64,000 nt of DNA. It comes from an uncultured Flaviramulus sp. GTDB taxonomy: Bacteria > Bacteroidota > Bacteroidia > Flavobacteriales > Flavobacteriaceae. Positions 1 to 64,000 of the stretch are shown here, one piece after another. The number at the start of each line of letters is the position of its first letter. Position 1 is the first letter of the stretch. The notes beneath the pieces were generated by a model. It was not told the origin of the DNA, did no database searches, and worked only from the letters and a program-made list of their open reading frames with translations. Position numbers and translations under genes: made by a program. The stretch is from positions 496,001-560,000 of the forward strand of contig CANMUP010000001.1 of NCBI GenBank assembly GCA_947501105.1, read 5' to 3'.

Positions 1-2
1 TA

Positions 3-824
3 GCGTTGTTGGCTATTCATTTTTTTTATAAAGAAAATAGTTACCAAAGCTCATTATTCTATTACACATTTCCATTACCAATTATTCTTCTTATAGTTTT
101 ATTTTTATCTATTTTTTTAAATAAAAAATTCAAGAAATACAACCTGTTAATAGCCGTCTTATTATTAGTGATTTGGCTGGGAAGAAGTTTTAAAATTCAT
201 TTTTCTGAAGACATTAAAGAAACTGATTTAGAAGTAGTTTTTTGGAATGCCGCTCATGATAGAAATTTTGAAGACGCTTTTATTGTCAACAAAAGCATTC
301 CAGATGTTTTAGTTTTAGCTGAAGACGGCGAATACAATATAGAAAGCTTTAAATTAAAATACCCTAAATATTACTTTTATGAATCTATTAGAGGGATTAG
401 TATTTTTTCTAAAGCACCTCTGAAAATTTTAGATGAAATCACTTCTAAATACAAAACAAACATTATTAATTTTGAAGTTGAAGGTATTAGTTTTTATGCC
501 GTTGATGTCTCAGCAAGTATGGATGTGCCTCGCTCTTGGGAGTTAGGTTTTGTAGATGAATATATTAAAATAAAAGAAAAAACAGTTTTGTTAGGCGACT
601 TTAATGTGCCCTATGAATCTAAATATTTAGAAAATATCAAACTTCATTTTAATCACGCGTTTACCGAAAAGGGTAACGGATTTAGAGAAACCTGGTTTTG
701 GAATATTCCCTTACTTTCTCTCGATCATATTTGGGTGTCTAAAGATTTAAAAATTCTTAAAACAGAAAAAATTGGGACTTTTAAATCAGATCATAGTATG
801 ATTAAGGTGTTTATAACAAAATAA
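3..824 (+). CDS. Endonuclease/exonuclease/phosphatase (EEP) family membrane protein, 5' partial
   Basis: The reading frame is open to the left edge of the window, so the true start is outside. Two hydrophobic segments (about residues 20-38 and 46-59, counted from the TTG at position 6) anchor the protein in the membrane. They are followed by an EEP-fold catalytic domain. The family motifs are visible: Asn81 (FWNAA), Glu106 (LAEDGE), GDFN at 197-200, LDH at 239-241 and SDH at 261-263. Such proteins are metal-dependent phosphodiesterases or nucleases, and the substrate cannot be read from the sequence. The usual mid-domain His motif is replaced by a VDVSASMD stretch, so activity should not be assumed. 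No neighbour suggests a pathway; the next gene on the right is a T9SS cargo gene 180 bp away. Confidence 0.8.
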   Translation, partial: ALLAIHFFYKENSYQSSLFYYTFPLPIILLIVLFLSIFLNKKFKKYNLLIAVLLLVIWLGRSFKIHFSEDIKETDLEVVFWNAAHDRNFEDAFIVNKSIPDVLVLAEDGEYNIESFKLKYPKYYFYESIRGISIFSKAPLKILDEITSKYKTNIINFEVEGISFYAVDVSASMDVPRSWELGFVDEYIKIKEKTVLLGDFNVPYESKYLENIKLHFNHAFTEKGNGFRETWFWNIPLLSLDHIWVSKDLKILKTEKIGTFKSDHSMIKVFITK

Positions 825-1005
825 TTTGCCTTTGTTTTAAAAAACATATTGCCTAAAAATTAGCTCATTACAACGGTAATAATATTCTTTTAATCTACGT
901 GTATGGTTTTTGTATAGGCCTATTATTTTTTTAGATATTTAAATTAGTCTAATATAGCCTAGAAACAGAGTATGATATAAAAATCATATTGAAAAAGGTT
1001 ACAGA

Positions 1006-3297
1006 ATTAAAAGGATATTAGTTTATTTGTGGTTTGTTTTGTTTCTGTTTTATTCGCAGAAATCATTAGGACAATTAGGGTTTTGTTCGGGAAATTCTGG
1101 GGATTCAATTTTTACTGAAGATTTTGGTACAGGAACAGCAAACAATCCACTTCCTGCCGGTACTACAACATATTCTTATTCACCAGGTTATCCAGGAGAT
1201 GGTTTTTATACGGTGTCTAATGGTACTTTTGGAAACGCCTTTGATTGGCACCAAACTCAAGATCATACACTTGGAGATGTTGATGGAAAATGTCTCATTG
1301 TTAATGCAGCAGCCTCTCCTGGTGAGTTTTACAGAACAACAGTAACGGGTTTATGTGAAACAACCACCTATGAATTTTCAGCATGGGTTTTAAACCTTGT
1401 TATTGCCAATAGTTTTTGTTCAACGGTTCCTGGAGGCACAATCCCTATAAATGTTAGTTTTGAAATTTGGGATAGTACAGATACTAATTTACTTGCTAGT
1501 GGTAATACGGGAAATATTGTTGAGCTATCATCACCAAATTGGCAGGAATATGGCCTAGTTTTTCAAACATTAATGGGTCAAAATACAGTGATTCTTAAAA
1601 TGATCAACAACGGACTAGGAGGTTGTGGTAATGATTTAGCGATAGATGATATTGAATTTAAATCATGTGGAGATACGGTTGTAGTATCAGATTTAGCTAA
1701 TAATAACACAGAGAGCTTATGTAGTTCTCAAGCTCCTTTTAATACCACACTAACTGCAACACCAGATTTTACAGTATATAGTTCACATTTCTATCAATGG
1801 CAGTCAAGTACAGATGGTGGAGTTACTTGGAATGATTTAGTGGGAGAAAATAATCAAACCTTAAATATTTCAGTATCTAACACCACTTATTTTCGATCTA
1901 AAATTGCAGAAGTAGCTATAAATTTAACAAATGCGCAGTGTGTTTCATTTTCAAACGAATATCAAGTTACCGTAAGTATACTACCCACAATGCCTACTTT
2001 TGAATGTTGGGAAACCGCAGTAATAAATAGCACAACGTGTTCTTGGGAAGTGTCTGGAACCCAACCCACACAACCAAGTATTGAGTGTTGGGAAACTGCA
2101 ACGTTTAATAATACATCTTGTATGTGGGAGGTAACAGGAATTCAACCATTGCAGCCTACTTTAGAGTGTTGGGAAACTACTACATTTAATAATACAACGT
2201 GTTCTTGGGAAGTATCAGGGATACAACCCGTACAACCAAATATAGAGTGTTGGGAAACCGCTACGTTTAATAATACATCTTGTATGTGGGAGGTAATAGG
2301 AACTCAGCCATTACACCCCACTTTAGAGTGTTGGGAAACTGCTATTTTTAATGATACAACCTGTTCTTGGGATGTCTCTGGAAACCAACCCGTGCAGCCT
2401 ACATTAAATTGTTGGGAAACCACTGTTTTTAATAATACCAATTGTTTATGGGAAGTATCAGGAACACAACCTGCAGAGCCAAATACTGACTGTTGGGAAA
2501 CCACTAGCTTTAATAATACTTCTTGTATGTGGGAAGTATCGGGGACACAACCTATGCAACCTACTTTAGAATGTTGGGAAACGACATTATTCAATACTAA
2601 CACTTGTGTTTGGGAGATTTCCGGGACACGACCTGGTACTATAATAGAAGAAGATATAGAATTTTGCGCTACAGAGGACAAGCTATTAACAGCACAATCG
2701 AATATTACAAATCCAACTTATCTATGGAATACGGGGGAAACATCTCAAAGTATTGATTTAAATTCGGCTGGAACTTATACCGTGGAAATAATAGGAAGTA
2801 TTTGTTCTTTTGAAACGAGAGTATTTAATGTTACTTTTTTAGAAACTCCAATTATTGATAGTGTTATTTCAGATGGAAGAAACATTATTGTAAATACTGT
2901 AAACATAGGAGGCTTTTTGTATTCTTTAGACGGTAATATATTTCAAACAAATAATACGTTTTTTAATATTGATGGAGGATTGTATACTGTTTTGGTTAAA
3001 CAGAGAGATTGCCCCACAATAGTTGAGACAGAACATTTGCATTTTTTCATCCCTAAGTTTTTCACTCCAAATAATGATGGTGTAAATGATACCTTTAATT
3101 TAAGGGGTATAGAGTTTTACAGTTCATCTGAAGTTTCAATTTTTAATAGGTATGGGAAACTGATGAAATTTTCTAAAAATGGGACTTTTAGTTGGGACGG
3201 GACATTTAGTGGGAGATATTTACCTTCAGATGACTATTGGTATGTCATTATTATTGAAGGTCAAAAGTTCACAGGGCATTTTACCTTAAAACGTTAA
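1006..3297 (+). CDS. T9SS type B cargo protein with eight 27-residue CWE repeats
   Basis: Secreted surface protein. An N-terminal signal peptide (IKRILVYLW...SLGQ) is followed by a conserved N-terminal domain starting GFCSGNSGD and shared with the paralogue at 6961-8844. Next come an Ig-like stretch, eight 27-residue repeats of the form CWETxxFNNTxCxWEVSG (about residues 334-549), a short beta domain and a C-terminal module beginning FFTPNNDGVNDTF, the gliding-motility-associated type B sorting domain recognised by T9SS. No ATG, GTG or TTG lies in frame before the signal peptide. The frame opens at 976, and ATT at 1006 gives the best n-region. TTG at 1027 would leave a signal without positive charge. 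The stop overlaps the convergent pbpC stop by 4 bp. The function of the repeats is unknown. The paired Cys and conserved Trp suggest small disulfide-stabilised units, which is inference. Confidence 0.88.
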   Translation: MKRILVYLWFVLFLFYSQKSLGQLGFCSGNSGDSIFTEDFGTGTANNPLPAGTTTYSYSPGYPGDGFYTVSNGTFGNAFDWHQTQDHTLGDVDGKCLIVNAAASPGEFYRTTVTGLCETTTYEFSAWVLNLVIANSFCSTVPGGTIPINVSFEIWDSTDTNLLASGNTGNIVELSSPNWQEYGLVFQTLMGQNTVILKMINNGLGGCGNDLAIDDIEFKSCGDTVVVSDLANNNTESLCSSQAPFNTTLTATPDFTVYSSHFYQWQSSTDGGVTWNDLVGENNQTLNISVSNTTYFRSKIAEVAINLTNAQCVSFSNEYQVTVSILPTMPTFECWETAVINSTTCSWEVSGTQPTQPSIECWETATFNNTSCMWEVTGIQPLQPTLECWETTTFNNTTCSWEVSGIQPVQPNIECWETATFNNTSCMWEVIGTQPLHPTLECWETAIFNDTTCSWDVSGNQPVQPTLNCWETTVFNNTNCLWEVSGTQPAEPNTDCWETTSFNNTSCMWEVSGTQPMQPTLECWETTLFNTNTCVWEISGTRPGTIIEEDIEFCATEDKLLTAQSNITNPTYLWNTGETSQSIDLNSAGTYTVEIIGSICSFETRVFNVTFLETPIIDSVISDGRNIIVNTVNIGGFLYSLDGNIFQTNNTFFNIDGGLYTVLVKQRDCPTIVETEHLHFFIPKFFTPNNDGVNDTFNLRGIEFYSSSEVSIFNRYGKLMKFSKNGTFSWDGTFSGRYLPSDDYWYVIIIEGQKFTGHFTLKR
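2005..2652 (+). repeat. Eight tandem 81-bp coding repeats (CWE repeat)
   Basis: The Cys codon of the CWET motif recurs every 81 bp from 2005 to 2572 without a length change, giving eight units. Units alternate between a TTCSWEVSG type (1, 3, 5) and a TSCMWEV type (2, 4, 7), which suggests growth by duplication of a 162-bp pair. Unit 8 is the most diverged. The repeats are in frame inside the T9SS cargo gene and are absent from its paralogue. Confidence 0.93.
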
Positions 3298-5645
3298 TTT
3301 GAAACCTCAAATTGCCGTTTTGCCTCATTTCCAAATTCATCAACTACAGTAACTATATGTTTGCCTTGTTTTGGTTTAATAGCAAGCTCATGAATATCTT
3401 TTGTACTTCCTAAAAACCTATCATTCAAATACCAAAACAATGTAGATTCTGGTTTTGAATGTGCAATTCTTAAAATGAGGTCGTTTGTATTGCCGTCAAA
3501 ATCTTTTGGTAAAAAAATGCTGTTATTTTCCTTAGGATAAATAAATTCCATAGAAACGGCGTTACCTCCTATGCAGTCATCTCTATACTTTGGTAGTGGT
3601 TTATAAAAAGGGTTTTTGACTTTATAATAATAAGCCATTAAAGGAGGTAATACAAACCACGATTTATGGGTAATTTTATCAATACTTTCGCATGATGAGT
3701 TTACTTGAAAAGTCTCATTTTCATTCAAATGAATTAAAACATGATACGGGCAAGGTTTCGTTTTTAAACCACTTACTTGAATAAATTGAGTTTCTAAATT
3801 TTCGCAATTTTGAGATGCTCGATGCCCGCTTTCTATACAAATATCAACCGATTGCATTTCATCAAAAGGTTTTGCAAACCAATCGCTATTTGGTAATACA
3901 TCAAACACATCAAATAAAATGGGGGCAGCAGTTTCTACTCCAACTAAACCTGGACGGCCTTCACCATCGGCATTTCCAACCCAAACTCCAACTACATAAT
4001 CTTTAGTAGTGCCTATTGCCCAAGCATCACGAAACCCAAAACTAGTTCCTGTTTTCCAAGCTATTTGTTTCGAGTCATCAAAAAACTCCCAACTTTCATC
4101 ACTTTCTGGCCTGTTTACTTCTTTCAAACTACTATAAGTTAAATAAATAGAGGCAGCATCAAATAAGGTTTTATCGGTTGTTTTGTTTCCAAAATCAATA
4201 GTATCCGAGGCTATAAAAACAGGTTCGCAAAACTCATTTGAAAAATATTCGCTTGAAGTTTCAGAAAAATGATTTAAGGTAGACGATAAAGCGGCGTAAC
4301 TTTTACACAAGTCCCACAAGTTACTTTCTGCACCACCAAGAATTAAAGATAAACCATAATGGTTGGCGTTATATTTTAAATCTTTTAGGTTTAAAGTTTT
4401 TAAATAATGATGAAATCTATCTAAGCCAAATTCTTGTAACATCCTAACCGAAGGGACATTTAAAGACCGAGATAAAGCACGACTAGCAGGCACTACACCA
4501 TCGTAAGTTTTGTTATAGTTTTCTGGATTGTAACTTCCAAATTGGGTAGGCACATCAGTAACTAAAGTATTGGGTAAAATGTCACCTGCATCTAACATGG
4601 CTGTATATAAAAAGGGTTTTAAAATACTTCCTGTACTTCTGGGTTTATCAATAATATCTACATCCTTTTGATGCATTTTATCGGTTGGAGTATTGCCCAC
4701 ATAGGCTAAAACTTGTCTTGTTTTTACATCTAAAACTAAAACGGCAGCGTTATAAATTTCATTCTGACTTAATTGATTATAATGATTTTTCACAATACCA
4801 TTAATTTGTTTTTGAAGCCCTGAATTTATAGTGGTTTGGATATGTTTCCCGTAATGAGATTTTGTTACTTTTTGTAATAAATGCGTTGCTATTTGCGGTA
4901 ACGGATAAGGTTTTTGTGGTAATCCTTCAATAATTGATAGGTTATAGGTAAGCGAATCTATGATTTCTTTTTCTAATAGTTTTTTAAGTAATCGATTGCG
5001 TTTTTTAAGTAATCGCTCCTGATTTTTTCCAGGATAAATTAAACTTGGCGCGTTGGGTAAAACGGCAAGTGTTGCGCTTTCTGCCCACGATAAATCGTTA
5101 GCATGTCTATTAAAATAACGCCACGATGCAGCATCTAAGCCAACTACGTTTCCACCAAAAGGAGCATGACTACTATAATATGATAGGATTTTATCTTTTG
5201 AAGCTCGAAACTCTAACCGAGTAGCTAGAATAATTTCTTTAAATTTTTCTATATAAGTTCTTTGTGTGCCTTTTCTTGAAAGGCGGATAACTTGTTGTGT
5301 TATGGTGCTTCCGCCACGTTTTACTTTGCCAGATTTTATATTATCACGTAAAGCTTTATAAATTGAAATTGGGTTAAATCCTGGGTGTTTATAAAAATAT
5401 TCGTCTTCAAACTGAATAATACACGTTTTAATTTTTTTTGGAACTGAATCATTATCAGGAAATCGCCATTGTCCGTCTTTAGCTATTTGAGCACCCAATA
5501 ATTCATTATTGGAACTTGTTATGACAGTTGATGTAGGGTCTTTAAAAAGTTGATTTGGTAAACAAAAATAATAGACAATTAAAAACACAGTAACAATTAC
5601 CGTTTTAATTTTGTGTCGCTTTATGTAGTTTATTAGCCTTGTCAC
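3294..5645 (-). CDS. pbpC: Penicillin-binding protein 1C
   Basis: Bifunctional peptidoglycan synthase of the PBP1C class, 783 residues, close to the usual length. One N-terminal transmembrane helix (about 13-29) precedes a GT51 glycosyltransferase domain with the EDEYFYKHPG motif (Glu80) and RGGSTITQQ (110-118). The transpeptidase domain follows with SILK (Ser340-Lys343), SLN (394-396) and KTGTS (531-535). A C-terminal PBP1C-type beta domain completes the protein. It acts on the outer face of the inner membrane. In many bacteria pbpC sits next to an alpha-2-macroglobulin gene; here that gene lies 4.8 kb upstream on the same strand (10484-16054). Convergent with, and overlapping by 4 bp, the T9SS cargo gene. 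Confidence 0.95.
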   Translation of the reverse strand: MTRLINYIKRHKIKTVIVTVFLIVYYFCLPNQLFKDPTSTVITSSNNELLGAQIAKDGQWRFPDNDSVPKKIKTCIIQFEDEYFYKHPGFNPISIYKALRDNIKSGKVKRGGSTITQQVIRLSRKGTQRTYIEKFKEIILATRLEFRASKDKILSYYSSHAPFGGNVVGLDAASWRYFNRHANDLSWAESATLAVLPNAPSLIYPGKNQERLLKKRNRLLKKLLEKEIIDSLTYNLSIIEGLPQKPYPLPQIATHLLQKVTKSHYGKHIQTTINSGLQKQINGIVKNHYNQLSQNEIYNAAVLVLDVKTRQVLAYVGNTPTDKMHQKDVDIIDKPRSTGSILKPFLYTAMLDAGDILPNTLVTDVPTQFGSYNPENYNKTYDGVVPASRALSRSLNVPSVRMLQEFGLDRFHHYLKTLNLKDLKYNANHYGLSLILGGAESNLWDLCKSYAALSSTLNHFSETSSEYFSNEFCEPVFIASDTIDFGNKTTDKTLFDAASIYLTYSSLKEVNRPESDESWEFFDDSKQIAWKTGTSFGFRDAWAIGTTKDYVVGVWVGNADGEGRPGLVGVETAAPILFDVFDVLPNSDWFAKPFDEMQSVDICIESGHRASQNCENLETQFIQVSGLKTKPCPYHVLIHLNENETFQVNSSCESIDKITHKSWFVLPPLMAYYYKVKNPFYKPLPKYRDDCIGGNAVSMEFIYPKENNSIFLPKDFDGNTNDLILRIAHSKPESTLFWYLNDRFLGSTKDIHELAIKPKQGKHIVTVVDEFGNEAKRQFEVSN

Positions 5646-5713
5646 TTAAAATATATACTCTAAGCGTGTGTGTTTAGATGTGTTTTAAGATAATTTTATG
5701 ATGATTTGAGGTA

Positions 5714-6052
5714 TCATTTTTTTAAGAATTCATACTCACGTTCTACTTTACAAATCCGTACGTTGTACCAACTGTACCAATCTTGTCGTCCTTTTTGTTG
5801 TGCTTGCAAATGTTCGCTTTGTTGTTTCCAGTTTTTTATAGCCTCTAATGTTTCCCAATAACTTACAGTAATTCCAACAGCCCCACTGAGCGAAGTCGTA
5901 GTGTCGTTTTTTGCACTATCCATTCCTAAATATCCTTTTTGTTGTTTGGCTAGAGTTTCCATTTTTTCTGCCATTTCAGAATACCCATCAATATTTCTGT
6001 TTTGAGTAGAAGTGAAAATAACTGCGTAATATGGTTTAAAGTTTTCTTTCAT
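5714..6052 (-). CDS. Antibiotic biosynthesis monooxygenase (ABM) domain protein
   Basis: Small ferredoxin-fold protein of the ABM/YqjZ-like type, with AVIFTS at the first strand, GYLGMDS and the VSYWETLEAIKNWKQ segment typical of the family. The start is placed at MKENFKPYYAV (6052). An upstream in-frame ATG at 6091 would add a lysine-rich 13-residue tail not expected in the family. Family members are small oxygenases or heme-degrading enzymes, and the substrate is unknown. The loop encoding NDTTTSLSG is unusual. It is made by a 22-bp dispersed palindromic repeat (5884-5905) read in frame, placed between MDSAK and the next core strand. It is the gene upstream of pbpC on the same strand, 68 bp away. 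Confidence 0.8.
   Translation of the reverse strand: MKENFKPYYAVIFTSTQNRNIDGYSEMAEKMETLAKQQKGYLGMDSAKNDTTTSLSGAVGITVSYWETLEAIKNWKQQSEHLQAQQKGRQDWYSWYNVRICKVEREYEFLKK
5884..5905 (-). repeat. 22-bp dispersed palindromic repeat, in-frame copy in the ABM gene
   Basis: The sequence on the plus strand begins CACTGAGCG and ends GTAGTGTC, with CACT/AGTG arms. A copy with 20 of 22 identical bases lies at 56238-56259 in the HEAT-repeat gene. Both are antisense to the plus strand and translated in the same frame, giving D-T-x-T-x-L-S. A more distant relative lies at 24789-24810. Confidence 0.8.
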
Positions 6053-6160
6053 CTGTTTGTATTTATTGTTTTTAGCGGTCATCTGTAACATTCATATAAT
6101 CATTTCATTGTAAATCGAAATTTTAATTATGAATGTTTCATTTTTATAAATCAGTTTTAA

Positions 6161-6892
6161 TTAAAAGCCATGTACTGACAATTTTTTCTTATCCCAAGTT
6201 AAAACTTGAACTCCTTTTGAATAATGAGTTCTATCGGGTTTGTTATTAATAATATGATTAAATCTAGGGTAATCTATTTTAAGGTTTTCGATATGAATAT
6301 TTTGAAGGGGCCATTCAATATGATGCACGTCGTACTCAATAATATGTTTTTTATAATCTTGAAAAACGGCATAACGTTCGGTAAGCCATAAATCAGTTTT
6401 GTCTTTTTTAACAGGAAGGTTATCTAGCTTATATTTAATATGAAATGAATCGTTAAACACCGTATTTTTAGAATCATAATTAGATTCATTTCTTTTCATT
6501 TTTGAATATCGATACGGAAATTTAGATAGTGTTTTTAGTACTTTGCACGATGATCGTTTACTGCCTTCCATACTCAAAAAATAAACACTAGGTTTCCCAT
6601 TACAAACAACATAAACACGAATATTTATCTCATAAAAATCTGATATATGTGGGATTTTAGGCAAGATTTTTATCCCGATATTATTCATGTTAAAAGCTAC
6701 TAGACTTACCCAGGTTTTTCCGTTTATACTATCCAACTCTATATTTTTAGGAAGCAAGGGTTTTATTAAAGTCTCATCAACTTCCCAATGCAAAAAAATA
6801 GCTTCGTTCCATTCTTGATAAAACTTCCATGAACGTTTAGGATATTCAAACGATCTGTGCGATTTTTGTTTTAATATTTCAGTCGACTTCAT
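6161..6892 (-). CDS. DUF2071 (YqjF-like) family protein
   Basis: A 243-residue cytosolic protein with no signal peptide. The sequence shows the DUF2071 pattern: an early FLHWEVDETLIKPLLPKNIELD segment, then TWVSLVAFNMNNI, then a charged mid-region with VRVYV-like strands (INIRVYVVCNGKPSVYFLS). Proteins of this family are uncharacterised; an acetoacetate-decarboxylase-like fold has been proposed. The start at MKSTEILKQK is the only reasonable ATG. It points away from the T9SS paralogue whose coding region starts about 70 bp upstream on the other strand, so the two share a divergent intergenic region. Confidence 0.82.
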   Translation of the reverse strand: MKSTEILKQKSHRSFEYPKRSWKFYQEWNEAIFLHWEVDETLIKPLLPKNIELDSINGKTWVSLVAFNMNNIGIKILPKIPHISDFYEINIRVYVVCNGKPSVYFLSMEGSKRSSCKVLKTLSKFPYRYSKMKRNESNYDSKNTVFNDSFHIKYKLDNLPVKKDKTDLWLTERYAVFQDYKKHIIEYDVHHIEWPLQNIHIENLKIDYPRFNHIINNKPDRTHYSKGVQVLTWDKKKLSVHGF

Positions 6893-6960
6893 AACTAAAA
6901 GCTATTTTTTCACTAATATAGTTTGCTAATTGTTATTTTTAGACTCTAGAAAATAAACTT

Positions 6961-8844
6961 ATTAATAAAAAAGTCCAAATACTAATTTTAGTTTTTTTAA
7001 ATCTAACGATTTTAAATTTACACGCTCAATTGGGTTTTTGTAGCGGAAACTCAGGTGATCCTATTTTTACCGAAACCTTTGGCTCAGGAATAACAAGTTC
7101 ACCTTTACCAGCAGGAACAACAACTTATACTTTTGTTGGTGGATCGCCTGGTGATGGGTTTTATACCGTATCTAGCAACACAAATTTTTTTGATTGGCAT
7201 GATATAGATGACCACACTCCAAACGATACAGATGGAAGAATGCTAGTAGTTAATGCAGATTTTACCGCTGGAGAATTCTATCGAACGCCAATAAGTGGAT
7301 TATGCGAAAACACAACCTACGAGTTTTCGTCTTGGATGGTTAATTTGCTGCCAAGTTCAACACAATGTGCAAATGGAGGGATTCCTATAAATGTAAAGTT
7401 TGAAATTTGGGATAATACCGATACAAATTTATTGGCAAGTGGAGACACAGGTAGTATAAATGGAACTTCAAGCCCTAATTGGGTGCAATATGCCTTAGTA
7501 TTTCAAACATTGCCTGCTCAAACATCTGTTATTTTAAAAATGTTAAATAATGGTGTCGGTGGTTGTGGAAACGATTTAGCTATTGATGATATTGTTTTTA
7601 GAACATGTGGAGATACCGTAGCTATTGAGGATACATTAAATAATACCAATATTTATGTATGTGAAGATCAATTACCTTTTTCTACACAATTAACTGCAAT
7701 TCCAGATTTTGCTATTTTTTCATCTCATTTTTATCAATGGCAAGAAAGTATAGATGGGATTAATTGGACCGATATTGTTGGAGAAAATAATCAAAATTAC
7801 ACACCTACTCTTACAAACAATACATCTTTTTATAGGGTTTTGGTCGCAGAAGATGCTGTTAATTTAACAAACTCATCGTGTAATTCGGCATCCGAAATTT
7901 TTGAAATTAGAGTTATTCCTCTTCCTAATGCACCAACAAGCAATGGCGATTTAATGATTTGTGAAAACGATAATACAATGCTTTCAGTAAATGTTCCAAA
8001 CGGCGTTATAGTAAATTGGTACGATGCAGCCGTTGGAGGCAATTTACTACAGACAAATATTAGAACATATAGCCCGAATGGTGTTTCAGGAACGTACTAT
8101 GCCGAAGCAGAAACTATGCTTGGAGGTTGTTTGTCAACAACAAGAACCGCTTTGCAAGTTAACTATTTTGAGATTCCAAATGTAGCAGACGAAACCTTAG
8201 AGTTTTGCGAAAACACTACAATAACTTTATTTGCAAATCCAGCAAACTCAGGCATAGTAACATCTTACTTGTGGAGTAATGGAGAAACAACCGATCAGAT
8301 TGATGTATCAAGTGCAGGGACATACACCGTTCAAGTAAATAGCGGTAGCTGTTCAGTTACCAAAACAATTCAACTAAATCAAATAGATAACCCCATAATA
8401 GAAAGTATTATATCCGATGGAAATGAGATTATTATTAATGCGTCTTCAAACACAGGAACCCTCTTATATTCATTAAACGGAAACATTTTTCAACCCAGTA
8501 ACACTTTTTTTAATGTAGACGGAGGGTTATATACAATTTATGTCAAAAACCAAGAATGTGCACATATTACATCACAATCTTATCTACATTTTTATATCCC
8601 TAAGTTTTTTACACCTAATAATGATGGCGAAAATGACGCCTTCGATTTAAAAGGCATTGAGCATTATTCAACATCATTTGTATCCATTTTTGACAGATAC
8701 GGAAAGCTATTAAAAAGCTCTAGAAACACTTCATTTTCATGGGATGGCACTTTCAATAATCAACAATTACCAACCAATGATTATTGGTATATAGTTGTAA
8801 TTGACGGACAAAAATTTACAGGACACGTTACTTTAAAGCGTTAA
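6961..8844 (+). CDS. T9SS type B cargo protein, paralogue of the 1006-3297 gene
   Basis: Same architecture ends as the first cargo protein. The signal peptide INKKVQILIL...LHAQ is followed by the GFCSGNSGD domain with matching DTNLLASGxTG and GGCGNDLAIDDI motifs. Two Ig/PKD-like segments follow, one containing VNWYDAAVGG, then a final FFTPNNDGENDAF type B sorting domain. The eight CWE repeats are missing and replaced by an Ig-like domain (about residues 320-400). No ATG, GTG or TTG exists in frame upstream of the cleavage site. The frame opens at 6943, the first TTG (7030) is already after the signal peptide, and ATT at 6961 is the best start. The gene interrupts the minus-strand run between the macroglobulin and pbpC genes. 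Predicted surface-exposed or secreted; ligand unknown. Confidence 0.88.
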   Translation: MNKKVQILILVFLNLTILNLHAQLGFCSGNSGDPIFTETFGSGITSSPLPAGTTTYTFVGGSPGDGFYTVSSNTNFFDWHDIDDHTPNDTDGRMLVVNADFTAGEFYRTPISGLCENTTYEFSSWMVNLLPSSTQCANGGIPINVKFEIWDNTDTNLLASGDTGSINGTSSPNWVQYALVFQTLPAQTSVILKMLNNGVGGCGNDLAIDDIVFRTCGDTVAIEDTLNNTNIYVCEDQLPFSTQLTAIPDFAIFSSHFYQWQESIDGINWTDIVGENNQNYTPTLTNNTSFYRVLVAEDAVNLTNSSCNSASEIFEIRVIPLPNAPTSNGDLMICENDNTMLSVNVPNGVIVNWYDAAVGGNLLQTNIRTYSPNGVSGTYYAEAETMLGGCLSTTRTALQVNYFEIPNVADETLEFCENTTITLFANPANSGIVTSYLWSNGETTDQIDVSSAGTYTVQVNSGSCSVTKTIQLNQIDNPIIESIISDGNEIIINASSNTGTLLYSLNGNIFQPSNTFFNVDGGLYTIYVKNQECAHITSQSYLHFYIPKFFTPNNDGENDAFDLKGIEHYSTSFVSIFDRYGKLLKSSRNTSFSWDGTFNNQQLPTNDYWYIVVIDGQKFTGHVTLKR

Positions 8845-8974
8845 ACTGTTTTGGGCATTACTACAATGCTTTTACTGAGCTCAGATAATTGATCGAGCTT
8901 TCCCACTATATCCTTTATTTGTATTGAAAATGTATTAGAGTTTTAGACAATTCTTCATTTCTATTATCTGCAAT

Positions 8975-9397
8975 TTAATTGGTGTAACTGTTTTTTTCCT
9001 CTGTTTTATCACTAAGATATTGCACGAATTCGAACTGATTTCCATCGGCATCAGCAAAATAGTCTCTAATTCTAAATTGTTCTACTTCTTTTGGGAAATC
9101 TCTCTTATAGCCATTACTAAGAAGATTGTTTGCTATTTCTTCTACATTCTGCACTACAAACCCTAAGTGATTGATTCCTATTTTATCATAGTTCTTGTCA
9201 ACTTTTAAATCACTTAGCTTTGCTTGATTAATAGCAATATAGGTGTCATCATCTCCCAAATGCACCCATTCTCTCATATTGTTACCACCACCTCGTATCT
9301 TAAAGTGAGGAAAGGCAATTTGGAAGAACTTAATGGCTTCCTGTAGGTCGTTTACTGTAATATTGGCGTGTTCTAAATACATACTTTGAGTTCTCAT
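8975..9397 (-). CDS. VOC (glyoxalase/bleomycin resistance) family protein
   Basis: Vicinal-oxygen-chelate fold protein. The N-terminal half starts YLEHANITVNDLQEAIKFF and the second half contains INHLGFVVQNVEEIANNL, ending with the DADGNQFEFVQYLS signature. The His of LEHANI, the His of NHLGF and the Glu of FEFVQ fit the family's metal-binding positions. The start is taken at MRTQSMYLEH (9397); the frame extends to 9439 but adds only a lysine/asparagine-rich tail. The reaction cannot be assigned, since family members include dioxygenases, isomerases and resistance proteins. It lies just downstream of the GAF-LuxR regulator on the same strand, with a perfect dyad between them. Confidence 0.85.
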   Translation of the reverse strand: MRTQSMYLEHANITVNDLQEAIKFFQIAFPHFKIRGGGNNMREWVHLGDDDTYIAINQAKLSDLKVDKNYDKIGINHLGFVVQNVEEIANNLLSNGYKRDFPKEVEQFRIRDYFADADGNQFEFVQYLSDKTEEKNSYTN

Positions 9398-9471
9398 ATT
9401 ATTCTTTTTTAATTTATAACAAATATCAGAATAGTACAAAAGCTATAAAACGGACTTCAGTACAGAAAAAC

Positions 9472-9491
9472 ACCTGTACCATAGTACAGGT
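9472..9491. promoter_or_regulatory. Perfect 8+8 dyad between the LuxR-type regulator and VOC gene
   Basis: ACCTGTAC-cata-GTACAGGT is a perfect inverted repeat with a 4-base spacer. Two further AGTAC cores lie about 20 and 45 bp to the left, toward the VOC gene. It could be an operator for the adjacent LuxR-type regulator. On the minus strand it is followed by GTTTTT, so a weak terminator of the regulator gene is the alternative. Confidence 0.5.
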
Positions 9492-9512
9492 TAGCAATAA
9501 ATTAAAAGTAAT

Positions 9513-10451
9513 TTAGACACTTAGCAGACCTCTCTTTAAACTAATATCTACTGCTTCGGTACGTGTATTCGCATTGAGTTTAGATAGAATGGCAGTAACA
9601 TGGAATTTAACAGTACGCTCGGCTATGAATAATTCTTTACCTATTTGACCGTTGGTTAGGCCTCTCCTTATTAAGGTAAGGACCTCTAATTCTCGTTTTG
9701 TTAAGGGCAAGTTTGGATAGAGAAACTCTTTAGAGTCAGTCCCTGCTTTTTCTTGCTCTTTTGTTTCTTTGCTAAACATCGTTAAATGCTTCTGGAGCTC
9801 CTTTGCTTTATGCAATGCTTCACTTATTTTGTTATCGTTGCTATTTGAATTATCAAGGCAGGACACTATGGCGTCTATTTGTGGGTGAAAAACTCGCTCA
9901 AGTACTTTGTGAAGGGATACGTCAGGTTTAAGATTGTTGTTCCTATTTGAATGTTGTAATCTTGTACGTTGAATTGCTGTCCCAACTAACTCACTAATGG
10001 TATTAAGAATAGCCAATTCCTTTTCGTTCAGTTGTCGCGTTTCTTTACTTAGCAAGTTCATGAGCCCTACCTTTTGCCTATTAACCGTAATGGGAATTAC
10101 AGCATGAAACTTTAAGTCTTTAGTTCCTGTGCTAATATTTTCTAACCTTGAGCAAGTAATCTCACTAATATTCATTGCCTGATCTATATCGTCTGCCAAA
10201 TATTGTTTTATACAATAACACCTACCAGATAAGCGTTCTGGATGATTGCTTAAAGCAGGAGGCAGATTATAGGAAGCTGCTAAGTACACCGATTTATTAT
10301 CTGGTTCGGTAAGCCAAAACCAGCCTGTTTCTAAGTTTAGAATCTCAACAGTCTTCTCTAAAGATTTTCTAAGCGCAGAATGTAGAGAGAACTCCTTATT
10401 TAGATGGCTCGCTATTTCATATAAATGAGAAAAATAATCTTTATCGTTCAT
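9513..10451 (-). CDS. GAF domain plus LuxR-type HTH transcriptional regulator
   Basis: A 312-residue one-component regulator. A GAF sensor domain occupies about residues 15-165, a linker with a short coiled-coil-like segment follows (about 190-235), and a C-terminal LuxR/NarL HTH (about 247-312) carries LTKRELEVLTLI, GLTNGQIGKELFIAERTVKFHVTAIL and KLNANTRTEAV. The GAF domain has the Cys cluster GRCYCI plus a later Cys in ITCSRL, a pattern that could bind a metal or act as a redox switch (inference). No receiver domain or kinase is present. The VOC gene downstream and the dyad in between are the obvious local targets. Confidence 0.88.
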   Translation of the reverse strand: MNDKDYFSHLYEIASHLNKEFSLHSALRKSLEKTVEILNLETGWFWLTEPDNKSVYLAASYNLPPALSNHPERLSGRCYCIKQYLADDIDQAMNISEITCSRLENISTGTKDLKFHAVIPITVNRQKVGLMNLLSKETRQLNEKELAILNTISELVGTAIQRTRLQHSNRNNNLKPDVSLHKVLERVFHPQIDAIVSCLDNSNSNDNKISEALHKAKELQKHLTMFSKETKEQEKAGTDSKEFLYPNLPLTKRELEVLTLIRRGLTNGQIGKELFIAERTVKFHVTAILSKLNANTRTEAVDISLKRGLLSV

Positions 10452-10483
10452 TGTTGAATTCTAAATATAGAGAAAAGAATTTA

Positions 10484-13400
10484 TTATTTCTCAACTACAA
10501 CCCATTTCCCTTTAGTTCTAACCAAATATTCATTATCGTACATCGCTTCAGCTTGAATTCCTGGTAAATAATAAGTTCCTAAATATGATGCATTTAACAT
10601 CACATTAAAAGTTTTAGTACTGTGTTTTCCTTTTTCTGGTAAATCAAAATAGAAGTTTACACGATCATCTCTAATATCTGTAAATCTAGCTTGACTAGTT
10701 GTCGCACTGCCAAAATCTGTAAATCGTGTATTCACAATTTCCCACCCCGATGGAAAAACTTGTGTAAGCGCTATATCGTTTACGCGTTCATTTTTCAAAT
10801 TACTAACACTAACTGTAGCAACAAAATCTTGCCCTTGTTGTAGTTTTGATACATTAATTTTATTTCCCTTTAAATCTTTGTATGTATATGCTACACTTAA
10901 ACCACGTTGCTCGGCAAGCTCTTGACCTAAAGGTAATTTTCCTGAGTTTAAAACGCGAACATAAACCACGTTGTCTTTATGGTTTGTAAAAGACAAACTA
11001 TTTGTACCGTCATTTACTTTTAACTCACGTTGCGCAATGGCACTTTTTGTGTCTATACTTTCAGTTTTTCCATTAATTGTATAATTTACTTTTAATGCTT
11101 TTCCTCCATTAGCATTCACCATTTTTGCCATAGCCAATAAACTGTAAGCTGTGGTTTGTGTACTCATCCAACGATTACTAGATAAATCTTTTGCAATGTA
11201 TTGTGCCAATTCGCGCATGTTTTTGTTTTTTGTAAGCACCATAGTTTCTAAAGCCATGGCACGGTTTCTATCTCTAGAACCGTAGGTGTAATAATTATAA
11301 CGGACAGGTTTAAATTCAATATTAGCAGATTGCGAAATATTATTGCTGGCTTCTTGTTGTCCAGCTAAGGCATAAGCTGCGGCTAATTGCCATTTGGCTT
11401 CGTTTGAAATTTCACTAAACTCTCGTAAACGGTTCATACTTGCCAGATCTGGACTTCCTGCCAATGCCAAAGTGTACAACCTATAGGCTTGGGCCAAATC
11501 AGAATTATAACTTCTATAACTTGGTCGCCAATTGCTTGCCGCTTGTTTTTGATAAGCTATCCAATTGCTTTTAAAAGTTAATGGTAACACATAACCTTTC
11601 TTTTCGGCTTCAATTAAAAAATGCCCAGCATAACTGGTTCCCCAATCATTTGCGTTGTTTTCTCCCATCCAATAACTCATACCTCCGTTTGGTCTTTGAA
11701 AATGCCCTAATCGTTTTATACCGTTTTCTATATTATTTTGAATAGCTTGCTTTTTTTTGTGAGTTAAATCGAAAATATCACCTAAAAATAACTGAGGAAA
11801 GACACTCGATGTGGTTTGCTCTACACAACCATGTGGATACTGAATCAAATATTGTAATCTGCGTGAAAAATCCATTGGAGGTAAGGTTGAAAACTCTAAC
11901 GTAGCCGAATTTGTTCCCTCTACACCAAAGGTTGAAAACTCTAAAGTTTCATTGGTATTCGCCTCTAATGTTTTATCAATAGCTTTTGATGTGATTGGAT
12001 TTGGGTTTATCACATCTAACTCCACTTTGTAAGTTGATTTTTCACCATGTCCTGTAGCAATAACTTCAACGGTATTAATGCCTTTTGCTTTACTAACATC
12101 AAGTTCAAAATACGTCATTTGCTCATCGGGTTTAGCAAAACTCAAAGTCTTTTTAGCGTTGCCCACCACGGTAATCCCATCACTTAATTTTAAGCTAATG
12201 TTTACATTTTTAACTTTGGGTTCCATCGCAAAAACGGTTACTGGAAGTGTTACTTTTTCTCCTGGGCTTAATTTCCGCGGAAGCGTTGCTAAAACCATTA
12301 AAGGTTTTTTTACTTCAACAGATTTATCGGTGCTTCCGTAAGCTTCATTCTTATTATCGCCAGCAATAACCATAGTACGCACAGCGCCAATGTAGTTTGG
12401 TAATTTTATGGTATGCGTTTTTTGTTCGCCAGTATTTAAATTAAAAGGACCTAAATAAGTAACCACAGGCTTAAAACGATTGGCTTTTTTGTTTTTTCCG
12501 CCAGCAGCATTTCCATCACCACCAATGGCAAATACTTGATCTATACTGCCAGAATATGCACCAATAATAGCATCAAAAACATCCCAAGTCTTAACGCCTA
12601 AAGCTTCACGTTTATAAAATTCGTTCCATGCATTAGGTGTTTTAAATCGTGTTAAATCGAGTAAGCCTTCTTCAACCATGGCTATTGTATAGGTCATGGC
12701 TTTGTTGTTTTTTTCTGAAACAGTGACCTTAAATGTTTCTTTAGGACGTAATACATTAGGCATTTTTAGTTGAGGTTCTAATTTTGTATTTGGGTCTTCA
12801 ACCATTAAAGGAATGACACCAAATAACCGAATAGGCAAATCGTTTTCTGAAATGGCGTGCGGTTGTAAAAGCGAAATATTTACAAATACATTTGGCGCCA
12901 TTTCTGGTGTTACAGGAATATTAACCGTGGTTTCACCGGGTTGCGTTTTTACCCATTTAAAATCTAAAACTTCGGTGCCATTTTCAATACTTACTAAAGC
13001 ACGACCTTCGCTACCAGATTGAAACGTTATTTTTGCGGTTTCGCCAACGTTATACTTTTCTTTATCTGCAGAAAACACAAGCATTTTTGCAGCTTCTTTA
13101 TCTCCAGAGGTAGAGTTGCTCCACCAATTTTTATAAAAATAAGCTGTTCTTCCTGTAGCATGACCGCTTACTGGATCGATAATTCTGATAAGATAACGAC
13201 CACGATCATGGTCCGGAATGGTTATGCTTAATGTACTTTTTCCGTTAGCATCCGTATTTATTTTAGAACTTAAATAAGGTCTGTGGTAGCTGCTTGAAAC
13301 ATAGCTTGATAGATTATCGTAAGATGAGTTCCACCACCAACGCCATTCAATTTTATAGACTTTTACTTCAAGGTTATTACGTTTTATAGGTTTTCCGTGG

Positions 13401-16054
13401 GCATCAACAACTACAACATCAAAGGCTTGGTTTTCATCTGTAAAAAATGAACCATAAGCATTTCCTTTTGGAGAACGCAAACCAACAAACGACTCGTAAG
13501 GCGAGTATTGTTTTGTAAATGCATCCATGGAGAAATCGCCACCGTTTTCATAAGCTCTTACTAAAAATTGCGCATTTAACATGCCCGGAGCGTTTTTACC
13601 AACATTTAGTTTATTGTTAATTTTAGCTAAGCCTTCGGCATTAACATTACCTTCAAAAATATTGAATTCTTCAGTTTGAAATTTACGAGTTGGATCGTTA
13701 AAGATGTAGTTCTTATAATTTTTAAAACTTGTATACGATGGTGTAAACTTTGCTTTAATTTCTGCCTTTAGGTTTTTCCCTGGCGCTCCATGAAGCCATT
13801 TCACATCTAATGTCCCTTTTAATGGAGCCTTACTCGTTAGGATGTCATTCTCAAAATCCACTTTAATTTTTAATCGATTTGGTTTAACAGTTTCAATTTT
13901 TAAACCTTTATAAAATGTAGCACCACCAACCGAAACTTTAGCATTATAATTTCCTGTTTTATCCTCTTGAGAGGTTGGAACTGTGAATTTGTAAAAACTA
14001 TTAAGATTATCAGCAGTTACCTTTTTATACACCAATTTCCCATTAGGATTAGTAATTTCCATTTTAACAGGATGCCCTTTTGGAAGCTTATTATGGGTAT
14101 CGTTTAGCATAAAGGTTAAATGCAATGTGTCTCCAGGTCGCCAAACCCCACGTTCCCCATAAATGTATCCTTTAAGTCCGCGTTGTAAACGGTTTCCAGA
14201 AACATCAAATTTACTTAGTGATAGCGAGTTTCCATCATATAGTTTTACATACGTTGTGTTTTGCCCTTTAGAAACAATAGCAAAACTAGCATGCTTTTCA
14301 GAATCTATTGTAATTAAACCTTGCTCGTCAGTGGTTCTGCTCGCTATGTTTTGTTGCTGAAAATTATAAAGTGTAACCTTAGCGCCCGCTTCTGGATTGG
14401 TGTTTAAAATGTTAGTTACTGCAAAATAATATGAGTCGTTTGAACCTCGCTTAGCAATAACACCAAGGTTTGATGCTATTAGATTTTGAGAAACTATTTT
14501 ACGCTGATTATAATAAGCATCATGACATGGGTTTTCTTCTTGACGCCAATTGTAACTGTAGTTTTTATATCGATATATTAAATTATCCCAATAAGCTTCT
14601 TCTTTTAAATCTTCATCTTCTGTAGCTATTTCATTGAAATTATCTTCATAATAGTCTTCTTCGTAATACTCGTCGTATTCATCATTTTCAGTATTAGTAA
14701 TATTTGAATTTGCTTCGCAATCGTATAACGAATAATTTCGGTTATAACTTAATTCTACACGATAAATAGCACCAGTATCAGCTTTAAAGAACTTAGATAA
14801 ATCAATACTGTAAGCCTTCCACTTTCCAGTGTTTTCTGCTGGAGTTTGAAGCTGAATAGTTTGTTTTGCAATACGACGGCCTACTTTTTTTATATCGTAG
14901 GTATTATTGCTATTTAAATTATTGTCTTGTAAAAATTGAAGGATATTGTCTTCAAAAATTTTAATAACTCTAACATCAACAGCACTTAAATTAACAGCTT
15001 CAAAATTGAATTTTAATTCTTCAGAATTGGGTAAAATAGTACCATTGCTAATTAAACGCACTTGAGGTTTTAATTCTTCAAAAGCAATAATCTCAGAAAA
15101 AGTTTTTTTTAGTTTATAGTCGCTTGTGTTTTTAATGCCTTGGAAAACATCAACCTGAATATTGCCAACCAATTTGCTGTCAGGATAAACTTTTAGTACA
15201 TTTCCATCAACTATATACTTCGGGTTTTTAACTTTTTGAATAGTAACTAAGCCGTCAAAATTTTGTTGTTTTTTTAACGGATCTGAAAAATTGATAGATA
15301 GATGTTGCTCTGGAGATTGGATAACATCTACGTTTACAATAGTGAAATTGTTTATTCCAGGAATATTGATTGTATTTTCACCTTTGTTCGATGCTTTTAT
15401 AGTTTTTCCGTTCCATTTTACAAGAATTTTGCTGTCTTCAATTTGTCGATTAATACTATCAATTTTAAATTCGAAAAACTTAGAACTCACATTAGTTTCA
15501 TTAAAAACAATGGATAAATTTTTACTGCCTTGAGAAGCTTCAACTAAAGTCTTAGCATCGCTAATTGATATAATATCGGCAGATTTTACTGCACCTTCAA
15601 GGTATTGCCATTTTTTACTATAAGATTGTAAATGATTTGTAACTACATTAAAGTTTGGAGTGACGGTTTTAAACTGAAACGTGTAATCTTTAAAGCCATT
15701 GGGCATGTTTTCATAAATGTTTCCAAGCTTTACTGTAATGGTATATTCTGTTGCAGGTTCCAAATGTTCATCTGGTGTAAAAAGCAGAGTGTGTTTGTTG
15801 GAAGCAGTCAATTTGCCCTCAACATGCGGCTTTATGCTCACGATTTTATCGGTAATTTCCGTACCCATTTCCCAACCCACAACATCATTAGCTAAATTAA
15901 TTTGAATAGGACTAGCAACTGATGTAATTCCAGATGTTGTGTAACTAATGTAATCTCTAAATTTGAAAAGATTATCGGTTTCTACCACTTTCTTTTTACA
16001 GGATATAACTAGCGTAAGAATCAATACGAAAGTAAAAAGCTTTTTTAATGACAT
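10484..16054 (-). CDS. Bacterial alpha-2-macroglobulin lipoprotein
   Basis: A very large envelope protein (about 1856 residues). The start is set at MSLKKLFTFVL (16054) because it gives a clean lipoprotein signal with lipobox VISC followed by KKK; the frame extends 26 codons further without signal features. MG-type beta domains follow, including a GYIYGERGVWRPGDT segment typical of the family MG2/MG3 region, a bait-like central region, and the thioester motif CVEQ (Cys1410-Gln1413) in YPHGCVEQTTSS. A helical thioester domain and a C-terminal receptor-like domain complete the protein. The family traps proteases that reach the periplasm and partners with PBP1C. An acidic, Tyr/Asn/Glu-rich stretch (around plus-strand 14575-14705) is a low-complexity insertion. 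Its usual partner pbpC is 4.8 kb away. Confidence 0.93.
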   Translation of the reverse strand: MSLKKLFTFVLILTLVISCKKKVVETDNLFKFRDYISYTTSGITSVASPIQINLANDVVGWEMGTEITDKIVSIKPHVEGKLTASNKHTLLFTPDEHLEPATEYTITVKLGNIYENMPNGFKDYTFQFKTVTPNFNVVTNHLQSYSKKWQYLEGAVKSADIISISDAKTLVEASQGSKNLSIVFNETNVSSKFFEFKIDSINRQIEDSKILVKWNGKTIKASNKGENTINIPGINNFTIVNVDVIQSPEQHLSINFSDPLKKQQNFDGLVTIQKVKNPKYIVDGNVLKVYPDSKLVGNIQVDVFQGIKNTSDYKLKKTFSEIIAFEELKPQVRLISNGTILPNSEELKFNFEAVNLSAVDVRVIKIFEDNILQFLQDNNLNSNNTYDIKKVGRRIAKQTIQLQTPAENTGKWKAYSIDLSKFFKADTGAIYRVELSYNRNYSLYDCEANSNITNTENDEYDEYYEEDYYEDNFNEIATEDEDLKEEAYWDNLIYRYKNYSYNWRQEENPCHDAYYNQRKIVSQNLIASNLGVIAKRGSNDSYYFAVTNILNTNPEAGAKVTLYNFQQQNIASRTTDEQGLITIDSEKHASFAIVSKGQNTTYVKLYDGNSLSLSKFDVSGNRLQRGLKGYIYGERGVWRPGDTLHLTFMLNDTHNKLPKGHPVKMEITNPNGKLVYKKVTADNLNSFYKFTVPTSQEDKTGNYNAKVSVGGATFYKGLKIETVKPNRLKIKVDFENDILTSKAPLKGTLDVKWLHGAPGKNLKAEIKAKFTPSYTSFKNYKNYIFNDPTRKFQTEEFNIFEGNVNAEGLAKINNKLNVGKNAPGMLNAQFLVRAYENGGDFSMDAFTKQYSPYESFVGLRSPKGNAYGSFFTDENQAFDVVVVDAHGKPIKRNNLEVKVYKIEWRWWWNSSYDNLSSYVSSSYHRPYLSSKINTDANGKSTLSITIPDHDRGRYLIRIIDPVSGHATGRTAYFYKNWWSNSTSGDKEAAKMLVFSADKEKYNVGETAKITFQSGSEGRALVSIENGTEVLDFKWVKTQPGETTVNIPVTPEMAPNVFVNISLLQPHAISENDLPIRLFGVIPLMVEDPNTKLEPQLKMPNVLRPKETFKVTVSEKNNKAMTYTIAMVEEGLLDLTRFKTPNAWNEFYKREALGVKTWDVFDAIIGAYSGSIDQVFAIGGDGNAAGGKNKKANRFKPVVTYLGPFNLNTGEQKTHTIKLPNYIGAVRTMVIAGDNKNEAYGSTDKSVEVKKPLMVLATLPRKLSPGEKVTLPVTVFAMEPKVKNVNISLKLSDGITVVGNAKKTLSFAKPDEQMTYFELDVSKAKGINTVEVIATGHGEKSTYKVELDVINPNPITSKAIDKTLEANTNETLEFSTFGVEGTNSATLEFSTLPPMDFSRRLQYLIQYPHGCVEQTTSSVFPQLFLGDIFDLTHKKKQAIQNNIENGIKRLGHFQRPNGGMSYWMGENNANDWGTSYAGHFLIEAEKKGYVLPLTFKSNWIAYQKQAASNWRPSYRSYNSDLAQAYRLYTLALAGSPDLASMNRLREFSEISNEAKWQLAAAYALAGQQEASNNISQSANIEFKPVRYNYYTYGSRDRNRAMALETMVLTKNKNMRELAQYIAKDLSSNRWMSTQTTAYSLLAMAKMVNANGGKALKVNYTINGKTESIDTKSAIAQRELKVNDGTNSLSFTNHKDNVVYVRVLNSGKLPLGQELAEQRGLSVAYTYKDLKGNKINVSKLQQGQDFVATVSVSNLKNERVNDIALTQVFPSGWEIVNTRFTDFGSATTSQARFTDIRDDRVNFYFDLPEKGKHSTKTFNVMLNASYLGTYYLPGIQAEAMYDNEYLVRTKGKWVVVEK

Positions 16055-16157
16055 AGGATTGATGGATTTAAATGAAAATGAACTGGTGAAAAGAAAGCGT
16101 ACGATGTTTCTTGTTAAAAGAATTACGTTCAAATTTTGATGTTTAGATTTTTTTAAA

Positions 16158-16190
16158 ACGTTAAATAAGTCTTAACGTTTTAAACGTTCT
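16158..16190. promoter_or_regulatory. Cluster of three AACGTT hexamers upstream of the macroglobulin gene
   Basis: Between the macroglobulin start and the CAP gene, AACGTT occurs three times in about 30 bp, and two copies form the near-perfect palindrome AACGTTT-T-AAACGTT (16174-16188). It sits about 120 bp upstream of the macroglobulin start. It may be an operator; no protein can be named. Confidence 0.3.
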
Positions 16191-16287
16191 TTTTTTAAAA
16201 TTAAATAAAAAACTCGATGAACGTCCTTTTTTAGGAAATAAATACTAGAATTTCTGCACCTATCAATCTATAAATCAAAAACTAGCG

Positions 16288-16295
16288 TATATTCG
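16288..16295 (+). promoter_or_regulatory. Candidate -7 element TATATTCG for the CAP lipoprotein gene
   Basis: GTATATTCG lies 22 bp before the ATG at 16317. The same octamer precedes the genes at 18056 and 22863 in this window and resembles the Bacteroidota -7 consensus TAnnTTTG. No clear -33 TTG was found at the expected distance. Confidence 0.5.
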
Positions 16296-16316
16296 AGTAC
16301 CCCAAATTAAATACTT

Positions 16317-16823
16317 ATGAAAACCTACTATCTTAAGACCTGGTTAATTTTGTCATGTTTTGCAGTATTAACGTGTACTGTTTCATGTTCAAAAGATGAT
16401 TCACTTGAAAACATTGAAAAACTAGAAACACTCTCTATTGAAGAAGAAATATTTCAACTAGTAAATGTTCACAGAGCGAGTATTGGTAAAGAACCACTAG
16501 CCATAAACGATTTAGCAACAGAATTAGCAGAAGAGCATACCCATTATATGATTGCCCAAAAGGATATAAGTCATGATTATTTTGATGAAAGGTCTAATCG
16601 ATTGTTTAAAGAAGAAAAGGCCTCTAGAACAGGAGAAAATGTTGCTTATGGTCAACAATCAGCTAAAGATGTTATGGATGCTTGGATAAATAGCAGTGGA
16701 CATCGAGCAAATATAGAAGGTGATTTTACACATATTGGCATTAGTGTTATAAAAAACAGTTCGGGAAGATATTATTTCACACAGATTTTCCTAAAGAAAA
16801 AGGAGGAGTCAAATAACACCTAA
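16317..16823 (+). CDS. CAP (SCP/PR-1) domain lipoprotein
   Basis: A 168-residue lipoprotein. The signal MKTYYLKTWL ends in lipobox TVSC followed by SKDD, typical of flavobacterial lipoproteins. The CAP domain covers about residues 40-160 and keeps the family pattern: LVNVHRASIGKEPL, an EEHTHYM helix, the GENVAYG motif and SSGHRANI. The conserved His/Glu pairs of the CAP cavity are present. Bacterial CAP proteins are extracytoplasmic and their biochemical role is mostly unknown. The stop overlaps the convergent isoaspartyl peptidase stop by 4 bp. Confidence 0.9.
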   Translation: MKTYYLKTWLILSCFAVLTCTVSCSKDDSLENIEKLETLSIEEEIFQLVNVHRASIGKEPLAINDLATELAEEHTHYMIAQKDISHDYFDERSNRLFKEEKASRTGENVAYGQQSAKDVMDAWINSSGHRANIEGDFTHIGISVIKNSSGRYYFTQIFLKKKEESNNT

Positions 16824-17932
16824 TTCTTATAAATACCAATAGACAATTCGCCTTTATCGTTTATGGTAGCTCTGTACATGCCAGCTGTATTAAATTCGGC
16901 TACCATATTTCCGTTTTTATCAATGGCAACAATACCACCAGTTCCTCCAAGATTGGTTAATTTATTTTGAATGACTTCTTGTGCGGCTTGTTTTAGGCTT
17001 AAATTTTTATATTCCATTAAAGCAGAAATATCATAAGCGACCATTCCGCGAATAAAATATTCGCCCCAACCCGTGCTAGATACTGCACAAGTATTATTAT
17101 TAGCATACGTACCAGCACCAATAATTGGAGAATCGCCTATGCGTCCCCAGCGCTTATTAGTCATTCCACCTGTTGAGGTCCCAGCAGCTAAGTTCCCGTT
17201 TTTGTCTAATGCAGCACAACCTACGGTTCCAAATTTTGAATTTTTAATATCGCTATCATAAAACGAGACTTTAGTGTCATGATCTAGTTCTGTTTGTTCT
17301 TTATCTTTTATCTTTTGAAGTGATTTATAACGTCTTTCAGTATAAAAATAATTTGGCTCAACAATTTGTAAACCTTGTTCTTTTGCAAATGTGTCTGCTC
17401 CTTTTCCAGATAGCATCACATGAGGCGATTTTTCCATAACAGCTTTGGCTAAATCAATAGGGTTTTTAACGGTTGTGGTCCCTGCAGAAGCTCCAGCGTT
17501 TAAAGTTTTTCCGTCCATAATAGAAGCATCATGCTCGTTAGTTTCTTCATGAGTAAAAACAGCACCTTTTCCTGCATTAAATAATGGGGAATCTTCCATA
17601 ACATTTATAGTTTTTGTTACAGCATCTAAACTAGTCCCCCCGTTTTTTAAAATTTCATAACCTACTCGAATGGCTTCTTCTAATTTTTGCTTATAAGCAG
17701 TTTCCATTTCAGGAGACATATTCTTTTTTAAAATAGTGCCAGCACCTCCATGAATAATTATTGAAAAGGCATTGGAAGTCTCTTTATTTAATGGAATTAT
17801 TTGACCGTCTTCTAATTTTATTGTTGGCACATCATCATGTCTCTCTTGAGGATTTGAGTCAAATAACTTATTTTCTTCTTTACAAGCACTAAAAATGAAT
17901 AAAACGGAAAGTAAAAAGATGATTTTTTTCAT
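16820..17932 (-). CDS. Isoaspartyl peptidase / L-asparaginase (Ntn hydrolase), lipoprotein form
   Basis: Plant-type asparaginase family. The precursor should cleave itself before the Thr of GTVGCAALD, and the downstream beta subunit keeps GTSTGGMTNKRWGRIGDSP and the GTGG motif that contacts substrate. The alpha part begins SIIIHGGAG. Such enzymes remove isoaspartyl residues from peptides or hydrolyse asparagine. A lipoprotein signal (MKKIIFLLSV, lipobox FSAC) places the enzyme in the periplasm or at the outer membrane rather than the cytosol, so it likely handles imported or damaged peptides there (inference). It is convergent with the CAP gene, with a 4-bp overlap of stops. Confidence 0.92.
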   Translation of the reverse strand: MKKIIFLLSVLFIFSACKEENKLFDSNPQERHDDVPTIKLEDGQIIPLNKETSNAFSIIIHGGAGTILKKNMSPEMETAYKQKLEEAIRVGYEILKNGGTSLDAVTKTINVMEDSPLFNAGKGAVFTHEETNEHDASIMDGKTLNAGASAGTTTVKNPIDLAKAVMEKSPHVMLSGKGADTFAKEQGLQIVEPNYFYTERRYKSLQKIKDKEQTELDHDTKVSFYDSDIKNSKFGTVGCAALDKNGNLAAGTSTGGMTNKRWGRIGDSPIIGAGTYANNNTCAVSSTGWGEYFIRGMVAYDISALMEYKNLSLKQAAQEVIQNKLTNLGGTGGIVAIDKNGNMVAEFNTAGMYRATINDKGELSIGIYKN

Positions 17933-18011
17933 AATAAATAGAGTCTGTTAAATGGCTTTTAAAGATAGTATTTTTAATATAAAATTGAGAAAGATAAACA
18001 CTATAAATTAG

Positions 18012-18019
18012 TATATTCG
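18012..18019 (+). promoter_or_regulatory. Candidate -7 element TATATTCG for the ALDH gene
   Basis: GTATATTCGC lies 37 bp before the ATG of the dehydrogenase gene. A TTG trinucleotide at 17985-17987 could act as the -33 element, though the spacing of 24 bp is on the long side. Confidence 0.5.
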
Positions 18020-18055
18020 CAACAAAATTTAATAATAATATTAAAACGAAAATAT

Positions 18056-19609
18056 ATGGAAGCAGTAACTACTGATTTCGGAATAAAAGAAGCCTTGAAT
18101 GAGTTAGGCGTAAGTGCAATTAATGAAGGAACTTCAACAGGTTCAAATAATTTTTCTAGCGGAGAAATTATTGAATCTTATTCTCCTGTTGATGGAAAAT
18201 TAATTGGAAAAGTAAAAACGACAACAAGAGCAGATTACGAAAGGGTAATGGATGCGGCAACAAAAGCCTTTTTATCTTTTAGAGATATGCCAGCTCCGCA
18301 ACGTGGAGAAATTGTGCGTCAATTTGGAAACAAATTAAGAGACTTAAAAGAACCATTAGGGAAATTAGTTTCTTATGAGATGGGTAAATCTTTACAAGAA
18401 GGCTACGGAGAAGTTCAAGAAATGATTGACATCTGTGATTTTGCTGTTGGACTATCAAGACAATTAAACGGGCAAACAATTCCATCGGAACGTCCAGGAC
18501 ACGTTATGAGAGAACAATGGCACCCAATTGGTGTTGTTGGAATTATCTCTGCTTTTAACTTTCCAGTTGCAGTTTGGGCTTGGAACACAGCTTTAGCATG
18601 GATTTGTGGTGATGTATGTGTTTGGAAAGCTTCAGAAAAAGCTCCATTATGCTCTGTTGCTTGTCAAAACATTATAGCAGGAATTTTAAAAGAAAACAAC
18701 TTGCCAGAAGGTATTTCTTGTATCATTAATGGGGATTACAAAGTTGGTGAAATGATGACTACAGACCCTAGAATTCCTTTAGTTTCTGCAACAGGTTCTA
18801 CTAGAATGGGTAGAATTGTAGGAGCAACAGTAGCTGAACGTTTTGGAAAATCTTTATTAGAATTAGGAGGAAACAATGCTATCATTATTACACCTACTGC
18901 AGATTTAAAAGTTGTTGTTCCTGGTGCAGTATTTGGTGCTGTTGGAACTTGTGGACAACGTTGTACGTCTACACGACGATTAATTATTCACGAATCTGTT
19001 TACGATAAAGTAAGAGATGCAATAGTTGGTGCCTATGGTCAGTTAACTATTGGAAATCCATTAGACGAAAAAAATCATATTGGTCCTTTAATTGATAAAG
19101 ATGCAGTGAACACTTATTTATCTGCTATTGAAAAGGCAAAAGCAGAAGGTGGAAACGTATTAGTTGAAGGCGGTGTTTTAGAAGGCGAAGGTTACGAAAG
19201 CGGATGCTACGTAAAACCAGCAATTATTGAAGCTGAAAATCATTTTGAAATTGTACAGCACGAAACCTTTGCTCCAATTTTGTATTTAATGAAATATTCA
19301 GGAGAAGTAGAAAATGCTATTGATAAGCAAAATGGTGTTGCTCAAGGCTTATCATCTGCAATTATGACTAACGAAATGAAAGAAGCAGAGAAATTCTTAT
19401 CATACGCTGGTTCAGATTGTGGTATTGCCAATGTAAATATTGGGACATCTGGGGCAGAAATTGGTGGTGCTTTTGGTGGTGAAAAAGAAACGGGTGGCGG
19501 ACGCGAGTCTGGATCTGATGCTTGGAAAGTATACATGAGACGTCAAACAAACACTATTAATTATTCTGATGAGTTACCATTAGCTCAAGGGATTAAGTTT
19601 GATCTTTAA
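18056..19609 (+). CDS. Aldehyde dehydrogenase, ALDH7 (aminoadipate semialdehyde) type
   Basis: NAD-dependent aldehyde dehydrogenase of 517 residues, full length. The sequence follows the ALDH7/antiquitin pattern: ALNELGVS near the N-terminus, GKVGEMM, catalytic Glu269 in LELGGNN and catalytic Cys303 in TCGQRCTSTRR. It ends with the GGAFGGEKETGGGRESGSDAWK segment. ALDH7 members oxidise alpha-aminoadipate semialdehyde/piperideine-6-carboxylate in lysine breakdown, so that is the most likely reaction. No other lysine catabolic gene is visible nearby. It is monocistronic: a promoter-like TATATTCG lies upstream and a strong terminator downstream. Confidence 0.92.
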   Translation: MEAVTTDFGIKEALNELGVSAINEGTSTGSNNFSSGEIIESYSPVDGKLIGKVKTTTRADYERVMDAATKAFLSFRDMPAPQRGEIVRQFGNKLRDLKEPLGKLVSYEMGKSLQEGYGEVQEMIDICDFAVGLSRQLNGQTIPSERPGHVMREQWHPIGVVGIISAFNFPVAVWAWNTALAWICGDVCVWKASEKAPLCSVACQNIIAGILKENNLPEGISCIINGDYKVGEMMTTDPRIPLVSATGSTRMGRIVGATVAERFGKSLLELGGNNAIIITPTADLKVVVPGAVFGAVGTCGQRCTSTRRLIIHESVYDKVRDAIVGAYGQLTIGNPLDEKNHIGPLIDKDAVNTYLSAIEKAKAEGGNVLVEGGVLEGEGYESGCYVKPAIIEAENHFEIVQHETFAPILYLMKYSGEVENAIDKQNGVAQGLSSAIMTNEMKEAEKFLSYAGSDCGIANVNIGTSGAEIGGAFGGEKETGGGRESGSDAWKVYMRRQTNTINYSDELPLAQGIKFDL

Positions 19610-19626
19610 AAAAAAGAACACTAAAT

Positions 19627-19660
19627 AAAAAAAGCCACATCTTTCGATGTGGCTTTTTTT
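19627..19660. terminator. Bidirectional intrinsic terminator after the ALDH gene
   Basis: Stem GCCACAT / ATGTGGC (19634-19653, loop CTTTCG) is flanked by seven A on the left and seven T on the right, so it can stop transcription from both sides. Confidence 0.92.
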
Positions 19661-19666
19661 ATGAAA

Positions 19667-19711
19667 AAACCTTGTCTCAATTCCAGAAATATACTGGCAG
19701 AAACAAGGTTT
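19667..19711. repeat. Nested 45-bp hairpin downstream of the terminator
   Basis: AAACCTTGT (19667-19675) pairs with ACAAGGTTT (19703-19711), and the loop contains a second small stem CCAG/CTGG. It lies between the ALDH terminator and the AlbA_2 gene. No T-tract follows, so it is not an ordinary terminator. It may be a structured RNA or a mobile-element relic. Confidence 0.45.
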
Positions 19712-19810
19712 ATATCTAATAAAAGATTAATAGCAGTGCAAAAGTGTCTATAATTAATATGTTATACAATAGTTGAAAGTTAATTTAATATTAATTTTAT
19801 CAACAAGAAA

Positions 19811-20944
19811 TTAACTGTATTTTACTTTTCTTAAGATCCTTAACGACTCTTTATAAAGGTTATATAATTCTTTGCTATAGCCTTTTAAATAAGGTTTTGC
19901 TTCGTTAAGTTTGTCAATAGCATCGTCAAAAAGGTTGAGATAACAAATTAAATAGGTGACAGGTAAATTCTTTAAATCTTGCTCTTCGTTTTTTGTAAAA
20001 GGAATTCCGTTTTTTAATTTTTTTAAAATAGCATTGTTAGAATTGTAAATATGATGTAATATTTTTTTATCAAACTGAGGAGGTTTAAATAGCAACTTGG
20101 TTTCAATATTATAATTAGCATTATTTTCAAAATGAATGATAGTTTCTTCAAGCGGATAATACTCATTGGTATTTTGAAGCCCAAGATTTACATATTCAAT
20201 AATTTTAAAACTATCTGCATTAATGAAAATTGAAACTTCATCTAAAGCCGAAAAAAACAAACGAACTTGTTCATTTATAAGCTCAATATCAACTCTAGAG
20301 AAAAAGGTTTCGTTTTTTACTATTTTTTTTTGCCCAGCCCAGCATACTACAAAATACTCTTTAAAAACCTTGTATTGCGCATCATAATCTTTACGAGTAT
20401 TCATAAAATGAAAAACCGCATCAAGTGTGTGCTCAATATTATTTTGTGCATGGTTTTCAATGGCCTCAACAATTTTAGAGTTGATATCTTTTATTTCTAT
20501 ATCAAACACCTTGGGCATACTCATGCTTCCATCTCTAAAAAACACTGACCCACCATAATATTTCCAAATGTTTTTTCGTAACGATGTTATTTTGCCTGTG
20601 GGTCTTATAGTTACCAACCCTACTACTTTATCGTCTGGTAAATGCGGAAACGGTATGTTTTCGTATTGCACTATTGGAGGGTGGCTTAAATAGGCATTTA
20701 TGAGGTTTTGAATTTTACTATCGTCAAAGAAATCGACACCAATAATATTATTGTCTTCATCTTCAACACCAATTACGATATAGGAGTTGTTTTTTGGGTT
20801 ACTGTTTGAAAGGGCGCAAATGTGCTTTAAAAATTTGGCTTTACCTTCTTTATGACTAATATCTATTTTACGCTTTTTATCATAAAAACTATTCTCATCG
20901 TTGTGAGCCAAAAGGTGTTTTATGAGTAGACGTTTATTAATCAT
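19811..20944 (-). CDS. Schlafen-type AlbA_2 (AAA_4) domain protein
   Basis: The N-terminal half (about 20-150) matches the AlbA_2/Schlafen pattern: SHKEGKAKFLKHICALSNS, then YIVIGVEDEDNNIIGV, then IRPTGK and FFRDGSMS. This is a putative nucleic-acid-binding domain found in regulators and defence-associated proteins. The C-terminal half (about 160-377) shows no domain I recognise; it contains amphipathic segments and ends with a helical region. A stand-alone gene, it is separated by about 200 bp from the ALDH terminator and by 43 bp containing a hairpin from the SDR gene. Its role is unknown. Confidence 0.8.
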   Translation of the reverse strand: MINKRLLIKHLLAHNDENSFYDKKRKIDISHKEGKAKFLKHICALSNSNPKNNSYIVIGVEDEDNNIIGVDFFDDSKIQNLINAYLSHPPIVQYENIPFPHLPDDKVVGLVTIRPTGKITSLRKNIWKYYGGSVFFRDGSMSMPKVFDIEIKDINSKIVEAIENHAQNNIEHTLDAVFHFMNTRKDYDAQYKVFKEYFVVCWAGQKKIVKNETFFSRVDIELINEQVRLFFSALDEVSIFINADSFKIIEYVNLGLQNTNEYYPLEETIIHFENNANYNIETKLLFKPPQFDKKILHHIYNSNNAILKKLKNGIPFTKNEEQDLKNLPVTYLICYLNLFDDAIDKLNEAKPYLKGYSKELYNLYKESLRILRKVKYS

Positions 20945-20951
20945 ATCTGTT

Positions 20952-20971
20952 ATTCCTGCGAAAGCAGGAAT
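20952..20971. repeat. 20-bp perfect hairpin ATTCCTGC-GAAA-GCAGGAAT
   Basis: Perfect 8-bp stem with a GAAA tetraloop between the SDR gene end-to-start spacer and the AlbA_2 gene. It resembles dispersed REP-type hairpins common in flavobacteria. No T-tract makes a terminator clear, though TTTTTTAG follows after a few bases on the plus strand. Confidence 0.6.
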
Positions 20972-20987
20972 CTTATAGTTTTTTAGT

Positions 20988-21743
20988 TTAAAGTTCCTTT
21001 TTCACAATTGTTGAGCTAGCCTGTGCTGTTGGGAATACCAATAAATCGGCAATATTTACATGCGGTGGACGTGATATAGCAAAATAAATAATTTCTGCTA
21101 TATCTTTAGCTTGCAATGCTTTAAAGCCTTTGTAAACGTTATCGGCAACAGCATCACCTTTAAAGCGTACCTGTGAAAATTCAGTTTCAACCAATCCAGG
21201 ATTTATAGAGCCAACTTTTATTCCAAATGGATTTAAATCGATGCGCATACCTTCTGTAATTGCTAAAACTGCGTGTTTACTAGCGCAGTATACGTTTCCT
21301 TTTGGGTAAACCTCTTTCCCAGCTGATGAACCAATATTTATAATATGCCCAGATTGTCTTTCGGTCATTTGTGGAATAATAGCCTTACTCACATAAAGCA
21401 GTCCTTTTACATTAATATCCATCATGGCATCCCAATCGTCTGTATTTCCAGTTTGAATGGGGTCTAATCCGTGAGCATTTCCAGCGTTATTAATAAGGAT
21501 ATCAATGTTTTTAAAATCTTTTGGAAGTGATTCGATGGCTTTTAAGGCTTTGTCTTTATTACGCACATCAAAATTTAATATATGTACATCGGTTAAACGT
21601 TCTAAAGCTTTTTTTATAGTGTCTAAGCGTTTTAATCGCCTTCCGCAAAGCACTAAATTAATACCATGTTTTGCAAACTCATAAGCAGTAGCTTCACCAA
21701 TACCACTTGTTGCTCCTGTTATTAGGGCTGTTTTGTTTTTCAT
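20988..21743 (-). CDS. SDR family NADP-dependent oxidoreductase (YdfG-like)
   Basis: Short-chain dehydrogenase/reductase of 251 residues. The cofactor loop GATSGIGEATAYEF, the NADP-favouring CGRRLKRL segment, NNAGNAHG, the catalytic Ser region NIGSSAGKE and YCASKHAV (YxxxK) are all present. The sequence resembles the E. coli YdfG type along its length, including PGLVETEFSxVRFKGD. That family reduces 3-hydroxy acids such as serine or malonic semialdehyde. The aldo/keto reductase gene lies 82 bp upstream on the same strand, so a reductase pair is likely co-transcribed. Confidence 0.9.
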   Translation of the reverse strand: MKNKTALITGATSGIGEATAYEFAKHGINLVLCGRRLKRLDTIKKALERLTDVHILNFDVRNKDKALKAIESLPKDFKNIDILINNAGNAHGLDPIQTGNTDDWDAMMDINVKGLLYVSKAIIPQMTERQSGHIINIGSSAGKEVYPKGNVYCASKHAVLAITEGMRIDLNPFGIKVGSINPGLVETEFSQVRFKGDAVADNVYKGFKALQAKDIAEIIYFAISRPPHVNIADLLVFPTAQASSTIVKKEL

Positions 21744-21825
21744 TTTTTTATATTCATTTAAGCAAATAATTTAATAAAAGTCTTTTTTAAGACTGATTCA
21801 CTGTGACTAAAAACTGTAAATTAAA

Positions 21826-22698
21826 TTAAGGTACTTTGTGCCCTTGACAAGCAACTAAAATTAAAAACCAGTCTTCAAGTTCTAAATCTATGTCAATTGC
21901 TTTAACAGCATTTTTTAATCGTTCCTTATTTGTTGAACCAACAACTGGATGAATTTTTGCTGGATGCTTTAATAACCAAGCCAATAAAAGTTGATCTTCG
22001 GTTGCATTGTATTTATCCATTAGCTCGCCTAGTTGCTTATGTATGCGTCTTGTTTGTTCGGTGTCTTCTTTAAAAACAAGACCTAATGGAGACCAAGCCA
22101 TCGGAACAATATTCTTAAGCATCATTTGGTCTAGAGCGCCATCATGTATGGCATCATGATGCGTTAACGAAAACTGTATTTGATTAACCGAAATGTTAGT
22201 GTCTTTAGAAATTAAATCGACCTGCGAAGGTGTAAAATTAGAGACACCAAAACTTTTTATTTTACCTTGTTGTTTTAATGTTGAAACAGTTTCCGCTATG
22301 ATTTCGGGTTGCATTAACGGGCTTGGTCTGTGTAGTAATAATAAGTCTAGATACTCAGTTTTTAAATGTTTTAGAGATGTTTCAACAGACCAAATAATGT
22401 AATCTTTACTATAGTTATAATGTTTTACTTTATTGTTTCTGTTTTCTGTTAAGTATTGAATACCACATTTACTGATTAATTGAATTTTTTCTCTTGAAAT
22501 ACCACTATCAGCGAAAGCGTTACCAAATTCATTTTCGGTTGTATAAGCGCCGTAAATATCTGCATGGTCAAAGGTTGTAATGTTATTTTCTAAACAGTCA
22601 TTTATAAGGGTAATCATCTCTTTTTTAGGTAGTTGCTTGCCCCATTTTCCCCAAGTCATTGTCCCAGCAATGATTCGAGAAAAGTTATTCTTTGTCAT
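21826..22698 (-). CDS. Aldo/keto reductase (YdhF-like)
   Basis: TIM-barrel NADPH reductase of 290 residues. The family tetrad is visible: Asp and Tyr in FDHADIYGAYTTE, Lys in ISKCGIQ and His in LLLLHRPSP. Further markers are the GVSNFTPSQ segment and the C-terminal HPVVGSTNKERL cofactor loop. Natural substrate unknown. It is first of a probable two-gene unit with the SDR gene downstream, and diverges from the Bat operon. Confidence 0.9.
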   Translation of the reverse strand: MTKNNFSRIIAGTMTWGKWGKQLPKKEMITLINDCLENNITTFDHADIYGAYTTENEFGNAFADSGISREKIQLISKCGIQYLTENRNNKVKHYNYSKDYIIWSVETSLKHLKTEYLDLLLLHRPSPLMQPEIIAETVSTLKQQGKIKSFGVSNFTPSQVDLISKDTNISVNQIQFSLTHHDAIHDGALDQMMLKNIVPMAWSPLGLVFKEDTEQTRRIHKQLGELMDKYNATEDQLLLAWLLKHPAKIHPVVGSTNKERLKNAVKAIDIDLELEDWFLILVACQGHKVP

Positions 22699-22807
22699 AG
22701 TTTAATTTTTGAACCTTAAAAATACTAAATTAAAAATGTACTAAGTCTTTTAAATACTGCAACTTTTAACCAATTTTTAACAGCATTACAATAAAAATTT
22801 TAACAAT

Positions 22808-22839
22808 TTGCAATGCTCAAAATAAGAGTAGTATATTCG
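22808..22839 (+). promoter_or_regulatory. Candidate promoter of the Bat operon
   Basis: TTG (22808-22810), 21 bp, then TATATTCG (22832-22839), 24 bp before the moxR ATG. This fits the Bacteroidota layout of a -33 TTG and a -7 TAnnTTTG-like box. It would serve the long run of genes to at least 32547. Confidence 0.55.
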
Positions 22840-22862
22840 AGTTTTTAAAAATTAAAAATATA

Positions 22863-23864
22863 ATGGAAGAGACAGGTACAATTGATATTAAGACAATTAA
22901 CGAGAAAATTGAAAAGGAAAGCGCTTTTGTTGATTTACTGATGCTAGAGATGAACAAGGTAATAGTAGGTCAAAGGCATATGGTAGAACGCTTGCTTATT
23001 GGCTTATTAGGTCAAGGACATATTTTGCTTGAAGGTGTTCCGGGTTTAGCAAAAACTTTAGCTATTAATACTTTGGCACAAGCGGTTGACGGGAGCTTTA
23101 GCAGAATCCAGTTCACACCAGATTTACTGCCAGCAGATGTTACAGGAACATTAATTTATAACATGAAGGTTAATGATTTCTCGATAAAAAAAGGACCAAT
23201 TTTCGCAAATTTTGTTTTAGCAGATGAGATTAACAGAGCACCAGCAAAAGTACAATCGGCTTTATTAGAAGCCATGCAAGAAAAGCAGGTTACTATAGGA
23301 GATGAAACTTTTATTTTAGATAAACCATTCTTAGTAATGGCAACACAAAACCCTGTTGAACAAGAAGGAACATATCCATTACCAGAAGCACAAGTTGACC
23401 GTTTTATGTTGAAAACGGTTATTGATTATCCTAAATTAGATGAAGAACAGCTTATTATGCGCGCTAATTTAAAAGGGGCTTGGGATAAAGTAAACCCTGT
23501 AGTTTCTGTAGCACAAATATTAAAAGCACAAGAGGTAGTTCGTGAGGTTTATATGGATGAGAAAATTGAAAAATATATTCTCGATATTATTTTTGCAACA
23601 CGTTATCCGGAAAAATATAAACTAGCTGACTTAAAACCATTAATCTCATTTGGAGCGTCGCCTCGTGGAAGTATTAATTTAGCTAATGCGGCAAAATGTT
23701 ATGCATTTATTAAACGTCGTGGTTATGTTATTCCTGAAGATGTTCGTGCTGTGGTTCAAGATGTTTTAAGACATAGAATTGGAATTACTTACGAAGCTGA
23801 AGCGGAAAATGTGACTTCAGAAGACATCATTCACAAAATTGTAAACGAAATAGAAGTACCATAG
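22863..23864 (+). CDS. MoxR-type AAA+ ATPase
   Basis: First gene of the Bat operon. AAA_3 ATPase of 333 residues with Walker A GVPGLAKT (58-65), Walker B FVLADE (Asp121-Glu122), sensor 1 ATQNP and a C-terminal lid domain. MoxR ATPases act as chaperones that mature or activate von Willebrand factor A (vWA) proteins; three vWA-like genes follow in the same operon. It is cytosolic. Confidence 0.94.
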   Translation: MEETGTIDIKTINEKIEKESAFVDLLMLEMNKVIVGQRHMVERLLIGLLGQGHILLEGVPGLAKTLAINTLAQAVDGSFSRIQFTPDLLPADVTGTLIYNMKVNDFSIKKGPIFANFVLADEINRAPAKVQSALLEAMQEKQVTIGDETFILDKPFLVMATQNPVEQEGTYPLPEAQVDRFMLKTVIDYPKLDEEQLIMRANLKGAWDKVNPVVSVAQILKAQEVVREVYMDEKIEKYILDIIFATRYPEKYKLADLKPLISFGASPRGSINLANAAKCYAFIKRRGYVIPEDVRAVVQDVLRHRIGITYEAEAENVTSEDIIHKIVNEIEVP

Positions 23865-23906
23865 TAGTTTTTTGAGTATAGTTTGTTTATAAATGATGAT
23901 TGAAAA

Positions 23907-24773
23907 ATGGATACTAAAGAATTACTAAAAAAAGTACGAAAAATTGAGATTAAGACACGTCGATTGTCTGATCACATTTTTGGAGGCGAATACCATTCGA
24001 CTTTCAAAGGTCGTGGTATGACTTTTTCTGAAGTGCGTCAGTATCAATTTGGAGATGATGTAAGAAGTATCGATTGGAACGTAACGGCGCGTTATAACGA
24101 ACCATTTGTTAAAGTTTTTGAAGAAGAGCGAGAACTCACCATGATGCTTATGGTTGATGTTTCAGGCTCAGAATTATTTGGAACTCAAGAGCAATTTAAA
24201 AATGAAGTGGTTACCGAAATCGCAGCAACCCTAGCATTTTCAGCAACTCAAAATAACGATAAAATAGGCCTTATTTTATTTTCTGATAAAGTAGAATTGT
24301 TTATTCCACCTAAAAAAGGGCGCTCGCATGTATTAAGGATTATTCGTGAGTTGATTGAATTTCACCCGGAAAGCAAACAAACCAATTTAGCTGAAGCTTT
24401 AAAGTTTTTATCGAATGTGATGAAAAAGAAAGCGATTGTATTTGTATTGTCTGATTTTATTACTGATGATTATCACCAAACCATGAAAATTGTTTCTGGA
24501 AAGCACGACGTTACGGGTATTCGTGTGTATGATAAGCGCGAAGAGCAAATTCCAAACTTAGGGATGGTGCAAATGCAAGATGAAGAAACAGGAGAGCTTA
24601 TGTTGGTTAATACTTCATCTAAAAAAGTAAGACGTAATTACGGGAAATTCTATCAAGAAAAAGTAGATTATTATAAGGATGCTTTCACAAAATCTGGAGC
24701 AGGAACAATTAATTGTCGTGTTGATGAAAGTTATGTAAAAAAATTACTGGGATATTTTAAAAGAAGAGGATAA
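23907..24773 (+). CDS. DUF58 domain protein
   Basis: A 288-residue DUF58 protein, a vWA-like family always found with MoxR ATPases. The hallmark RGMTFSEVRQYQFGDDVRSIDWNVTAR lies at about residues 33-60, followed by a vWA-like core with MLMVDVSGS (MIDAS-like DxSxS). No transmembrane segment is visible. It is 42 bp after moxR and 10 bp before the next frame. Its likely role is as a partner of MoxR in the Bat system. Confidence 0.92.
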   Translation: MDTKELLKKVRKIEIKTRRLSDHIFGGEYHSTFKGRGMTFSEVRQYQFGDDVRSIDWNVTARYNEPFVKVFEEERELTMMLMVDVSGSELFGTQEQFKNEVVTEIAATLAFSATQNNDKIGLILFSDKVELFIPPKKGRSHVLRIIRELIEFHPESKQTNLAEALKFLSNVMKKKAIVFVLSDFITDDYHQTMKIVSGKHDVTGIRVYDKREEQIPNLGMVQMQDEETGELMLVNTSSKKVRRNYGKFYQEKVDYYKDAFTKSGAGTINCRVDESYVKKLLGYFKRRG

Positions 24774-24788
24774 AATTAAGAAAATGTC

Positions 24789-24810
24789 AGGTTGCGCGCA
24801 GTCGAAACCT
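24789..24810 (+). repeat. 22-bp palindromic repeat overlapping the start of the next Bat gene
   Basis: AGGTT and AACCT arms flank a GCGCGCAGTCGA core. The core on the minus strand, TCGACTGCGCGC, is related to the TCGACTACGCTC core of the repeats at 5884 and 56238. It starts 5 bp after the ATG at 24784, so codons 2-9 of that frame are repeat sequence. Confidence 0.65.
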
Positions 24811-24819
24811 AATTTAAAA

Positions 24820-26499
24820 ATGAAAGAATATAATTCAGATATAAAACAATCAAGAATCAAAAATCAAGAATCAAGAAGATCTATACTTTTTGATAAACTT
24901 GCTTTGTCTTGCGCCTTGATTCTAACATCTTTTTTCTCAACTGCCCAAGTAACTTCGGTAATAGATTCTACATCTATAAAAATAGGGGAACAAATCACCT
25001 ATCATATTCAAGTTGAAACCGATACCACAAGTTTGGTAGTGTTTCCTGAAGGGCAAACATTTTCGCCTTTAGAAATGATTGAATCATATAAAGTTGACAC
25101 CTTAAAAAGCGACGACAAATACAATCTTATTAAAAAATATGGTTTAACACAATTTGATTCTGGAGCATATACCATTCCTAGACAAAAAGTTATTATTGGC
25201 AATAAAACCTTTTTTACAGATTCTTTAAAAGTTGAGGTTAATAATATTGTTATAGATACTACTAAACAGGGTCTTTACGATATTAAACCCATTATTGAAG
25301 TCAATAAAAGTGGTAGTAATTGGTGGAAATACTTATTACTAATACTATTAATTGTTGGTGCAATTGCCTTTTTAATCTATTGGTTTATCTGGAGAAAAAA
25401 ACCACTATCTGAAGAAGAGCAAATAGCATTGCTTCCTCCTTACGACAGGGCAAAATTAGCTTTGATAAAGTTAGATGAAAGCCCTTATTTAGAAAACGAA
25501 AATTTAAAAGATTATTACTCAGATCTTACATTCATTATTAGAAAATATTTAGACGAGAAAGTCTATAATCGCGCTTTAGAAAGTACAACAGATGAATTGA
25601 TTAACAGATTAACCTTGCTTAAAGAAGGAAATCAAGTAGATATAAGTAAAGAAGATATTAAAAACCTAGAAAGCATTTTAAAACGTGCTGATTTAGTAAA
25701 ATTTGCAAAATCAGCCCCAGATGTTGAATTAGCAAAACTAGATAGAAATACTATTGATATTGAAATAGATCATGTAAAAGAAGCATTACCTGAGCCGACC
25801 GAGGAAGAAAAACTGTTAGATTTAAAATATAAAGAAGAGCAAGAGCGTAAAAAGAAACGCAAAAAAGTTATTATTACTGTTGCTATAGGTGTGTTTTTAC
25901 TAATAGCAACCTTTATTGGTTTTGGTATAAAACATGGTTTTGGCTATGTTAAAGACACTATTATCGGGCACGAAAGTAAAGAACTTTTAGAAGGTAGTTG
26001 GGTTACTAGCGCATACGGGTTTCCGCCAGTAACTATTAATACACCAAAGGTTTTAAAGCGAACCGAGTTACCTGTCCCAGACGAAGTTAAAGCACAAGTA
26101 GATATGACATCGTTTATCTATGGTACTTTGTTAGATCTTTTTAGTGTTACGGTTAACACGGCGACCTATAAAAATCTAGGAGAAAATAAAATTGATTTAG
26201 AAAAGGCATCAGAAGGAAGTATAAAATCAATGGAAGCAGTAGGGGCTAAAGACATTGTCGTTCTTAGAGATAAATTTACAACACCTAATGGTGCAGAAGG
26301 CTTAAAAACTTCAGGTACTATGAAAATACCAGGGATAGCTTCAAAAGAGTTAAGAAGTGCCCGTTATGTTTTGCTACAGTTTGCATCTGAAAATGTAATG
26401 CAACAAATTATAATAACAAGTCCAGAAGACGATACGTATGCAGACCAAATGGTAGAACGTATTTTAAATTCAGTTGAACTTAAAGAAGCAGAAGAATAA
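24820..26499 (+). CDS. Bat-operon protein with two membrane segments
   Basis: Conserved position between DUF58 and BatA. A hydrophobic signal (DKLALSCALILTSFFSTAQ) precedes a beta-rich periplasmic domain (VIDSTSIKIGEQITYHIQ, BatD-like). TM1 is WWKYLLLILLIVGAIAFLIYW, then a helical cytosolic DUF4381-like region (LALIKLDESPYLENENLKDYY), TM2 (VIITVAIGVFLLIATFIGF) and a C-terminal domain I do not recognise. The start is uncertain. The frame has ATGs at 24784 and 24820, but both lie far before the signal peptide. The intervening DNA is repeat-derived (palindrome at 24789 and ATCAAGAATCAA direct repeats at 24849), so the first 30-odd residues are probably acquired. The stop overlaps the batA ATG by one base. 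Confidence 0.82.
   Translation: MKEYNSDIKQSRIKNQESRRSILFDKLALSCALILTSFFSTAQVTSVIDSTSIKIGEQITYHIQVETDTTSLVVFPEGQTFSPLEMIESYKVDTLKSDDKYNLIKKYGLTQFDSGAYTIPRQKVIIGNKTFFTDSLKVEVNNIVIDTTKQGLYDIKPIIEVNKSGSNWWKYLLLILLIVGAIAFLIYWFIWRKKPLSEEEQIALLPPYDRAKLALIKLDESPYLENENLKDYYSDLTFIIRKYLDEKVYNRALESTTDELINRLTLLKEGNQVDISKEDIKNLESILKRADLVKFAKSAPDVELAKLDRNTIDIEIDHVKEALPEPTEEEKLLDLKYKEEQERKKKRKKVIITVAIGVFLLIATFIGFGIKHGFGYVKDTIIGHESKELLEGSWVTSAYGFPPVTINTPKVLKRTELPVPDEVKAQVDMTSFIYGTLLDLFSVTVNTATYKNLGENKIDLEKASEGSIKSMEAVGAKDIVVLRDKFTTPNGAEGLKTSGTMKIPGIASKELRSARYVLLQFASENVMQQIIITSPEDDTYADQMVERILNSVELKEAEE
24849..24923. repeat. Direct and inverted short repeats in the N-terminal coding region
   Basis: ATCAAGAATCAA occurs exactly twice with a 14-bp period (24849-24860, 24863-24874). 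AGAATCAAG (24867-24875) is inverted as CTTGATTCT (24915-24923). The segment separates the ATG from the signal peptide of the Bat-operon gene and looks like an inserted dispersed element. Confidence 0.6.
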
Positions 26500-27503
26500 T
26501 GTTTGAAGGGATTGAATTTTTAAATAAAGAATTGTTTTGGCTGTTTTTACTACTGCCAATAGCTATTTTGTGGTATATAGTAAAGCATAAAAGGCAAACA
26601 GCAGAACTTAATATATCGAGTTTAAAAGGGTTTAAAATAACAAATTCATGGTTGCCAAAAGTGAAGCATTTATTGTTTTGCCTAAGGTTAGTAGCTTTAG
26701 CATTATTAATAACAGCAATTGCTAGACCGCAAACAGTTGATGTATCTACAAAAACTAAAACAACCAAAGGAATAGATATTGTTATGGCAATTGATGTTTC
26801 AGCAAGTATGTTGGCAAAAGATTTATCACCAAATAGGTTAGAAGCCTTAAAAAAAGTAGCTGCAGAGTTTATTAAAGGCAGACCAAATGATAGGATTGGT
26901 TTGGTTGAATATGCAGGCGAAGCTTATACCAAGACACCAATTACTAGTGACAAAGCCATCGTTTTACGTTCTTTAAAAGAAATAAGGTACAACACGATTA
27001 TTGAGGGAGGAACAGCAATAGGTATGGGTTTAGGTACAGCAGTAAACCGATTAAAAGATAGTAAGGCAAACAGTAAAGTTATTATTTTGTTAACAGATGG
27101 GGTAAATAACTCTGGAGCTATAGACCCTAAAACAGCTAGTGTTTTGGCTGTAGATAGCGAAATAAAAGTTTATACTATAGGTTTAGGAACAAACGGAATG
27201 GCATTATCGCCAGTGGCTATTTTAGCAAATGGGAACTTTCAATATGGGCGTGTACAAGTGGAAATTGATGAGGAATTGCTTAAAGAAATTGCTGAGGTTA
27301 CTGGGGGAAAATATTTTAGAGCGACTAACAACAAAAAGTTAGAAGAAATTTATGACGAAATAAATAAGCTAGAAAAAACCGAAATAGAAGAATTTAAATT
27401 TTATAATTACGAAGAGAAGTACCGCTTATTGGTGCTTTTAGCTGGAGCATTGTTGCTTTTGGAGCTACTATTGCGTTTTACTTTCTTTAGAAGCTTTGTT
27501 TAG
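26499..27503 (+). CDS. batA: BatA vWA-domain membrane protein
   Basis: Aerotolerance-type vWA protein of 334 residues. Two N-terminal membrane helices (about 11-27 and 56-75) are followed by a vWA domain with an intact MIDAS (IDVSASM, Asp99-Ser103) and TDGxN, then a C-terminal helix (about 308-332). It is anchored in the inner membrane with the vWA domain exposed. It overlaps the preceding stop (TAATG) and is followed by batB 71 bp later. In other Bacteroidetes the Bat proteins form complexes linked to stress tolerance; the exact role is unsettled. Confidence 0.92.
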   Translation: MFEGIEFLNKELFWLFLLLPIAILWYIVKHKRQTAELNISSLKGFKITNSWLPKVKHLLFCLRLVALALLITAIARPQTVDVSTKTKTTKGIDIVMAIDVSASMLAKDLSPNRLEALKKVAAEFIKGRPNDRIGLVEYAGEAYTKTPITSDKAIVLRSLKEIRYNTIIEGGTAIGMGLGTAVNRLKDSKANSKVIILLTDGVNNSGAIDPKTASVLAVDSEIKVYTIGLGTNGMALSPVAILANGNFQYGRVQVEIDEELLKEIAEVTGGKYFRATNNKKLEEIYDEINKLEKTEIEEFKFYNYEEKYRLLVLLAGALLLLELLLRFTFFRSFV

Positions 27504-27574
27504 AAAAGCAAAAAAATTAGTGAATTCGTAGCAGAAAAGGCTAAACGAATACACAATAAACAAATAAACAATTA

Positions 27575-28609
27575 ATGCAGTTAGAAGAAAAAATATGGTT
27601 TTGGGCACTGGGAATTATTCCAGTAATAATACTATTCTTTTTAGTACTTCAAATATGGAAACATAAAGTGCAGAATAAGTTTGCAGATAAAAAACTGCTT
27701 AAAAGATTAAGTCCCAACAGATCATTATTCAAATCTATTTTAAAAATAGTTGTTTTAAGTTTAGCTTTTGCATGTTTAGCAATTGCATTAGTAAACCCAA
27801 AAATAGGCACGAAACTTGAAACTGTAAAACGCGAAGGCGTAGATATTGTTTTTGCTGTCGATGTTTCAAAAAGTATGCTTGCCGAAGATGTTGCACCAAA
27901 CCGATTAGATAAATCGAAACAATTAGTAACGCAAATCATTAATAATTTAGCAAGTGACCGTGTGGGTATAATTGCCTATGCAGGTAAAGCTTTTCCGCAG
28001 CTACCAATAACTACTGATTATGCATCGGCTAAAATGTTTTTGAGTAGCATGAATACAGATATGCTATCGTCGCAAGGTACAGCGATTAACGAAGCCATTA
28101 AATTAGCTAAAACCTATTTTGATGATGAGGAGCAAACAAATCGTGTGCTTATTATTATTTCAGATGGTGAAGACCATAGTGAAGAAGCAGTAGCACTTGC
28201 AGAGGAAGCAAACGAAGAGGGAATTCGAATTTTTACTATTGGTGTTGGTGATGTTAAAGGTGGTCCAATTCCAGAAAAACGAAATGGTGTAGTTTTAAAT
28301 TATAAAAAAGATAACCAAGGCGAAACGGTAATTACACGGTTAAATGAGGAAACGCTTAAAAATATTGCAGAAGAAGCTAATGGAGCATATATAAACGGAA
28401 AAAGCACCAGTAATGTAGTTGAAAGTATTAGAGAGATATTAAATAAGATGGATAAAACCGAATTTGAAGCAAAACAATTTGCAGAGTATAAAGATCAGTT
28501 TCAATGGTTTTTAGGGTTTGGTATTTTCTTCTTGTTGTTAGATGTTTTTCTTTTAGAACGAAAAACAGCATGGTTAAAAAAACTGAATTTGTTTAACGAG
28601 AATTTATAA
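27575..28609 (+). CDS. batB: BatB vWA-domain membrane protein
   Basis: Second vWA protein, 344 residues, with the same layout as BatA: TM helices at about 7-27 and 54-73, MIDAS VDVSKSM (Asp96-Ser100), SDGEDH near the middle and a C-terminal TM (FQWFLGFGIFFLLLDVFLL). It differs from BatA in the EDHSEEA insertion and the KNGVVLNYKKDNQG-like loop, as expected for BatB. It probably pairs with BatA and the TPR proteins downstream. Confidence 0.92.
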   Translation: MQLEEKIWFWALGIIPVIILFFLVLQIWKHKVQNKFADKKLLKRLSPNRSLFKSILKIVVLSLAFACLAIALVNPKIGTKLETVKREGVDIVFAVDVSKSMLAEDVAPNRLDKSKQLVTQIINNLASDRVGIIAYAGKAFPQLPITTDYASAKMFLSSMNTDMLSSQGTAINEAIKLAKTYFDDEEQTNRVLIIISDGEDHSEEAVALAEEANEEGIRIFTIGVGDVKGGPIPEKRNGVVLNYKKDNQGETVITRLNEETLKNIAEEANGAYINGKSTSNVVESIREILNKMDKTEFEAKQFAEYKDQFQWFLGFGIFFLLLDVFLLERKTAWLKKLNLFNENL

Positions 28610-28656
28610 ATTTTTTAACGAACATAAATTGAAAGGTTTAATATATTAGGATAAAA

Positions 28657-29160
28657 ATGAAAAACACAATAACCATATTCCTATTATTTTTTGTGTCAAT
28701 GGCAGTTATAGCACAAGACACAGAGCTTTCTATATTTGAAAATTTAGTAAATAAAACGTGGAAAGCTCATGGCAATTGGGGCGATGGTAGTAAGTTTATG
28801 CAAGAGATTACTTTTAAATATGATTTAGAGAAAACTATTATCACAGCAAAATCAAAGGGGTTTATTGATAAAGAGCAAACCCAAATAGGTGATAGAAATG
28901 TAGGAGTTAGAAAATTTGATACAGCTTCTAAAACCATAAAGTTTTGGGAGTTTGATGTTTTTGGTGGAGTAACAGAAGGTAAAGTAATAGCAGAAGGGAA
29001 AAATATTATTTATCAATATCAGTACGGAACATCGGTAGTTACAGATATGTGGGAATATGTTAATGACAACACCTATAATTTTAAAGTAGGAACCTACGAA
29101 AAAGGAGTGTGGAAGCAAATTTATTTAAGCACTCAATTTGTAAAACAAACCAAAGAGTAA
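28657..29160 (+). CDS. Secreted protein of unknown family inside the Bat operon
   Basis: A 167-residue protein with a clear signal peptide (MKNTITIFLLFFVSMAVIAQ). The mature part is rich in beta strands and aromatic residues (KTWKAHGNWGDGS, TIKFWEFDVFGG, VVTDMWEYVNDNTYNF), a pattern like a small lipocalin-type or DUF1579-like barrel. I do not recognise it firmly. It sits between batB and batC, 47 and 11 bp from them, so it must be co-transcribed. It is not part of the commonly described Bat set. Confidence 0.75.
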   Translation: MKNTITIFLLFFVSMAVIAQDTELSIFENLVNKTWKAHGNWGDGSKFMQEITFKYDLEKTIITAKSKGFIDKEQTQIGDRNVGVRKFDTASKTIKFWEFDVFGGVTEGKVIAEGKNIIYQYQYGTSVVTDMWEYVNDNTYNFKVGTYEKGVWKQIYLSTQFVKQTKE

Positions 29161-29171
29161 TAACTAAGAAA

Positions 29172-29993
29172 ATGAAGCAATTATTATTCATATTTATTTT
29201 AATATCAAGTATTTCTTTTGCACAAGAAAAAGAACAGTTATTGGCATTAAAAAAAGCCAATAATTATGTACATGAGGGAAATACTTTAGTAAATGAAGAT
29301 GATTTTGTGTCGGCAGAAATGGCATATAGAAAAGCCATATCAGAACAACCAACAAGCGTTGCAGGAGTATATAATTTAGGAAATTCGTATTACAAAAAAG
29401 GAAATTACGAGGAAGCTTTATATCGCCATCAACAAGCCGTAAAAAGTGCTGTGTCAAAAACCGAAAAACATAAAGCGTTTCATAATATTGGTAATATTTT
29501 AATGCAAAATAAAAAGTGTAAGGAAGCTGTTGAAGCTTATAAAAGCGCATTGAGGAATAATCCTAGTGATGATGAAACGCGCTACAATCTTGGCTTAGCT
29601 AAAGTTTGTGCTGAACAGCAAAAAGACCAGCAAGACCAAAATAAAGACGACGAAAATAAAGAGGATCAAGAAAAGAAAGAGAACGAAGATAAAAAAGATA
29701 AAGAAGGCGAAGATAAAGAAAATAAGAAAGACGAAGGAGATAAGGATAAAAAGGAAGGTGAAGATAAAAAAGAGGACGAAGGTAAGCCTAAAGATGAAAA
29801 AGAAGATAAAGGAAAAGGAGAAGATGATAAGAAAAAAGAGCAACAAAAACCTAAGCCCCAACCTGGACAATTATCGCCTCAGCAAATAAAAAGTTTGTTA
29901 GAAGCCATGAGTAATCAAGAAAAGAAAGTTCAAGAAAAGATGAATGCCGAAAAGCAAAAAGGTGTAAAGATAAAAACTGAAAAAGACTGGTAA
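29172..29993 (+). CDS. batC: BatC TPR protein with acidic/basic low-complexity tail
   Basis: Starts at MKQLLFIFILISSISFAQ (29172), a signal peptide; the frame upstream of it is just readthrough. Three or so TPR units follow (about 28-140: AEMAYRKAISEQP, VYNLGNSYYKKGNYEEALYRHQQAV, CKEAVEAYKSALRNNP). A long Lys/Glu/Asp tract (about 145-230) then leads to a conserved LSPQQIKSLLEAMSNQEKKVQEKM segment at the C-terminus. It is periplasmic and likely a scaffold for Bat proteins. The tract makes long false frames on both strands. Confidence 0.9.
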   Translation: MKQLLFIFILISSISFAQEKEQLLALKKANNYVHEGNTLVNEDDFVSAEMAYRKAISEQPTSVAGVYNLGNSYYKKGNYEEALYRHQQAVKSAVSKTEKHKAFHNIGNILMQNKKCKEAVEAYKSALRNNPSDDETRYNLGLAKVCAEQQKDQQDQNKDDENKEDQEKKENEDKKDKEGEDKENKKDEGDKDKKEGEDKKEDEGKPKDEKEDKGKGEDDKKKEQQKPKPQPGQLSPQQIKSLLEAMSNQEKKVQEKMNAEKQKGVKIKTEKDW

Positions 29994-30015
29994 AGTCTTG
30001 TTGTTGTAAATAATA

Positions 30016-31788
30016 ATGAAATTAAACACACACATATTAATTTTAATACTAATGCTAGGAAGTAGTTTTGCCTTTTCTCAGGTAAAATTTGAAGCCAAGG
30101 TTAGTAAAAAGAGATTAGGTGTAAATGAACGTTTACGGGTTGATTTTGAAATGAACCAAGATGGCGATAATTTTAATCCACCTAATTTTAAGGGCTTTAC
30201 AATTATTGGTGGTCCAAATCAATCGGTAAGTAATTCGTGGATTAATAATGTTCGAACCTATAAAAAGACATATAGTTATTTTTTAGCACCAAAAAAGCAG
30301 GGCAACTTTACCATTAATCAAGCTACAATTACGGTTGAAGGAGAAACCTATAAAACCTTGCCTACAAAAATTGTAGTTACTGCCGCTGTTGATAAACCAA
30401 AGGATCCTAATGATCCTAATTATATAGCTTCTGAAAACATTCACTTAATCGCGGAAGTTTCAAAAGCAAATCCGTATTTAAACGAAGCAATAACTGTTGT
30501 TTACAAGCTGTATGTGTCGCCAAACACAGGTGTTGATAATTGGCGCGAGATTGATAGTCCAAGATATAACGATTTTTGGAGTCAGAATATAGATATGAAA
30601 GGACAAAAAGTCCAAAACGGAACTTATAAAGGGGAGGATTATAGGTTTTTAGTTTTACGTAAAACTGTACTATATCCTCAAAAAACCGGAAAACTAAATA
30701 TAGAGCCTTTAAGCTTAGATATAACAGTACAAGTACCAACAAATAGACGCGATATTTTTGGTAGTCGTTTGATGACACGCGTTCATAAAACGGTCTCAGC
30801 TGGAAATAAAACTATTAATGTTAAAAATTTACCAGAAGCAGGAAAGCCAATTGATTTTACTGGAGCCGTGGGTACCTTTAAGTTTAATGTATCTACATCA
30901 AAAACAGAATTAGATGCTTCAGAATCGCTTCAAATAAAAGTTGGAGTAAGTGGAAAAGGGAATTTAAAATTGTTTAAACTACCTAAAGTTTCTTTACCAA
31001 GTTCGTTAGAAGTATATGAGCCAGAGCATACTGAAAATGTTAAAACAAATTTGGCAGGAATGCAAGGGAGTATTTCAGATAGTTATACAGTAGTACCACA
31101 GTATAAAGGTAAATATCCAATACCTAATATTTCTTTTTCATATTTTGATTTAGAAACAGAAAGCTATAAAAGATTGTCGTCAGATGAAATTATAATCGAT
31201 GTTTTAGATGGACCTCTTAATAATGATTCAAATTCAAACGAAACCACTACAAACTCAGGAAAACAACGTGTTGTTTTAAACAATGATCAATTTGCTTTTA
31301 TAAAAACAAAAACAAATTTCACATCTACAAAAAAAACCTATTTTTTTAAGACATCACTGTTTTGGAGTGCTTTATTATTACCGTTTTTAGCAATTCCATT
31401 AGCTATTGTTATTAGAAAGAAAAAAGCAACTAGAGATGCCGATGTTTATGGAAATAAAATCAGAAAAGCTGATAGATTAGCTAAGAAATATTTGGGAAAT
31501 GCAAAAAAAGCACTAGGTAAAAAGGAAGCCTTTTATATTGCCTTAGAAAAAGCACTACACAATTATTTAAAAGCCAAATTACATATAGAAACAAGTGATT
31601 TAAGCAAAGATAAAGTAGTTAGTTTACTTAAGGATAAACAGGTTGATGACACAGCAATTTCAGATTTTGTAAGCATCATTAAAAATTGCGAATTAGCACG
31701 TTACACACCAATTACAAATGTAGAAATGCAACAAGATTATGAAAAGGCAGCAAAAACTATTTCGTTAATAGATAAACAAGCGCGTTAA
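30016..31788 (+). CDS. batD: BatD oxygen-tolerance protein
   Basis: A 590-residue BatD. The signal peptide (MKLNTHILILILMLGSSFAFSQ) is followed by a long run of beta-sandwich domains (VKFEAKVSKKRLGVNERLRVDFEM, GFTIIGGPNQSVS, TYSYFLAPKKQGNFTI). One TM follows at about residues 440-465 (LFWSALLLPFLAIPLAIVI), and the C-terminal cytosolic region (KKYLGNAKKALGKKEAFYIALEKALHNYLKAKL) is a helical DUF4381-like tail shared with the protein at 24820. It is directly joined to batE (stop at 31788, ATG at 31789). Confidence 0.93.
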   Translation: MKLNTHILILILMLGSSFAFSQVKFEAKVSKKRLGVNERLRVDFEMNQDGDNFNPPNFKGFTIIGGPNQSVSNSWINNVRTYKKTYSYFLAPKKQGNFTINQATITVEGETYKTLPTKIVVTAAVDKPKDPNDPNYIASENIHLIAEVSKANPYLNEAITVVYKLYVSPNTGVDNWREIDSPRYNDFWSQNIDMKGQKVQNGTYKGEDYRFLVLRKTVLYPQKTGKLNIEPLSLDITVQVPTNRRDIFGSRLMTRVHKTVSAGNKTINVKNLPEAGKPIDFTGAVGTFKFNVSTSKTELDASESLQIKVGVSGKGNLKLFKLPKVSLPSSLEVYEPEHTENVKTNLAGMQGSISDSYTVVPQYKGKYPIPNISFSYFDLETESYKRLSSDEIIIDVLDGPLNNDSNSNETTTNSGKQRVVLNNDQFAFIKTKTNFTSTKKTYFFKTSLFWSALLLPFLAIPLAIVIRKKKATRDADVYGNKIRKADRLAKKYLGNAKKALGKKEAFYIALEKALHNYLKAKLHIETSDLSKDKVVSLLKDKQVDDTAISDFVSIIKNCELARYTPITNVEMQQDYEKAAKTISLIDKQAR

Positions 31789-32547
31789 ATGAAACAAGCA
31801 ATATACATTTTAACTTTCTTATTTAGCATCGTAGTTTTTCCTCAAAATGAAGCTATTTTCGAGCAAGCTAACACCCTATATAATGAAGGAAAATATGCTG
31901 AAGCCATAGATAAGTATAATCTTATTTTAGAAACTAAAGTGCATTCAGCAGATTTGTATTTTAACTTAGCAAATGCACACTATAAGCTAAATAATATAGC
32001 TCCAAGTATTTATTTTTACGAAAAAGCATTACAATTATCGCCAAATGATGATGACATCAAAAACAACATGGCATTTGCAAAAAACATGACTATTGATGCT
32101 ATTGATGTTATTCCAGAGACTGGGCTCTCTAAGCTTATTAAAAATATAACGAACATGATGAGTTTTGATGCTTGGGCAAAAACCTCAGTTGCTTTTGTAT
32201 TGTGCTTCGTCATATTATTTTTACTTTACTATTTTGCCTATTCTACAATAAATAAGCGTCTGGCATTTATAGGAAGTTTAACAAGTTTGTTGTTATTGTG
32301 TGTTTCTTTAGGGTTAGCATTTCATAAATTTAATATTGATAGAAATAATAAACCCGCTATTGTTTTCGCACAAGAAAGTAAAGTGAAGAGCGAACCAAAT
32401 TCAAGAAGTGAAGAATCTTTTAGGTTACACGAAGGCACCAAGGTTCAAGTTTTAGATACTGTAAAGAGTTGGAAAAAAATAAAATTATCCGATGGAAAAA
32501 CTGGCTGGGTAAATTCTGAAGACATTAAAATGCTACACAATTTTTAA
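31789..32547 (+). CDS. batE: BatE TPR and SH3 protein
   Basis: A 252-residue last Bat gene. Signal peptide, then TPR units (EQANTLYNEGKYAEAIDKYNLIL, ADLYFNLANAHYKLNNIAPSIYFYEKAL), two membrane helices (about 126-146 and 156-172) and a C-terminal bacterial SH3 domain (ESKVKSEPNSRSEESFRLHEGTKVQVLD...GWVNSEDI). The start is adjacent to the batD stop, indicating translational coupling. Confidence 0.9.
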   Translation: MKQAIYILTFLFSIVVFPQNEAIFEQANTLYNEGKYAEAIDKYNLILETKVHSADLYFNLANAHYKLNNIAPSIYFYEKALQLSPNDDDIKNNMAFAKNMTIDAIDVIPETGLSKLIKNITNMMSFDAWAKTSVAFVLCFVILFLLYYFAYSTINKRLAFIGSLTSLLLLCVSLGLAFHKFNIDRNNKPAIVFAQESKVKSEPNSRSEESFRLHEGTKVQVLDTVKSWKKIKLSDGKTGWVNSEDIKMLHNF

Positions 32548-32558
32548 TTTTTAAACAC

Positions 32559-32566
32559 TATATTTG
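32559..32566 (+). promoter_or_regulatory. -7 element TATATTTG upstream of the 32590 gene
   Basis: A perfect TAnnTTTG box lies 23 bp before the ATG at 32590, in the spacer after batE. A -33 TTG was not seen. It suggests that the small membrane protein and the SulP cluster can be transcribed apart from the Bat operon. Confidence 0.6.
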
Positions 32567-32589
32567 CAATCGTTAAAATTTAAAGTTAA

Positions 32590-32892
32590 ATGCTAAGAAA
32601 CACAGCTTCTATATTTTTTTCAGTACTCTTTTTACTGTATATAGCTGCACCAACTATCATTTATATGGTAGATGATTCTGTTGACGTTTCTGCTTTTTAT
32701 ACATCTTCTGAAGAAGAGGAAAAAGGGCATGAGAAAAACAAAGACACAGAAGTTTTATTTTTAGAAAGCATTGACAATGATTTTGTTTTTGATTCAAAAA
32801 AAGCAAATAATAATTTGGGATATTACTTTAAAAACTATCCCAAACCCCACTTAAATCTTATTTCTCCCCCTCCAGAATCACACGTATTATAA
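32590..32892 (+). CDS. Small membrane protein of unknown function
   Basis: 100 residues: an N-terminal hydrophobic segment (TASIFFSVLFLLYIAAPTIIYMV), then a Ser/Glu/Lys-rich stretch (TSSEEEEKGHEKNKDTEV) and a C-terminal part ending in LISPPPESHVL. No family recognised. It follows batE by 42 bp with its own promoter-like box and precedes the SulP gene by about 100 bp. It may belong to the bicarbonate transport unit, but nothing in the sequence proves it. Confidence 0.7.
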   Translation: MLRNTASIFFSVLFLLYIAAPTIIYMVDDSVDVSAFYTSSEEEEKGHEKNKDTEVLFLESIDNDFVFDSKKANNNLGYYFKNYPKPHLNLISPPPESHVL

Positions 32893-32990
32893 TATTTCAG
32901 ATTTTAACCTTTTTTAAAAAGGTGTTAATTGGTCAAAACAACTTTTAGTTTAAAATTTAGAATAGCTGAAAGTAACTTTTAATTTATAAT

Positions 32991-34559
32991 ATGTTTAAAA
33001 CTATTAAAAATGACTTGCCAGCAAGTATAGTCGTATTTTTTGTAGCATTACCTTTATGTTTAGGTATTGCTTTAGCAAGTGGAGCACCACTTTTTTCAGG
33101 ATTAATTGCAGGAATTATTGGAGGTGTTATAGTAGGAGCACTTAGTGGCTCTAAAATAGGAGTGAGCGGTCCCGCAGCAGGATTAGCAGCTATAGTATTA
33201 ACCGCTATAGGAACTTTAGGGGGCTACCAAAACTTTTTGTTAGCCGTAGTTATTGGTGGCATTATTCAAATTGTATTTGGAATTTTAAAAGCAGGAATTA
33301 TTGGATATTATTTTCCTTCGTCTGTGATTAAAGGAATGCTAACAGGTATTGGTATTATCATTATTTTAAAGCAAATCCCTCACTTTTTTGGTTATGATAA
33401 AGCATTTACCTTATTTAAAGTGGATGGAGAAACCACAATAACACAAATATTCAACATTTTTGACCATATTCAAACAGGGTCAACTATTATAGGTATTTTG
33501 GGATTAGCTATTTTAGTACTCTGGGATAAAGTACTATCAAAAAAAGGAAAAGTATTTCAATTAATTCAAGGGCCTTTAGTTGCAGTAGCTGTAGGAATTA
33601 TTTTTTATGCTTTAACACAATCAAATGACTCATTAAGTATTACAGAATCACATTTAGTAAGTGTGCCAATTCCAGAAAATTTATCATCATTTTTTGCACA
33701 GTTTAGTTTTCCCAATTTTGGTGCTATATCTAATTCAGATATTTGGGTTGTAGCATTCACAATTGCATTAGTGGCAAGTTTAGAAACCCTTTTGTGTGTT
33801 GAAGCTACAGATAAACTAGATCCCAATAAAAATGTTACACCAACAAACAGAGAGTTATTTGCTCAAGGAACAGGTAATATAATATCAGGGTTAATAGGTG
33901 GTTTACCTATAACTCAAGTAATTGTACGTAGTTCCGCAAATATTCAATCGGGAGGAAAAACTAAACTATCAGCAATTATACACGGGGCTCTGTTACTGAT
34001 ATCGGTAATTTTAATCCCTAGATTATTAAACATGATTCCATTATCTGTTTTAGCAGCTATCTTATTAATAGTAGGATATAAATTAGCTAAACCAGCATTA
34101 TTCAAAAAAATGTATCAAATGGGATGGAAACAATGGATCCCATTTAATGTTACCGTTTTCGGAATTGTTTTTATCGATTTATTATATGGTATAGGTTTAG
34201 GACTTGTAGTTGGTATTATTGTTATTCTTATAAAAAGTTACCAAAACTCTCATTTTTTACATATAGAGGATAAAAGTAATGGTAAACAAAAGGTAAAAAT
34301 GACTTTAGCTGAAGAGGTAACATTTTTCAATAAAGGGGCTATTTTAAAGGAGCTAGATAGGCTTCCTGAAAATTCATTCTTAGAACTTGACGTTAGAAAA
34401 ACAAGATTCTTGGATAATGATATTATTGAAATTCTTGAAGATTTTGCCCACAAAGCAAAAGCAAGACAGATAGATATTAAACTAATTTCTGAGCGTGGAA
34501 TTGCAGAAAACCCCGATAGTTATATTGAGTTTTTCAAACTTAGACCAAAATCGGCGTAA
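32991..34559 (+). CDS. SulP family anion transporter 1
   Basis: 522 residues with about 12 hydrophobic segments. The SulP core is clear: LPASIVVFFVALPLCLGIALASGAPL and the SGPAAGLAAIVL motif in the first repeat, then GGLPITQVIVRSSANIQSGGKTKLSAI. The C-terminus is a short, degenerate STAS-like domain (LELDVRKTRFLDNDIIEIL). SulP proteins carry sulfate, bicarbonate or other anions. The cluster ending in a carbonic anhydrase favours bicarbonate (inference). An outer-membrane DUF2490 gene follows immediately (ATG two bases after the stop). Confidence 0.92.
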   Translation: MFKTIKNDLPASIVVFFVALPLCLGIALASGAPLFSGLIAGIIGGVIVGALSGSKIGVSGPAAGLAAIVLTAIGTLGGYQNFLLAVVIGGIIQIVFGILKAGIIGYYFPSSVIKGMLTGIGIIIILKQIPHFFGYDKAFTLFKVDGETTITQIFNIFDHIQTGSTIIGILGLAILVLWDKVLSKKGKVFQLIQGPLVAVAVGIIFYALTQSNDSLSITESHLVSVPIPENLSSFFAQFSFPNFGAISNSDIWVVAFTIALVASLETLLCVEATDKLDPNKNVTPTNRELFAQGTGNIISGLIGGLPITQVIVRSSANIQSGGKTKLSAIIHGALLLISVILIPRLLNMIPLSVLAAILLIVGYKLAKPALFKKMYQMGWKQWIPFNVTVFGIVFIDLLYGIGLGLVVGIIVILIKSYQNSHFLHIEDKSNGKQKVKMTLAEEVTFFNKGAILKELDRLPENSFLELDVRKTRFLDNDIIEILEDFAHKAKARQIDIKLISERGIAENPDSYIEFFKLRPKSA

Positions 34560-34560
34560 T

Positions 34561-35244
34561 ATGAAAAAAGTAAATATGAAAAAGAAAACAGCTTTGGTGG
34601 CACTAATAATTACATTAGTGCTGCCTAAGATTGCTGTTAGTCAAGACAGTAATTTTGGTAACTGGCTTATATATATTGGTAATAAAAAATTAAATAGTAA
34701 GTGGAATATCCATAATGAAGTTCAGTATAGAAATTACAATGCTATTGGCGATTTAGAACAGTTGCTGTTAAGAACAGGATTAGGCTATACTTTCAACGAA
34801 AATAAAAATAACGTATTATTGGGTTATGGATATATATTATCTGAAAATTATCTTGGAAATACTGACACTAAAGTTTCAGTTAACGAGCATAGAATTTTTC
34901 AGCAGTTTACATCAAAACAAATTGTAGGTTCAGTAAAACTCAGTCATCGATATAGGTTTGAACAACGGTTTGTAGAATCTGATTTTAAAATGCGTTTCAG
35001 ATATTTTTTAGGCTTGAATATTCCGTTAAATAAGAAAGAAAAAGAATTAAGTAAATATTATCTTTCTGCTTATAATGAAATATTTTTAAATACCAAATCA
35101 TCTATTTTTGATAGAAATAGAGTTTACGCAGGTATAGGCTATAAATTAAACAATCAATTAAGATTAGAAGCAGGTTATATGAATCAGTTTTTTGAAATGT
35201 CAAGTAGAGATCAATTTAATATAATTACGTTTTTCACTTTTTAA
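34561..35244 (+). CDS. DUF2490 outer-membrane protein
   Basis: A signal peptide (MKKKTALVALIITLVLPKIAVSQ; start at 34561 or 34576) is followed by a DUF2490 barrel: NWLIYIGNKKLNSKWNIHNEVQYR, alternating strands and a C-terminal Phe (FFTF), which fits an outer-membrane beta-barrel. An earlier frame start at 34495 lies inside the SulP gene and is not credible. Located between two SulP genes, it may be the outer-membrane channel or accessory of the transport system; that role is inference. Confidence 0.82.
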   Translation: MKKVNMKKKTALVALIITLVLPKIAVSQDSNFGNWLIYIGNKKLNSKWNIHNEVQYRNYNAIGDLEQLLLRTGLGYTFNENKNNVLLGYGYILSENYLGNTDTKVSVNEHRIFQQFTSKQIVGSVKLSHRYRFEQRFVESDFKMRFRYFLGLNIPLNKKEKELSKYYLSAYNEIFLNTKSSIFDRNRVYAGIGYKLNNQLRLEAGYMNQFFEMSSRDQFNIITFFTF

Positions 35245-35284
35245 TAAGGGAGAAAAGCAAGTGTTTAACAATAAACAAATATAC

Positions 35285-37147
35285 ATGAAGAACTTATTTT
35301 CAAATATCAAAGGGGATGCCTTTGGTGGGATTACCGCAGGAATTGTAGCATTACCCTTAGCCTTGGCTTTTGGGGTGTCCTCAGGCTTAGGGCCTACAGC
35401 AGGACTATACGGAGCTATCTTTATTAGCTTTTTTGCAGCTCTTTTTGGAGGGACAAACACACAAATTTCTGGGCCAACTGCACCAATGACAGCGGTTTCA
35501 ATGGTTGTAATTGCTGGGATTATAGCAGCTAATGATGGAGATGTTACCAAAGCATTACCGGTAATTTTAACTGTGTTTTTATTGGCTGGTTTAATGCAAA
35601 TTGGCTTAGGCGCTTTAGGTTTAGGAAAGTATATTAGGTACATTCCCTATCCAGTAGTTTCTGGTTTTATGACGGCTATTGGAGTTATCATTTTATTAAC
35701 CCAAATTCTTCCGTCTATTGGTTATTATCCAAAAGAAGATTCTGAATTTGTAGAAACTTTTAAAATCGAAGCTGAAGACGTTATTCTCGAAAACATTATT
35801 AAGGATGAAGCAAATGAAGGAATTTTAGTTCTTGAAGATTTCAATGAAACTATTAATAGAGCCAATGCAATCACTGAAGAAGAAATATTAGCAGAGGCTG
35901 CTACAATGGCAAAAAATGAAGGAAAGAATACTTTAGGAGTTTTAAAAATATTACCAAGAGCAATACAAAATATAAATTGGTTGGAGCTTATATTAGCTTT
36001 GGGAACTATTATTATTATTTACGGGTTTAAGCGTATTACTAAAGCCATACCAAGTACATTAGTCGCATTAATAGTAATGTCTGGAATTGCGGTTGGATTT
36101 GGTTTAGATTATAGGCCGATTGAAGAAATTCCAAGTGGGTTACCAATACCTAATCTCGAAATTTTCACACAGTTTTCTTTAAGTAGCATAACACCTTACA
36201 TATTTACGGCACTTACTTTGTCTTTGTTAGGCGCTATTGATTCTTTGCTTACAAGTGTCGTGGCAGATAACATGACAAAAACCAAGCACAAACCAAATAA
36301 AGAATTAGTTGGTCAAGGTATTGGTAATAGTATAGCTGCTGTGTTTGGTGGAATACCAGGAGCCGGAGCAACTATTAGAACGGTTGTAAATATTACATCA
36401 GGAGGAAAAACTAAATTATCAGGAATGATAGCTGGTATTCTTTTATTAATAATTTTATTAGCTTTAGGGCCAATAGCATCGCAAATTCCTGCAGCAGTTT
36501 TAGCAGGAATATTAATTACAGTTGGTATTGGTGTTATGGATTATAAGGGATTAAAAGCAATTCCAAGTTTACCAAGAGATATTAAATTCGGGCCATTTAA
36601 ATTAAGCTCAGAGGTATTAGTAATGCTTATTGTATTATTACTTTCTACGTTTTGGGATTTAATTTATGCTGTAGGTATTGGTTTGGTCATAGCGTCATTA
36701 ATGTTTATGAAAAAAATAGGCGACTTAACTGCAGAGCGAAGTGATGTTGAATCATTAAAAGAAAAGGCTTGGGCAGATGAGGTTGACTTTCCAGAGAATT
36801 TAAAAGAAAAAGTGTTTATTAAACATATAAAAGGGCCTTTATTTTTTGGTTCAACTAGCGATTTCCAAGCATTGTCTCAGCAAATTCCAGATACTGCCAA
36901 TACCGTAATTATAAGACTAGATAGAATGCAATACATGGATCAATCGGGACTATATGCTATGGAGGATATATTGCAAGAATTGAATAAAAAAAACATTGAA
37001 GTCCTTTTTGTTGATTTATTAAAACAGCCAAGGTATATGATGGAGCGTATTGATATTGTGCCAGATTTAATTCCAAAAGAGCATATATTTGATAATTTTA
37101 AAGAATGTTTAGCTTGGATAAAACAAAATATAAATGGAGATAAATAA
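35285..37147 (+). CDS. SulP family anion transporter 2 with STAS domain
   Basis: Starts at MKNLFSNIKGDAFGG (35285); a GTG at 35261 would add only eight residues. 620 residues with the SulP membrane core (GGITAGIVALPLALAFGVSSGLGP, SGPTAPMTA, GGIPGAGATIRTVVNITSGGKTKLSG) and a C-terminal STAS domain (GPLFFGSTSDFQAL...RMQYMDQSGLYAME). A hydrophilic insertion of about 80 residues (about 150-230) sits in the middle of the membrane domain. It is distinct from the first SulP and followed by the carbonic anhydrase gene 43 bp later. Confidence 0.93.
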   Translation: MKNLFSNIKGDAFGGITAGIVALPLALAFGVSSGLGPTAGLYGAIFISFFAALFGGTNTQISGPTAPMTAVSMVVIAGIIAANDGDVTKALPVILTVFLLAGLMQIGLGALGLGKYIRYIPYPVVSGFMTAIGVIILLTQILPSIGYYPKEDSEFVETFKIEAEDVILENIIKDEANEGILVLEDFNETINRANAITEEEILAEAATMAKNEGKNTLGVLKILPRAIQNINWLELILALGTIIIIYGFKRITKAIPSTLVALIVMSGIAVGFGLDYRPIEEIPSGLPIPNLEIFTQFSLSSITPYIFTALTLSLLGAIDSLLTSVVADNMTKTKHKPNKELVGQGIGNSIAAVFGGIPGAGATIRTVVNITSGGKTKLSGMIAGILLLIILLALGPIASQIPAAVLAGILITVGIGVMDYKGLKAIPSLPRDIKFGPFKLSSEVLVMLIVLLLSTFWDLIYAVGIGLVIASLMFMKKIGDLTAERSDVESLKEKAWADEVDFPENLKEKVFIKHIKGPLFFGSTSDFQALSQQIPDTANTVIIRLDRMQYMDQSGLYAMEDILQELNKKNIEVLFVDLLKQPRYMMERIDIVPDLIPKEHIFDNFKECLAWIKQNINGDK

Positions 37148-37190
37148 TTATTAATTGTTTAAAAATAAGTAGAATTTAAAAAATAAAAAG

Positions 37191-37820
37191 ATGAAAAATA
37201 TAGCATTAAATAAAGAGGCACAATTGGCATTAACCCCAAATAGTGTTTTAGAAGATTTGTTAGAAGGAAACAATAGATTTGTAAATAACACGACACAGTC
37301 CGTTGATAATAGCGCATTAGTAAACCAGACTACAGGAGGACAATTTCCTAAAGCCGTTGTATTATCTTGTATTGATTCGAGAGTTCCTGTTGAGACCGTT
37401 TTAGATCAAGCTATTGGCGATGTTTTTGTTGCTCGAGTAGCAGGTAATTTTGAGAATGTAGATATTTTAGGAAGCTTAGAATATTCATGTAATGTAGCAG
37501 GAAGTAAGTTGATTCTTGTTTTAGGCCATGAAGCTTGCGGTGCTGTAAAAGCCGCTTGCGATGGTGTAGAACTAGGAAATATTACTGCAATGTTAGAAAA
37601 TATTTTACCAGCAGTAAAACAAAGTGCTGATGAGGTTGATGGCGAATTAAACTCATCTAATAAAGCATTTGTAGCTAAAACAGTAGAAAACAATGTAAAG
37701 TTAACAATTAAGCGTATTCGCGAAAAAAGCCAAATTTTAACCGAAATGGAAGATAATGGTGAAATAGCAATTGTTGGAGGCGTTTATAATTTGCATACTG
37801 GAAAGGTAGAAATGCTTTAA
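37191..37820 (+). CDS. Beta-class carbonic anhydrase
   Basis: 209 residues. Zinc ligands of the beta class are present: Cys60, Asp62 and Arg64 in SCIDSRVP, and His113 and Cys116 in GHEACGAVKAA. It interconverts CO2 and bicarbonate in the cytosol. Placed at the end of a cluster with two SulP transporters, it points to inorganic carbon uptake and hydration for anaplerotic reactions (inference from context and from the known SulP-carbonic anhydrase pairing). Confidence 0.94.
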   Translation: MKNIALNKEAQLALTPNSVLEDLLEGNNRFVNNTTQSVDNSALVNQTTGGQFPKAVVLSCIDSRVPVETVLDQAIGDVFVARVAGNFENVDILGSLEYSCNVAGSKLILVLGHEACGAVKAACDGVELGNITAMLENILPAVKQSADEVDGELNSSNKAFVAKTVENNVKLTIKRIREKSQILTEMEDNGEIAIVGGVYNLHTGKVEML

Positions 37821-37837
37821 TAAATAGTATAAAAAAA

Positions 37838-37870
37838 ACAAAAAAACCACTCATATGAGTGGTTTTTTTG
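37838..37870. terminator. Bidirectional terminator between carbonic anhydrase and DoxX genes
   Basis: Stem CCACTC-ATAT-GAGTGG (37847-37862) with A tract before and T tract after, serving both convergent genes. Confidence 0.9.
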
Positions 37871-37876
37871 TTTAAT

Positions 37877-38326
37877 TTAAATGGATTTAATCCAAAGTAA
37901 ATGTTTCCATTTTTCTTTCTCTCGTAATACCAAGGCAATATTTATAGCAAATAAGCCTCCTGTTTGTATAAGTTCTCCAATTTCATCAGTTTCTAAAAAG
38001 AGGTGAAACAAAAAGATATGTAACGTTATTGGTAATAAAAATAAAGCACCAATAAAGCCAGTTCCTTGTATAATTAAAAGTAATCCAAATAATAACTCGC
38101 AAACTCCTAGCACTTGCCAAAAATAGCCTGTCTGTTTAGCGCCGTTTATATAAAGTATCTTTTGTAAAGTATTTACTTTACCAGGAGAAGTAAATTTTTG
38201 AGCTTTTTCCACTACTTCAAGCGGTTCTGGGATTGGTTTTTGAAATTTTTGAATGCCTCCATATATCATAAAGCTTCCCAGTGCCAGACGAAATATGATA
38301 AATAATATGCTAATTGAATTTCCCAT
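37877..38326 (-). CDS. DoxX-like membrane protein
   Basis: 149 residues with four hydrophobic segments. It starts ISILFIIFRLALGSFMIYGGIQKF, the usual DoxX opening, and carries GVCELLFGLLLIIQGTGFIGALFLLP. It is the last gene of the TonB-HmuY-DoxX unit, with an ATG one base from the HmuY stop. DoxX proteins are inner-membrane proteins of uncertain redox-related role. A place in heme handling is inferred from the operon. Confidence 0.85.
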   Translation of the reverse strand: MGNSISILFIIFRLALGSFMIYGGIQKFQKPIPEPLEVVEKAQKFTSPGKVNTLQKILYINGAKQTGYFWQVLGVCELLFGLLLIIQGTGFIGALFLLPITLHIFLFHLFLETDEIGELIQTGGLFAINIALVLREKEKWKHLLWIKSI

Positions 38327-38327
38327 A

Positions 38328-38957
38328 TTAAAAAGTTGTTACACTTGCGTTAGGTTGATAAACATAATTAAATGTATAGTATGGAGTCACATCAACAGTT
38401 ATATCTGGATTTGCAGGTGCATTTTTGTAATAACTTAAAATTTCAACTTTAGCATAAAGTCCATTTCGTGTTTTAAAAACAAATATTTTACCTGGTATTG
38501 GTGTAATTAGGTGGGTTGGTGGACCAGCATAGGTGTACCATCCATTTCCACTTCCAGTTGGAATTGCATATCCTGTGCCAGAATCTTGTGTGAATAATGA
38601 CGTATCAACACTTGTTATAGATGCCATAGTTCCGTTTGCAATATAAACACCGGCTTCTCTTGTTCGGTTAGGTTCATCAGTTGTTCCTAATGTTGTTCCT
38701 CCATTTACAATAATTGATGTTCCTCTAAAAGCAATATCCCAATCTGTATCACTTATTGTTGTTTTGCCAGTCTCGAAATTAAACTTTGCAAATTGCCCAG
38801 AAACTGGCTGCCCTTGACCTCCTGTTTGTGGTGCATGTAAGTTTGAAATGGTTTCAGACTCTATTTCTAATAAAGGTGTTGAATTATCATCATCACTACT
38901 ACAAGAAGTAAAACCTATAAATAATGCTACTAATGTTAAAAATTTGATTGTTTTCAT
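38328..38957 (-). CDS. hmuY: HmuY-family heme-binding lipoprotein
   Basis: 209 residues. Lipoprotein signal MKTIKFLTLVALFIG with lipobox FTSC then SSDDD. The body has the HmuY pattern: GQFAKFNFETGKTTISDTDWDIAFRGTSIIVNGG, later GWYTYAGPPTHLITPIPGKIFVFKTRNGLYAKVEILSYYK. HmuY lipoproteins capture heme at the cell surface and hand it to a TonB-dependent receptor, encoded 13 bp upstream. Which residues ligate heme is not clear here. Confidence 0.93.
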   Translation of the reverse strand: MKTIKFLTLVALFIGFTSCSSDDDNSTPLLEIESETISNLHAPQTGGQGQPVSGQFAKFNFETGKTTISDTDWDIAFRGTSIIVNGGTTLGTTDEPNRTREAGVYIANGTMASITSVDTSLFTQDSGTGYAIPTGSGNGWYTYAGPPTHLITPIPGKIFVFKTRNGLYAKVEILSYYKNAPANPDITVDVTPYYTFNYVYQPNASVTTF

Positions 38958-38969
38958 TTTGTTTATTTA

Positions 38970-41054
38970 TTAAAATTGAATGTTAAGTTTTCCGTATATA
39001 ATTCGACCAGCTATATTGCTTATGTTTTGTGAGTCAGTAAAATGGAATAGATTATCAATTCCTAAGCTTAATTGATAATTTTCATAGAAGCTTTTATTAA
39101 TGGCAAAATCAATAATAGTATAACCATCAACAAAGTTGTCATAAGTATCTAAATAGTTATTTCCGTTGCTATCTAATAAGCCATACTTACTTCGAAATGT
39201 TCCTCTAATATTAGTGTTCATATCCCACTTAGGAATGGTGTAAAATAATTTTAGGTTTGCCATGTGCCTAGACCTATTGAACAAGCCGAAATAGTCTTCT
39301 TTTTTCAATTGAAAAGATGGAGAACTAGGGTTTTCTCTGGCAAACACATCTCCTTTTTCAAAAGCATTTTCTGCAGTTGTATCTTTTGCAAATAATAGTT
39401 GATAACCACCAGATATTTTTAGTTGATTTATAGGTTTCCAAGTAGTATTAAATTCTAAACCTTGTGTATAAACTTTATTGACATTATAATAGCTAAATAC
39501 ATTTTGACCATTGGTTTTATTAGCTATAATTCTGGTATCAATCAAATCACTAATATTATTTCTAAAGAGGTTTAAATCTAATTTTAAAACAGATGAAAGC
39601 ATATAATCAAACCCAATATTAATGCTAATAGAATTTTCTGGGTTTAATTGCTGTTGAAACTCTGATACAGGAACAATAATATTAGCTATCTGCCCTTGTG
39701 CTTCTAATTCAGGAATAGCTGTAGAAACTGCATTATATCCTAAAACAGTATATCCTACAGTTGCATTTGTAAAATCGAAATATAACTGTCTAAAATCAGG
39801 TGCTTTAAAACCCGAGCCAACAGAACCTTTTATAGCAAGGTTATCATTTAATTCATATCGAATAGCTGCTTTTGGGCTAAACTGAGATTTATACTTATTA
39901 TGGCTATCAAAACGTGCACCAATAATTACATTAAGCTTTTCTGTTAGATTGCCATCATATTGAAGATAGAGGTAAGGTGAGTTAAACTCTGGTTGAATAG
40001 TAAAATCTGTCCTATCTAAAGTTTCATGATTTAACCCTAATCCTCCAATGAAGGCATTTTTATCATCAGGATTATAAGTGGCTCGAATTTCTGGGCGAAT
40101 CAATAATTGATTATAATAACTACTGCTAAATCGAGAGTTATTTTCATCATCTAAATAATCCTTTGCTTTATATTTCGTAGTATAAAATTCAAAATAACTA
40201 CTCCATTTTTCAGAATATTTATGACTCAATTTTAAATGCGAATTCCATTCATTAATAGTGCTTTCACCTTTTAAAGTTGATGAAGCTATATAATCTTGAT
40301 TTTGAGTATAATATTTCCCTGAAACAAAAAGGGAGGTTGCATCGGTAAAATCATAGATAACTTTTGCATTTAGTGTATAGTTACTAAAAGGGTCAACTGT
40401 TTTTAAGTCATCGGCTTTATTTAAATCATAGCCATCACTACTATACCTATTCAAAAAGGCAGTAGCTCCCAGTTTTTTCTTTTTATAATTAATAATAGTA
40501 CTTAAATCCGCAGTATTGAACGCACCAACCCTAAAATTTGTGTTTCCATTAAAACCATATTTTGGTGTTTCTGTAATAATATTTATAACACCACCAAGCG
40601 CTTCACTACCGTATAGACTTGAAGAAGCTCCTTTAACGACTTCAATTTGTTTAATGTTTCCAACAGTTATTCTACTAATGTCTAAAGTCCCAGCCGAACG
40701 ACCAACAAGCGGAACACCATCTACAAGAATTAAGGTGTATTGTGAATCTAATCCTTGCAATTGAATACCTTCTCCGCCACCAAAATCGGGTATAGTAATT
40801 AATCCAGTTTGTTCATTAAGAATATCGTTTAACCTAATTGAATTTGAGCGTTCAATATCTCTTTTAGATATAATTTGAGCAGGTAATGGTAAAGATGATA
40901 ATTGCCTTATGGTTCTAGTTGCTGTAATAATTACCTCATCTAAATTTTCTGTTTTGCTCGAATCTGTTGCTACCACTTTAATTTCTTGAGAAAATGAATA
41001 GCTAACAAAAAAAAGTGAAAAATAAATGCGAAAATATTTTTTATTTAGAATCAT
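38970..41054 (-). CDS. TonB-dependent heme receptor (HmuR-like)
   Basis: 694 residues. A signal peptide (FSLFFVSYSFSQ) is followed by a TonB box-like region, a plug domain (EVIITATRTIRQLSSLPLPAQIIS, then VDGVPLVGRSAGTLDISRI, GASSSLYGSEALGGVINI) and a 22-strand-type barrel ending in KLNIQF, a C-terminal Phe. There is no SusC-like carboxypeptidase-regulatory domain. Heme specificity is inferred from the HmuY gene 13 bp downstream. It is preceded by a -7 TATATTTG box and a palindromic operator candidate. Confidence 0.92.
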   Translation of the reverse strand: MILNKKYFRIYFSLFFVSYSFSQEIKVVATDSSKTENLDEVIITATRTIRQLSSLPLPAQIISKRDIERSNSIRLNDILNEQTGLITIPDFGGGEGIQLQGLDSQYTLILVDGVPLVGRSAGTLDISRITVGNIKQIEVVKGASSSLYGSEALGGVINIITETPKYGFNGNTNFRVGAFNTADLSTIINYKKKKLGATAFLNRYSSDGYDLNKADDLKTVDPFSNYTLNAKVIYDFTDATSLFVSGKYYTQNQDYIASSTLKGESTINEWNSHLKLSHKYSEKWSSYFEFYTTKYKAKDYLDDENNSRFSSSYYNQLLIRPEIRATYNPDDKNAFIGGLGLNHETLDRTDFTIQPEFNSPYLYLQYDGNLTEKLNVIIGARFDSHNKYKSQFSPKAAIRYELNDNLAIKGSVGSGFKAPDFRQLYFDFTNATVGYTVLGYNAVSTAIPELEAQGQIANIIVPVSEFQQQLNPENSISINIGFDYMLSSVLKLDLNLFRNNISDLIDTRIIANKTNGQNVFSYYNVNKVYTQGLEFNTTWKPINQLKISGGYQLLFAKDTTAENAFEKGDVFARENPSSPSFQLKKEDYFGLFNRSRHMANLKLFYTIPKWDMNTNIRGTFRSKYGLLDSNGNNYLDTYDNFVDGYTIIDFAINKSFYENYQLSLGIDNLFHFTDSQNISNIAGRIIYGKLNIQF

Positions 41055-41072
41055 TCTTAATTAAATTTGTCG

Positions 41073-41107
41073 CAAATATATAAGTTATTTTAATTCAGTC
41101 TAAATAA
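41073..41107 (-). promoter_or_regulatory. Promoter -7 box and candidate iron-responsive operator of the heme locus
   Basis: On the minus strand, TATATTTG (41080-41073) lies 18 bp before the receptor ATG. Just upstream (41085-41107) is a 23-bp imperfect palindrome with TTATTT...AAATAA ends and a TTTAGACTGAA core, like Fur-type boxes ahead of flavobacterial iron-uptake genes (recalled resemblance). It lies between divergent genes and could control both. Confidence 0.5.
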
Positions 41108-41137
41108 GAATAACAAATTTTTTAATTTTTTTTAATC

Positions 41138-42049
41138 ATGAACAACAAACCTTTAAAAATGAAACGATTAACACTTTTACCATTATTAATTTTAACATTT
41201 TCAGTTATAGGAAATGCTCAAAACAAGAAAGAACAAGACCAAAATGCCATAAAAGATATGTGTGGCTGTTATGAAATTAAGTTTAAATATGCTGAAACAT
41301 TTTCTCCAGATATAGCCTATGAAAAAGCTTATGATTATAGGGCTTCTGCTTTAGAATGGGCAGAATTAGTAACAGATAAAAATGATAAAATAACTATTCA
41401 GCATTTACTAGTAGTTAACGATACTATGGTTATTAAGCATTGGAGACAAGATTGGGAGTTTCAAAACCAAAATATTTTTAACTACGAAGCAAAAAATACA
41501 TGGAGTGTGAATGAACTTTCTGAAGAAAAAGTAAAAGGTCAATGGACCCAAAAAGTATATCAAGTAGATGATAGTCCACGATATTCAGGTTCGGCAACCT
41601 GGGTTCATGTAGATGGAAAACGTTATTGGGAGAATAAAACAGATGCACCGCTACCTAGAAGAGAATACTCAAAAAGAAGTGATTATAACATAATGGCTAG
41701 AGGCAATACAGTAAAGCTTACAGATTACGGATGGTTACATGAGCAGGACAATGATAAAATCATAAGAGAAACTGGCGAAAAAGATGAGCTTTTAGTACAA
41801 GAAAAGGGATATAATGTTTATAAAAAAGTAGCAGACGGAAAATGTAAACTTGCTAAAGATTGGTGGAGAGAAAATGATAAAGTCTGGAAAAAAGTAAGAC
41901 AAGAATGGGATAAAGTCTTTGCTGAAAATAAAGAAGTAAAACTTAAAGAAAAAGTTGATGATAAAAGGTTGTATCAACACTTATTTGCTTTGGATAATAA
42001 AGCCAGCAGTAAAGACATTAGAACTATAATTAATAAATTTTTGAATTAG
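41138..42049 (+). CDS. DUF6607-type secreted protein
   Basis: 303 residues. Signal peptide with the stronger n-region at MKRLTLLPLLILTFSVIGNAQ (41159); the upstream ATG at 41138 is kept as annotated start and may not be used. The mature part begins IKDMCGCYEIKFKYAETF and is rich in Trp/Tyr (HWRQDWEFQ, NTWSVNE, ATWVHVDGKRYWENKTDAPLPRREY), the pattern I associate with DUF6607. Function unknown. It diverges from the TonB receptor across an operator-like region, so co-regulation with heme uptake is likely. Confidence 0.78.
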   Translation: MNNKPLKMKRLTLLPLLILTFSVIGNAQNKKEQDQNAIKDMCGCYEIKFKYAETFSPDIAYEKAYDYRASALEWAELVTDKNDKITIQHLLVVNDTMVIKHWRQDWEFQNQNIFNYEAKNTWSVNELSEEKVKGQWTQKVYQVDDSPRYSGSATWVHVDGKRYWENKTDAPLPRREYSKRSDYNIMARGNTVKLTDYGWLHEQDNDKIIRETGEKDELLVQEKGYNVYKKVADGKCKLAKDWWRENDKVWKKVRQEWDKVFAENKEVKLKEKVDDKRLYQHLFALDNKASSKDIRTIINKFLN

Positions 42050-42083
42050 TTTAATTAATCTTATAACAGCATATTTTTGAATT

Positions 42084-42440
42084 ATGGAAGATATATATAC
42101 CATTTATTATAACAGTTTTGGGATAGCTTTTCAATGGAAAAGATGTGCTGTTAAAGATTTAAAAAAAATCCAACTTGTTTTTAGAAATACTGGATTGTTC
42201 TTAACCCAAAATGAATTAGTTCAGTTTTCTAAAAACATAAAAAAATCATTAAATCAATCTTTAAAATGTGAAGATTGTAACAATCAAAATTCGTGTAAAT
42301 CCATTTTGTTAGAAGCCCCAAATACACAAACAAGCTTTGCAATGAGTTATAATGAATTAAAAGAAATTAACGATTTAGTTAACGGAACATGCTTTCAGCT
42401 TAATTTAAATAAACTACTAGAAAAGCTTATTATTTCTTAG
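42084..42440 (+). CDS. Small Cys-rich cytosolic protein, unknown family
   Basis: 118 residues with no signal peptide. Five Cys at 21, 62, 65, 71 and 103, three of them in KCEDCNNQNSC, resemble a metal or cluster-binding knot. The rest has FxxF/FALT-like strands (IQLVFRNTGLFLTQNEL). It starts 34 bp after the DUF6607 gene, likely same transcript. It overlaps the convergent cvpA end by 4 bp. A role near heme or iron is inference from position only. Confidence 0.7.
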   Translation: MEDIYTIYYNSFGIAFQWKRCAVKDLKKIQLVFRNTGLFLTQNELVQFSKNIKKSLNQSLKCEDCNNQNSCKSILLEAPNTQTSFAMSYNELKEINDLVNGTCFQLNLNKLLEKLIIS

Positions 42441-42955
42441 GCACTATCATTTTCAGAAGTGGTATTTTCGTCCTTAGGCGCTAATATATTTGGAAAAATG
42501 GTTGGTATTAAGGATTTAACAGGTTTATAAAGTACAGTGTCATCTATATTTTCTTCGTCAACAAACGTAATCGTGCTGTTTAGTTTGTCAAAAATATTTA
42601 AAACCACACTTAAAATAAGGGCAATTTTTAAAGCACCAAAAACACCTCCTAAAAATTTATTTATAATACCAAGAGCCGCAAAATCGGCAAGTTTGGTTAG
42701 TGCTTTTCCGGCAAGTGCAATAGCTAAAACAATAATTACAAAAGTAATTGCAAAGGCAGTAATATTAATAGTTTTCTCATTCCAGTCTACTTTACTATAC
42801 AAAAAATCAGAAGCAAAATTACTAAAATGTATAGCGCCATAAACACCAGCAACCAAAGCAACTAAAGAAGCTACTTCAACAAAAAGGCCTTTCATAAACC
42901 CTCGAACAAGCCCAAATAAAATTAAAGCACCCAAAACAATATCTATAACACTCAT
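42437..42955 (-). CDS. CvpA family membrane protein
   Basis: 172 residues with four membrane helices. The opening IDIVLGALILFGLVRGFMKGLFVEVASLVALVAGVYGA and the INKFLGGVFGALKIALILSV segment are typical of CvpA. CvpA proteins are inner-membrane proteins linked to colicin V production, purine metabolism and envelope stress; mechanism unclear. A polar C-terminal tail (about 125-172) ends in an acidic stretch. Confidence 0.9.
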   Translation of the reverse strand: MSVIDIVLGALILFGLVRGFMKGLFVEVASLVALVAGVYGAIHFSNFASDFLYSKVDWNEKTINITAFAITFVIIVLAIALAGKALTKLADFAALGIINKFLGGVFGALKIALILSVVLNIFDKLNSTITFVDEENIDDTVLYKPVKSLIPTIFPNILAPKDENTTSENDSA

Positions 42956-43004
42956 AACTAAACAATTTAAACAAATATAAAATAATAGTCACACTTAGGT
43001 TTAT

Positions 43005-43012
43005 TAACTTTG
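43005..43012 (+). promoter_or_regulatory. -7 element TAACTTTG upstream of the 43128 gene
   Basis: A perfect TAnnTTTG box lies 116 bp before the ATG at 43128 and about 50 bp upstream of the divergent cvpA start. It may serve the 43128 gene with a long leader. No -33 TTG seen. Confidence 0.4.
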
Positions 43013-43127
43013 CAACTTTAAATTAGTGAAACTAATATTAATAAACATTTATTGTGCAATTAATGTTTTTGAGTTGAACTAATCCCAATTTCAAATTGGG
43101 AACTTATTCATATTTATATCTTATTTA

Positions 43128-43484
43128 ATGTCAAGAGACGAACAATTAAAAGAACGATGGGATTTGGTAGTAAAAAAACTATCAAACCAATTTGCCGATG
43201 GAGACATTTTAGACCTCGATGCTATTATTTATCTAATAGGTGTTCAAGAATTAGGACAGCTAAGCAGAACCTATAAAAAAGACCAAAAGCTAGATTTAAT
43301 GCACATTGCCATATGCAAACTGCTTATTCCTTATGGGTATTACGAGCTCGATTTTGTAGATAATGAAGGCTGGCCACATTATAAAGCATTAGAAGCTTTA
43401 CCACATCTAAAGGCAGGAGAACAAAGTGTTTTAATGAAAGAAGCCATTGTAAACTACTTTATAGAAACCGAGTTTATAGTGTAA
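43128..43484 (+). CDS. Conserved small protein upstream of pheS
   Basis: 118 residues, charged, no signal or membrane segment. LKERWDLVVKKLSNQFADGDILDLDAIIYLIGVQELGQ and LMHIAICKLLIPYGYYELDFVDNEGWPHYKALEALPHL look like a well-conserved cytosolic flavobacterial family, but I cannot name its function. It stands alone; the 224-bp region before pheS is filled with repeats. Confidence 0.8.
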   Translation: MSRDEQLKERWDLVVKKLSNQFADGDILDLDAIIYLIGVQELGQLSRTYKKDQKLDLMHIAICKLLIPYGYYELDFVDNEGWPHYKALEALPHLKAGEQSVLMKEAIVNYFIETEFIV

Positions 43485-43491
43485 ATAATTT

Positions 43492-43568
43492 GGGCGTTAC
43501 CACAAGGGTCGGGCTTTCACTACTCGCTCTCTGCGAGGAGCTCAAACAAACCGTTCAATCCCTAACGC
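43492..43568 (+). repeat. Dispersed GGGCGTT...TAACGC repeat, copy 1
   Basis: Begins GGGCGTTACC, continues AGGGTCGGGCT and ends TCAATCCCTAACGC; GCGTTA at the start pairs with TAACGC at the end. The same ordered blocks recur at 52469-52564. It lies directly left of the 87-bp palindromic repeat at 43582. It resembles an intergenic repeat I recall from many flavobacterial genomes. Confidence 0.75.
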
Positions 43569-43581
43569 AATTCGCTTTTTA

Positions 43582-43668
43582 CGTCATTGCGAAGCAAATT
43601 TTTTTATTTGCTGTGGCAATCTGTTTCTTTTAAAAAGATTACTTCGTCGTTTACTCCTCGTAATGACG
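43582..43668 (+). repeat. 84-87 bp palindromic repeat, intergenic copy before pheS
   Basis: Outer arms CGTCATT / AATGACG; inner AATCTGTTT...AAAAGATTAC inverted segments; an extra hairpin AGCAAAT...ATTTGCT at 43592-43613. Total 87 bp. Same family as 53425-53510, 60083-60166 and the metG copy at 61735-61819. Confidence 0.85.
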
Positions 43669-43678
43669 ATATTTTGAT

Positions 43679-43686
43679 TAAATTTG
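43679..43686 (+). promoter_or_regulatory. -7 element TAAATTTG for pheS
   Basis: A perfect TAnnTTTG box 22 bp before the pheS ATG. It lies just right of the palindromic repeat, so upstream promoter parts may fall in repeat DNA. Confidence 0.6.
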
Positions 43687-43708
43687 CATTCATTTTTTAA
43701 ATGACGTT

Positions 43709-44728
43709 ATGATAGATAAGATAAAAGAACTTATAGCAGAAGCAGAAACTTTTAAAGCACAAACAAAAGACGAAGTAGAAGCATTTCGTATAAAATATTT
43801 AGGTTCAAAAGGATTATTAAGAGAATTTTATGGCGAACTTAAAAATGTAGCAAACGATCAGAAAAAAGAATTTGGTCAAACTATAAACAAGCTTAAAAAA
43901 ACAGCCGAAGATAAAGTAAACGCTTTAAAAGAAGAGTTAGAAAACAACGAAGAAGATAAGGGTGTTTTTGGAGATTTATCGCGTCCAGGCGAGCCTATAC
44001 AAATTGGAGCACGCCATCCTATTTCAATAGTAAAAAATCAAATTATAGATATTTTTTCAGGCATTGGTTTTAATGTAAGCGAAGGTCCAGAAATAGAAGA
44101 TGATTGGCATAATTTTACCGCTTTAAACTTACCAGAATATCATCCAGCACGCGATATGCAGGATACGTTTTTTATTCAAACAGACCCAGATATTTTATTG
44201 CGTACACATACAAGTTCTGTGCAAGTGCGTTATATGGAAAACAATAAACCGCCTATTCGTACAATTTCACCAGGACGTGTGTATCGTAACGAAGCTATTT
44301 CGGCACGTTCGCACTGTTTTTTCCATCAAGTTGAAGGTTTGTATATAGATAAGGATGTAAGTTTTGCAGACTTAAAGCAAACACTACAATATTTTACAAC
44401 CGAAATGTTTGGAAAAAGTAAAATACGTTTACGCCCATCATACTTTCCGTTTACAGAACCAAGTGCAGAGGTTGATGTTTACTGGGGCTTAGAAACAGAG
44501 GTAGATTACCGTATTACCAAAGGTACAGGTTGGTTAGAAATTATGGGTTGTGGTATGGTCGATCCAAATGTATTAGAAAACTGTGGTATTGATTCTAAAG
44601 AATACTCGGGTTTTGCATTTGGTATGGGAATAGACCGCATTGCTATGTTACTACATCAAATAGGTGATATTCGTTTGTTAAGTGAAAATGATGTACGCTT
44701 TTTAGAGCAGTTTAAGAGCGCATTGTAA
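43709..44728 (+). CDS. pheS: Phenylalanyl-tRNA synthetase alpha subunit
   Basis: 339 residues, full length. The N-terminal coiled-coil (about 1-90) is followed by the class II catalytic core with motif 2 (ISPGRVYRNEAISARSHCFFHQVEG) and motif 3 (GFAFGMGIDRIAMLLHQIGDIR). Phe-binding signature FTEPSAEVDV is present. It charges tRNA-Phe together with PheT, which is not in this window. Transcription ends at the strong hairpin after the stop. Confidence 0.96.
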   Translation: MIDKIKELIAEAETFKAQTKDEVEAFRIKYLGSKGLLREFYGELKNVANDQKKEFGQTINKLKKTAEDKVNALKEELENNEEDKGVFGDLSRPGEPIQIGARHPISIVKNQIIDIFSGIGFNVSEGPEIEDDWHNFTALNLPEYHPARDMQDTFFIQTDPDILLRTHTSSVQVRYMENNKPPIRTISPGRVYRNEAISARSHCFFHQVEGLYIDKDVSFADLKQTLQYFTTEMFGKSKIRLRPSYFPFTEPSAEVDVYWGLETEVDYRITKGTGWLEIMGCGMVDPNVLENCGIDSKEYSGFAFGMGIDRIAMLLHQIGDIRLLSENDVRFLEQFKSAL

Positions 44729-44744
44729 ATCATAAAAGCATAAA

Positions 44745-44781
44745 CAAAAAAGCGTTATTTGAAAAAATAACGCTTTTTTGT
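44745..44781. terminator. Intrinsic terminator after pheS
   Basis: Stem AGCGTTATTT / AAATAACGCT (44751-44774) with A tract before and TTTTTT after; it also serves the convergent S9 peptidase gene. Confidence 0.92.
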
Positions 44782-44791
44782 TTTGCTAAAC

Positions 44792-47152
44792 TTAGTCTCC
44801 GAGAGTCTCTTCAAATAATTTGTATATACGTCTGTATTCGTCAGACCAACTTGAGCTTTCAACAAAACCATGACCTTCTAACGGAAATACAGCAAGTTCC
44901 CAGTTTTCTTTTTTAAGTTCAATTAAGCGCTGAGACAAACGAACTACATCTTGAAAATGAACATTAGTATCTATCATTCCATGTAACATAAGTAAATGTC
45001 CTTTTAATCCTTCAGCAAAATATATAGGTGAGCTTTGTTTATATGCTTTTGGGTCTTCAATTGGTGTATTTAAAATATTGGCAGTATAACCATGATTGTA
45101 ATGAGCCCAATCTGTTACAGATCGTAATGCAGCACCACTTTTAAAGGTGTCAGGAGATTTAAACATAGCCATTAGTGTAATAAAACCACCATAAGAGCCG
45201 CCGTAAATTCCAAGCCTGTCTTTATCTATGCCATGGTTCTCAATTAGGTATTTCGCTCCATCTATTTGATCATTCAAATCTTTTCCGCCCATATGCCTGT
45301 AAATAGCGGTTCGCCAATCACGCCCATAACCTGCACTAGCTCTAAAGTCTATTGCCAAAACGGTATAGCCATTATCAACTAAAAAATTATGAAACATGTA
45401 TTCACGAAAATATGATGGCCACCAACGGTGTACATTTTGTAAATACCCAGCACCGTGAACAAATACTACCGCTGCTCCATTTTTTTTCTCTGGAGAGGGT
45501 TTGTATAGTGTGGCAGGAACATTAACACCATCTCTTGCTGTAAAGTTTATTATTTCAGAATCCATCCACTTATAAGATTTAAAAGCTTCGGTAGTAGATG
45601 TTGTAAGTTGTACCATATCTGCTCCAGCTTTGTTTGGCATGGTATATAATTCCCAAGGCTTATTGGTGTATGAATACCGAATAGCAAGTTGTTTTTCATC
45701 TGGAGAAACGGTTACTTGATGGCCTCCCTTTAAAGAAGTGATTTTAGTCAATTTTCCACCTTTGACAGGTAAATGATAGAAATGCTGTTCATGCGGACTC
45801 ACTTTGTTACTTGTAAGGTAAAAAGTTTTTTTATCCTTAGATAAATTTGTATCTAGTATTTCAAAATTACCCTTGGTTAAGGTCTTAATTTTACCAGTAT
45901 TAACATTGGCAGTATACAAATGAGCATATCCTGTTTTTTCAGATTTAAACCAAATATTACTATCGTCAAGCCATCCCATTGTACCTCTTGAAAACCAGCC
46001 TATTCCAGAGCCGCCAATCCAAGCGTCATCATGCTGCCTATCTATTAGTTTTAAACTTCCATCAGATAGATTTACAGTCATAATCCATCGGTCTTTATAA
46101 TCTGTGGAGGTAATATTTACGACAGCTTTACCATCATTTGAAAATATTGGAGAACCAATACTTACTGGTCTTGCGGTATCATAAGTATCGTCATATTCTG
46201 ATTGATTTTCAGCATACTCTTTCAAATATTTTGGTTTGTCAAAAACACCTTCAATAGAATCTGTTTTAATTTGATAGGTGTCGCCAGTTTGTAAATTCAA
46301 AATCCAAGACTCAGATGAGTATTGAGGGCTTCCTACTTTTGATCTTGCATTTAAATCTGTTGTGTAACCACTCTCGGTAGTATAGTCTGGAACAATAGTG
46401 TTTTTACTATTTGGAGGAGTAAATAAACGATATATTACATAGTTTAAATCAGGAGAAATGCTTCCACCAAAAAATTGTTTATCATCATAGTAAATAGTTT
46501 TAGGGCGCTCAAATTCTAATTGTTTTTGCCTGTATTCTTGAGCATTACCTTCATTTTTACGTTTTTCAAGAATATTAAAATATTTTAACTGATCATCAAT
46601 TAACCATTGGTCTTGATTACTAACCTTGCGTTCAGACTTTTTATTTCCATTTTTAAAATCGGTAAGCTGTTTAGTAGCTCCACTTTCAATATACCACTGA
46701 TAGAAATTATTTCCTTGTTGATAAATGATGGATTTTTCATCTCCAGAAAATTGGGGGTTTGATTCTCTAGTAACAGTATTTGTAATACGTTTAGTGGAAT
46801 AGTTTGAAGTATTCATTAAAAACAAATCACCGCCTTTATCATATACCTTCCATTTAAAATCTTTAGAGTAATCTCCATCACTAGGTCTTTCTTTAAGTTC
46901 ATTAAAAGAAGGTTTGTTAACCTTTTTCGAATTGATGTTTGCTTTATAAGTAGATCGGATGGTATCATTATCTGGATTCCAACTAAAATAAATGTCTTTA
47001 CTGTTTTCTGACCAATTAATGTTGGTTGGCAAGTAACCTATAAAACCTTCACCCTGCATAATCTGGTCAATAGTAAGTTGTGATTGATTGTTAGTTTGAG
47101 CAATGCTAAATGAAGTTACTAAGCATAGTACCCATAAAATTGATTGTTTCAT
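44792..47152 (-). CDS. S9 family prolyl oligopeptidase (DPP IV-like), secreted
   Basis: 786 residues. A signal peptide (MKQSILWVLCLVTSFSIAQ) precedes an N-terminal beta-propeller (about 40-520) and a C-terminal alpha/beta hydrolase domain. The catalytic Ser653 lies in YGGSYGGF, the Asp follows in MLHGMIDTNVHFQD and the His in PLEGHGF. Members cleave peptides, often after proline, in the periplasm or at the surface. Single gene, convergent with pheS across a shared terminator. Confidence 0.93.
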   Translation of the reverse strand: MKQSILWVLCLVTSFSIAQTNNQSQLTIDQIMQGEGFIGYLPTNINWSENSKDIYFSWNPDNDTIRSTYKANINSKKVNKPSFNELKERPSDGDYSKDFKWKVYDKGGDLFLMNTSNYSTKRITNTVTRESNPQFSGDEKSIIYQQGNNFYQWYIESGATKQLTDFKNGNKKSERKVSNQDQWLIDDQLKYFNILEKRKNEGNAQEYRQKQLEFERPKTIYYDDKQFFGGSISPDLNYVIYRLFTPPNSKNTIVPDYTTESGYTTDLNARSKVGSPQYSSESWILNLQTGDTYQIKTDSIEGVFDKPKYLKEYAENQSEYDDTYDTARPVSIGSPIFSNDGKAVVNITSTDYKDRWIMTVNLSDGSLKLIDRQHDDAWIGGSGIGWFSRGTMGWLDDSNIWFKSEKTGYAHLYTANVNTGKIKTLTKGNFEILDTNLSKDKKTFYLTSNKVSPHEQHFYHLPVKGGKLTKITSLKGGHQVTVSPDEKQLAIRYSYTNKPWELYTMPNKAGADMVQLTTSTTEAFKSYKWMDSEIINFTARDGVNVPATLYKPSPEKKNGAAVVFVHGAGYLQNVHRWWPSYFREYMFHNFLVDNGYTVLAIDFRASAGYGRDWRTAIYRHMGGKDLNDQIDGAKYLIENHGIDKDRLGIYGGSYGGFITLMAMFKSPDTFKSGAALRSVTDWAHYNHGYTANILNTPIEDPKAYKQSSPIYFAEGLKGHLLMLHGMIDTNVHFQDVVRLSQRLIELKKENWELAVFPLEGHGFVESSSWSDEYRRIYKLFEETLGD

Positions 47153-47182
47153 CTAAATTTGTTTTTGAAAGCGCAAATGATT

Positions 47183-47190
47183 TATTTTTG
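47183..47190 (+). promoter_or_regulatory. -7 element TATTTTTG for the 47225 gene
   Basis: TAnnTTTG box 34 bp before the ATG, with a TTG at 47165-47167 as a possible -33 element at a 15-bp distance, shorter than usual. Confidence 0.45.
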
Positions 47191-47224
47191 CATCTAATTT
47201 AGAGCTTTTCAACCTAAGTACGAA

Positions 47225-47620
47225 ATGAAAAAAGACATCCAAATTCCTAAAGTAGAAGGCGTTTACATAGCTATTGTAAATGAGTATAATGATATTTACA
47301 AAACTCAAGATTGGAATGCATATATAATTAATGATAAAGAAGTTGATTTAGATATGGTACTTATAGTAACTAGTGGATATTCAAAAGAAAAAACCACATC
47401 TATTTTTAGAAAAAAATTAGATAAGCTTCCTAAAAAGAGTTATGCTAAGATAGAATTGATGCAAGAACCATTATTTGCATTAAACAATACATTTAAGGTG
47501 TCTTTTTTTGAAGGCAATACGATGTTTGATAAAACGTATCTGTTTAGAGAAAACACTATTAACTTAAAAGCAATGCAGTCTATTCCTTTAATAAACGCTA
47601 AAGGTGTTTTAGTAAAGTAG
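47225..47620 (+). CDS. Conserved small protein of unknown function
   Basis: 131 residues, no signal peptide or membrane segment. IQIPKVEGVYIAIVNEYNDIYKTQDWNAYIINDKEVDLDMVLIVTSGY and a later LFALNNTFKVSFFEGNTMFDKTYLFRENTI segment look like an alpha/beta cytosolic domain. I do not recognise it. It lies between the divergent S9 peptidase and the convergent Kelch protein genes. Confidence 0.8.
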   Translation: MKKDIQIPKVEGVYIAIVNEYNDIYKTQDWNAYIINDKEVDLDMVLIVTSGYSKEKTTSIFRKKLDKLPKKSYAKIELMQEPLFALNNTFKVSFFEGNTMFDKTYLFRENTINLKAMQSIPLINAKGVLVK

Positions 47621-47627
47621 TTTAGCG

Positions 47628-48974
47628 TCAGATTTTCCTCGTTTTTTTAACTTTAGTTCTTTCAAACTCGTTTAAATCTATACTATATAAACGAGACGTT
47701 GAAGATTTAGAGAATTCATCTTGAAAATAGCCACCAAGCAAATAAATTTTTTCATTGAAATAGTATAGTTTAGAAGCTTTTAAATTCAAGTTTATTTCAT
47801 ATTCATTTAACTCTTTTGTGTTAATATTAAAAGTTACTATTTTACCATTATTAAATATGTAAATTATATTATCATTATAAGCTAAAGCGGGTTTTTCTAT
47901 ACCATAAAATAACTCGCCTTCTTTTTCCCATTTTCCGCTTGAAATATTATAAGATTCTATTTCAGATAAAGGGTTGCCATTAAATCCACCAATAAGGTAT
48001 ATTTTGTTTTCAACTAAAACTCCTTTTACTTCCTTTGCTTTTGACATTTCACTTAACTCATACCAATAACCGGTTCCTATATTATATATATGCGATTTGT
48101 TTGTGTATGTTTTTTTTCCATCTTTACTTAGTTTTACAGAGCCGCCCATAACAATAATGTTATTATTATAAGTGAATGACTCAAAGTTAACTGCTTGATG
48201 TGGGTTTGTATCATCGATTGCTATGGTGTTATTTTTTAAATCGAAAATTTCAATTTTATCATCTAAATATTCATACTTTTTATTTATAGATAGCCTTTTT
48301 CCTCCTAAAACGTAAATAGAATTATTGTGAAAATTTAATGTGTTATAAGCGCGATTTCTAAATTTTAAATCTGATTTTAACCAAACCCCAGTTCTAATAT
48401 CGTATATCTGTAAATCACCTTTATAATTTTCCCACGAAGTATTTGCTAATAAGCCTCTACGTATGTCTTTTATAGAAGGGTTAGGAATATGAATGATATC
48501 ATTTAAGGTTTTTCTAGCTGTATCAACTAAATTTGACGCGTCACCACCAATTACATATATTTTAGAGTCTATTAATGTAGAAGCAAAAGAGTGTCTTCCT
48601 GTTTTTAAAGAAGATAATTTTTTAAAATGTATTTTTGGTTTTAATTTCTTATTTGAAGTAACAATAACTTTATTAAGGTTTTCAGTTTTTTTGCGAAGGC
48701 ATACAATGTAATTCTCCTTTTTTAAATCTGAAAAGGATTTCTTTTTTAAGTAATAACCAATAATTGAAAAACAAAGAGTGTCATTTTTATTAGTCTTGGA
48801 TTTTAAATGAAATTCACCATCTTTATTAGAAACACTACCTTTTTTTATGGACTTATTTATATAAACATGAACGTTCTCTAAAGGGGTATTAGATTGTTGA
48901 TCCAAAACTACGCCTTTAATACTTTGACTGAATAAAATAAAACTTGAAAAAAATAGAAGAATGAATAATTTCAT
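47628..48974 (-). CDS. Kelch-repeat protein with carboxypeptidase-regulatory-like N-terminus
   Basis: 448 residues, secreted. A signal peptide (LFFSSFILFSQS) leads into a CarboxypepD_reg-like domain (IKGVVLDQQSNTPLENVHVYINKS, about 18-105), the module common on Bacteroidota outer-membrane proteins. A Kelch beta-propeller follows (about 125-440) with repeats such as KIYVIGGDAS, SIYVLGGKR, IIVMGGSV, KIYLIGGFNG and KIYLLGGYF. No T9SS signal, membrane helix or lipobox is seen. A ligand-binding surface role is possible but not shown. Confidence 0.85.
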   Translation of the reverse strand: MKLFILLFFSSFILFSQSIKGVVLDQQSNTPLENVHVYINKSIKKGSVSNKDGEFHLKSKTNKNDTLCFSIIGYYLKKKSFSDLKKENYIVCLRKKTENLNKVIVTSNKKLKPKIHFKKLSSLKTGRHSFASTLIDSKIYVIGGDASNLVDTARKTLNDIIHIPNPSIKDIRRGLLANTSWENYKGDLQIYDIRTGVWLKSDLKFRNRAYNTLNFHNNSIYVLGGKRLSINKKYEYLDDKIEIFDLKNNTIAIDDTNPHQAVNFESFTYNNNIIVMGGSVKLSKDGKKTYTNKSHIYNIGTGYWYELSEMSKAKEVKGVLVENKIYLIGGFNGNPLSEIESYNISSGKWEKEGELFYGIEKPALAYNDNIIYIFNNGKIVTFNINTKELNEYEINLNLKASKLYYFNEKIYLLGGYFQDEFSKSSTSRLYSIDLNEFERTKVKKTRKI

Positions 48975-49061
48975 TAAGGTAAAATTTAAGCTTTACTAGT
49001 GGTTGAGGGAATCTTGCTCACTAACTTACAGCAAAAATTAAGCCATTTTAAACACTGTGTT

Positions 49062-50063
49062 TTAATCCAATTTCTCAGTCAACTTTTTAAACACTTTTTT
49101 AGGGTCTTTGCCTTCGTATAAAATACCGTAAACAGCATTAATAATTGGCAAACGTGTCTTTTTTAAGTTTTTCTCGTTAAGTAAAAAAGCACTTTTTGTA
49201 GCATAATAACCTTCAGCAACCATACTCATTTCCATTTGCGCAGATTTTACTGTATAGCCTTTACCAATCATGTTTCCAAACATACGGTTTCTAGAAAAAA
49301 CAGAATAACCAGTAACTAATAAATCGCCCAAGTAAGCCGAATTATTAATGTTACGTTTCATTTTATGCATCTTTTTAATAAAACGTTTCATTTCTCGAAT
49401 CGCATTACTCATTAATACACTTTGAAAATTATCGCCATAGCCTAAACCATGTGCAATTCCTGCTGCGATTGCATAAATGTTTTTAAGCATAACCGCATAT
49501 TCGGTACCAATAATATCATCACTAGTTTTAGTTTTTATATACCGACTCGATAAAGCATCTGCAATATGTTGTGCTTTTTTAGCATCAGCACAAGAAATGG
49601 TTAGGTATGATAAACGCTCTAAAGCAACTTCTTCTGCATGACAAGGGCCAGCAATAACAGCAATATTATCGAAAGGAATTTTATAAGCTTCATTAAAATG
49701 CTCTCCAACTAGCAAACCAGTTTCTGGCATAATACCTTTTACTGCAGAAACAATAATTTTATTTTCAATATTAGCGGTTAGTTTTTCTAACTCTGAGTGT
49801 ATAAACGCTGAAGGAATTACAAAAATTAAAACATCAGCGTAATCGGCAATTTCATTAATGTCATTACTTATTTTAAGCTGTTCTAAATGAAATTCAACAG
49901 AGCTTAAATAATTAGGATTATGCTTTTCTTTTAATAAATGCTCTTTAGTGTAAACACTTCGCATATACCAACCCACTTCATCTAAATTTTCGCAAAGCAT
50001 TTTTACAATGGCTGTTGCCCAACTTCCTGCTCCAAAAACCGCATATTTTAAAGGTTTATCCAT
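49062..50063 (-). CDS. gpsA: NAD(P)H-dependent glycerol-3-phosphate dehydrogenase
   Basis: Starts at MDKPLKYAVFGAGSWATAIV (50063); the ATG nine bases earlier would add MFF. The nucleotide loop GAGSWATA is at the N-terminus, then VSAVKGI, IAGPCHAEE and NIYAIAAGIAHGLGYGDN, the family signature around the catalytic Lys (VMLKNIYAI). It makes sn-glycerol-3-phosphate for phospholipids. Single gene. Confidence 0.95.
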   Translation of the reverse strand: MDKPLKYAVFGAGSWATAIVKMLCENLDEVGWYMRSVYTKEHLLKEKHNPNYLSSVEFHLEQLKISNDINEIADYADVLIFVIPSAFIHSELEKLTANIENKIIVSAVKGIMPETGLLVGEHFNEAYKIPFDNIAVIAGPCHAEEVALERLSYLTISCADAKKAQHIADALSSRYIKTKTSDDIIGTEYAVMLKNIYAIAAGIAHGLGYGDNFQSVLMSNAIREMKRFIKKMHKMKRNINNSAYLGDLLVTGYSVFSRNRMFGNMIGKGYTVKSAQMEMSMVAEGYYATKSAFLLNEKNLKKTRLPIINAVYGILYEGKDPKKVFKKLTEKLD

Positions 50064-50144
50064 AAAAAACATAAATTATTTGAGTTTCAAAAATACATAA
50101 AAATTAATCAATGTTAAGTGAATAAAATATTCCAATTTCTTTTT

Positions 50145-50160
50145 TGGCACGCGTTTTGAA
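50145..50160 (+). promoter_or_regulatory. Sigma-54-like promoter TGGCAC-N5-TTGAA
   Basis: TGGCAC (50145-50150), five bases, TTGAA (50156-50160). The GG and the GA that replaces the usual GC are 12 bp apart, the exact -24/-12 spacing. The ATG follows 33 bp later. A site with the same two blocks and spacing stands before the gene at 62445. No sigma-54 activator gene is visible nearby. Confidence 0.6.
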
Positions 50161-50193
50161 ACTGTATAAAAAGAAACCCTAAAATGTTTGATT

Positions 50194-51129
50194 ATGAAGA
50201 CTGTAAAATTACTCTTAAGTTTTGCTTTAGCAACAACATTATTTACATCATGTTATGTAGAAACCAATATAGTTGATGATGAACCAACAATTTCACTAAA
50301 CCAATTACTAAGCTCTTACGAGTTGTGGTATGTAGATATTAATAGCACTAGCGGTTATGGTGATACGCCATTTTTGCAAAAAGCGTTTACTATTTCGTTT
50401 AGAAATGGCGTTATGTATGCCAATAATAATTTAGTTGGTATTGGAAGTAGTGGTAGCGGTTATGGTATTGCAGTTGCAGATTATGATGCTTATAATATGA
50501 TTTTAGATGTAACACATGATGCAGACGGGTTTGAAACTTTTGATGTTTTTCAAATAGATAATAATACTATTGAACTTTACAACCCAAACAATGATACATC
50601 ATACTTTTTAGATGGTTACCAACGCAGTAATTTCGATTATGATTTTGTGTTCTATGATAATATTCATTATTTCTTACAAGAATATGAAGCTTGGGAAAAA
50701 ACATATACAAGTGAGTTTGGAGCGATAAATGAGTTTGATAACGAAAACTATTTACAGTTTTTAGCAGGCGGAAATGATGATGCTTTTAGAAGCTCTCAAG
50801 ACGTAAGTGGAACAAGTGTAGATAATCTTGTTTGGGATTACACAGGTGTTTATGGAGTAGGAAATATAACAGGAGATGCTAAGCTTAAAACTTTAACATT
50901 AGATTATGATTTCTTTGACAATGAACATTTCGAATTAAGCGTTATAGATGATGGAACGATTGAACTGTATCACCCAACATCTGAAACAGTGTACGAATTT
51001 GAAGGTAGAGGATACATTCAATACTTGAAAAATGGTGAAGCAAAAAAGAAAGAATCAGTTAAAAGAAACGAAACGCGTAAGCATAGAAAAAATAAAGTAG
51101 ACAACCCAAGAGAAAATACTAGGGTTTAA
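50194..51129 (+). CDS. Lipoprotein with internal duplication, unknown function
   Basis: 311 residues from MKTVKLLLSFALATTLFTSC (lipobox FTSC, then YVETNIVDDEP). The TTG six bases earlier is not needed. The mature part contains two similar halves. Half 1 (about 30-145) has LNQLLSSYELWYVDI, NNTIELYNPNNDTSYFLDGYQ; half 2 (about 148-280) has HYFLQEYEAWEKTY, DGTIELYHPTSETVYEFEGRGY. The C-terminal 35 residues are strongly basic. I do not recognise a characterised family. A sigma-54-like site precedes it and a strong terminator follows, so it is a single-gene unit. Confidence 0.82.
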   Translation: MKTVKLLLSFALATTLFTSCYVETNIVDDEPTISLNQLLSSYELWYVDINSTSGYGDTPFLQKAFTISFRNGVMYANNNLVGIGSSGSGYGIAVADYDAYNMILDVTHDADGFETFDVFQIDNNTIELYNPNNDTSYFLDGYQRSNFDYDFVFYDNIHYFLQEYEAWEKTYTSEFGAINEFDNENYLQFLAGGNDDAFRSSQDVSGTSVDNLVWDYTGVYGVGNITGDAKLKTLTLDYDFFDNEHFELSVIDDGTIELYHPTSETVYEFEGRGYIQYLKNGEAKKKESVKRNETRKHRKNKVDNPRENTRV

Positions 51130-51156
51130 CAAAAATTTGGTTGGTTATTTAGTTTA

Positions 51157-51196
51157 GAAACTGTCTAAGGCAATATGCTTTAGGCAGTTTCTTTTT
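51157..51196 (+). terminator. Intrinsic terminator after the 50194 lipoprotein gene
   Basis: 15-bp stem GAAACTGTCTAAGGC / GCTTTAGGCAGTTTC with an AATAT loop and CTTTTT after it. The rest of the 51197-51352 spacer shows no gene or clear signal. Confidence 0.92.
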
Positions 51197-51352
51197 GTAT
51201 TAATATGTAATTAAAGCACTATTACTTATCATCTTAGATATAGAAATGTGACGATTCAATTATTTCTGTGTCTAAACCCATGTATCGATTTAAATAACTT
51301 TATTTTAACCCGTACAAAAATTAATTAGTAACACTTAAAAAACAAAACAAAA

Positions 51353-51838
51353 ATGGGACTATTTTCATTCATTAAAAATGCTGGAGCTAAAGTATTTGGA
51401 ATAGGAAAAACAGATGCAGAAGAAGCTGCCGAAGCTGCTGCTGCAGAGCTTAAATTAGAAGAGGCAGCTGCAAGAAAACTAGAAGAGACAATTAACGATT
51501 TACAATTACAAGTTGAAGGTTTAAATGTTCATATAGATGATGATGTTGCAACAATTACTGGAATGGCTTACGACCAAGCTACAAAAGAAAAAGTAGTTTT
51601 AGTAGTAGGTAATTCTAACGGAATTGCAACTGTAGATGATCAAATGACTGTTGAACATGTAGAACCTGAAGCTCAATTTCATACTGTAGCTAGTGGAGAC
51701 ACTTTAGGTAAAATAGCTAAAAATTATTACGGGAATGCAATGAAATACCCAGTAATTTTTGAAGCAAATAAGCCAATGCTTACAGATCCAGATAAAATCT
51801 ACCCAGGGCAGGTATTACGTATACCAGCTTTAGACTAA
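51353..51838 (+). CDS. kbp: BON and LysM protein, Kbp (YgaU)-like
   Basis: 161 residues. It starts MGLFSFIKNAGAKVFGIGK, then an Ala/Glu-rich helix (about 20-45), a BON domain (about 50-103, VHIDDDVATITGMAYDQATKEKVVLVVGN) and a C-terminal LysM domain (about 108-158, HTVASGDTLGKIAKNYYGNAMKYPVIFEANKPMLTDPDKIYPGQVLRIP). It matches E. coli Kbp/YgaU domain by domain; that protein binds K+. No signal peptide, so cytosolic. Ends at a strong terminator. Confidence 0.93.
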   Translation: MGLFSFIKNAGAKVFGIGKTDAEEAAEAAAAELKLEEAAARKLEETINDLQLQVEGLNVHIDDDVATITGMAYDQATKEKVVLVVGNSNGIATVDDQMTVEHVEPEAQFHTVASGDTLGKIAKNYYGNAMKYPVIFEANKPMLTDPDKIYPGQVLRIPALD

Positions 51839-51861
51839 TTAAAAGCACCTACTTTACATGT

Positions 51862-51892
51862 AAAAAGCCAACTTATTTAAGTTGGCTTTTTT
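51862..51892 (+). terminator. Intrinsic terminator after the Kbp-like gene
   Basis: Stem GCCAACTT / AAGTTGGC (51867-51886, loop ATTT) with A run before and TTTTTT after. Confidence 0.92.
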
Positions 51893-51895
51893 AAT

Positions 51896-51927
51896 TGTCA
51901 TTCTGAGCGAAGCGTAAGAACCTGTTT
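51896..51927 (+). repeat. Half copy of the 84-87 bp palindromic repeat
   Basis: TTGTCATTCTGAGCGAAGCG and the following GAACCTGTTTA match the left end of the copy at 60083 nearly base for base. The right half is missing or decayed. Confidence 0.65.
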
Positions 51928-51991
51928 ATTATTTAGTTTCTATAAAAAAGATTACTATAATCATTCTTCCTTCACAATAATCAATACTTTC

Positions 51992-52402
51992 TTAGCAATG
52001 ATCATTATAAGCATCAACTAAATTTTCAGCAATTAATTCTGCTGGCCTACCTTCAATGTGGTGGCGCTCTAACATGTGTACTAACTCACCATCTTTAAAC
52101 AAAGCCATACAAGGAGAACTTGGAGGAAACGGAACCATGTGCTCTCTCGCTTTATCCACAGCTTCTTTATCTACACCTGCAAAAACAGTTGTTATATTAT
52201 CAGGGCGTTTAGCGTTTTGTAAGCTCATTCTAGCACCAGGACGCGCATTTGCTGCTGCACAACCACAAACCGAATTTACAACCACTAAAGTTGTTCCTTC
52301 TTTTGCTAAAGCAGCATCAACAGCCTCGGCAGTTTGTAACTCTTCAAAACCAACATTGGTTAAATCTTCGCGCATTGGTTTTACTAATTCTGCTGGATAC
52401 AT
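51992..52402 (-). CDS. BrxA/BrxB family bacilliredoxin
   Basis: 136 residues with the thioredoxin-like fold of YphP/YqiW. The CGC motif (Cys46-Cys48) in VNSVCGCAAANARP is the redox centre, followed by TTVFAGVDKEAVDKARE and PFPPSSPCMALFKDGELVHMLERH. These proteins remove bacillithiol from mixed disulfides in Firmicutes; Bacteroidota homologues probably act on another low-molecular thiol. The C-terminal Cys (DHC) is an extra feature. Single gene. Confidence 0.93.
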   Translation of the reverse strand: MYPAELVKPMREDLTNVGFEELQTAEAVDAALAKEGTTLVVVNSVCGCAAANARPGARMSLQNAKRPDNITTVFAGVDKEAVDKAREHMVPFPPSSPCMALFKDGELVHMLERHHIEGRPAELIAENLVDAYNDHC

Positions 52403-52468
52403 ATCTTAAATTTTTGTTTTATAATTTATACTGTGCAAAGTTAATCAAAAAACGTGTAAATAGTATTA

Positions 52469-52564
52469 GGGCGTTCCCTTAAAACGCTTATGGCGTTATA
52501 AGGTCAGGCTATACGTTATATCTTTTGCAAAAAAGCAAAAGGATGCCACTTCTATCCTTAACGC
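52469..52564 (+). repeat. Dispersed GGGCGTT...TAACGC repeat, copy 2
   Basis: Same ordered blocks as 43492-43568: GGGCGTTCCC, AAGGTCAGGCT, TCTATCCTTAACGC. It holds two extra hairpins, AACGC-TTATGG-GCGTT-like (52483-52497) and CTTTTGC-AAAAAA-GCAAAAG (52522-52541). It occupies most of the 235-bp gap between the bacilliredoxin and TerB-DnaJ genes. Confidence 0.75.
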
Positions 52565-52637
52565 AGTACAACTGTAACAAAATCATAAAAAATTAAACTA
52601 ACAATAGTATATTTACGCTTTAATAAACAATAAACAC

Positions 52638-53420
52638 ATGAGTTTTTCAAAATGGATAGGAGCCTCATTAGGCTGGTCGTTTGGTGGGCCAATCGGCGCC
52701 ATAATAGGGTTAGCATTAGGTAGTGTAGTCGATGCTATGGCTGATGGTAAAAACAGCCCTTTTTTGGGTCAAGGCAACCCACAACGCAGACAAAGAAGAA
52801 CCACTTCCAGAACACAACCAAGGCAACGTCCACAAACACAATCAGGCGATTTTGAGGTAAGTTTACTTATACTCGCATCTATTGTTATAAAAGCCGATGG
52901 AAAACAAGACCAGCGTGAGTTAGATTTTGTGCGTCAACAATTCTTAAATATGTACGGTAAAGTGCGCGCAAATCATGCCTTTAAACTGTTTAAAAATATA
53001 AACAAACAAAATAATATTTCTACACGTCAAGTGTGTTTGCAAATCAAGCAAATGATGGATCATCCATCACGTTTGCAGCTCATGCACTTTCTTTTTGGTA
53101 TAGCTAAAGCCGACGGTTTTGTAACCGATGATGAGGTAAAACAAATTTATACCATAGCTGGTTATTTAGGTATTAGCTCGAAAGATTACGAGAGTATAAA
53201 AGCCATGTTTTATAACAGCCAGGAAAATGCGTATAAAATTTTAGAAATTGATAAAAGTGCTACTAACGACGAGATTAAAAAAGCCTACCGAAAAATGGCT
53301 AAAAAATACCATCCAGATAAGGTAATTCACTTAGGTAAAGAACATCAAAAAGGTGCCGAAGAAAAATTCAGACAAGTTCAGGCCGCTTATGAGCAGTTGC
53401 AAAAAGAACGTAGGTTTTGA
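52638..53420 (+). CDS. TerB-like domain plus C-terminal J domain (DjlA-like)
   Basis: 260 residues. A Gly-rich hydrophobic N-terminus ([25 protein letters not shown], about 8-34) could insert in the membrane. A low-complexity Gln/Arg stretch follows, then a TerB/DjlA-type helical domain (about 74-190, [27 protein letters not shown] and a [17 protein letters not shown] segment) and a C-terminal J domain (about 195-255) with the HPD motif (AKKYHPDKV). It should stimulate a Hsp70 partner near the membrane. Confidence 0.9.
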
Positions 53421-53424
53421 TTTT

Positions 53425-53510
53425 TTGTCATTTCGACAGCAGGAGAAATCTCATAATTATGTAAGCAAAAGGATGTGATATCTTACTCGTGCCTCATTTC
53501 GACATGACAA
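53425..53510 (+). repeat. 84-87 bp palindromic repeat, intergenic copy after the TerB-DnaJ gene
   Basis: Outer arms TTGTCAT (53425-53431) and ATGACAA (53504-53510), 86 bp in all, with CATTTCGACAGC at the left and CATTTCGACATG at the right. Inner part GAAATCTC...GATATCTTACTCG resembles the other copies. Confidence 0.8.
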
Positions 53511-53588
53511 ACATCATCATTATTAAAATATTTAAATAAATTTAGGAGACCTTTTCACAATTTGACCATTAAGTAATAAACCAGTTTT

Positions 53589-54128
53589 ATGAACGATAAA
53601 AAAATCTTAGAACTCTTCAAAGATGGTCAGCGCGAAAAAGCCTTTGTAAAATTATATAGTTTATATCCTAAAATTGAAACACTCATTCTTTCAAAAGGAG
53701 GAAATAAACAAGATGCTTCAGATGTTTTTCAGGAAGCTTTAATTATACTAAACAGAAATCTAGAAAAATCAGATTTTAAACTCACCTCTTCATTTTACAC
53801 GTACTTATATTCCGTATCGCGATTTATTTGGAAGGATACTCAAAAGAAATTTTCAAAACAAGAATTACACAATTTAAACGACATAGAAGTTGAATCCTTC
53901 CATAGTGTTTTAGAAGAAAAGAAATATCAACTTGCAGAACTCGCATTCCTCAAATTAGGAGAACGATGTCGGCAACTTTTACAACTGTTTTATCAAAAAG
54001 CCATGTCTTTTAAAGATATAGCTAAAGTGATGCAATTCAAATCTGAAAAGATTGCAAAAAACCAGAAGTATAAGTGCTTAATAAAAGCAAAAGACATCTA
54101 TCGAAATAGTAAAACGGTTCGATCTTAA
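53589..54128 (+). CDS. ECF-type RNA polymerase sigma factor
   Basis: 179 residues. Region 2 is represented by ALIILNRNLEKSDFKLTSSFYTYLYSVSRFIWKD, and region 4 by LAFLKLGERCRQLLQLFYQKAMSFKDIAKVMQFKSEKIAKNQKYKCLIKAKDIYR. The gene is 11 bp before the anti-sigma gene. Target promoters unknown. Confidence 0.9.
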   Translation: MNDKKILELFKDGQREKAFVKLYSLYPKIETLILSKGGNKQDASDVFQEALIILNRNLEKSDFKLTSSFYTYLYSVSRFIWKDTQKKFSKQELHNLNDIEVESFHSVLEEKKYQLAELAFLKLGERCRQLLQLFYQKAMSFKDIAKVMQFKSEKIAKNQKYKCLIKAKDIYRNSKTVRS

Positions 54129-54139
54129 TTTAGGAAATC

Positions 54140-55714
54140 ATGGAAAATCATATACAAAACATAGAGTTAATAAATAACTATTTAAACAAAACGCTTTCGG
54201 GGGAAGAATTGAAGGCTTTTGAAAATCGTTTAAAAGTAGATGAATCCTTTGCAAAAGAATTTGAGACGCATGTTCTTTTTTTAGAAGGATTAAATCGCCA
54301 ACAATTAAAAGAAGAAATCAAAAAAGTAAAACAGTCTTATGTTAAAAGCAAATGGTTTAAGTATTTAGTGTTTACTTCCGGATTAGTATTGGCTTTATTG
54401 GTAATCATCTATTTTAATGGGTTCAACTCTGATAAAGAATATTTAAAAGGCAAAATGAATTTTGAATCAGAATATATTCAAAATTTTAAAGTTGATACAG
54501 ATTCAATTGTTGAAATAGTTGGAGAAAAAGGAACTGTGATACGATTTAATCCAAAAGATTTAGAAACAATTTCAAACAAGTCATTTACTGGAGATTCTTT
54601 AAGTATAGAATTGATTGAATTAACTACTAAACAGGATTTACTTTTAGCAAATGCTCAGACAGTTTCTGATGGTAAATGGTTAATTTCTGGAGGTGCTTTT
54701 AAAATTGGTATTAAGGCTCATGGAGAGTTTTTGATTTTGAAGAAAGATAAAATTATGAATGCTACGTTTCCTAAAAGCACAAATGAACCCAATATGGAGT
54801 TGTTTTATGGTAAAAGAGACAAAAGAGGTATGATGAATTGGAAACCTATTGGTGATTCACTAAGACTCAATCCTTATGTAATTTTAATTGAAGAAGGATA
54901 TGTGATTGATGTTGAGTTTACTAAGCTATATGGTGTGGATGGTTTTAAAGAAGTTTATGTTTGTGATACTTTGGGTTTTTTAAGAACTAAAGATGTAAAG
55001 GAGAGGCTGCCTAAGGGAAATTTTTATAATTATAATATTGATACTCTAAGAATTCTAAAAGAACGCGTAAAAATTATTGATGATAAATATGATTGTGAAT
55101 GGTCTTGGATTGATATTATAAAAACCTTTAAAACCAAGACTCTAGATTCTTTATATCGAAAAAAAGAAGTAGTAATTGATTCAGTTTTAATTGATTTAGA
55201 TATTAACTTTGCTTCAGAATGCAGAGAGATATGGGGTGAGGTAACTAGACAGATTTCTAAGCGTGAACATGATACTTTGAGAGATGTTTTTTCTAAGGTT
55301 GAATATGAAAAGCAAAGGTCAAAATATTATATGGATGTTGAAGAAATTAAGCGCTTTGATAATATTGCTGATAGTATATATCAATCCATTGAAATATCCA
55401 AACTAGGCTGGATAAACATCGATAAGTTTGCTTTAGATGAAGAAAAAGTCAATGTTAAACTTAGTATTAGTATAAATACAAATTTTAATGAAATTCGTGT
55501 TATTGACAAAAGGAATAATACCATACTAAATGTTTATGGAAATCAAATAGATTTACCAGTTAATAGAAGTTTTCAAATCATTGCTTTTGGTGTAAAAGGG
55601 AAAGATATTTATGGGTTTAAAAAATCAGTTAGATTTAGTAAAAATGGGAACTTAAAAGTAGATTATAAAAAGATAGATGAATCTCAAATAAAGTCAATCT
55701 TAGTTATTGATTAG
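54140..55714 (+). CDS. Putative anti-sigma factor with a long exported domain
   Basis: 524 residues. The cytosolic N-terminus (1-75) has an acidic/amphipathic helical segment and NYLNKTLSGEELKAFENRLKVD, similar to Bacteroidota anti-sigma or zinc-finger-lacking ECF-linked proteins. A single TM lies at about 73-92 (YLVFTSGLVLALLVIIYF), and then a large exported part of about 430 residues with no domain I recognise. The location just after the ECF gene argues for membrane-held sigma control. It overlaps the convergent HEAT gene by 4 bp. Confidence 0.75.
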   Translation: MENHIQNIELINNYLNKTLSGEELKAFENRLKVDESFAKEFETHVLFLEGLNRQQLKEEIKKVKQSYVKSKWFKYLVFTSGLVLALLVIIYFNGFNSDKEYLKGKMNFESEYIQNFKVDTDSIVEIVGEKGTVIRFNPKDLETISNKSFTGDSLSIELIELTTKQDLLLANAQTVSDGKWLISGGAFKIGIKAHGEFLILKKDKIMNATFPKSTNEPNMELFYGKRDKRGMMNWKPIGDSLRLNPYVILIEEGYVIDVEFTKLYGVDGFKEVYVCDTLGFLRTKDVKERLPKGNFYNYNIDTLRILKERVKIIDDKYDCEWSWIDIIKTFKTKTLDSLYRKKEVVIDSVLIDLDINFASECREIWGEVTRQISKREHDTLRDVFSKVEYEKQRSKYYMDVEEIKRFDNIADSIYQSIEISKLGWINIDKFALDEEKVNVKLSISINTNFNEIRVIDKRNNTILNVYGNQIDLPVNRSFQIIAFGVKGKDIYGFKKSVRFSKNGNLKVDYKKIDESQIKSILVID

Positions 55715-56490
55715 TTTTTATAACTCCCATCAATAAAATCAATAGCTTCCTGTTGGGTTAAAACAGCAAACTTTTTATAACGATTGTGCACATCAACAAT
55801 TTCATCTAAAGCTTTTTCAACTAGCAGTTTGTTTTTCCAAGTATTAAGATGGGTAACTACGGTTTTTAAACAGCCTTTTTTATATGCTATTTGTCCTATA
55901 ACATGAATTAAAGTATCCGATACACGTTTGGTTTCATCAAACTCTAACGTTTTTAATAAAGGCAAAATGTCTTGAGGATGTGTACGCCCGCGTAACTCAA
56001 TACCATGACAGATTTCTCTTCGTACTTCTTTGTCAGGGTGCTTTAAATAAGTTTTCGCCCAAGCTAAAACAGGAACAGGATTGCGCTCGCCCATTTTTTT
56101 AACCGAACCAATCACCGCATTTCTAACCGAGTGGTGCTTATCAAATAAGCCAACATCAAAAAAGTGTTGCACCTTATTAAAATGAAATTTACCAATTTCG
56201 CCAGCTGCATTTACAACAGTTTGTCTTACTTTGCTTGCACTGAGCGTAGTCGAAGTGTCAGACTCTAATAAGTTTTTTAAAGTTGAAAGAATATGTTGTT
56301 GTAATTCTGGTTTGTTATAAAAAATTTTCCCAATGGCTAAATACCCTGTTTTTCGAATATAGGTGTCTTCATCAGAAAAGTATTTGATGATGTTTTCTGT
56401 TATGTCAGAAGATAAATCATTTTGAATATCTTGATTAATTTTTTCAACTAAAACAAGGCGTTCTTCTTTTGATAAATCGTAAAATGCCAT
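55711..56490 (-). CDS. HEAT-repeat protein with a palindromic repeat in its reading frame
   Basis: 259 residues, helical throughout, with HEAT-like units such as YIRKTGYLAIGKIF, VRQTVVNAAGEIGKF, SVRNAVIGSVKKMGE, EVRREICHGIELRG and RVSDTLIHVIGQIAY, similar to the DNA alkylation repair-like HEAT family. Between unit helices (residues 78-85), the peptide DTSTTLSA is encoded by the 22-bp palindromic repeat at 56238-56259 on the minus strand. It starts two bases after the stop of the upstream winged-helix gene, so the two are likely co-transcribed. Function unknown. Confidence 0.82.
   Translation of the reverse strand: MAFYDLSKEERLVLVEKINQDIQNDLSSDITENIIKYFSDEDTYIRKTGYLAIGKIFYNKPELQQHILSTLKNLLESDTSTTLSASKVRQTVVNAAGEIGKFHFNKVQHFFDVGLFDKHHSVRNAVIGSVKKMGERNPVPVLAWAKTYLKHPDKEVRREICHGIELRGRTHPQDILPLLKTLEFDETKRVSDTLIHVIGQIAYKKGCLKTVVTHLNTWKNKLLVEKALDEIVDVHNRYKKFAVLTQQEAIDFIDGSYKN
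56238..56259 (-). repeat. 22-bp dispersed palindromic repeat, in-frame copy in the HEAT gene
   Basis: Plus strand CACTGAGCGTAGT...GTGTC, 20 of 22 bases as at 5884-5905. It adds DTSTTLS to the HEAT protein in the same frame in which the ABM gene reads DTTTSLS. Confidence 0.85.
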
Positions 56491-56491
56491 A

Positions 56492-57349
56492 TTAATTTAC
56501 TTCAAGTTTATAACCAACACCATGAATATTAATGATGTTTATAGAAGCATCATCTTTAAACTTTTTTCTAAGCTTAGATATAAAAGTGTCTAGGCTTCTA
56601 TCTACGAAAACCCCATTATCTTCCCAGATTTCTTTTACAAGTACTTCGCGTTTCACTACTTGGTTTTGATTCGCACTAAGTATAGTCATTAATTCACATT
56701 CTTTAACCGATAGCTTTATTTCAACACTTTCTTTTATTAATTTATTCTGGTCTTTATAAAACCGATAATGTCCAATTTTTGAATAAGGTAAAGCATCCTT
56801 TTCAGTGCTTGTTTTATTACGGAATTTCATTTTATATAAAAACCCAAAACCGACTAGAGCAATAAAAATTATTAGAAATAAAAAATAAGGATTCTTAAAA
56901 ATTATAGACGACTTGTTTTCAAGAAAAAGCACCTTAATAGTGTAACAATCGTTAGGCAGCTTTCTCTCTAAACACGGAATAATATCATTCTCGGTTAAGC
57001 CAGTAATTTGATAACTATATGATACTTCTTCATTTTCACAATTAATGACTTCAACAATATAGCGCTTAGGTAATTTGGCAGTGTTTAAACTTCGCTTAGT
57101 AAAAGCCACTAAACTATCTGGAGCAATTGATAAGGTGTTTTGAAAAGAAATTTCATAGTCGTTGTCGGCGGTTTTAATAATAGGTAATATTAAAGATGTA
57201 GAATCGTTACTCGCTAACATTAATTTATTACCAACATCTCTTAAAGCCACTTTAACCGTTTCAGAAAAATGATTCTGAGGCGTATCATTTACACAACCAA
57301 TCAGCGTGAAAAATAATATTGTCAATAAAAGAAAAAGAGATTTTTTCAT
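56492..57349 (-). CDS. Membrane-anchored winged-helix regulator
   Basis: The start is set at MKKSLFLLLTILFFTLIGC (57349); 13 upstream codons carry no signal features. The N-terminus reads as a lipoprotein or signal segment (lipobox LIGC). A periplasmic sensor domain of about 130 residues with six Cys or so follows, then a TM (about 158-178, NPYFLFLIIFIALVGFGFLY) and a cytosolic OmpR/PhoB-type winged helix (about 200-286, ELMTILSANQNQVVKREVLVKEIWED...SLDTFISKLRKKF...VGYKL). The order is the reverse of ToxR, with DNA binding at the C-terminus. It probably senses the envelope and controls the divergent yceI/WD40 pair. Confidence 0.87.
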   Translation of the reverse strand: MKKSLFLLLTILFFTLIGCVNDTPQNHFSETVKVALRDVGNKLMLASNDSTSLILPIIKTADNDYEISFQNTLSIAPDSLVAFTKRSLNTAKLPKRYIVEVINCENEEVSYSYQITGLTENDIIPCLERKLPNDCYTIKVLFLENKSSIIFKNPYFLFLIIFIALVGFGFLYKMKFRNKTSTEKDALPYSKIGHYRFYKDQNKLIKESVEIKLSVKECELMTILSANQNQVVKREVLVKEIWEDNGVFVDRSLDTFISKLRKKFKDDASINIINIHGVGYKLEVN

Positions 57350-57475
57350 GGTGACGTTTAAAACAGTTAAATAAATGAAAATTTTCAACTTTTTGCACCT
57401 GTTTCACACTTCTTTCACATTTTTTTTACAAAACAGGAACACAATGCATTTAGTTTTACAGGAAAATATAAACAG

Positions 57476-58051
57476 ATGAAAAAAGCAACAATTTTATTAT
57501 TCCTTCTTTGTTCAATAGTTAGTTTTAGTCAACAAGAAGTATTAATCAACACTAAAGCGAGTATTGTAAATTGGAAAGGATCAATGCTTTTTAGTTTTGG
57601 TGGACACCACGGTACAGTTAATTTTAAAGAAGGTAAAATTATTAAAACAAACAATAAAATTACTGGAGGAACTTTTACTGTAGACATGACATCTCTAATC
57701 AATACTGGTGGTGATTACAGTGAAGATTTGGTAAAACATTTAAAAGACGAAGATTTTTTTAACGTTAAAAAATATTCAACAGCAAAATTGGTAATAACTA
57801 AGGTAGAATATCAGAAAAACGGTCGATTAAAGATGCATGCAAACCTTTCCATAAAAGAAATTACAAAACCGATTTTGTTTGAAGCCAAATTAAATTCAGA
57901 TGGCACAAAACTAGAAGCCAAATTTAAGATAGATAGAACAGATTGGAATATTCTTTATGGGGCCAAAGGTGTAGTTAAAGTAAAAGATTATGCGATTTCT
58001 GATGCTATAGAGTTTGATGTTATTGTATTTTTTGGTGAAGATAAATGTTAA
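57476..58051 (+). CDS. YceI family periplasmic protein
   Basis: 191 residues. Signal peptide (MKKATILLFLLCSIVSFSQ) then the YceI lipocalin-like barrel: SIVNWKGSMLFSFGGHHGTVNFKEG, GGTFTVDMTSL, DLVKHLKDEDFFNVKKYSTAKL and LSIKEITKPI. Family members bind isoprenoid or other lipids in the periplasm. Its stop overlaps the start of the WD40 gene by 7 bp, so translation is coupled. Confidence 0.92.
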   Translation: MKKATILLFLLCSIVSFSQQEVLINTKASIVNWKGSMLFSFGGHHGTVNFKEGKIIKTNNKITGGTFTVDMTSLINTGGDYSEDLVKHLKDEDFFNVKKYSTAKLVITKVEYQKNGRLKMHANLSIKEITKPILFEAKLNSDGTKLEAKFKIDRTDWNILYGAKGVVKVKDYAISDAIEFDVIVFFGEDKC

Positions 58052-59001
58052 GAACAGCACACATCCTTTTTTTCATGTTTTTGGCATCCAATGTTTTTTG
58101 CCAACAAAACGAGTATAATAAAACGTTGTGGACTGTTGCCTGGAGCCCCGATGGTAAGTATTTAGCAACTGGAGGGGATCAAGATGAGTTAATGCTATTT
58201 GATGGAAAAACTTTTGAATTGATTAAAACTTACCCAGTTAAAGATGTGCAACTAAGCAGGCTTAAATGGCACCCTTTTCAAAATAAACTAGCAGTTATAA
58301 CTCAGAGTAGAACATTTAAAGCAAAAATCCTTGATCTTGATAACGATTCTTGGACTGATTTAAGAGGATTGAAGAATAGCTTTAGAGCATTAGGGTGGAA
58401 TTATACAGGTGAATTTTTAGCCGTTTCAGAGCTTGAAAGCTTTGTTTCAATATTTAATATTGACGGTACTCGCGTAAGCAGATTTAAAGCAGATAAAAAG
58501 GGAGCTGCTGGATTAGATTGGCACCCTAAAAGCAACATATTAGCTACTGTTGGAACTAAAGTTGGGATTTTTAATCATTTAGGAGACACTTTAAAAATAT
58601 TTGAAACAAGAAAAAAAGAACCTTTTTTACTTTGTATAGAGTGGCACAAATCAGGTAAGTTTTTTGCTGTTGGAGATTATGGCGATTTGGAGAAAGCAGA
58701 AAATAAATTAGTTCAATTTTGGAATATTGAAGGTGAAAAAATAAAAGAAATTGAAGGAAGCATTGCAGAGTACAGAAACCTTAGATGGAATAAAAAAGGA
58801 ACAAAATTAGCAACTGCAAGTGATGCTTTAAGAATTTGGTCTAAAAAAGGCAAATTATTATTTGAATCAAAATCTACAAATGATTATTTGTGGGGAATAG
58901 ATTGGAGTCCAAACGGGAAATTTATTATTACTTCAAGCCGAAAAGGAGTCATTGCAATTTGGAATAAAAAGGCAAAAAAGATTCAGGAATTAAAATATTA
59001 A
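58045..59001 (+). CDS. Secreted WD40 beta-propeller protein
   Basis: 318 residues. A signal peptide (AHILFFMFLASNVFCQQ) leads to seven WD-type blades (LWTVAWSPDGKYLATGGDQDELMLFDG, LKWHPFQNKLAVIT, LGWNYTGEFLAVS, LDWHPKSNILATVG, IEWHKSGKFFAVGDYG, LRWNKKGTKLATAS, IDWSPNGKFIITSS). It overlaps yceI and shares its transcript. No catalytic motif is present. Convergent overlap of 4 bp with the LD-carboxypeptidase gene. Confidence 0.9.
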   Translation: MLRTAHILFFMFLASNVFCQQNEYNKTLWTVAWSPDGKYLATGGDQDELMLFDGKTFELIKTYPVKDVQLSRLKWHPFQNKLAVITQSRTFKAKILDLDNDSWTDLRGLKNSFRALGWNYTGEFLAVSELESFVSIFNIDGTRVSRFKADKKGAAGLDWHPKSNILATVGTKVGIFNHLGDTLKIFETRKKEPFLLCIEWHKSGKFFAVGDYGDLEKAENKLVQFWNIEGEKIKEIEGSIAEYRNLRWNKKGTKLATASDALRIWSKKGKLLFESKSTNDYLWGIDWSPNGKFIITSSRKGVIAIWNKKAKKIQELKY

Positions 59002-60014
59002 TCTTCAAAAACAACAGTGCTTTTATCTTTAGCAACCGTCAATTTAATCGTTCTCCCTAAAATCATAGCACGATTGTCTTTTTCGTGTCCTGCAGGCATG
59101 TTAAATGCAATCGGGAAATCGTAATCAGCTAATGCATCTAAAATAAGTTGCTCAACAGATGTTCCCCAAAGGGTTGTGTTTTTTCGCATTTTGCTCATGT
59201 TGCCAACTATAAGACCTTTACAATTTTCAAAATATCCAGCACGTTTTAAGCTTTGTAACATGCGGTCTATATGATATTTGTATTCACCAATTTCTTCAAT
59301 GAACAATATTTTTCCAGAAGTATCTATGCTTGTTTTAGAGCCCAACATAGTATGCAACATGGTTAAATTACCACCAACAAGTTGTCCAGAACTGTTACCT
59401 GTTTTATTATACTTTGAACCTTCTAAAGTGTAGCTTATAGGTTTTCCAAAGGCAGCATCTTTAAAAGTAGAGACGATTTCTTCAATAGTGCTTAAATCAT
59501 CTTGTAAACTGGTACACATTAGGGCGTGAATACTTTGAAAACCATGATTATGAAATTGATTATGTAATGCTGTAATATCGCTGTAACCAATCAACCATTT
59601 AGGTTTTTTTTTGAATTTAGTATAATCTAATTTATCTAAAATCCTAACTGTGCCGTAGCCACCACGAGCACACCAAATGGCAGAAATTTTTGGGTCGTCC
59701 AAAGCATTTTGAAAATCTTCACAACGCTCATCATCGGTTCCAGCAAAATGATCTGCGGTGCTAAAAACATGTTTACCAACAATAGCGTGTAATCCCCAGC
59801 TTTTTAAAAGAGATTTAGCTTGTTCAACTTCTTTAGTTCGATTTTTTAAAACGCCAGAAGGCGCGACAATAGCAACTGTATCTCCAGCTTTTAAATACGG
59901 TGGTTGTATCAATGTAGTTGTTTTTTTAGACAATGATTCTTGTGCCGAAACAGTTTCTTTTCCAAAGAAAAGAATAGCACAACACAAGATAGTAATTAGT
60001 GAGATTTTTGACAT
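58998..60014 (-). CDS. LD-carboxypeptidase (S66 family)
   Basis: Starts at MSKISLITILCC (60014), giving a signal peptide ending SAQ; the five codons upstream (MYIYI) are doubtful. The S66 triad is present: Ser in GYSDITALH, Glu in LFIEEIGEY and His in MPAGHEKDN; the N-terminal segment is VAIVAPSG. It cleaves the terminal D-Ala from murein tetrapeptides. The exported form differs from the cytosolic E. coli enzyme and suggests periplasmic murein turnover. Convergent with the WD40 gene. Confidence 0.92.
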   Translation of the reverse strand: MSKISLITILCCAILFFGKETVSAQESLSKKTTTLIQPPYLKAGDTVAIVAPSGVLKNRTKEVEQAKSLLKSWGLHAIVGKHVFSTADHFAGTDDERCEDFQNALDDPKISAIWCARGGYGTVRILDKLDYTKFKKKPKWLIGYSDITALHNQFHNHGFQSIHALMCTSLQDDLSTIEEIVSTFKDAAFGKPISYTLEGSKYNKTGNSSGQLVGGNLTMLHTMLGSKTSIDTSGKILFIEEIGEYKYHIDRMLQSLKRAGYFENCKGLIVGNMSKMRKNTTLWGTSVEQLILDALADYDFPIAFNMPAGHEKDNRAMILGRTIKLTVAKDKSTVVFED

Positions 60015-60082
60015 AATGTAAATGTACATTTTTTTTCTAAATCGGAGTCAAAATGCGTACTTTTACGGCTTCAAAATAACTC

Positions 60083-60166
60083 GTCATTCCGAGCGAAGCG
60101 TGGGAATCTGTTTAATTTAATCTCTTGTTTATGAGTTTGCCACAGTCGTGCCTCCCTTGCAATGAC
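60083..60166 (+). repeat. 84-87 bp palindromic repeat, copy just upstream of metG
   Basis: Outer arms GTCATT / AATGAC, 84 bp, left end CCGAGCGAAGCGTGGGAATC and right end CCACAGTCGTGCCTCCC. It stops 26 bp before the metG ATG, so the metG promoter or leader is made partly of this element. Confidence 0.82.
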
Positions 60167-60192
60167 AATTATAATTTAATTTTTTGAGATTG

Positions 60193-62328
60193 ATGAACAA
60201 ACCAAAACGATATACAATTACTGCTGCGCTTCCTTATACTAACGGACCGATTCATATAGGTCATTTGGCCGGGGTTTATGTGCCAGCAGATATTTATGCA
60301 CGCTATTTACGTTTAACAGGAGAGGATGTGCTTTTTGTTTGCGGGAGTGACGAACATGGTGTGCCAATTACTATTAAAGCAAAGAACGAAGGGGTTTCCC
60401 CACAGGATATTGTTGATAAATATCATGCAATAATTAAAAACTCTTTTGAAGAATTTGGAATTACTTTCGATAATTATTCGCGTACGTCAGCCAAGATTCA
60501 TCACGATACAGCATCAGAATTCTTTACAACTTTAAATGATAAAGGTGAGTTTTTAGAAGAAACAACTGAGCAATTATACGATGAGGAAGCTAACCAGTTT
60601 TTAGCTGATCGTTTTGTAATTGGGACTTGCCCTAAATGTGGAAATGAAGAGAGTTATGGCGATCAATGTGAAAATTGCGGAACAAGTCATAATGCAACCG
60701 ATTTAATAAACCCTAAATCTGCTATAACAGGCAATGTGCCCTCTTTAAAACAAACAAAACATTGGTTTTTACCTTTAGATAAACACGAAGCATTTTTAAA
60801 AGAGTGGATTTTAAAAGGGCATAAAAAAGATTGGAAACCTAATGTATATGGGCAATGTAAATCTTGGATTGATGATGGGTTAAGACCACGAGCGGTTACT
60901 CGCGATTTAGACTGGGGAATTCCAGTACCAGCAGAGGGAGGAGAAGGCAAAGTACTTTACGTTTGGTTTGATGCGCCAATAGGTTATATTTCTTCAACTA
61001 AAGAATGGGCGGCAAGAGAAGGAAAAGATTGGGAGCCTTATTGGAAAAGCGAAGACACAAAATTGGTGCATTTTATAGGGAAAGATAATATTGTATTTCA
61101 CTGTATTATTTTCCCAGCTATGTTAAAAAGTGAGGGCTCTTACATTTTACCTGAAAATGTGCCTGCCAATGAGTTTTTGAATTTAGAAGGCAATAAACTA
61201 TCAACCTCTAAAAATTGGGCGGTTTGGTTACCAGAATATTTGGAAGACTTCCCAAATCAACAGGATGTATTGCGTTATGCTTTAACAGCTAATGCGCCTG
61301 AAACAAAAGATAATGATTTTACCTGGAAAGATTTTCAGGCAAGAAATAACAATGAGTTAGTTGCCATTTTCGGTAATTTTATTAATCGTGTGGTGGTATT
61401 AACTAACAAATATTATAGCGGAATTGTGCCAGCACCTAATGCATTAACTCAAGTAGATGAAGACACTTTAGCTACTGTAAAAGCATATCCAGATGTGATT
61501 ACCAGTTCCATTGAACGTTATCGTTTTAGAGAAGCCGGACAAGAACTTATGAATTTAGCTAGATTAGGAAACAAGTATTTAGCAGATGAAGAACCATGGA
61601 AAGTTATTAAGGTTGATGAAGATCGAACAAAAACGATTATGTATGTTGCTTTACAAATTGCATCAGCTTTGGCAACCTTGAGCGAGCCTTTTTTACCGTT
61701 TACATCTAATAAATTGAAAAATATTCTTGGTTTACGTCATAACGAGGAGCAAAGCGACGTGGTTATCTCTTCAATTGAAAAGATTGCCACAACTCATAAA
61801 AATGAGTCTCGCAATGACGCTTTATCTTGGAATGATATAAGCTCTAAAAACGTTTTGTTACCAGCAGGTCATCAAATAGGAAAGGCAGAATTGCTTTTTT
61901 CTAAAATTGAAGATGCTACAATTCAAGCACAATTAGATAAATTAGAAGCCAGTAAAAAAGCAAACGAAATTGCAAATGCTGTCGTAGAACCTCAAAAAGA
62001 CACTATCACTTTTGAAGATTTCACCAAATTAGACATTCGTGTGGGGACTATTCTAGAAGCTGAAAAAATGCCAAAAACTAAAAAGCTTTTAAAGCTTAAA
62101 GTAGATACAGGTATTGATGTTAGAACAATTGTTTCTGGGATTGCAGAAAGTTTTACTGCCGAACAGGTGCTTGGTAAAAAAGTAACAGTTTTAGTCAATT
62201 TAGCTCCAAGAGCTCTCCGTGGTGTTGAAAGCCAAGGTATGATTTTAATGACTGAAACTCCTGATGGTAAATTAGTGTTTGTAAATCCTGATGGTGCAAG
62301 TGCTGAAAATGGGTTAAGTATTAGCTAA
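60193..62328 (+). CDS. metG: Methionyl-tRNA synthetase with an in-frame palindromic repeat
   Basis: 711 residues from [18 protein letters not shown] (60193); the TTG at 60184 adds only MRL. HIGH (21-24), the zinc pairs CPKCG and CENCG, and KLSTS (335-339) mark a class I MetRS. The C-terminal tRNA-binding (Arc1p/EMAP-like) domain starts [27 protein letters not shown]. The 85-bp palindromic element 61735-61819 is read in frame and encodes about residues 515-543, beginning [10 protein letters not shown] and ending NESRNDA. It sits between the anticodon-binding helices and the linker [15 protein letters not shown]. No stop or frameshift results, so the enzyme should be full length and functional. 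Confidence 0.95.
61735..61819 (+). repeat. 84-87 bp palindromic repeat, in-frame copy inside metG
   Basis: Outer arms CGTCATAACGAG and CTCGCAATGACG pair at 10 of 12 positions; inner arms GTGGTTATCT and AGATTGCCAC pair at 8 of 10. The peptide it encodes is like those produced when this kind of repeat is translated elsewhere (recalled RHCEE-SD-AIS type peptides). Confidence 0.88.
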
Positions 62329-62397
62329 ATTTTTAAAGTTTTGCTTTAAATAAGCATTGTAAACTTGTTTAGAAAGCGTAAATGACGGGCTTATTCT

Positions 62398-62413
62398 TGG
62401 CACTATTTTTGAA
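62398..62413 (+). promoter_or_regulatory. Sigma-54-like promoter TGGCAC-N5-TTGAA
   Basis: TGGCAC (62398-62403), five bases, TTGAA (62409-62413); GG and GA 12 bp apart, as at 50145. It lies 32 bp before the ATG at 62445. Confidence 0.6.
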
Positions 62414-62444
62414 CGTTTTGTATTACAAAACTAGCTCTTAAAGT

Positions 62445-64000
62445 ATGAAATTAAACTACTTATTCAATTACAAGAAAATAGATTACACCTTGAAATTTGC
62501 ATTTGCTGTATTTATTTTTTTATCATTTCAAACCAATTTAAAAGCTCAGGAAAAAAGTTTTGATAAAACTATAAATGCATTTCAAGATTATTCTACAGCT
62601 TATAGAGAAGTCGCTTATTGTCATTTAAATAAAAGCACCTATATAAAAGGTGAAATGTTAGGGTTTAGTAGTTATGTTTTTAATAAAGATTTAAAGAAGC
62701 CTTCTACCCTAACAAAGAACCTATATTGCATAATTACGGATAGTACTAATAAGGTTATTAAAAGCAAATTGGTTAAGGTAAAAGATGGATTTGCAAATAA
62801 TATATTTACTATAGATAGTCTTTTTACATCTGGCAATTATACGTTCAAGGCTTATACAAATTGGATGAGAAATTTTGACGAGCACAACACTTTTGTTGAA
62901 ACGTTTAAAATTATAGATCCAGAAGTTGAAACAAAAGTTATAGGTAAAGTTGTTGAAAATAGTATAGATGCACAATTTTTGCCAGAAGGGGGTTATTTTG
63001 TAAATGCAGTGAAAACAAATGTAGGTGTTGTAATAAAAAATGTTGAAGGCTTTGGTGTTTCAAATGCCGAAGGTGTTATTTTAGACAATAACAAACAAAT
63101 AATAACTACATTTAAAACAAATACATTAGGAATAGGGCGTTTTTTATTTACTCCAGTTTTAAATCAGCAATATACCGTAGAGATTAATTATTTAAATAAG
63201 GAATTTACATTTATTATTGATGATATTAAGCCTAAAGGAATTTCAATTAGCTTAAATGATTTAAAAGGAAAATTAGCAGTAGAATTCAACACAAATAATA
63301 AAACCATTAAGACAATAAAAGGCAAACCTTTTAAACTAGTTATTCATAATGGAAAAGTTATTAAAGTAATAGATGTAGAAATTAATTCAAAAAGCGTAAT
63401 TAAAGCCATCAATAATGAAGAGCTGTTTTTTGGAATTAATATTTTTACTCTTTTTGATGAAAATAACACACCAGTATTAGAGCGCTTATTCTTTAACTAC
63501 GAAGGGATTCATTTTATTCATTCAGAAAAGCCAAGTTTAGCAAAATCAAAAGACTCGCTAACAATTAAAATTCCTTTTAATAACTTAACACCGTTTAATA
63601 GTAAATCTAACATAAGTGTATCTATACTTCCTAACGAAACAAAATCCTATCAAAGGCATCATAACATTATATCGTATACTTTTTTACAGCCTTACATTAA
63701 TGGTTATATAGAAAATGCAGCATATTATTTTACTGAGATTGATCGCAAAAAAAAGTATGATTTAGATAATTTATTAATCACTCAAGGTTGGAGTTGTTAC
63801 AATTGGAACAATATTTTTAATAATAAACCTACCAATAGTTTTGCATTTGAAGATGGTATATCAATAAAAGCAAATAGAAATAGTAACAACCAAAACCATT
63901 TTATAATATACCCACTAGAAAACACAGAAGGTTTTATAGTTGACCTTCCTGAAAATGAAAATAGTTTTTTTAAGAGTGGCTTTTACCCTAGCGAGGACGA
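62445..64000 (+). CDS. Large MG2-like surface protein, 3' partial
   Basis: The frame is open to the window end (518 codons seen). Start MKLNYLFNYKK, with a signal-like hydrophobic segment FAFAVFIFLSFQTNLKAQ. The N-terminal domain (about 45-165) has the macroglobulin MG2 pattern seen in large Bacteroidota outer-membrane proteins: YREVAYCHLNKSTYIKGEMLGFSSYVFNK, then TSGNYTFKAYTNWMRNFD. Beta domains follow (LPEGGYFVNAVKTNVGVVIKNVEG). A segment LLITQGWSCYNWNNIF resembles the TQGWRxYxW motif placed before a TonB plug-like region in this family. The 3' end, usually with a plug-like domain, is beyond the window. Substrate unknown. A sigma-54-like site precedes it. Confidence 0.85.
   Translation, partial: MKLNYLFNYKKIDYTLKFAFAVFIFLSFQTNLKAQEKSFDKTINAFQDYSTAYREVAYCHLNKSTYIKGEMLGFSSYVFNKDLKKPSTLTKNLYCIITDSTNKVIKSKLVKVKDGFANNIFTIDSLFTSGNYTFKAYTNWMRNFDEHNTFVETFKIIDPEVETKVIGKVVENSIDAQFLPEGGYFVNAVKTNVGVVIKNVEGFGVSNAEGVILDNNKQIITTFKTNTLGIGRFLFTPVLNQQYTVEINYLNKEFTFIIDDIKPKGISISLNDLKGKLAVEFNTNNKTIKTIKGKPFKLVIHNGKVIKVIDVEINSKSVIKAINNEELFFGINIFTLFDENNTPVLERLFFNYEGIHFIHSEKPSLAKSKDSLTIKIPFNNLTPFNSKSNISVSILPNETKSYQRHHNIISYTFLQPYINGYIENAAYYFTEIDRKKKYDLDNLLITQGWSCYNWNNIFNNKPTNSFAFEDGISIKANRNSNNQNHFIIYPLENTEGFIVDLPENENSFFKSGFYPSED

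Follow-up and report, generated by a model that had tools for sequence, protein, structure and literature searches.

A CGTC-tagged palindromic repeat dimer read in frame within the MetG linker, at a site that holds other repeats in relatives among the Flavobacteriaceae

The gene encoding methionyl-tRNA synthetase in the window, the whole stretch of 64,000 nucleotides that was analysed, contains a segment with the features of a genome repeat, raising the question of whether a repeat entered this essential gene and, if so, how it came to be kept. The metG gene (60193..62328, + strand) encodes a protein of 711 residues with domain matches to tRNA-synt_1g (catalytic, residues 8-400), Anticodon_3 (anticodon-binding, residues 412-522) and tRNA_bind (C-terminal tRNA-binding, residues 615-702), and is the only MetG match in its own genome at E<=1e-50. 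The 85-bp segment (61735..61819, + strand), with the sequence CGTCATAACGAGG...CGCAATGACG, encodes residues 515-542 and the first base of codon 543 in the variable linker that joins the anticodon-binding domain to the C-terminal tRNA-binding domain. The open reading frame runs through the segment without a stop, in agreement with the first-pass annotation, which had described a dispersed palindromic repeat translated in frame with the addition of about 28 residues.

The palindromic character was confirmed by folding, for which z-scores of -4.93 (RNA) and -3.46 (DNA) were obtained and none of 200 shuffled sequences folded as well. The segment is a head-to-head dimer with outer ends that read CGTCAT...ATGACG on both sides. 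The right unit (61781..61819, - strand), which reads CGTCATTGCGAG...GGCAATCT on the minus strand and was matched by the monomer pattern at G000:C1:557781-557818, forms a hairpin with a stem of 5 bp, an internal loop and a further 6 bp, and the CGTC tag lies unpaired outside the stem. The left unit (61735..61769, + strand) forms no clear hairpin by itself and folds no better than shuffles; the last 34 bases of this unit (GTCATAACGAGG...GTTATCTC) are identical in a copy at G000:C3:417326. No Rfam family matched the element at its gathering score. The metG copy is flanked on both sides by TTTA, as might be expected of a target-site duplication, but the flanks were not relied on since inspection of the other copies by eye revealed no consistent duplication.

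A search of the 4.19 Mb genome with blastn returned seven strong places including the query (E<=3.3e-10), the remaining 16 rows having E>=0.57. The best of the other copies was 82% identical over 84 bases with an E value of 3.6e-16. These results bear out the earlier description of the segment as dispersed. A covariance model, R1, was built from the seven strong places, metG copy included; the metG copy scored 98 bits with this model, of which it is itself a source. Among the best 150 candidates scored, R1 identified at least 14 distinct sites (18 rows) at E<=1e-4, a count that is therefore a lower bound. The monomer pattern gave 30 matches at approximately 24 sites, while the reversed pattern gave none. 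Merging the R1 and monomer sites by hand yielded approximately 28 sites, a site in a GHMP kinase gene included, of which three are inside genes (metG, trpF and the GHMP kinase), showing that the element is dispersed and mainly intergenic. Among the other sites, an open frame of at least 150 residues spans the repeat only for two dimers at the 5' ends of longer frames (L194/195 and L198/199); these were not counted as in-gene since, by eye, they lie upstream of the likely starts. The genome-wide count of copies in coding sequences that the first-pass annotation had proposed is thus three, that in the GHMP kinase gene being weak. A 280-residue frame ends within a further dimer copy (L057:1501-1590, at G000:C2:476331), which provides its final codons (RHSEE) and stop.

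The first-pass annotation had placed three intergenic copies of similar arms and length in the window, a statement that has to be amended: with R1 at E<=10 and the monomer pattern, two dimers and one short monomer were found. The first dimer (43582..43668, - strand; 95.2 bits) is also a source of R1. The second (60082..60167, + strand) is diverged (27.7 bits, E 1.2e-5), is not a source of R1 and lies 25 bases upstream of the metG start. The monomer match (53427..53451, + strand; G000:C1:549427-549451) spans 25 bp. Dimers detected with R1 also lie upstream of metG in six other loci (L025:3665-3749, L026:1367-1477, L045:1331-1417, L047:3073-3158, which is the same as L077, L080:2400-2485 and L130:2401-2479). 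With these six and the copy in the window, the stretch just ahead of metG has the look of a second repeat site common to several loci.

The copy at G000:C2:179224 is the same element as that in metG, read in the same frame as KRHYEELSDVVISSKKTDCHDFEKKYPND, and sits in the N-terminal part of a 622-residue TrpF-TrpB frame with PRAI and PALP domains (L002). A TrpF match was present in 28 other genomes, and in 21 of these it consisted solely of two pieces that omit the inserted residues, the query ending at 86-94 and resuming at 112-142. Three of the 28 trpF loci scored carry a repeat: the dimer in G000, a sequence in G003 with three mismatches to type A (the types are defined below) that also fits the CGTC rule exactly, and a sequence in G023 with three mismatches to type B. 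In 168 control windows, the CGTC rule was matched exactly by none, and one window came within six mismatches of type A, B or C. The trpF gene thus repeats the metG picture on a small scale. Fused frames are not confined to L002, the trpF matches of G001, G002, G016 and G019 lying in frames of 609-623 residues. The third in-gene copy, in a GYDIA-type GHMP kinase (L070; the name rests on NCBIfam NF040656, Pfam giving no match), is monomer-like and slightly decayed, is read as DEITSSLAPRNDI and has an R1 E value of only 0.92; a cleaner version of the repeat occupies the same place in the GHMP kinase of G003.

The MetG linkers of relatives were collected from 110 loci (30 and 80), which gave 108 distinct proteins including that from the window. 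In the 109 other loci (107 distinct proteins), no R1 dimer was detected inside metG at E<=0.01, the R1 matches there lying outside the gene. The peptide was found in none of the 107 other distinct sequences, which sets aside the possibility, raised at the outset, that all MetG orthologues carry it with diverged codons. The expectation of orthologues without the stretch, in which NILGL would run directly into DALSW, did not hold either: the aligned linker interval, defined as the stretch between LK.IL and the next W, varied from 18 to 69 residues (49 here), and 26 of the 107 other distinct sequences have a different repeat at the site of the element, representing at least three more types.

The repeats were classified as type A (TGTCATTCTGAACTTGATTCAGAATCT), type B (GTCACGTCGAGCGYAGTCGAGACGT), type C (GTCAGTTCGAGTG...GTATCGAGAAC) or by a general CGTC rule. 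The patterns of A, B and C were drawn from the linkers themselves and then sought genome-wide; cut-offs (four mismatches at most for A, B and C, none for the CGTC rule) were set post hoc, with the data already seen. With these post hoc cut-offs, 27 of the 108 linkers were scored as occupied, that from the window included: eight with type A, eight with B, seven with C, three by the CGTC rule (the dimer described here, L091 and L130) and L035, assigned by hand as mixed. The remaining 81 were scored 'none', among them some with weaker matches and two from Lutibacter (L107 and L111). The two Lutibacter linkers have a further repeat type, outside the counts, whose units stand in tandem and in frame and have TTCGACTCCGCTCAG and CTGAGCGGAGTCGAA-like arms. 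As a control, 5133 linker-sized windows from the rest of the same genes were scored; the best match to A, B or C had six mismatches, and no window fitted the CGTC rule exactly, one doing so with one mismatch. Synonymous recodings of the linkers (200 per row) scored as well in 0-6.5% for calls of A, B and C, and in 0, 0 and 3.5% for the three CGTC calls, the linker from the window being equalled by none of its 200. Palindrome strength alone was rejected as a test; by this measure, 7 of the 108 linkers surpassed synonymous recodings (p<=0.05) and 12 of 108 surpassed other windows of the gene. Since the folds of several repeat types are weak or bulged, consensus matching at the DNA level was used instead. 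Type A units at the metG site of relatives have a stem of 8 bp and a loop of 5 nt with the CGTC tag unpaired outside the stem, and types B and C as single units fold no better than shuffles.

The types are genome repeats in their own right. Type C was detected in 12 of 60 genomes, type B in 18 and type A in 8, with no match to the reversed control in any. A joint B/C pattern was matched in all nine of the genomes behind nine relatives' loci (2 to 45 matches each; control 0). The metG copies themselves were among the genome-wide hits in G001 (B), G003 and G034 (C), G030 (A) and Confluentibacter (C), that in G034 being the sole exact type C match of its genome. In two genomes the metG insert has exact copies elsewhere. 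For the 42-mer in metG of Confluentibacter, an identical copy lies between two long open frames. The type A 27-mer in metG of G030 recurs unchanged three times: two of these copies are next to genes, and the third (L248:1531-1557) is read in frame in a 412-residue 3-hydroxyacyl-CoA dehydrogenase.

Taken with the repeat identity of the segment, these results indicate that 61735-61819 is very probably one copy of a dispersed palindromic dimer with CGTC tags, which arrived in the MetG linker in the lineage of this genome and is tolerated there as a passenger, at a linker that is a recurrent site for such repeats. A second course of events, possible although we regard it with some doubt, is that a single ancient insertion took place in the metG linker of an ancestor, that its type was then changed in place by gene conversion or recombination with the repeats of each genome, that it was lost or decayed in many lineages, and that the dimer described here is the latest exchange. 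The distribution of the repeats was examined on a quick MetG tree from which the linker columns were excluded and for which SH-aLRT support only was computed. Presence and absence of a repeat required 18 changes on the tree, below the 19-27 (mean 24.3) of 200 shuffles, as a single ancient insertion would lead one to expect. Type required a minimum of 13 changes among the 27 occupied rows, where shuffles gave a mean of 15.1 and a range of 11-18, so that types scatter nearly as in the shuffles. The clustering of presence and the near-random distribution of type indicate that presence is partly inherited and that type turns over fast. Sister rows of different type (pairs L024/L025, L026/L045, L076/L080 and L075/L078) were found for the genome of the window (CGTC dimer) and G002 (C, four mismatches; support 99), G003 (C) and G001 (B; support 95), Confluentibacter (C) and a MAG (A; support 100), and Seonamhaeicola (C) and Hyunsoonleella (A; support 90).

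In most rows the start of the insert after LK.IL shifts by no more than one or two codons, in line with one ancestral event, whereas the inserts of L091 and L130 start approximately 18-24 bases further on. Type A and the dimer are read in one phase and types B and C in another, so that no single peptide is conserved, a result that also speaks against one ancient insertion; the B and C peptides are alike at their start (N-V-x-S-S). Distant genera have metG inserts of type C that resemble one another in the inner, variable part, suggesting that some were perhaps inherited or transferred and counting against wholly independent insertions. The state of trpF points the other way: G000 and G003 have a repeat at the site, and G001 and G002, which belong to the genus of G000, do not. 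As far as these alignments indicate, the metG linker is a recurrent site of putative landing or exchange for several repeat types in two reading phases across the Flavobacteriaceae. We lean towards the broader proposal that certain loops in this family (the MetG linker, the TrpF loop and the GHMP kinase loop) serve durably as places where short palindromic repeats of different kinds land. The loop of an essential enzyme would then change, even among members of a single genus, as mobile repeats repeatedly come in, replace one another and decay, and not through point mutation.

For entry of the dimer in this lineage, the favoured explanation, the proposed sequence of events is as follows. A copy of the dimer would have arrived in the linker that joins the anticodon-binding domain to the C-terminal tRNA-binding one, and selection on the essential gene would have retained in-frame events. 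The insert would persist since it leaves the frame open and the linker accommodates approximately 28 extra, probably disordered residues; from the open frame, MetG is presumably made with the insert in place. In an AlphaFold2 model of MetG (30 sequences), residues 516-542 had pLDDT values below 50, between better-scored helices at residues 502-511 and 546-551, and residues 391-510 in ten-residue blocks scored 80-97 with one block at 60. The mean pLDDT was 57.9 with 332 of 711 residues below 50, and because the model is poor overall the low score of the linker is weak evidence for an unstructured insert. Most likely the peptide has no function of its own and is carried as a passenger. It is improbable that the peptide, or an RNA hairpin, is under selection, for example by slowing translation between the domains or by acting on the metG mRNA: the metG copy folds well as RNA and DNA and repeats recur in the linker, as that explanation would have it, but the peptides differ between type A, types B and C and the dimer, and the dimer is present in only one of 108 linkers with no called repeat in 81. 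The notion of an ordinary, fast-evolving linker that resembles a repeat by chance or by convergence at the protein level draws on the variation of linker length among relatives and is hardly tenable against the 84-base likeness to another genomic copy, the failure of recodings and control windows to equal the linker under the CGTC rule, and the presence of the same element in the same frame of trpF.

The element resembles the superfamily of CGTC-tagged REPs, which are described as having a CGTC (or TGTC) end outside the stem, a stem starting with AT, head-to-head dimers and a mostly intergenic location with some intragenic copies, and which seem to be without a dedicated transposase (Di Nocera et al. 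2013, PMC3733652). The metG dimer has in common with them the tag outside the stem (right unit), the AT at the beginning of the stem, the head-to-head arrangement and dispersal mainly between genes, with a few copies inside them. Its stems are longer and interrupted, unlike those of the families CGTC-1 to CGTC-4, which have stems of 8-9 bp and loops of 4-5 nt; it is the type A units in metG of relatives that fit this geometry. The same source reports CGTC repeats from five phyla including the Bacteroidetes, with 'G. forsetii' named, in-frame copies in other phyla, CGTC and GTAG REPs inside genes, tRNA synthetase genes of three named species among them, REPs that differ between two Xanthomonas species at roughly one position in recB, and the assignment of RPE-6 and RPE-4 of R. 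conorii to the CGTC repeats; 'metG' does not occur in its main text (PMC3733652). Part of the novelty that the first-pass annotation saw in a protein-tolerated element in Bacteroidota is thereby lost, while the in-frame occurrence in the essential metG stands. We take 'G. forsetii' to be a Gramella.

In Rickettsia, the palindromic elements RPE-4, RPE-6 and RPE-7 are found in frame in genes that include two tRNA synthetases, in solvent-exposed parts, and different RPE groups occur in the same gene of different species; the authors preferred one diverged origin over insertion at a hotspot, which they called not negligible (PMC3767692). The likeness that the first-pass annotation drew to these elements is well founded, a dispersed palindromic repeat being read in frame in metG, trpF and the GHMP kinase gene. 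The present case differs in the phylum, in the occurrence of several types within one genus and in the two genomes where a metG insert recurs exactly outside genes, the latter two features favouring new insertion or exchange. Among the titles and abstract openings of open-access papers surveyed, nothing was found on repeats in metG or on the recurrent use of one linker in Flavobacteriaceae. In the RepRanger paper, REP counts are tabulated for species of Flavobacterium, and the word 'intragenic' is absent (PMC12306157). In-frame palindromic repeats are thus already known, and what is new is one linker repeatedly occupied by several repeat types. The in-frame repeats of the Rickettsia type are hereby extended to an essential gene of Bacteroidota with many parallel cases at one site. 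The choice between insertion at a hotspot and one diverged ancestral insertion (PMC3767692) becomes testable in free-living bacteria, and mobile repeats are pointed to as a source of new protein sequence in linkers.

An origin as a REP or REPIN mobilised by a RAYT was considered and rejected. In REP/RAYT systems, short palindromes are thought to be moved in trans by Y1 transposases. The genome contains two PF01797 matches, one a fragment and the other a gene of 196 residues, and no CGTC dimer was seen beside either. The 196-residue Y1 transposase gene (L182, at G000:C3:718214) is flanked by four copies of a different repeat, starting TTATATGTCATAGC. Two further features were recorded in the window. 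A Flavo-1 RNA (RF01705) at 52498-52577 (- strand) scored 53.4 bits, over the gathering score, and a direct repeat with an 81-bp period at 1992-2633 comprises six overlapping registered copies that are 72-84% alike to the reference.
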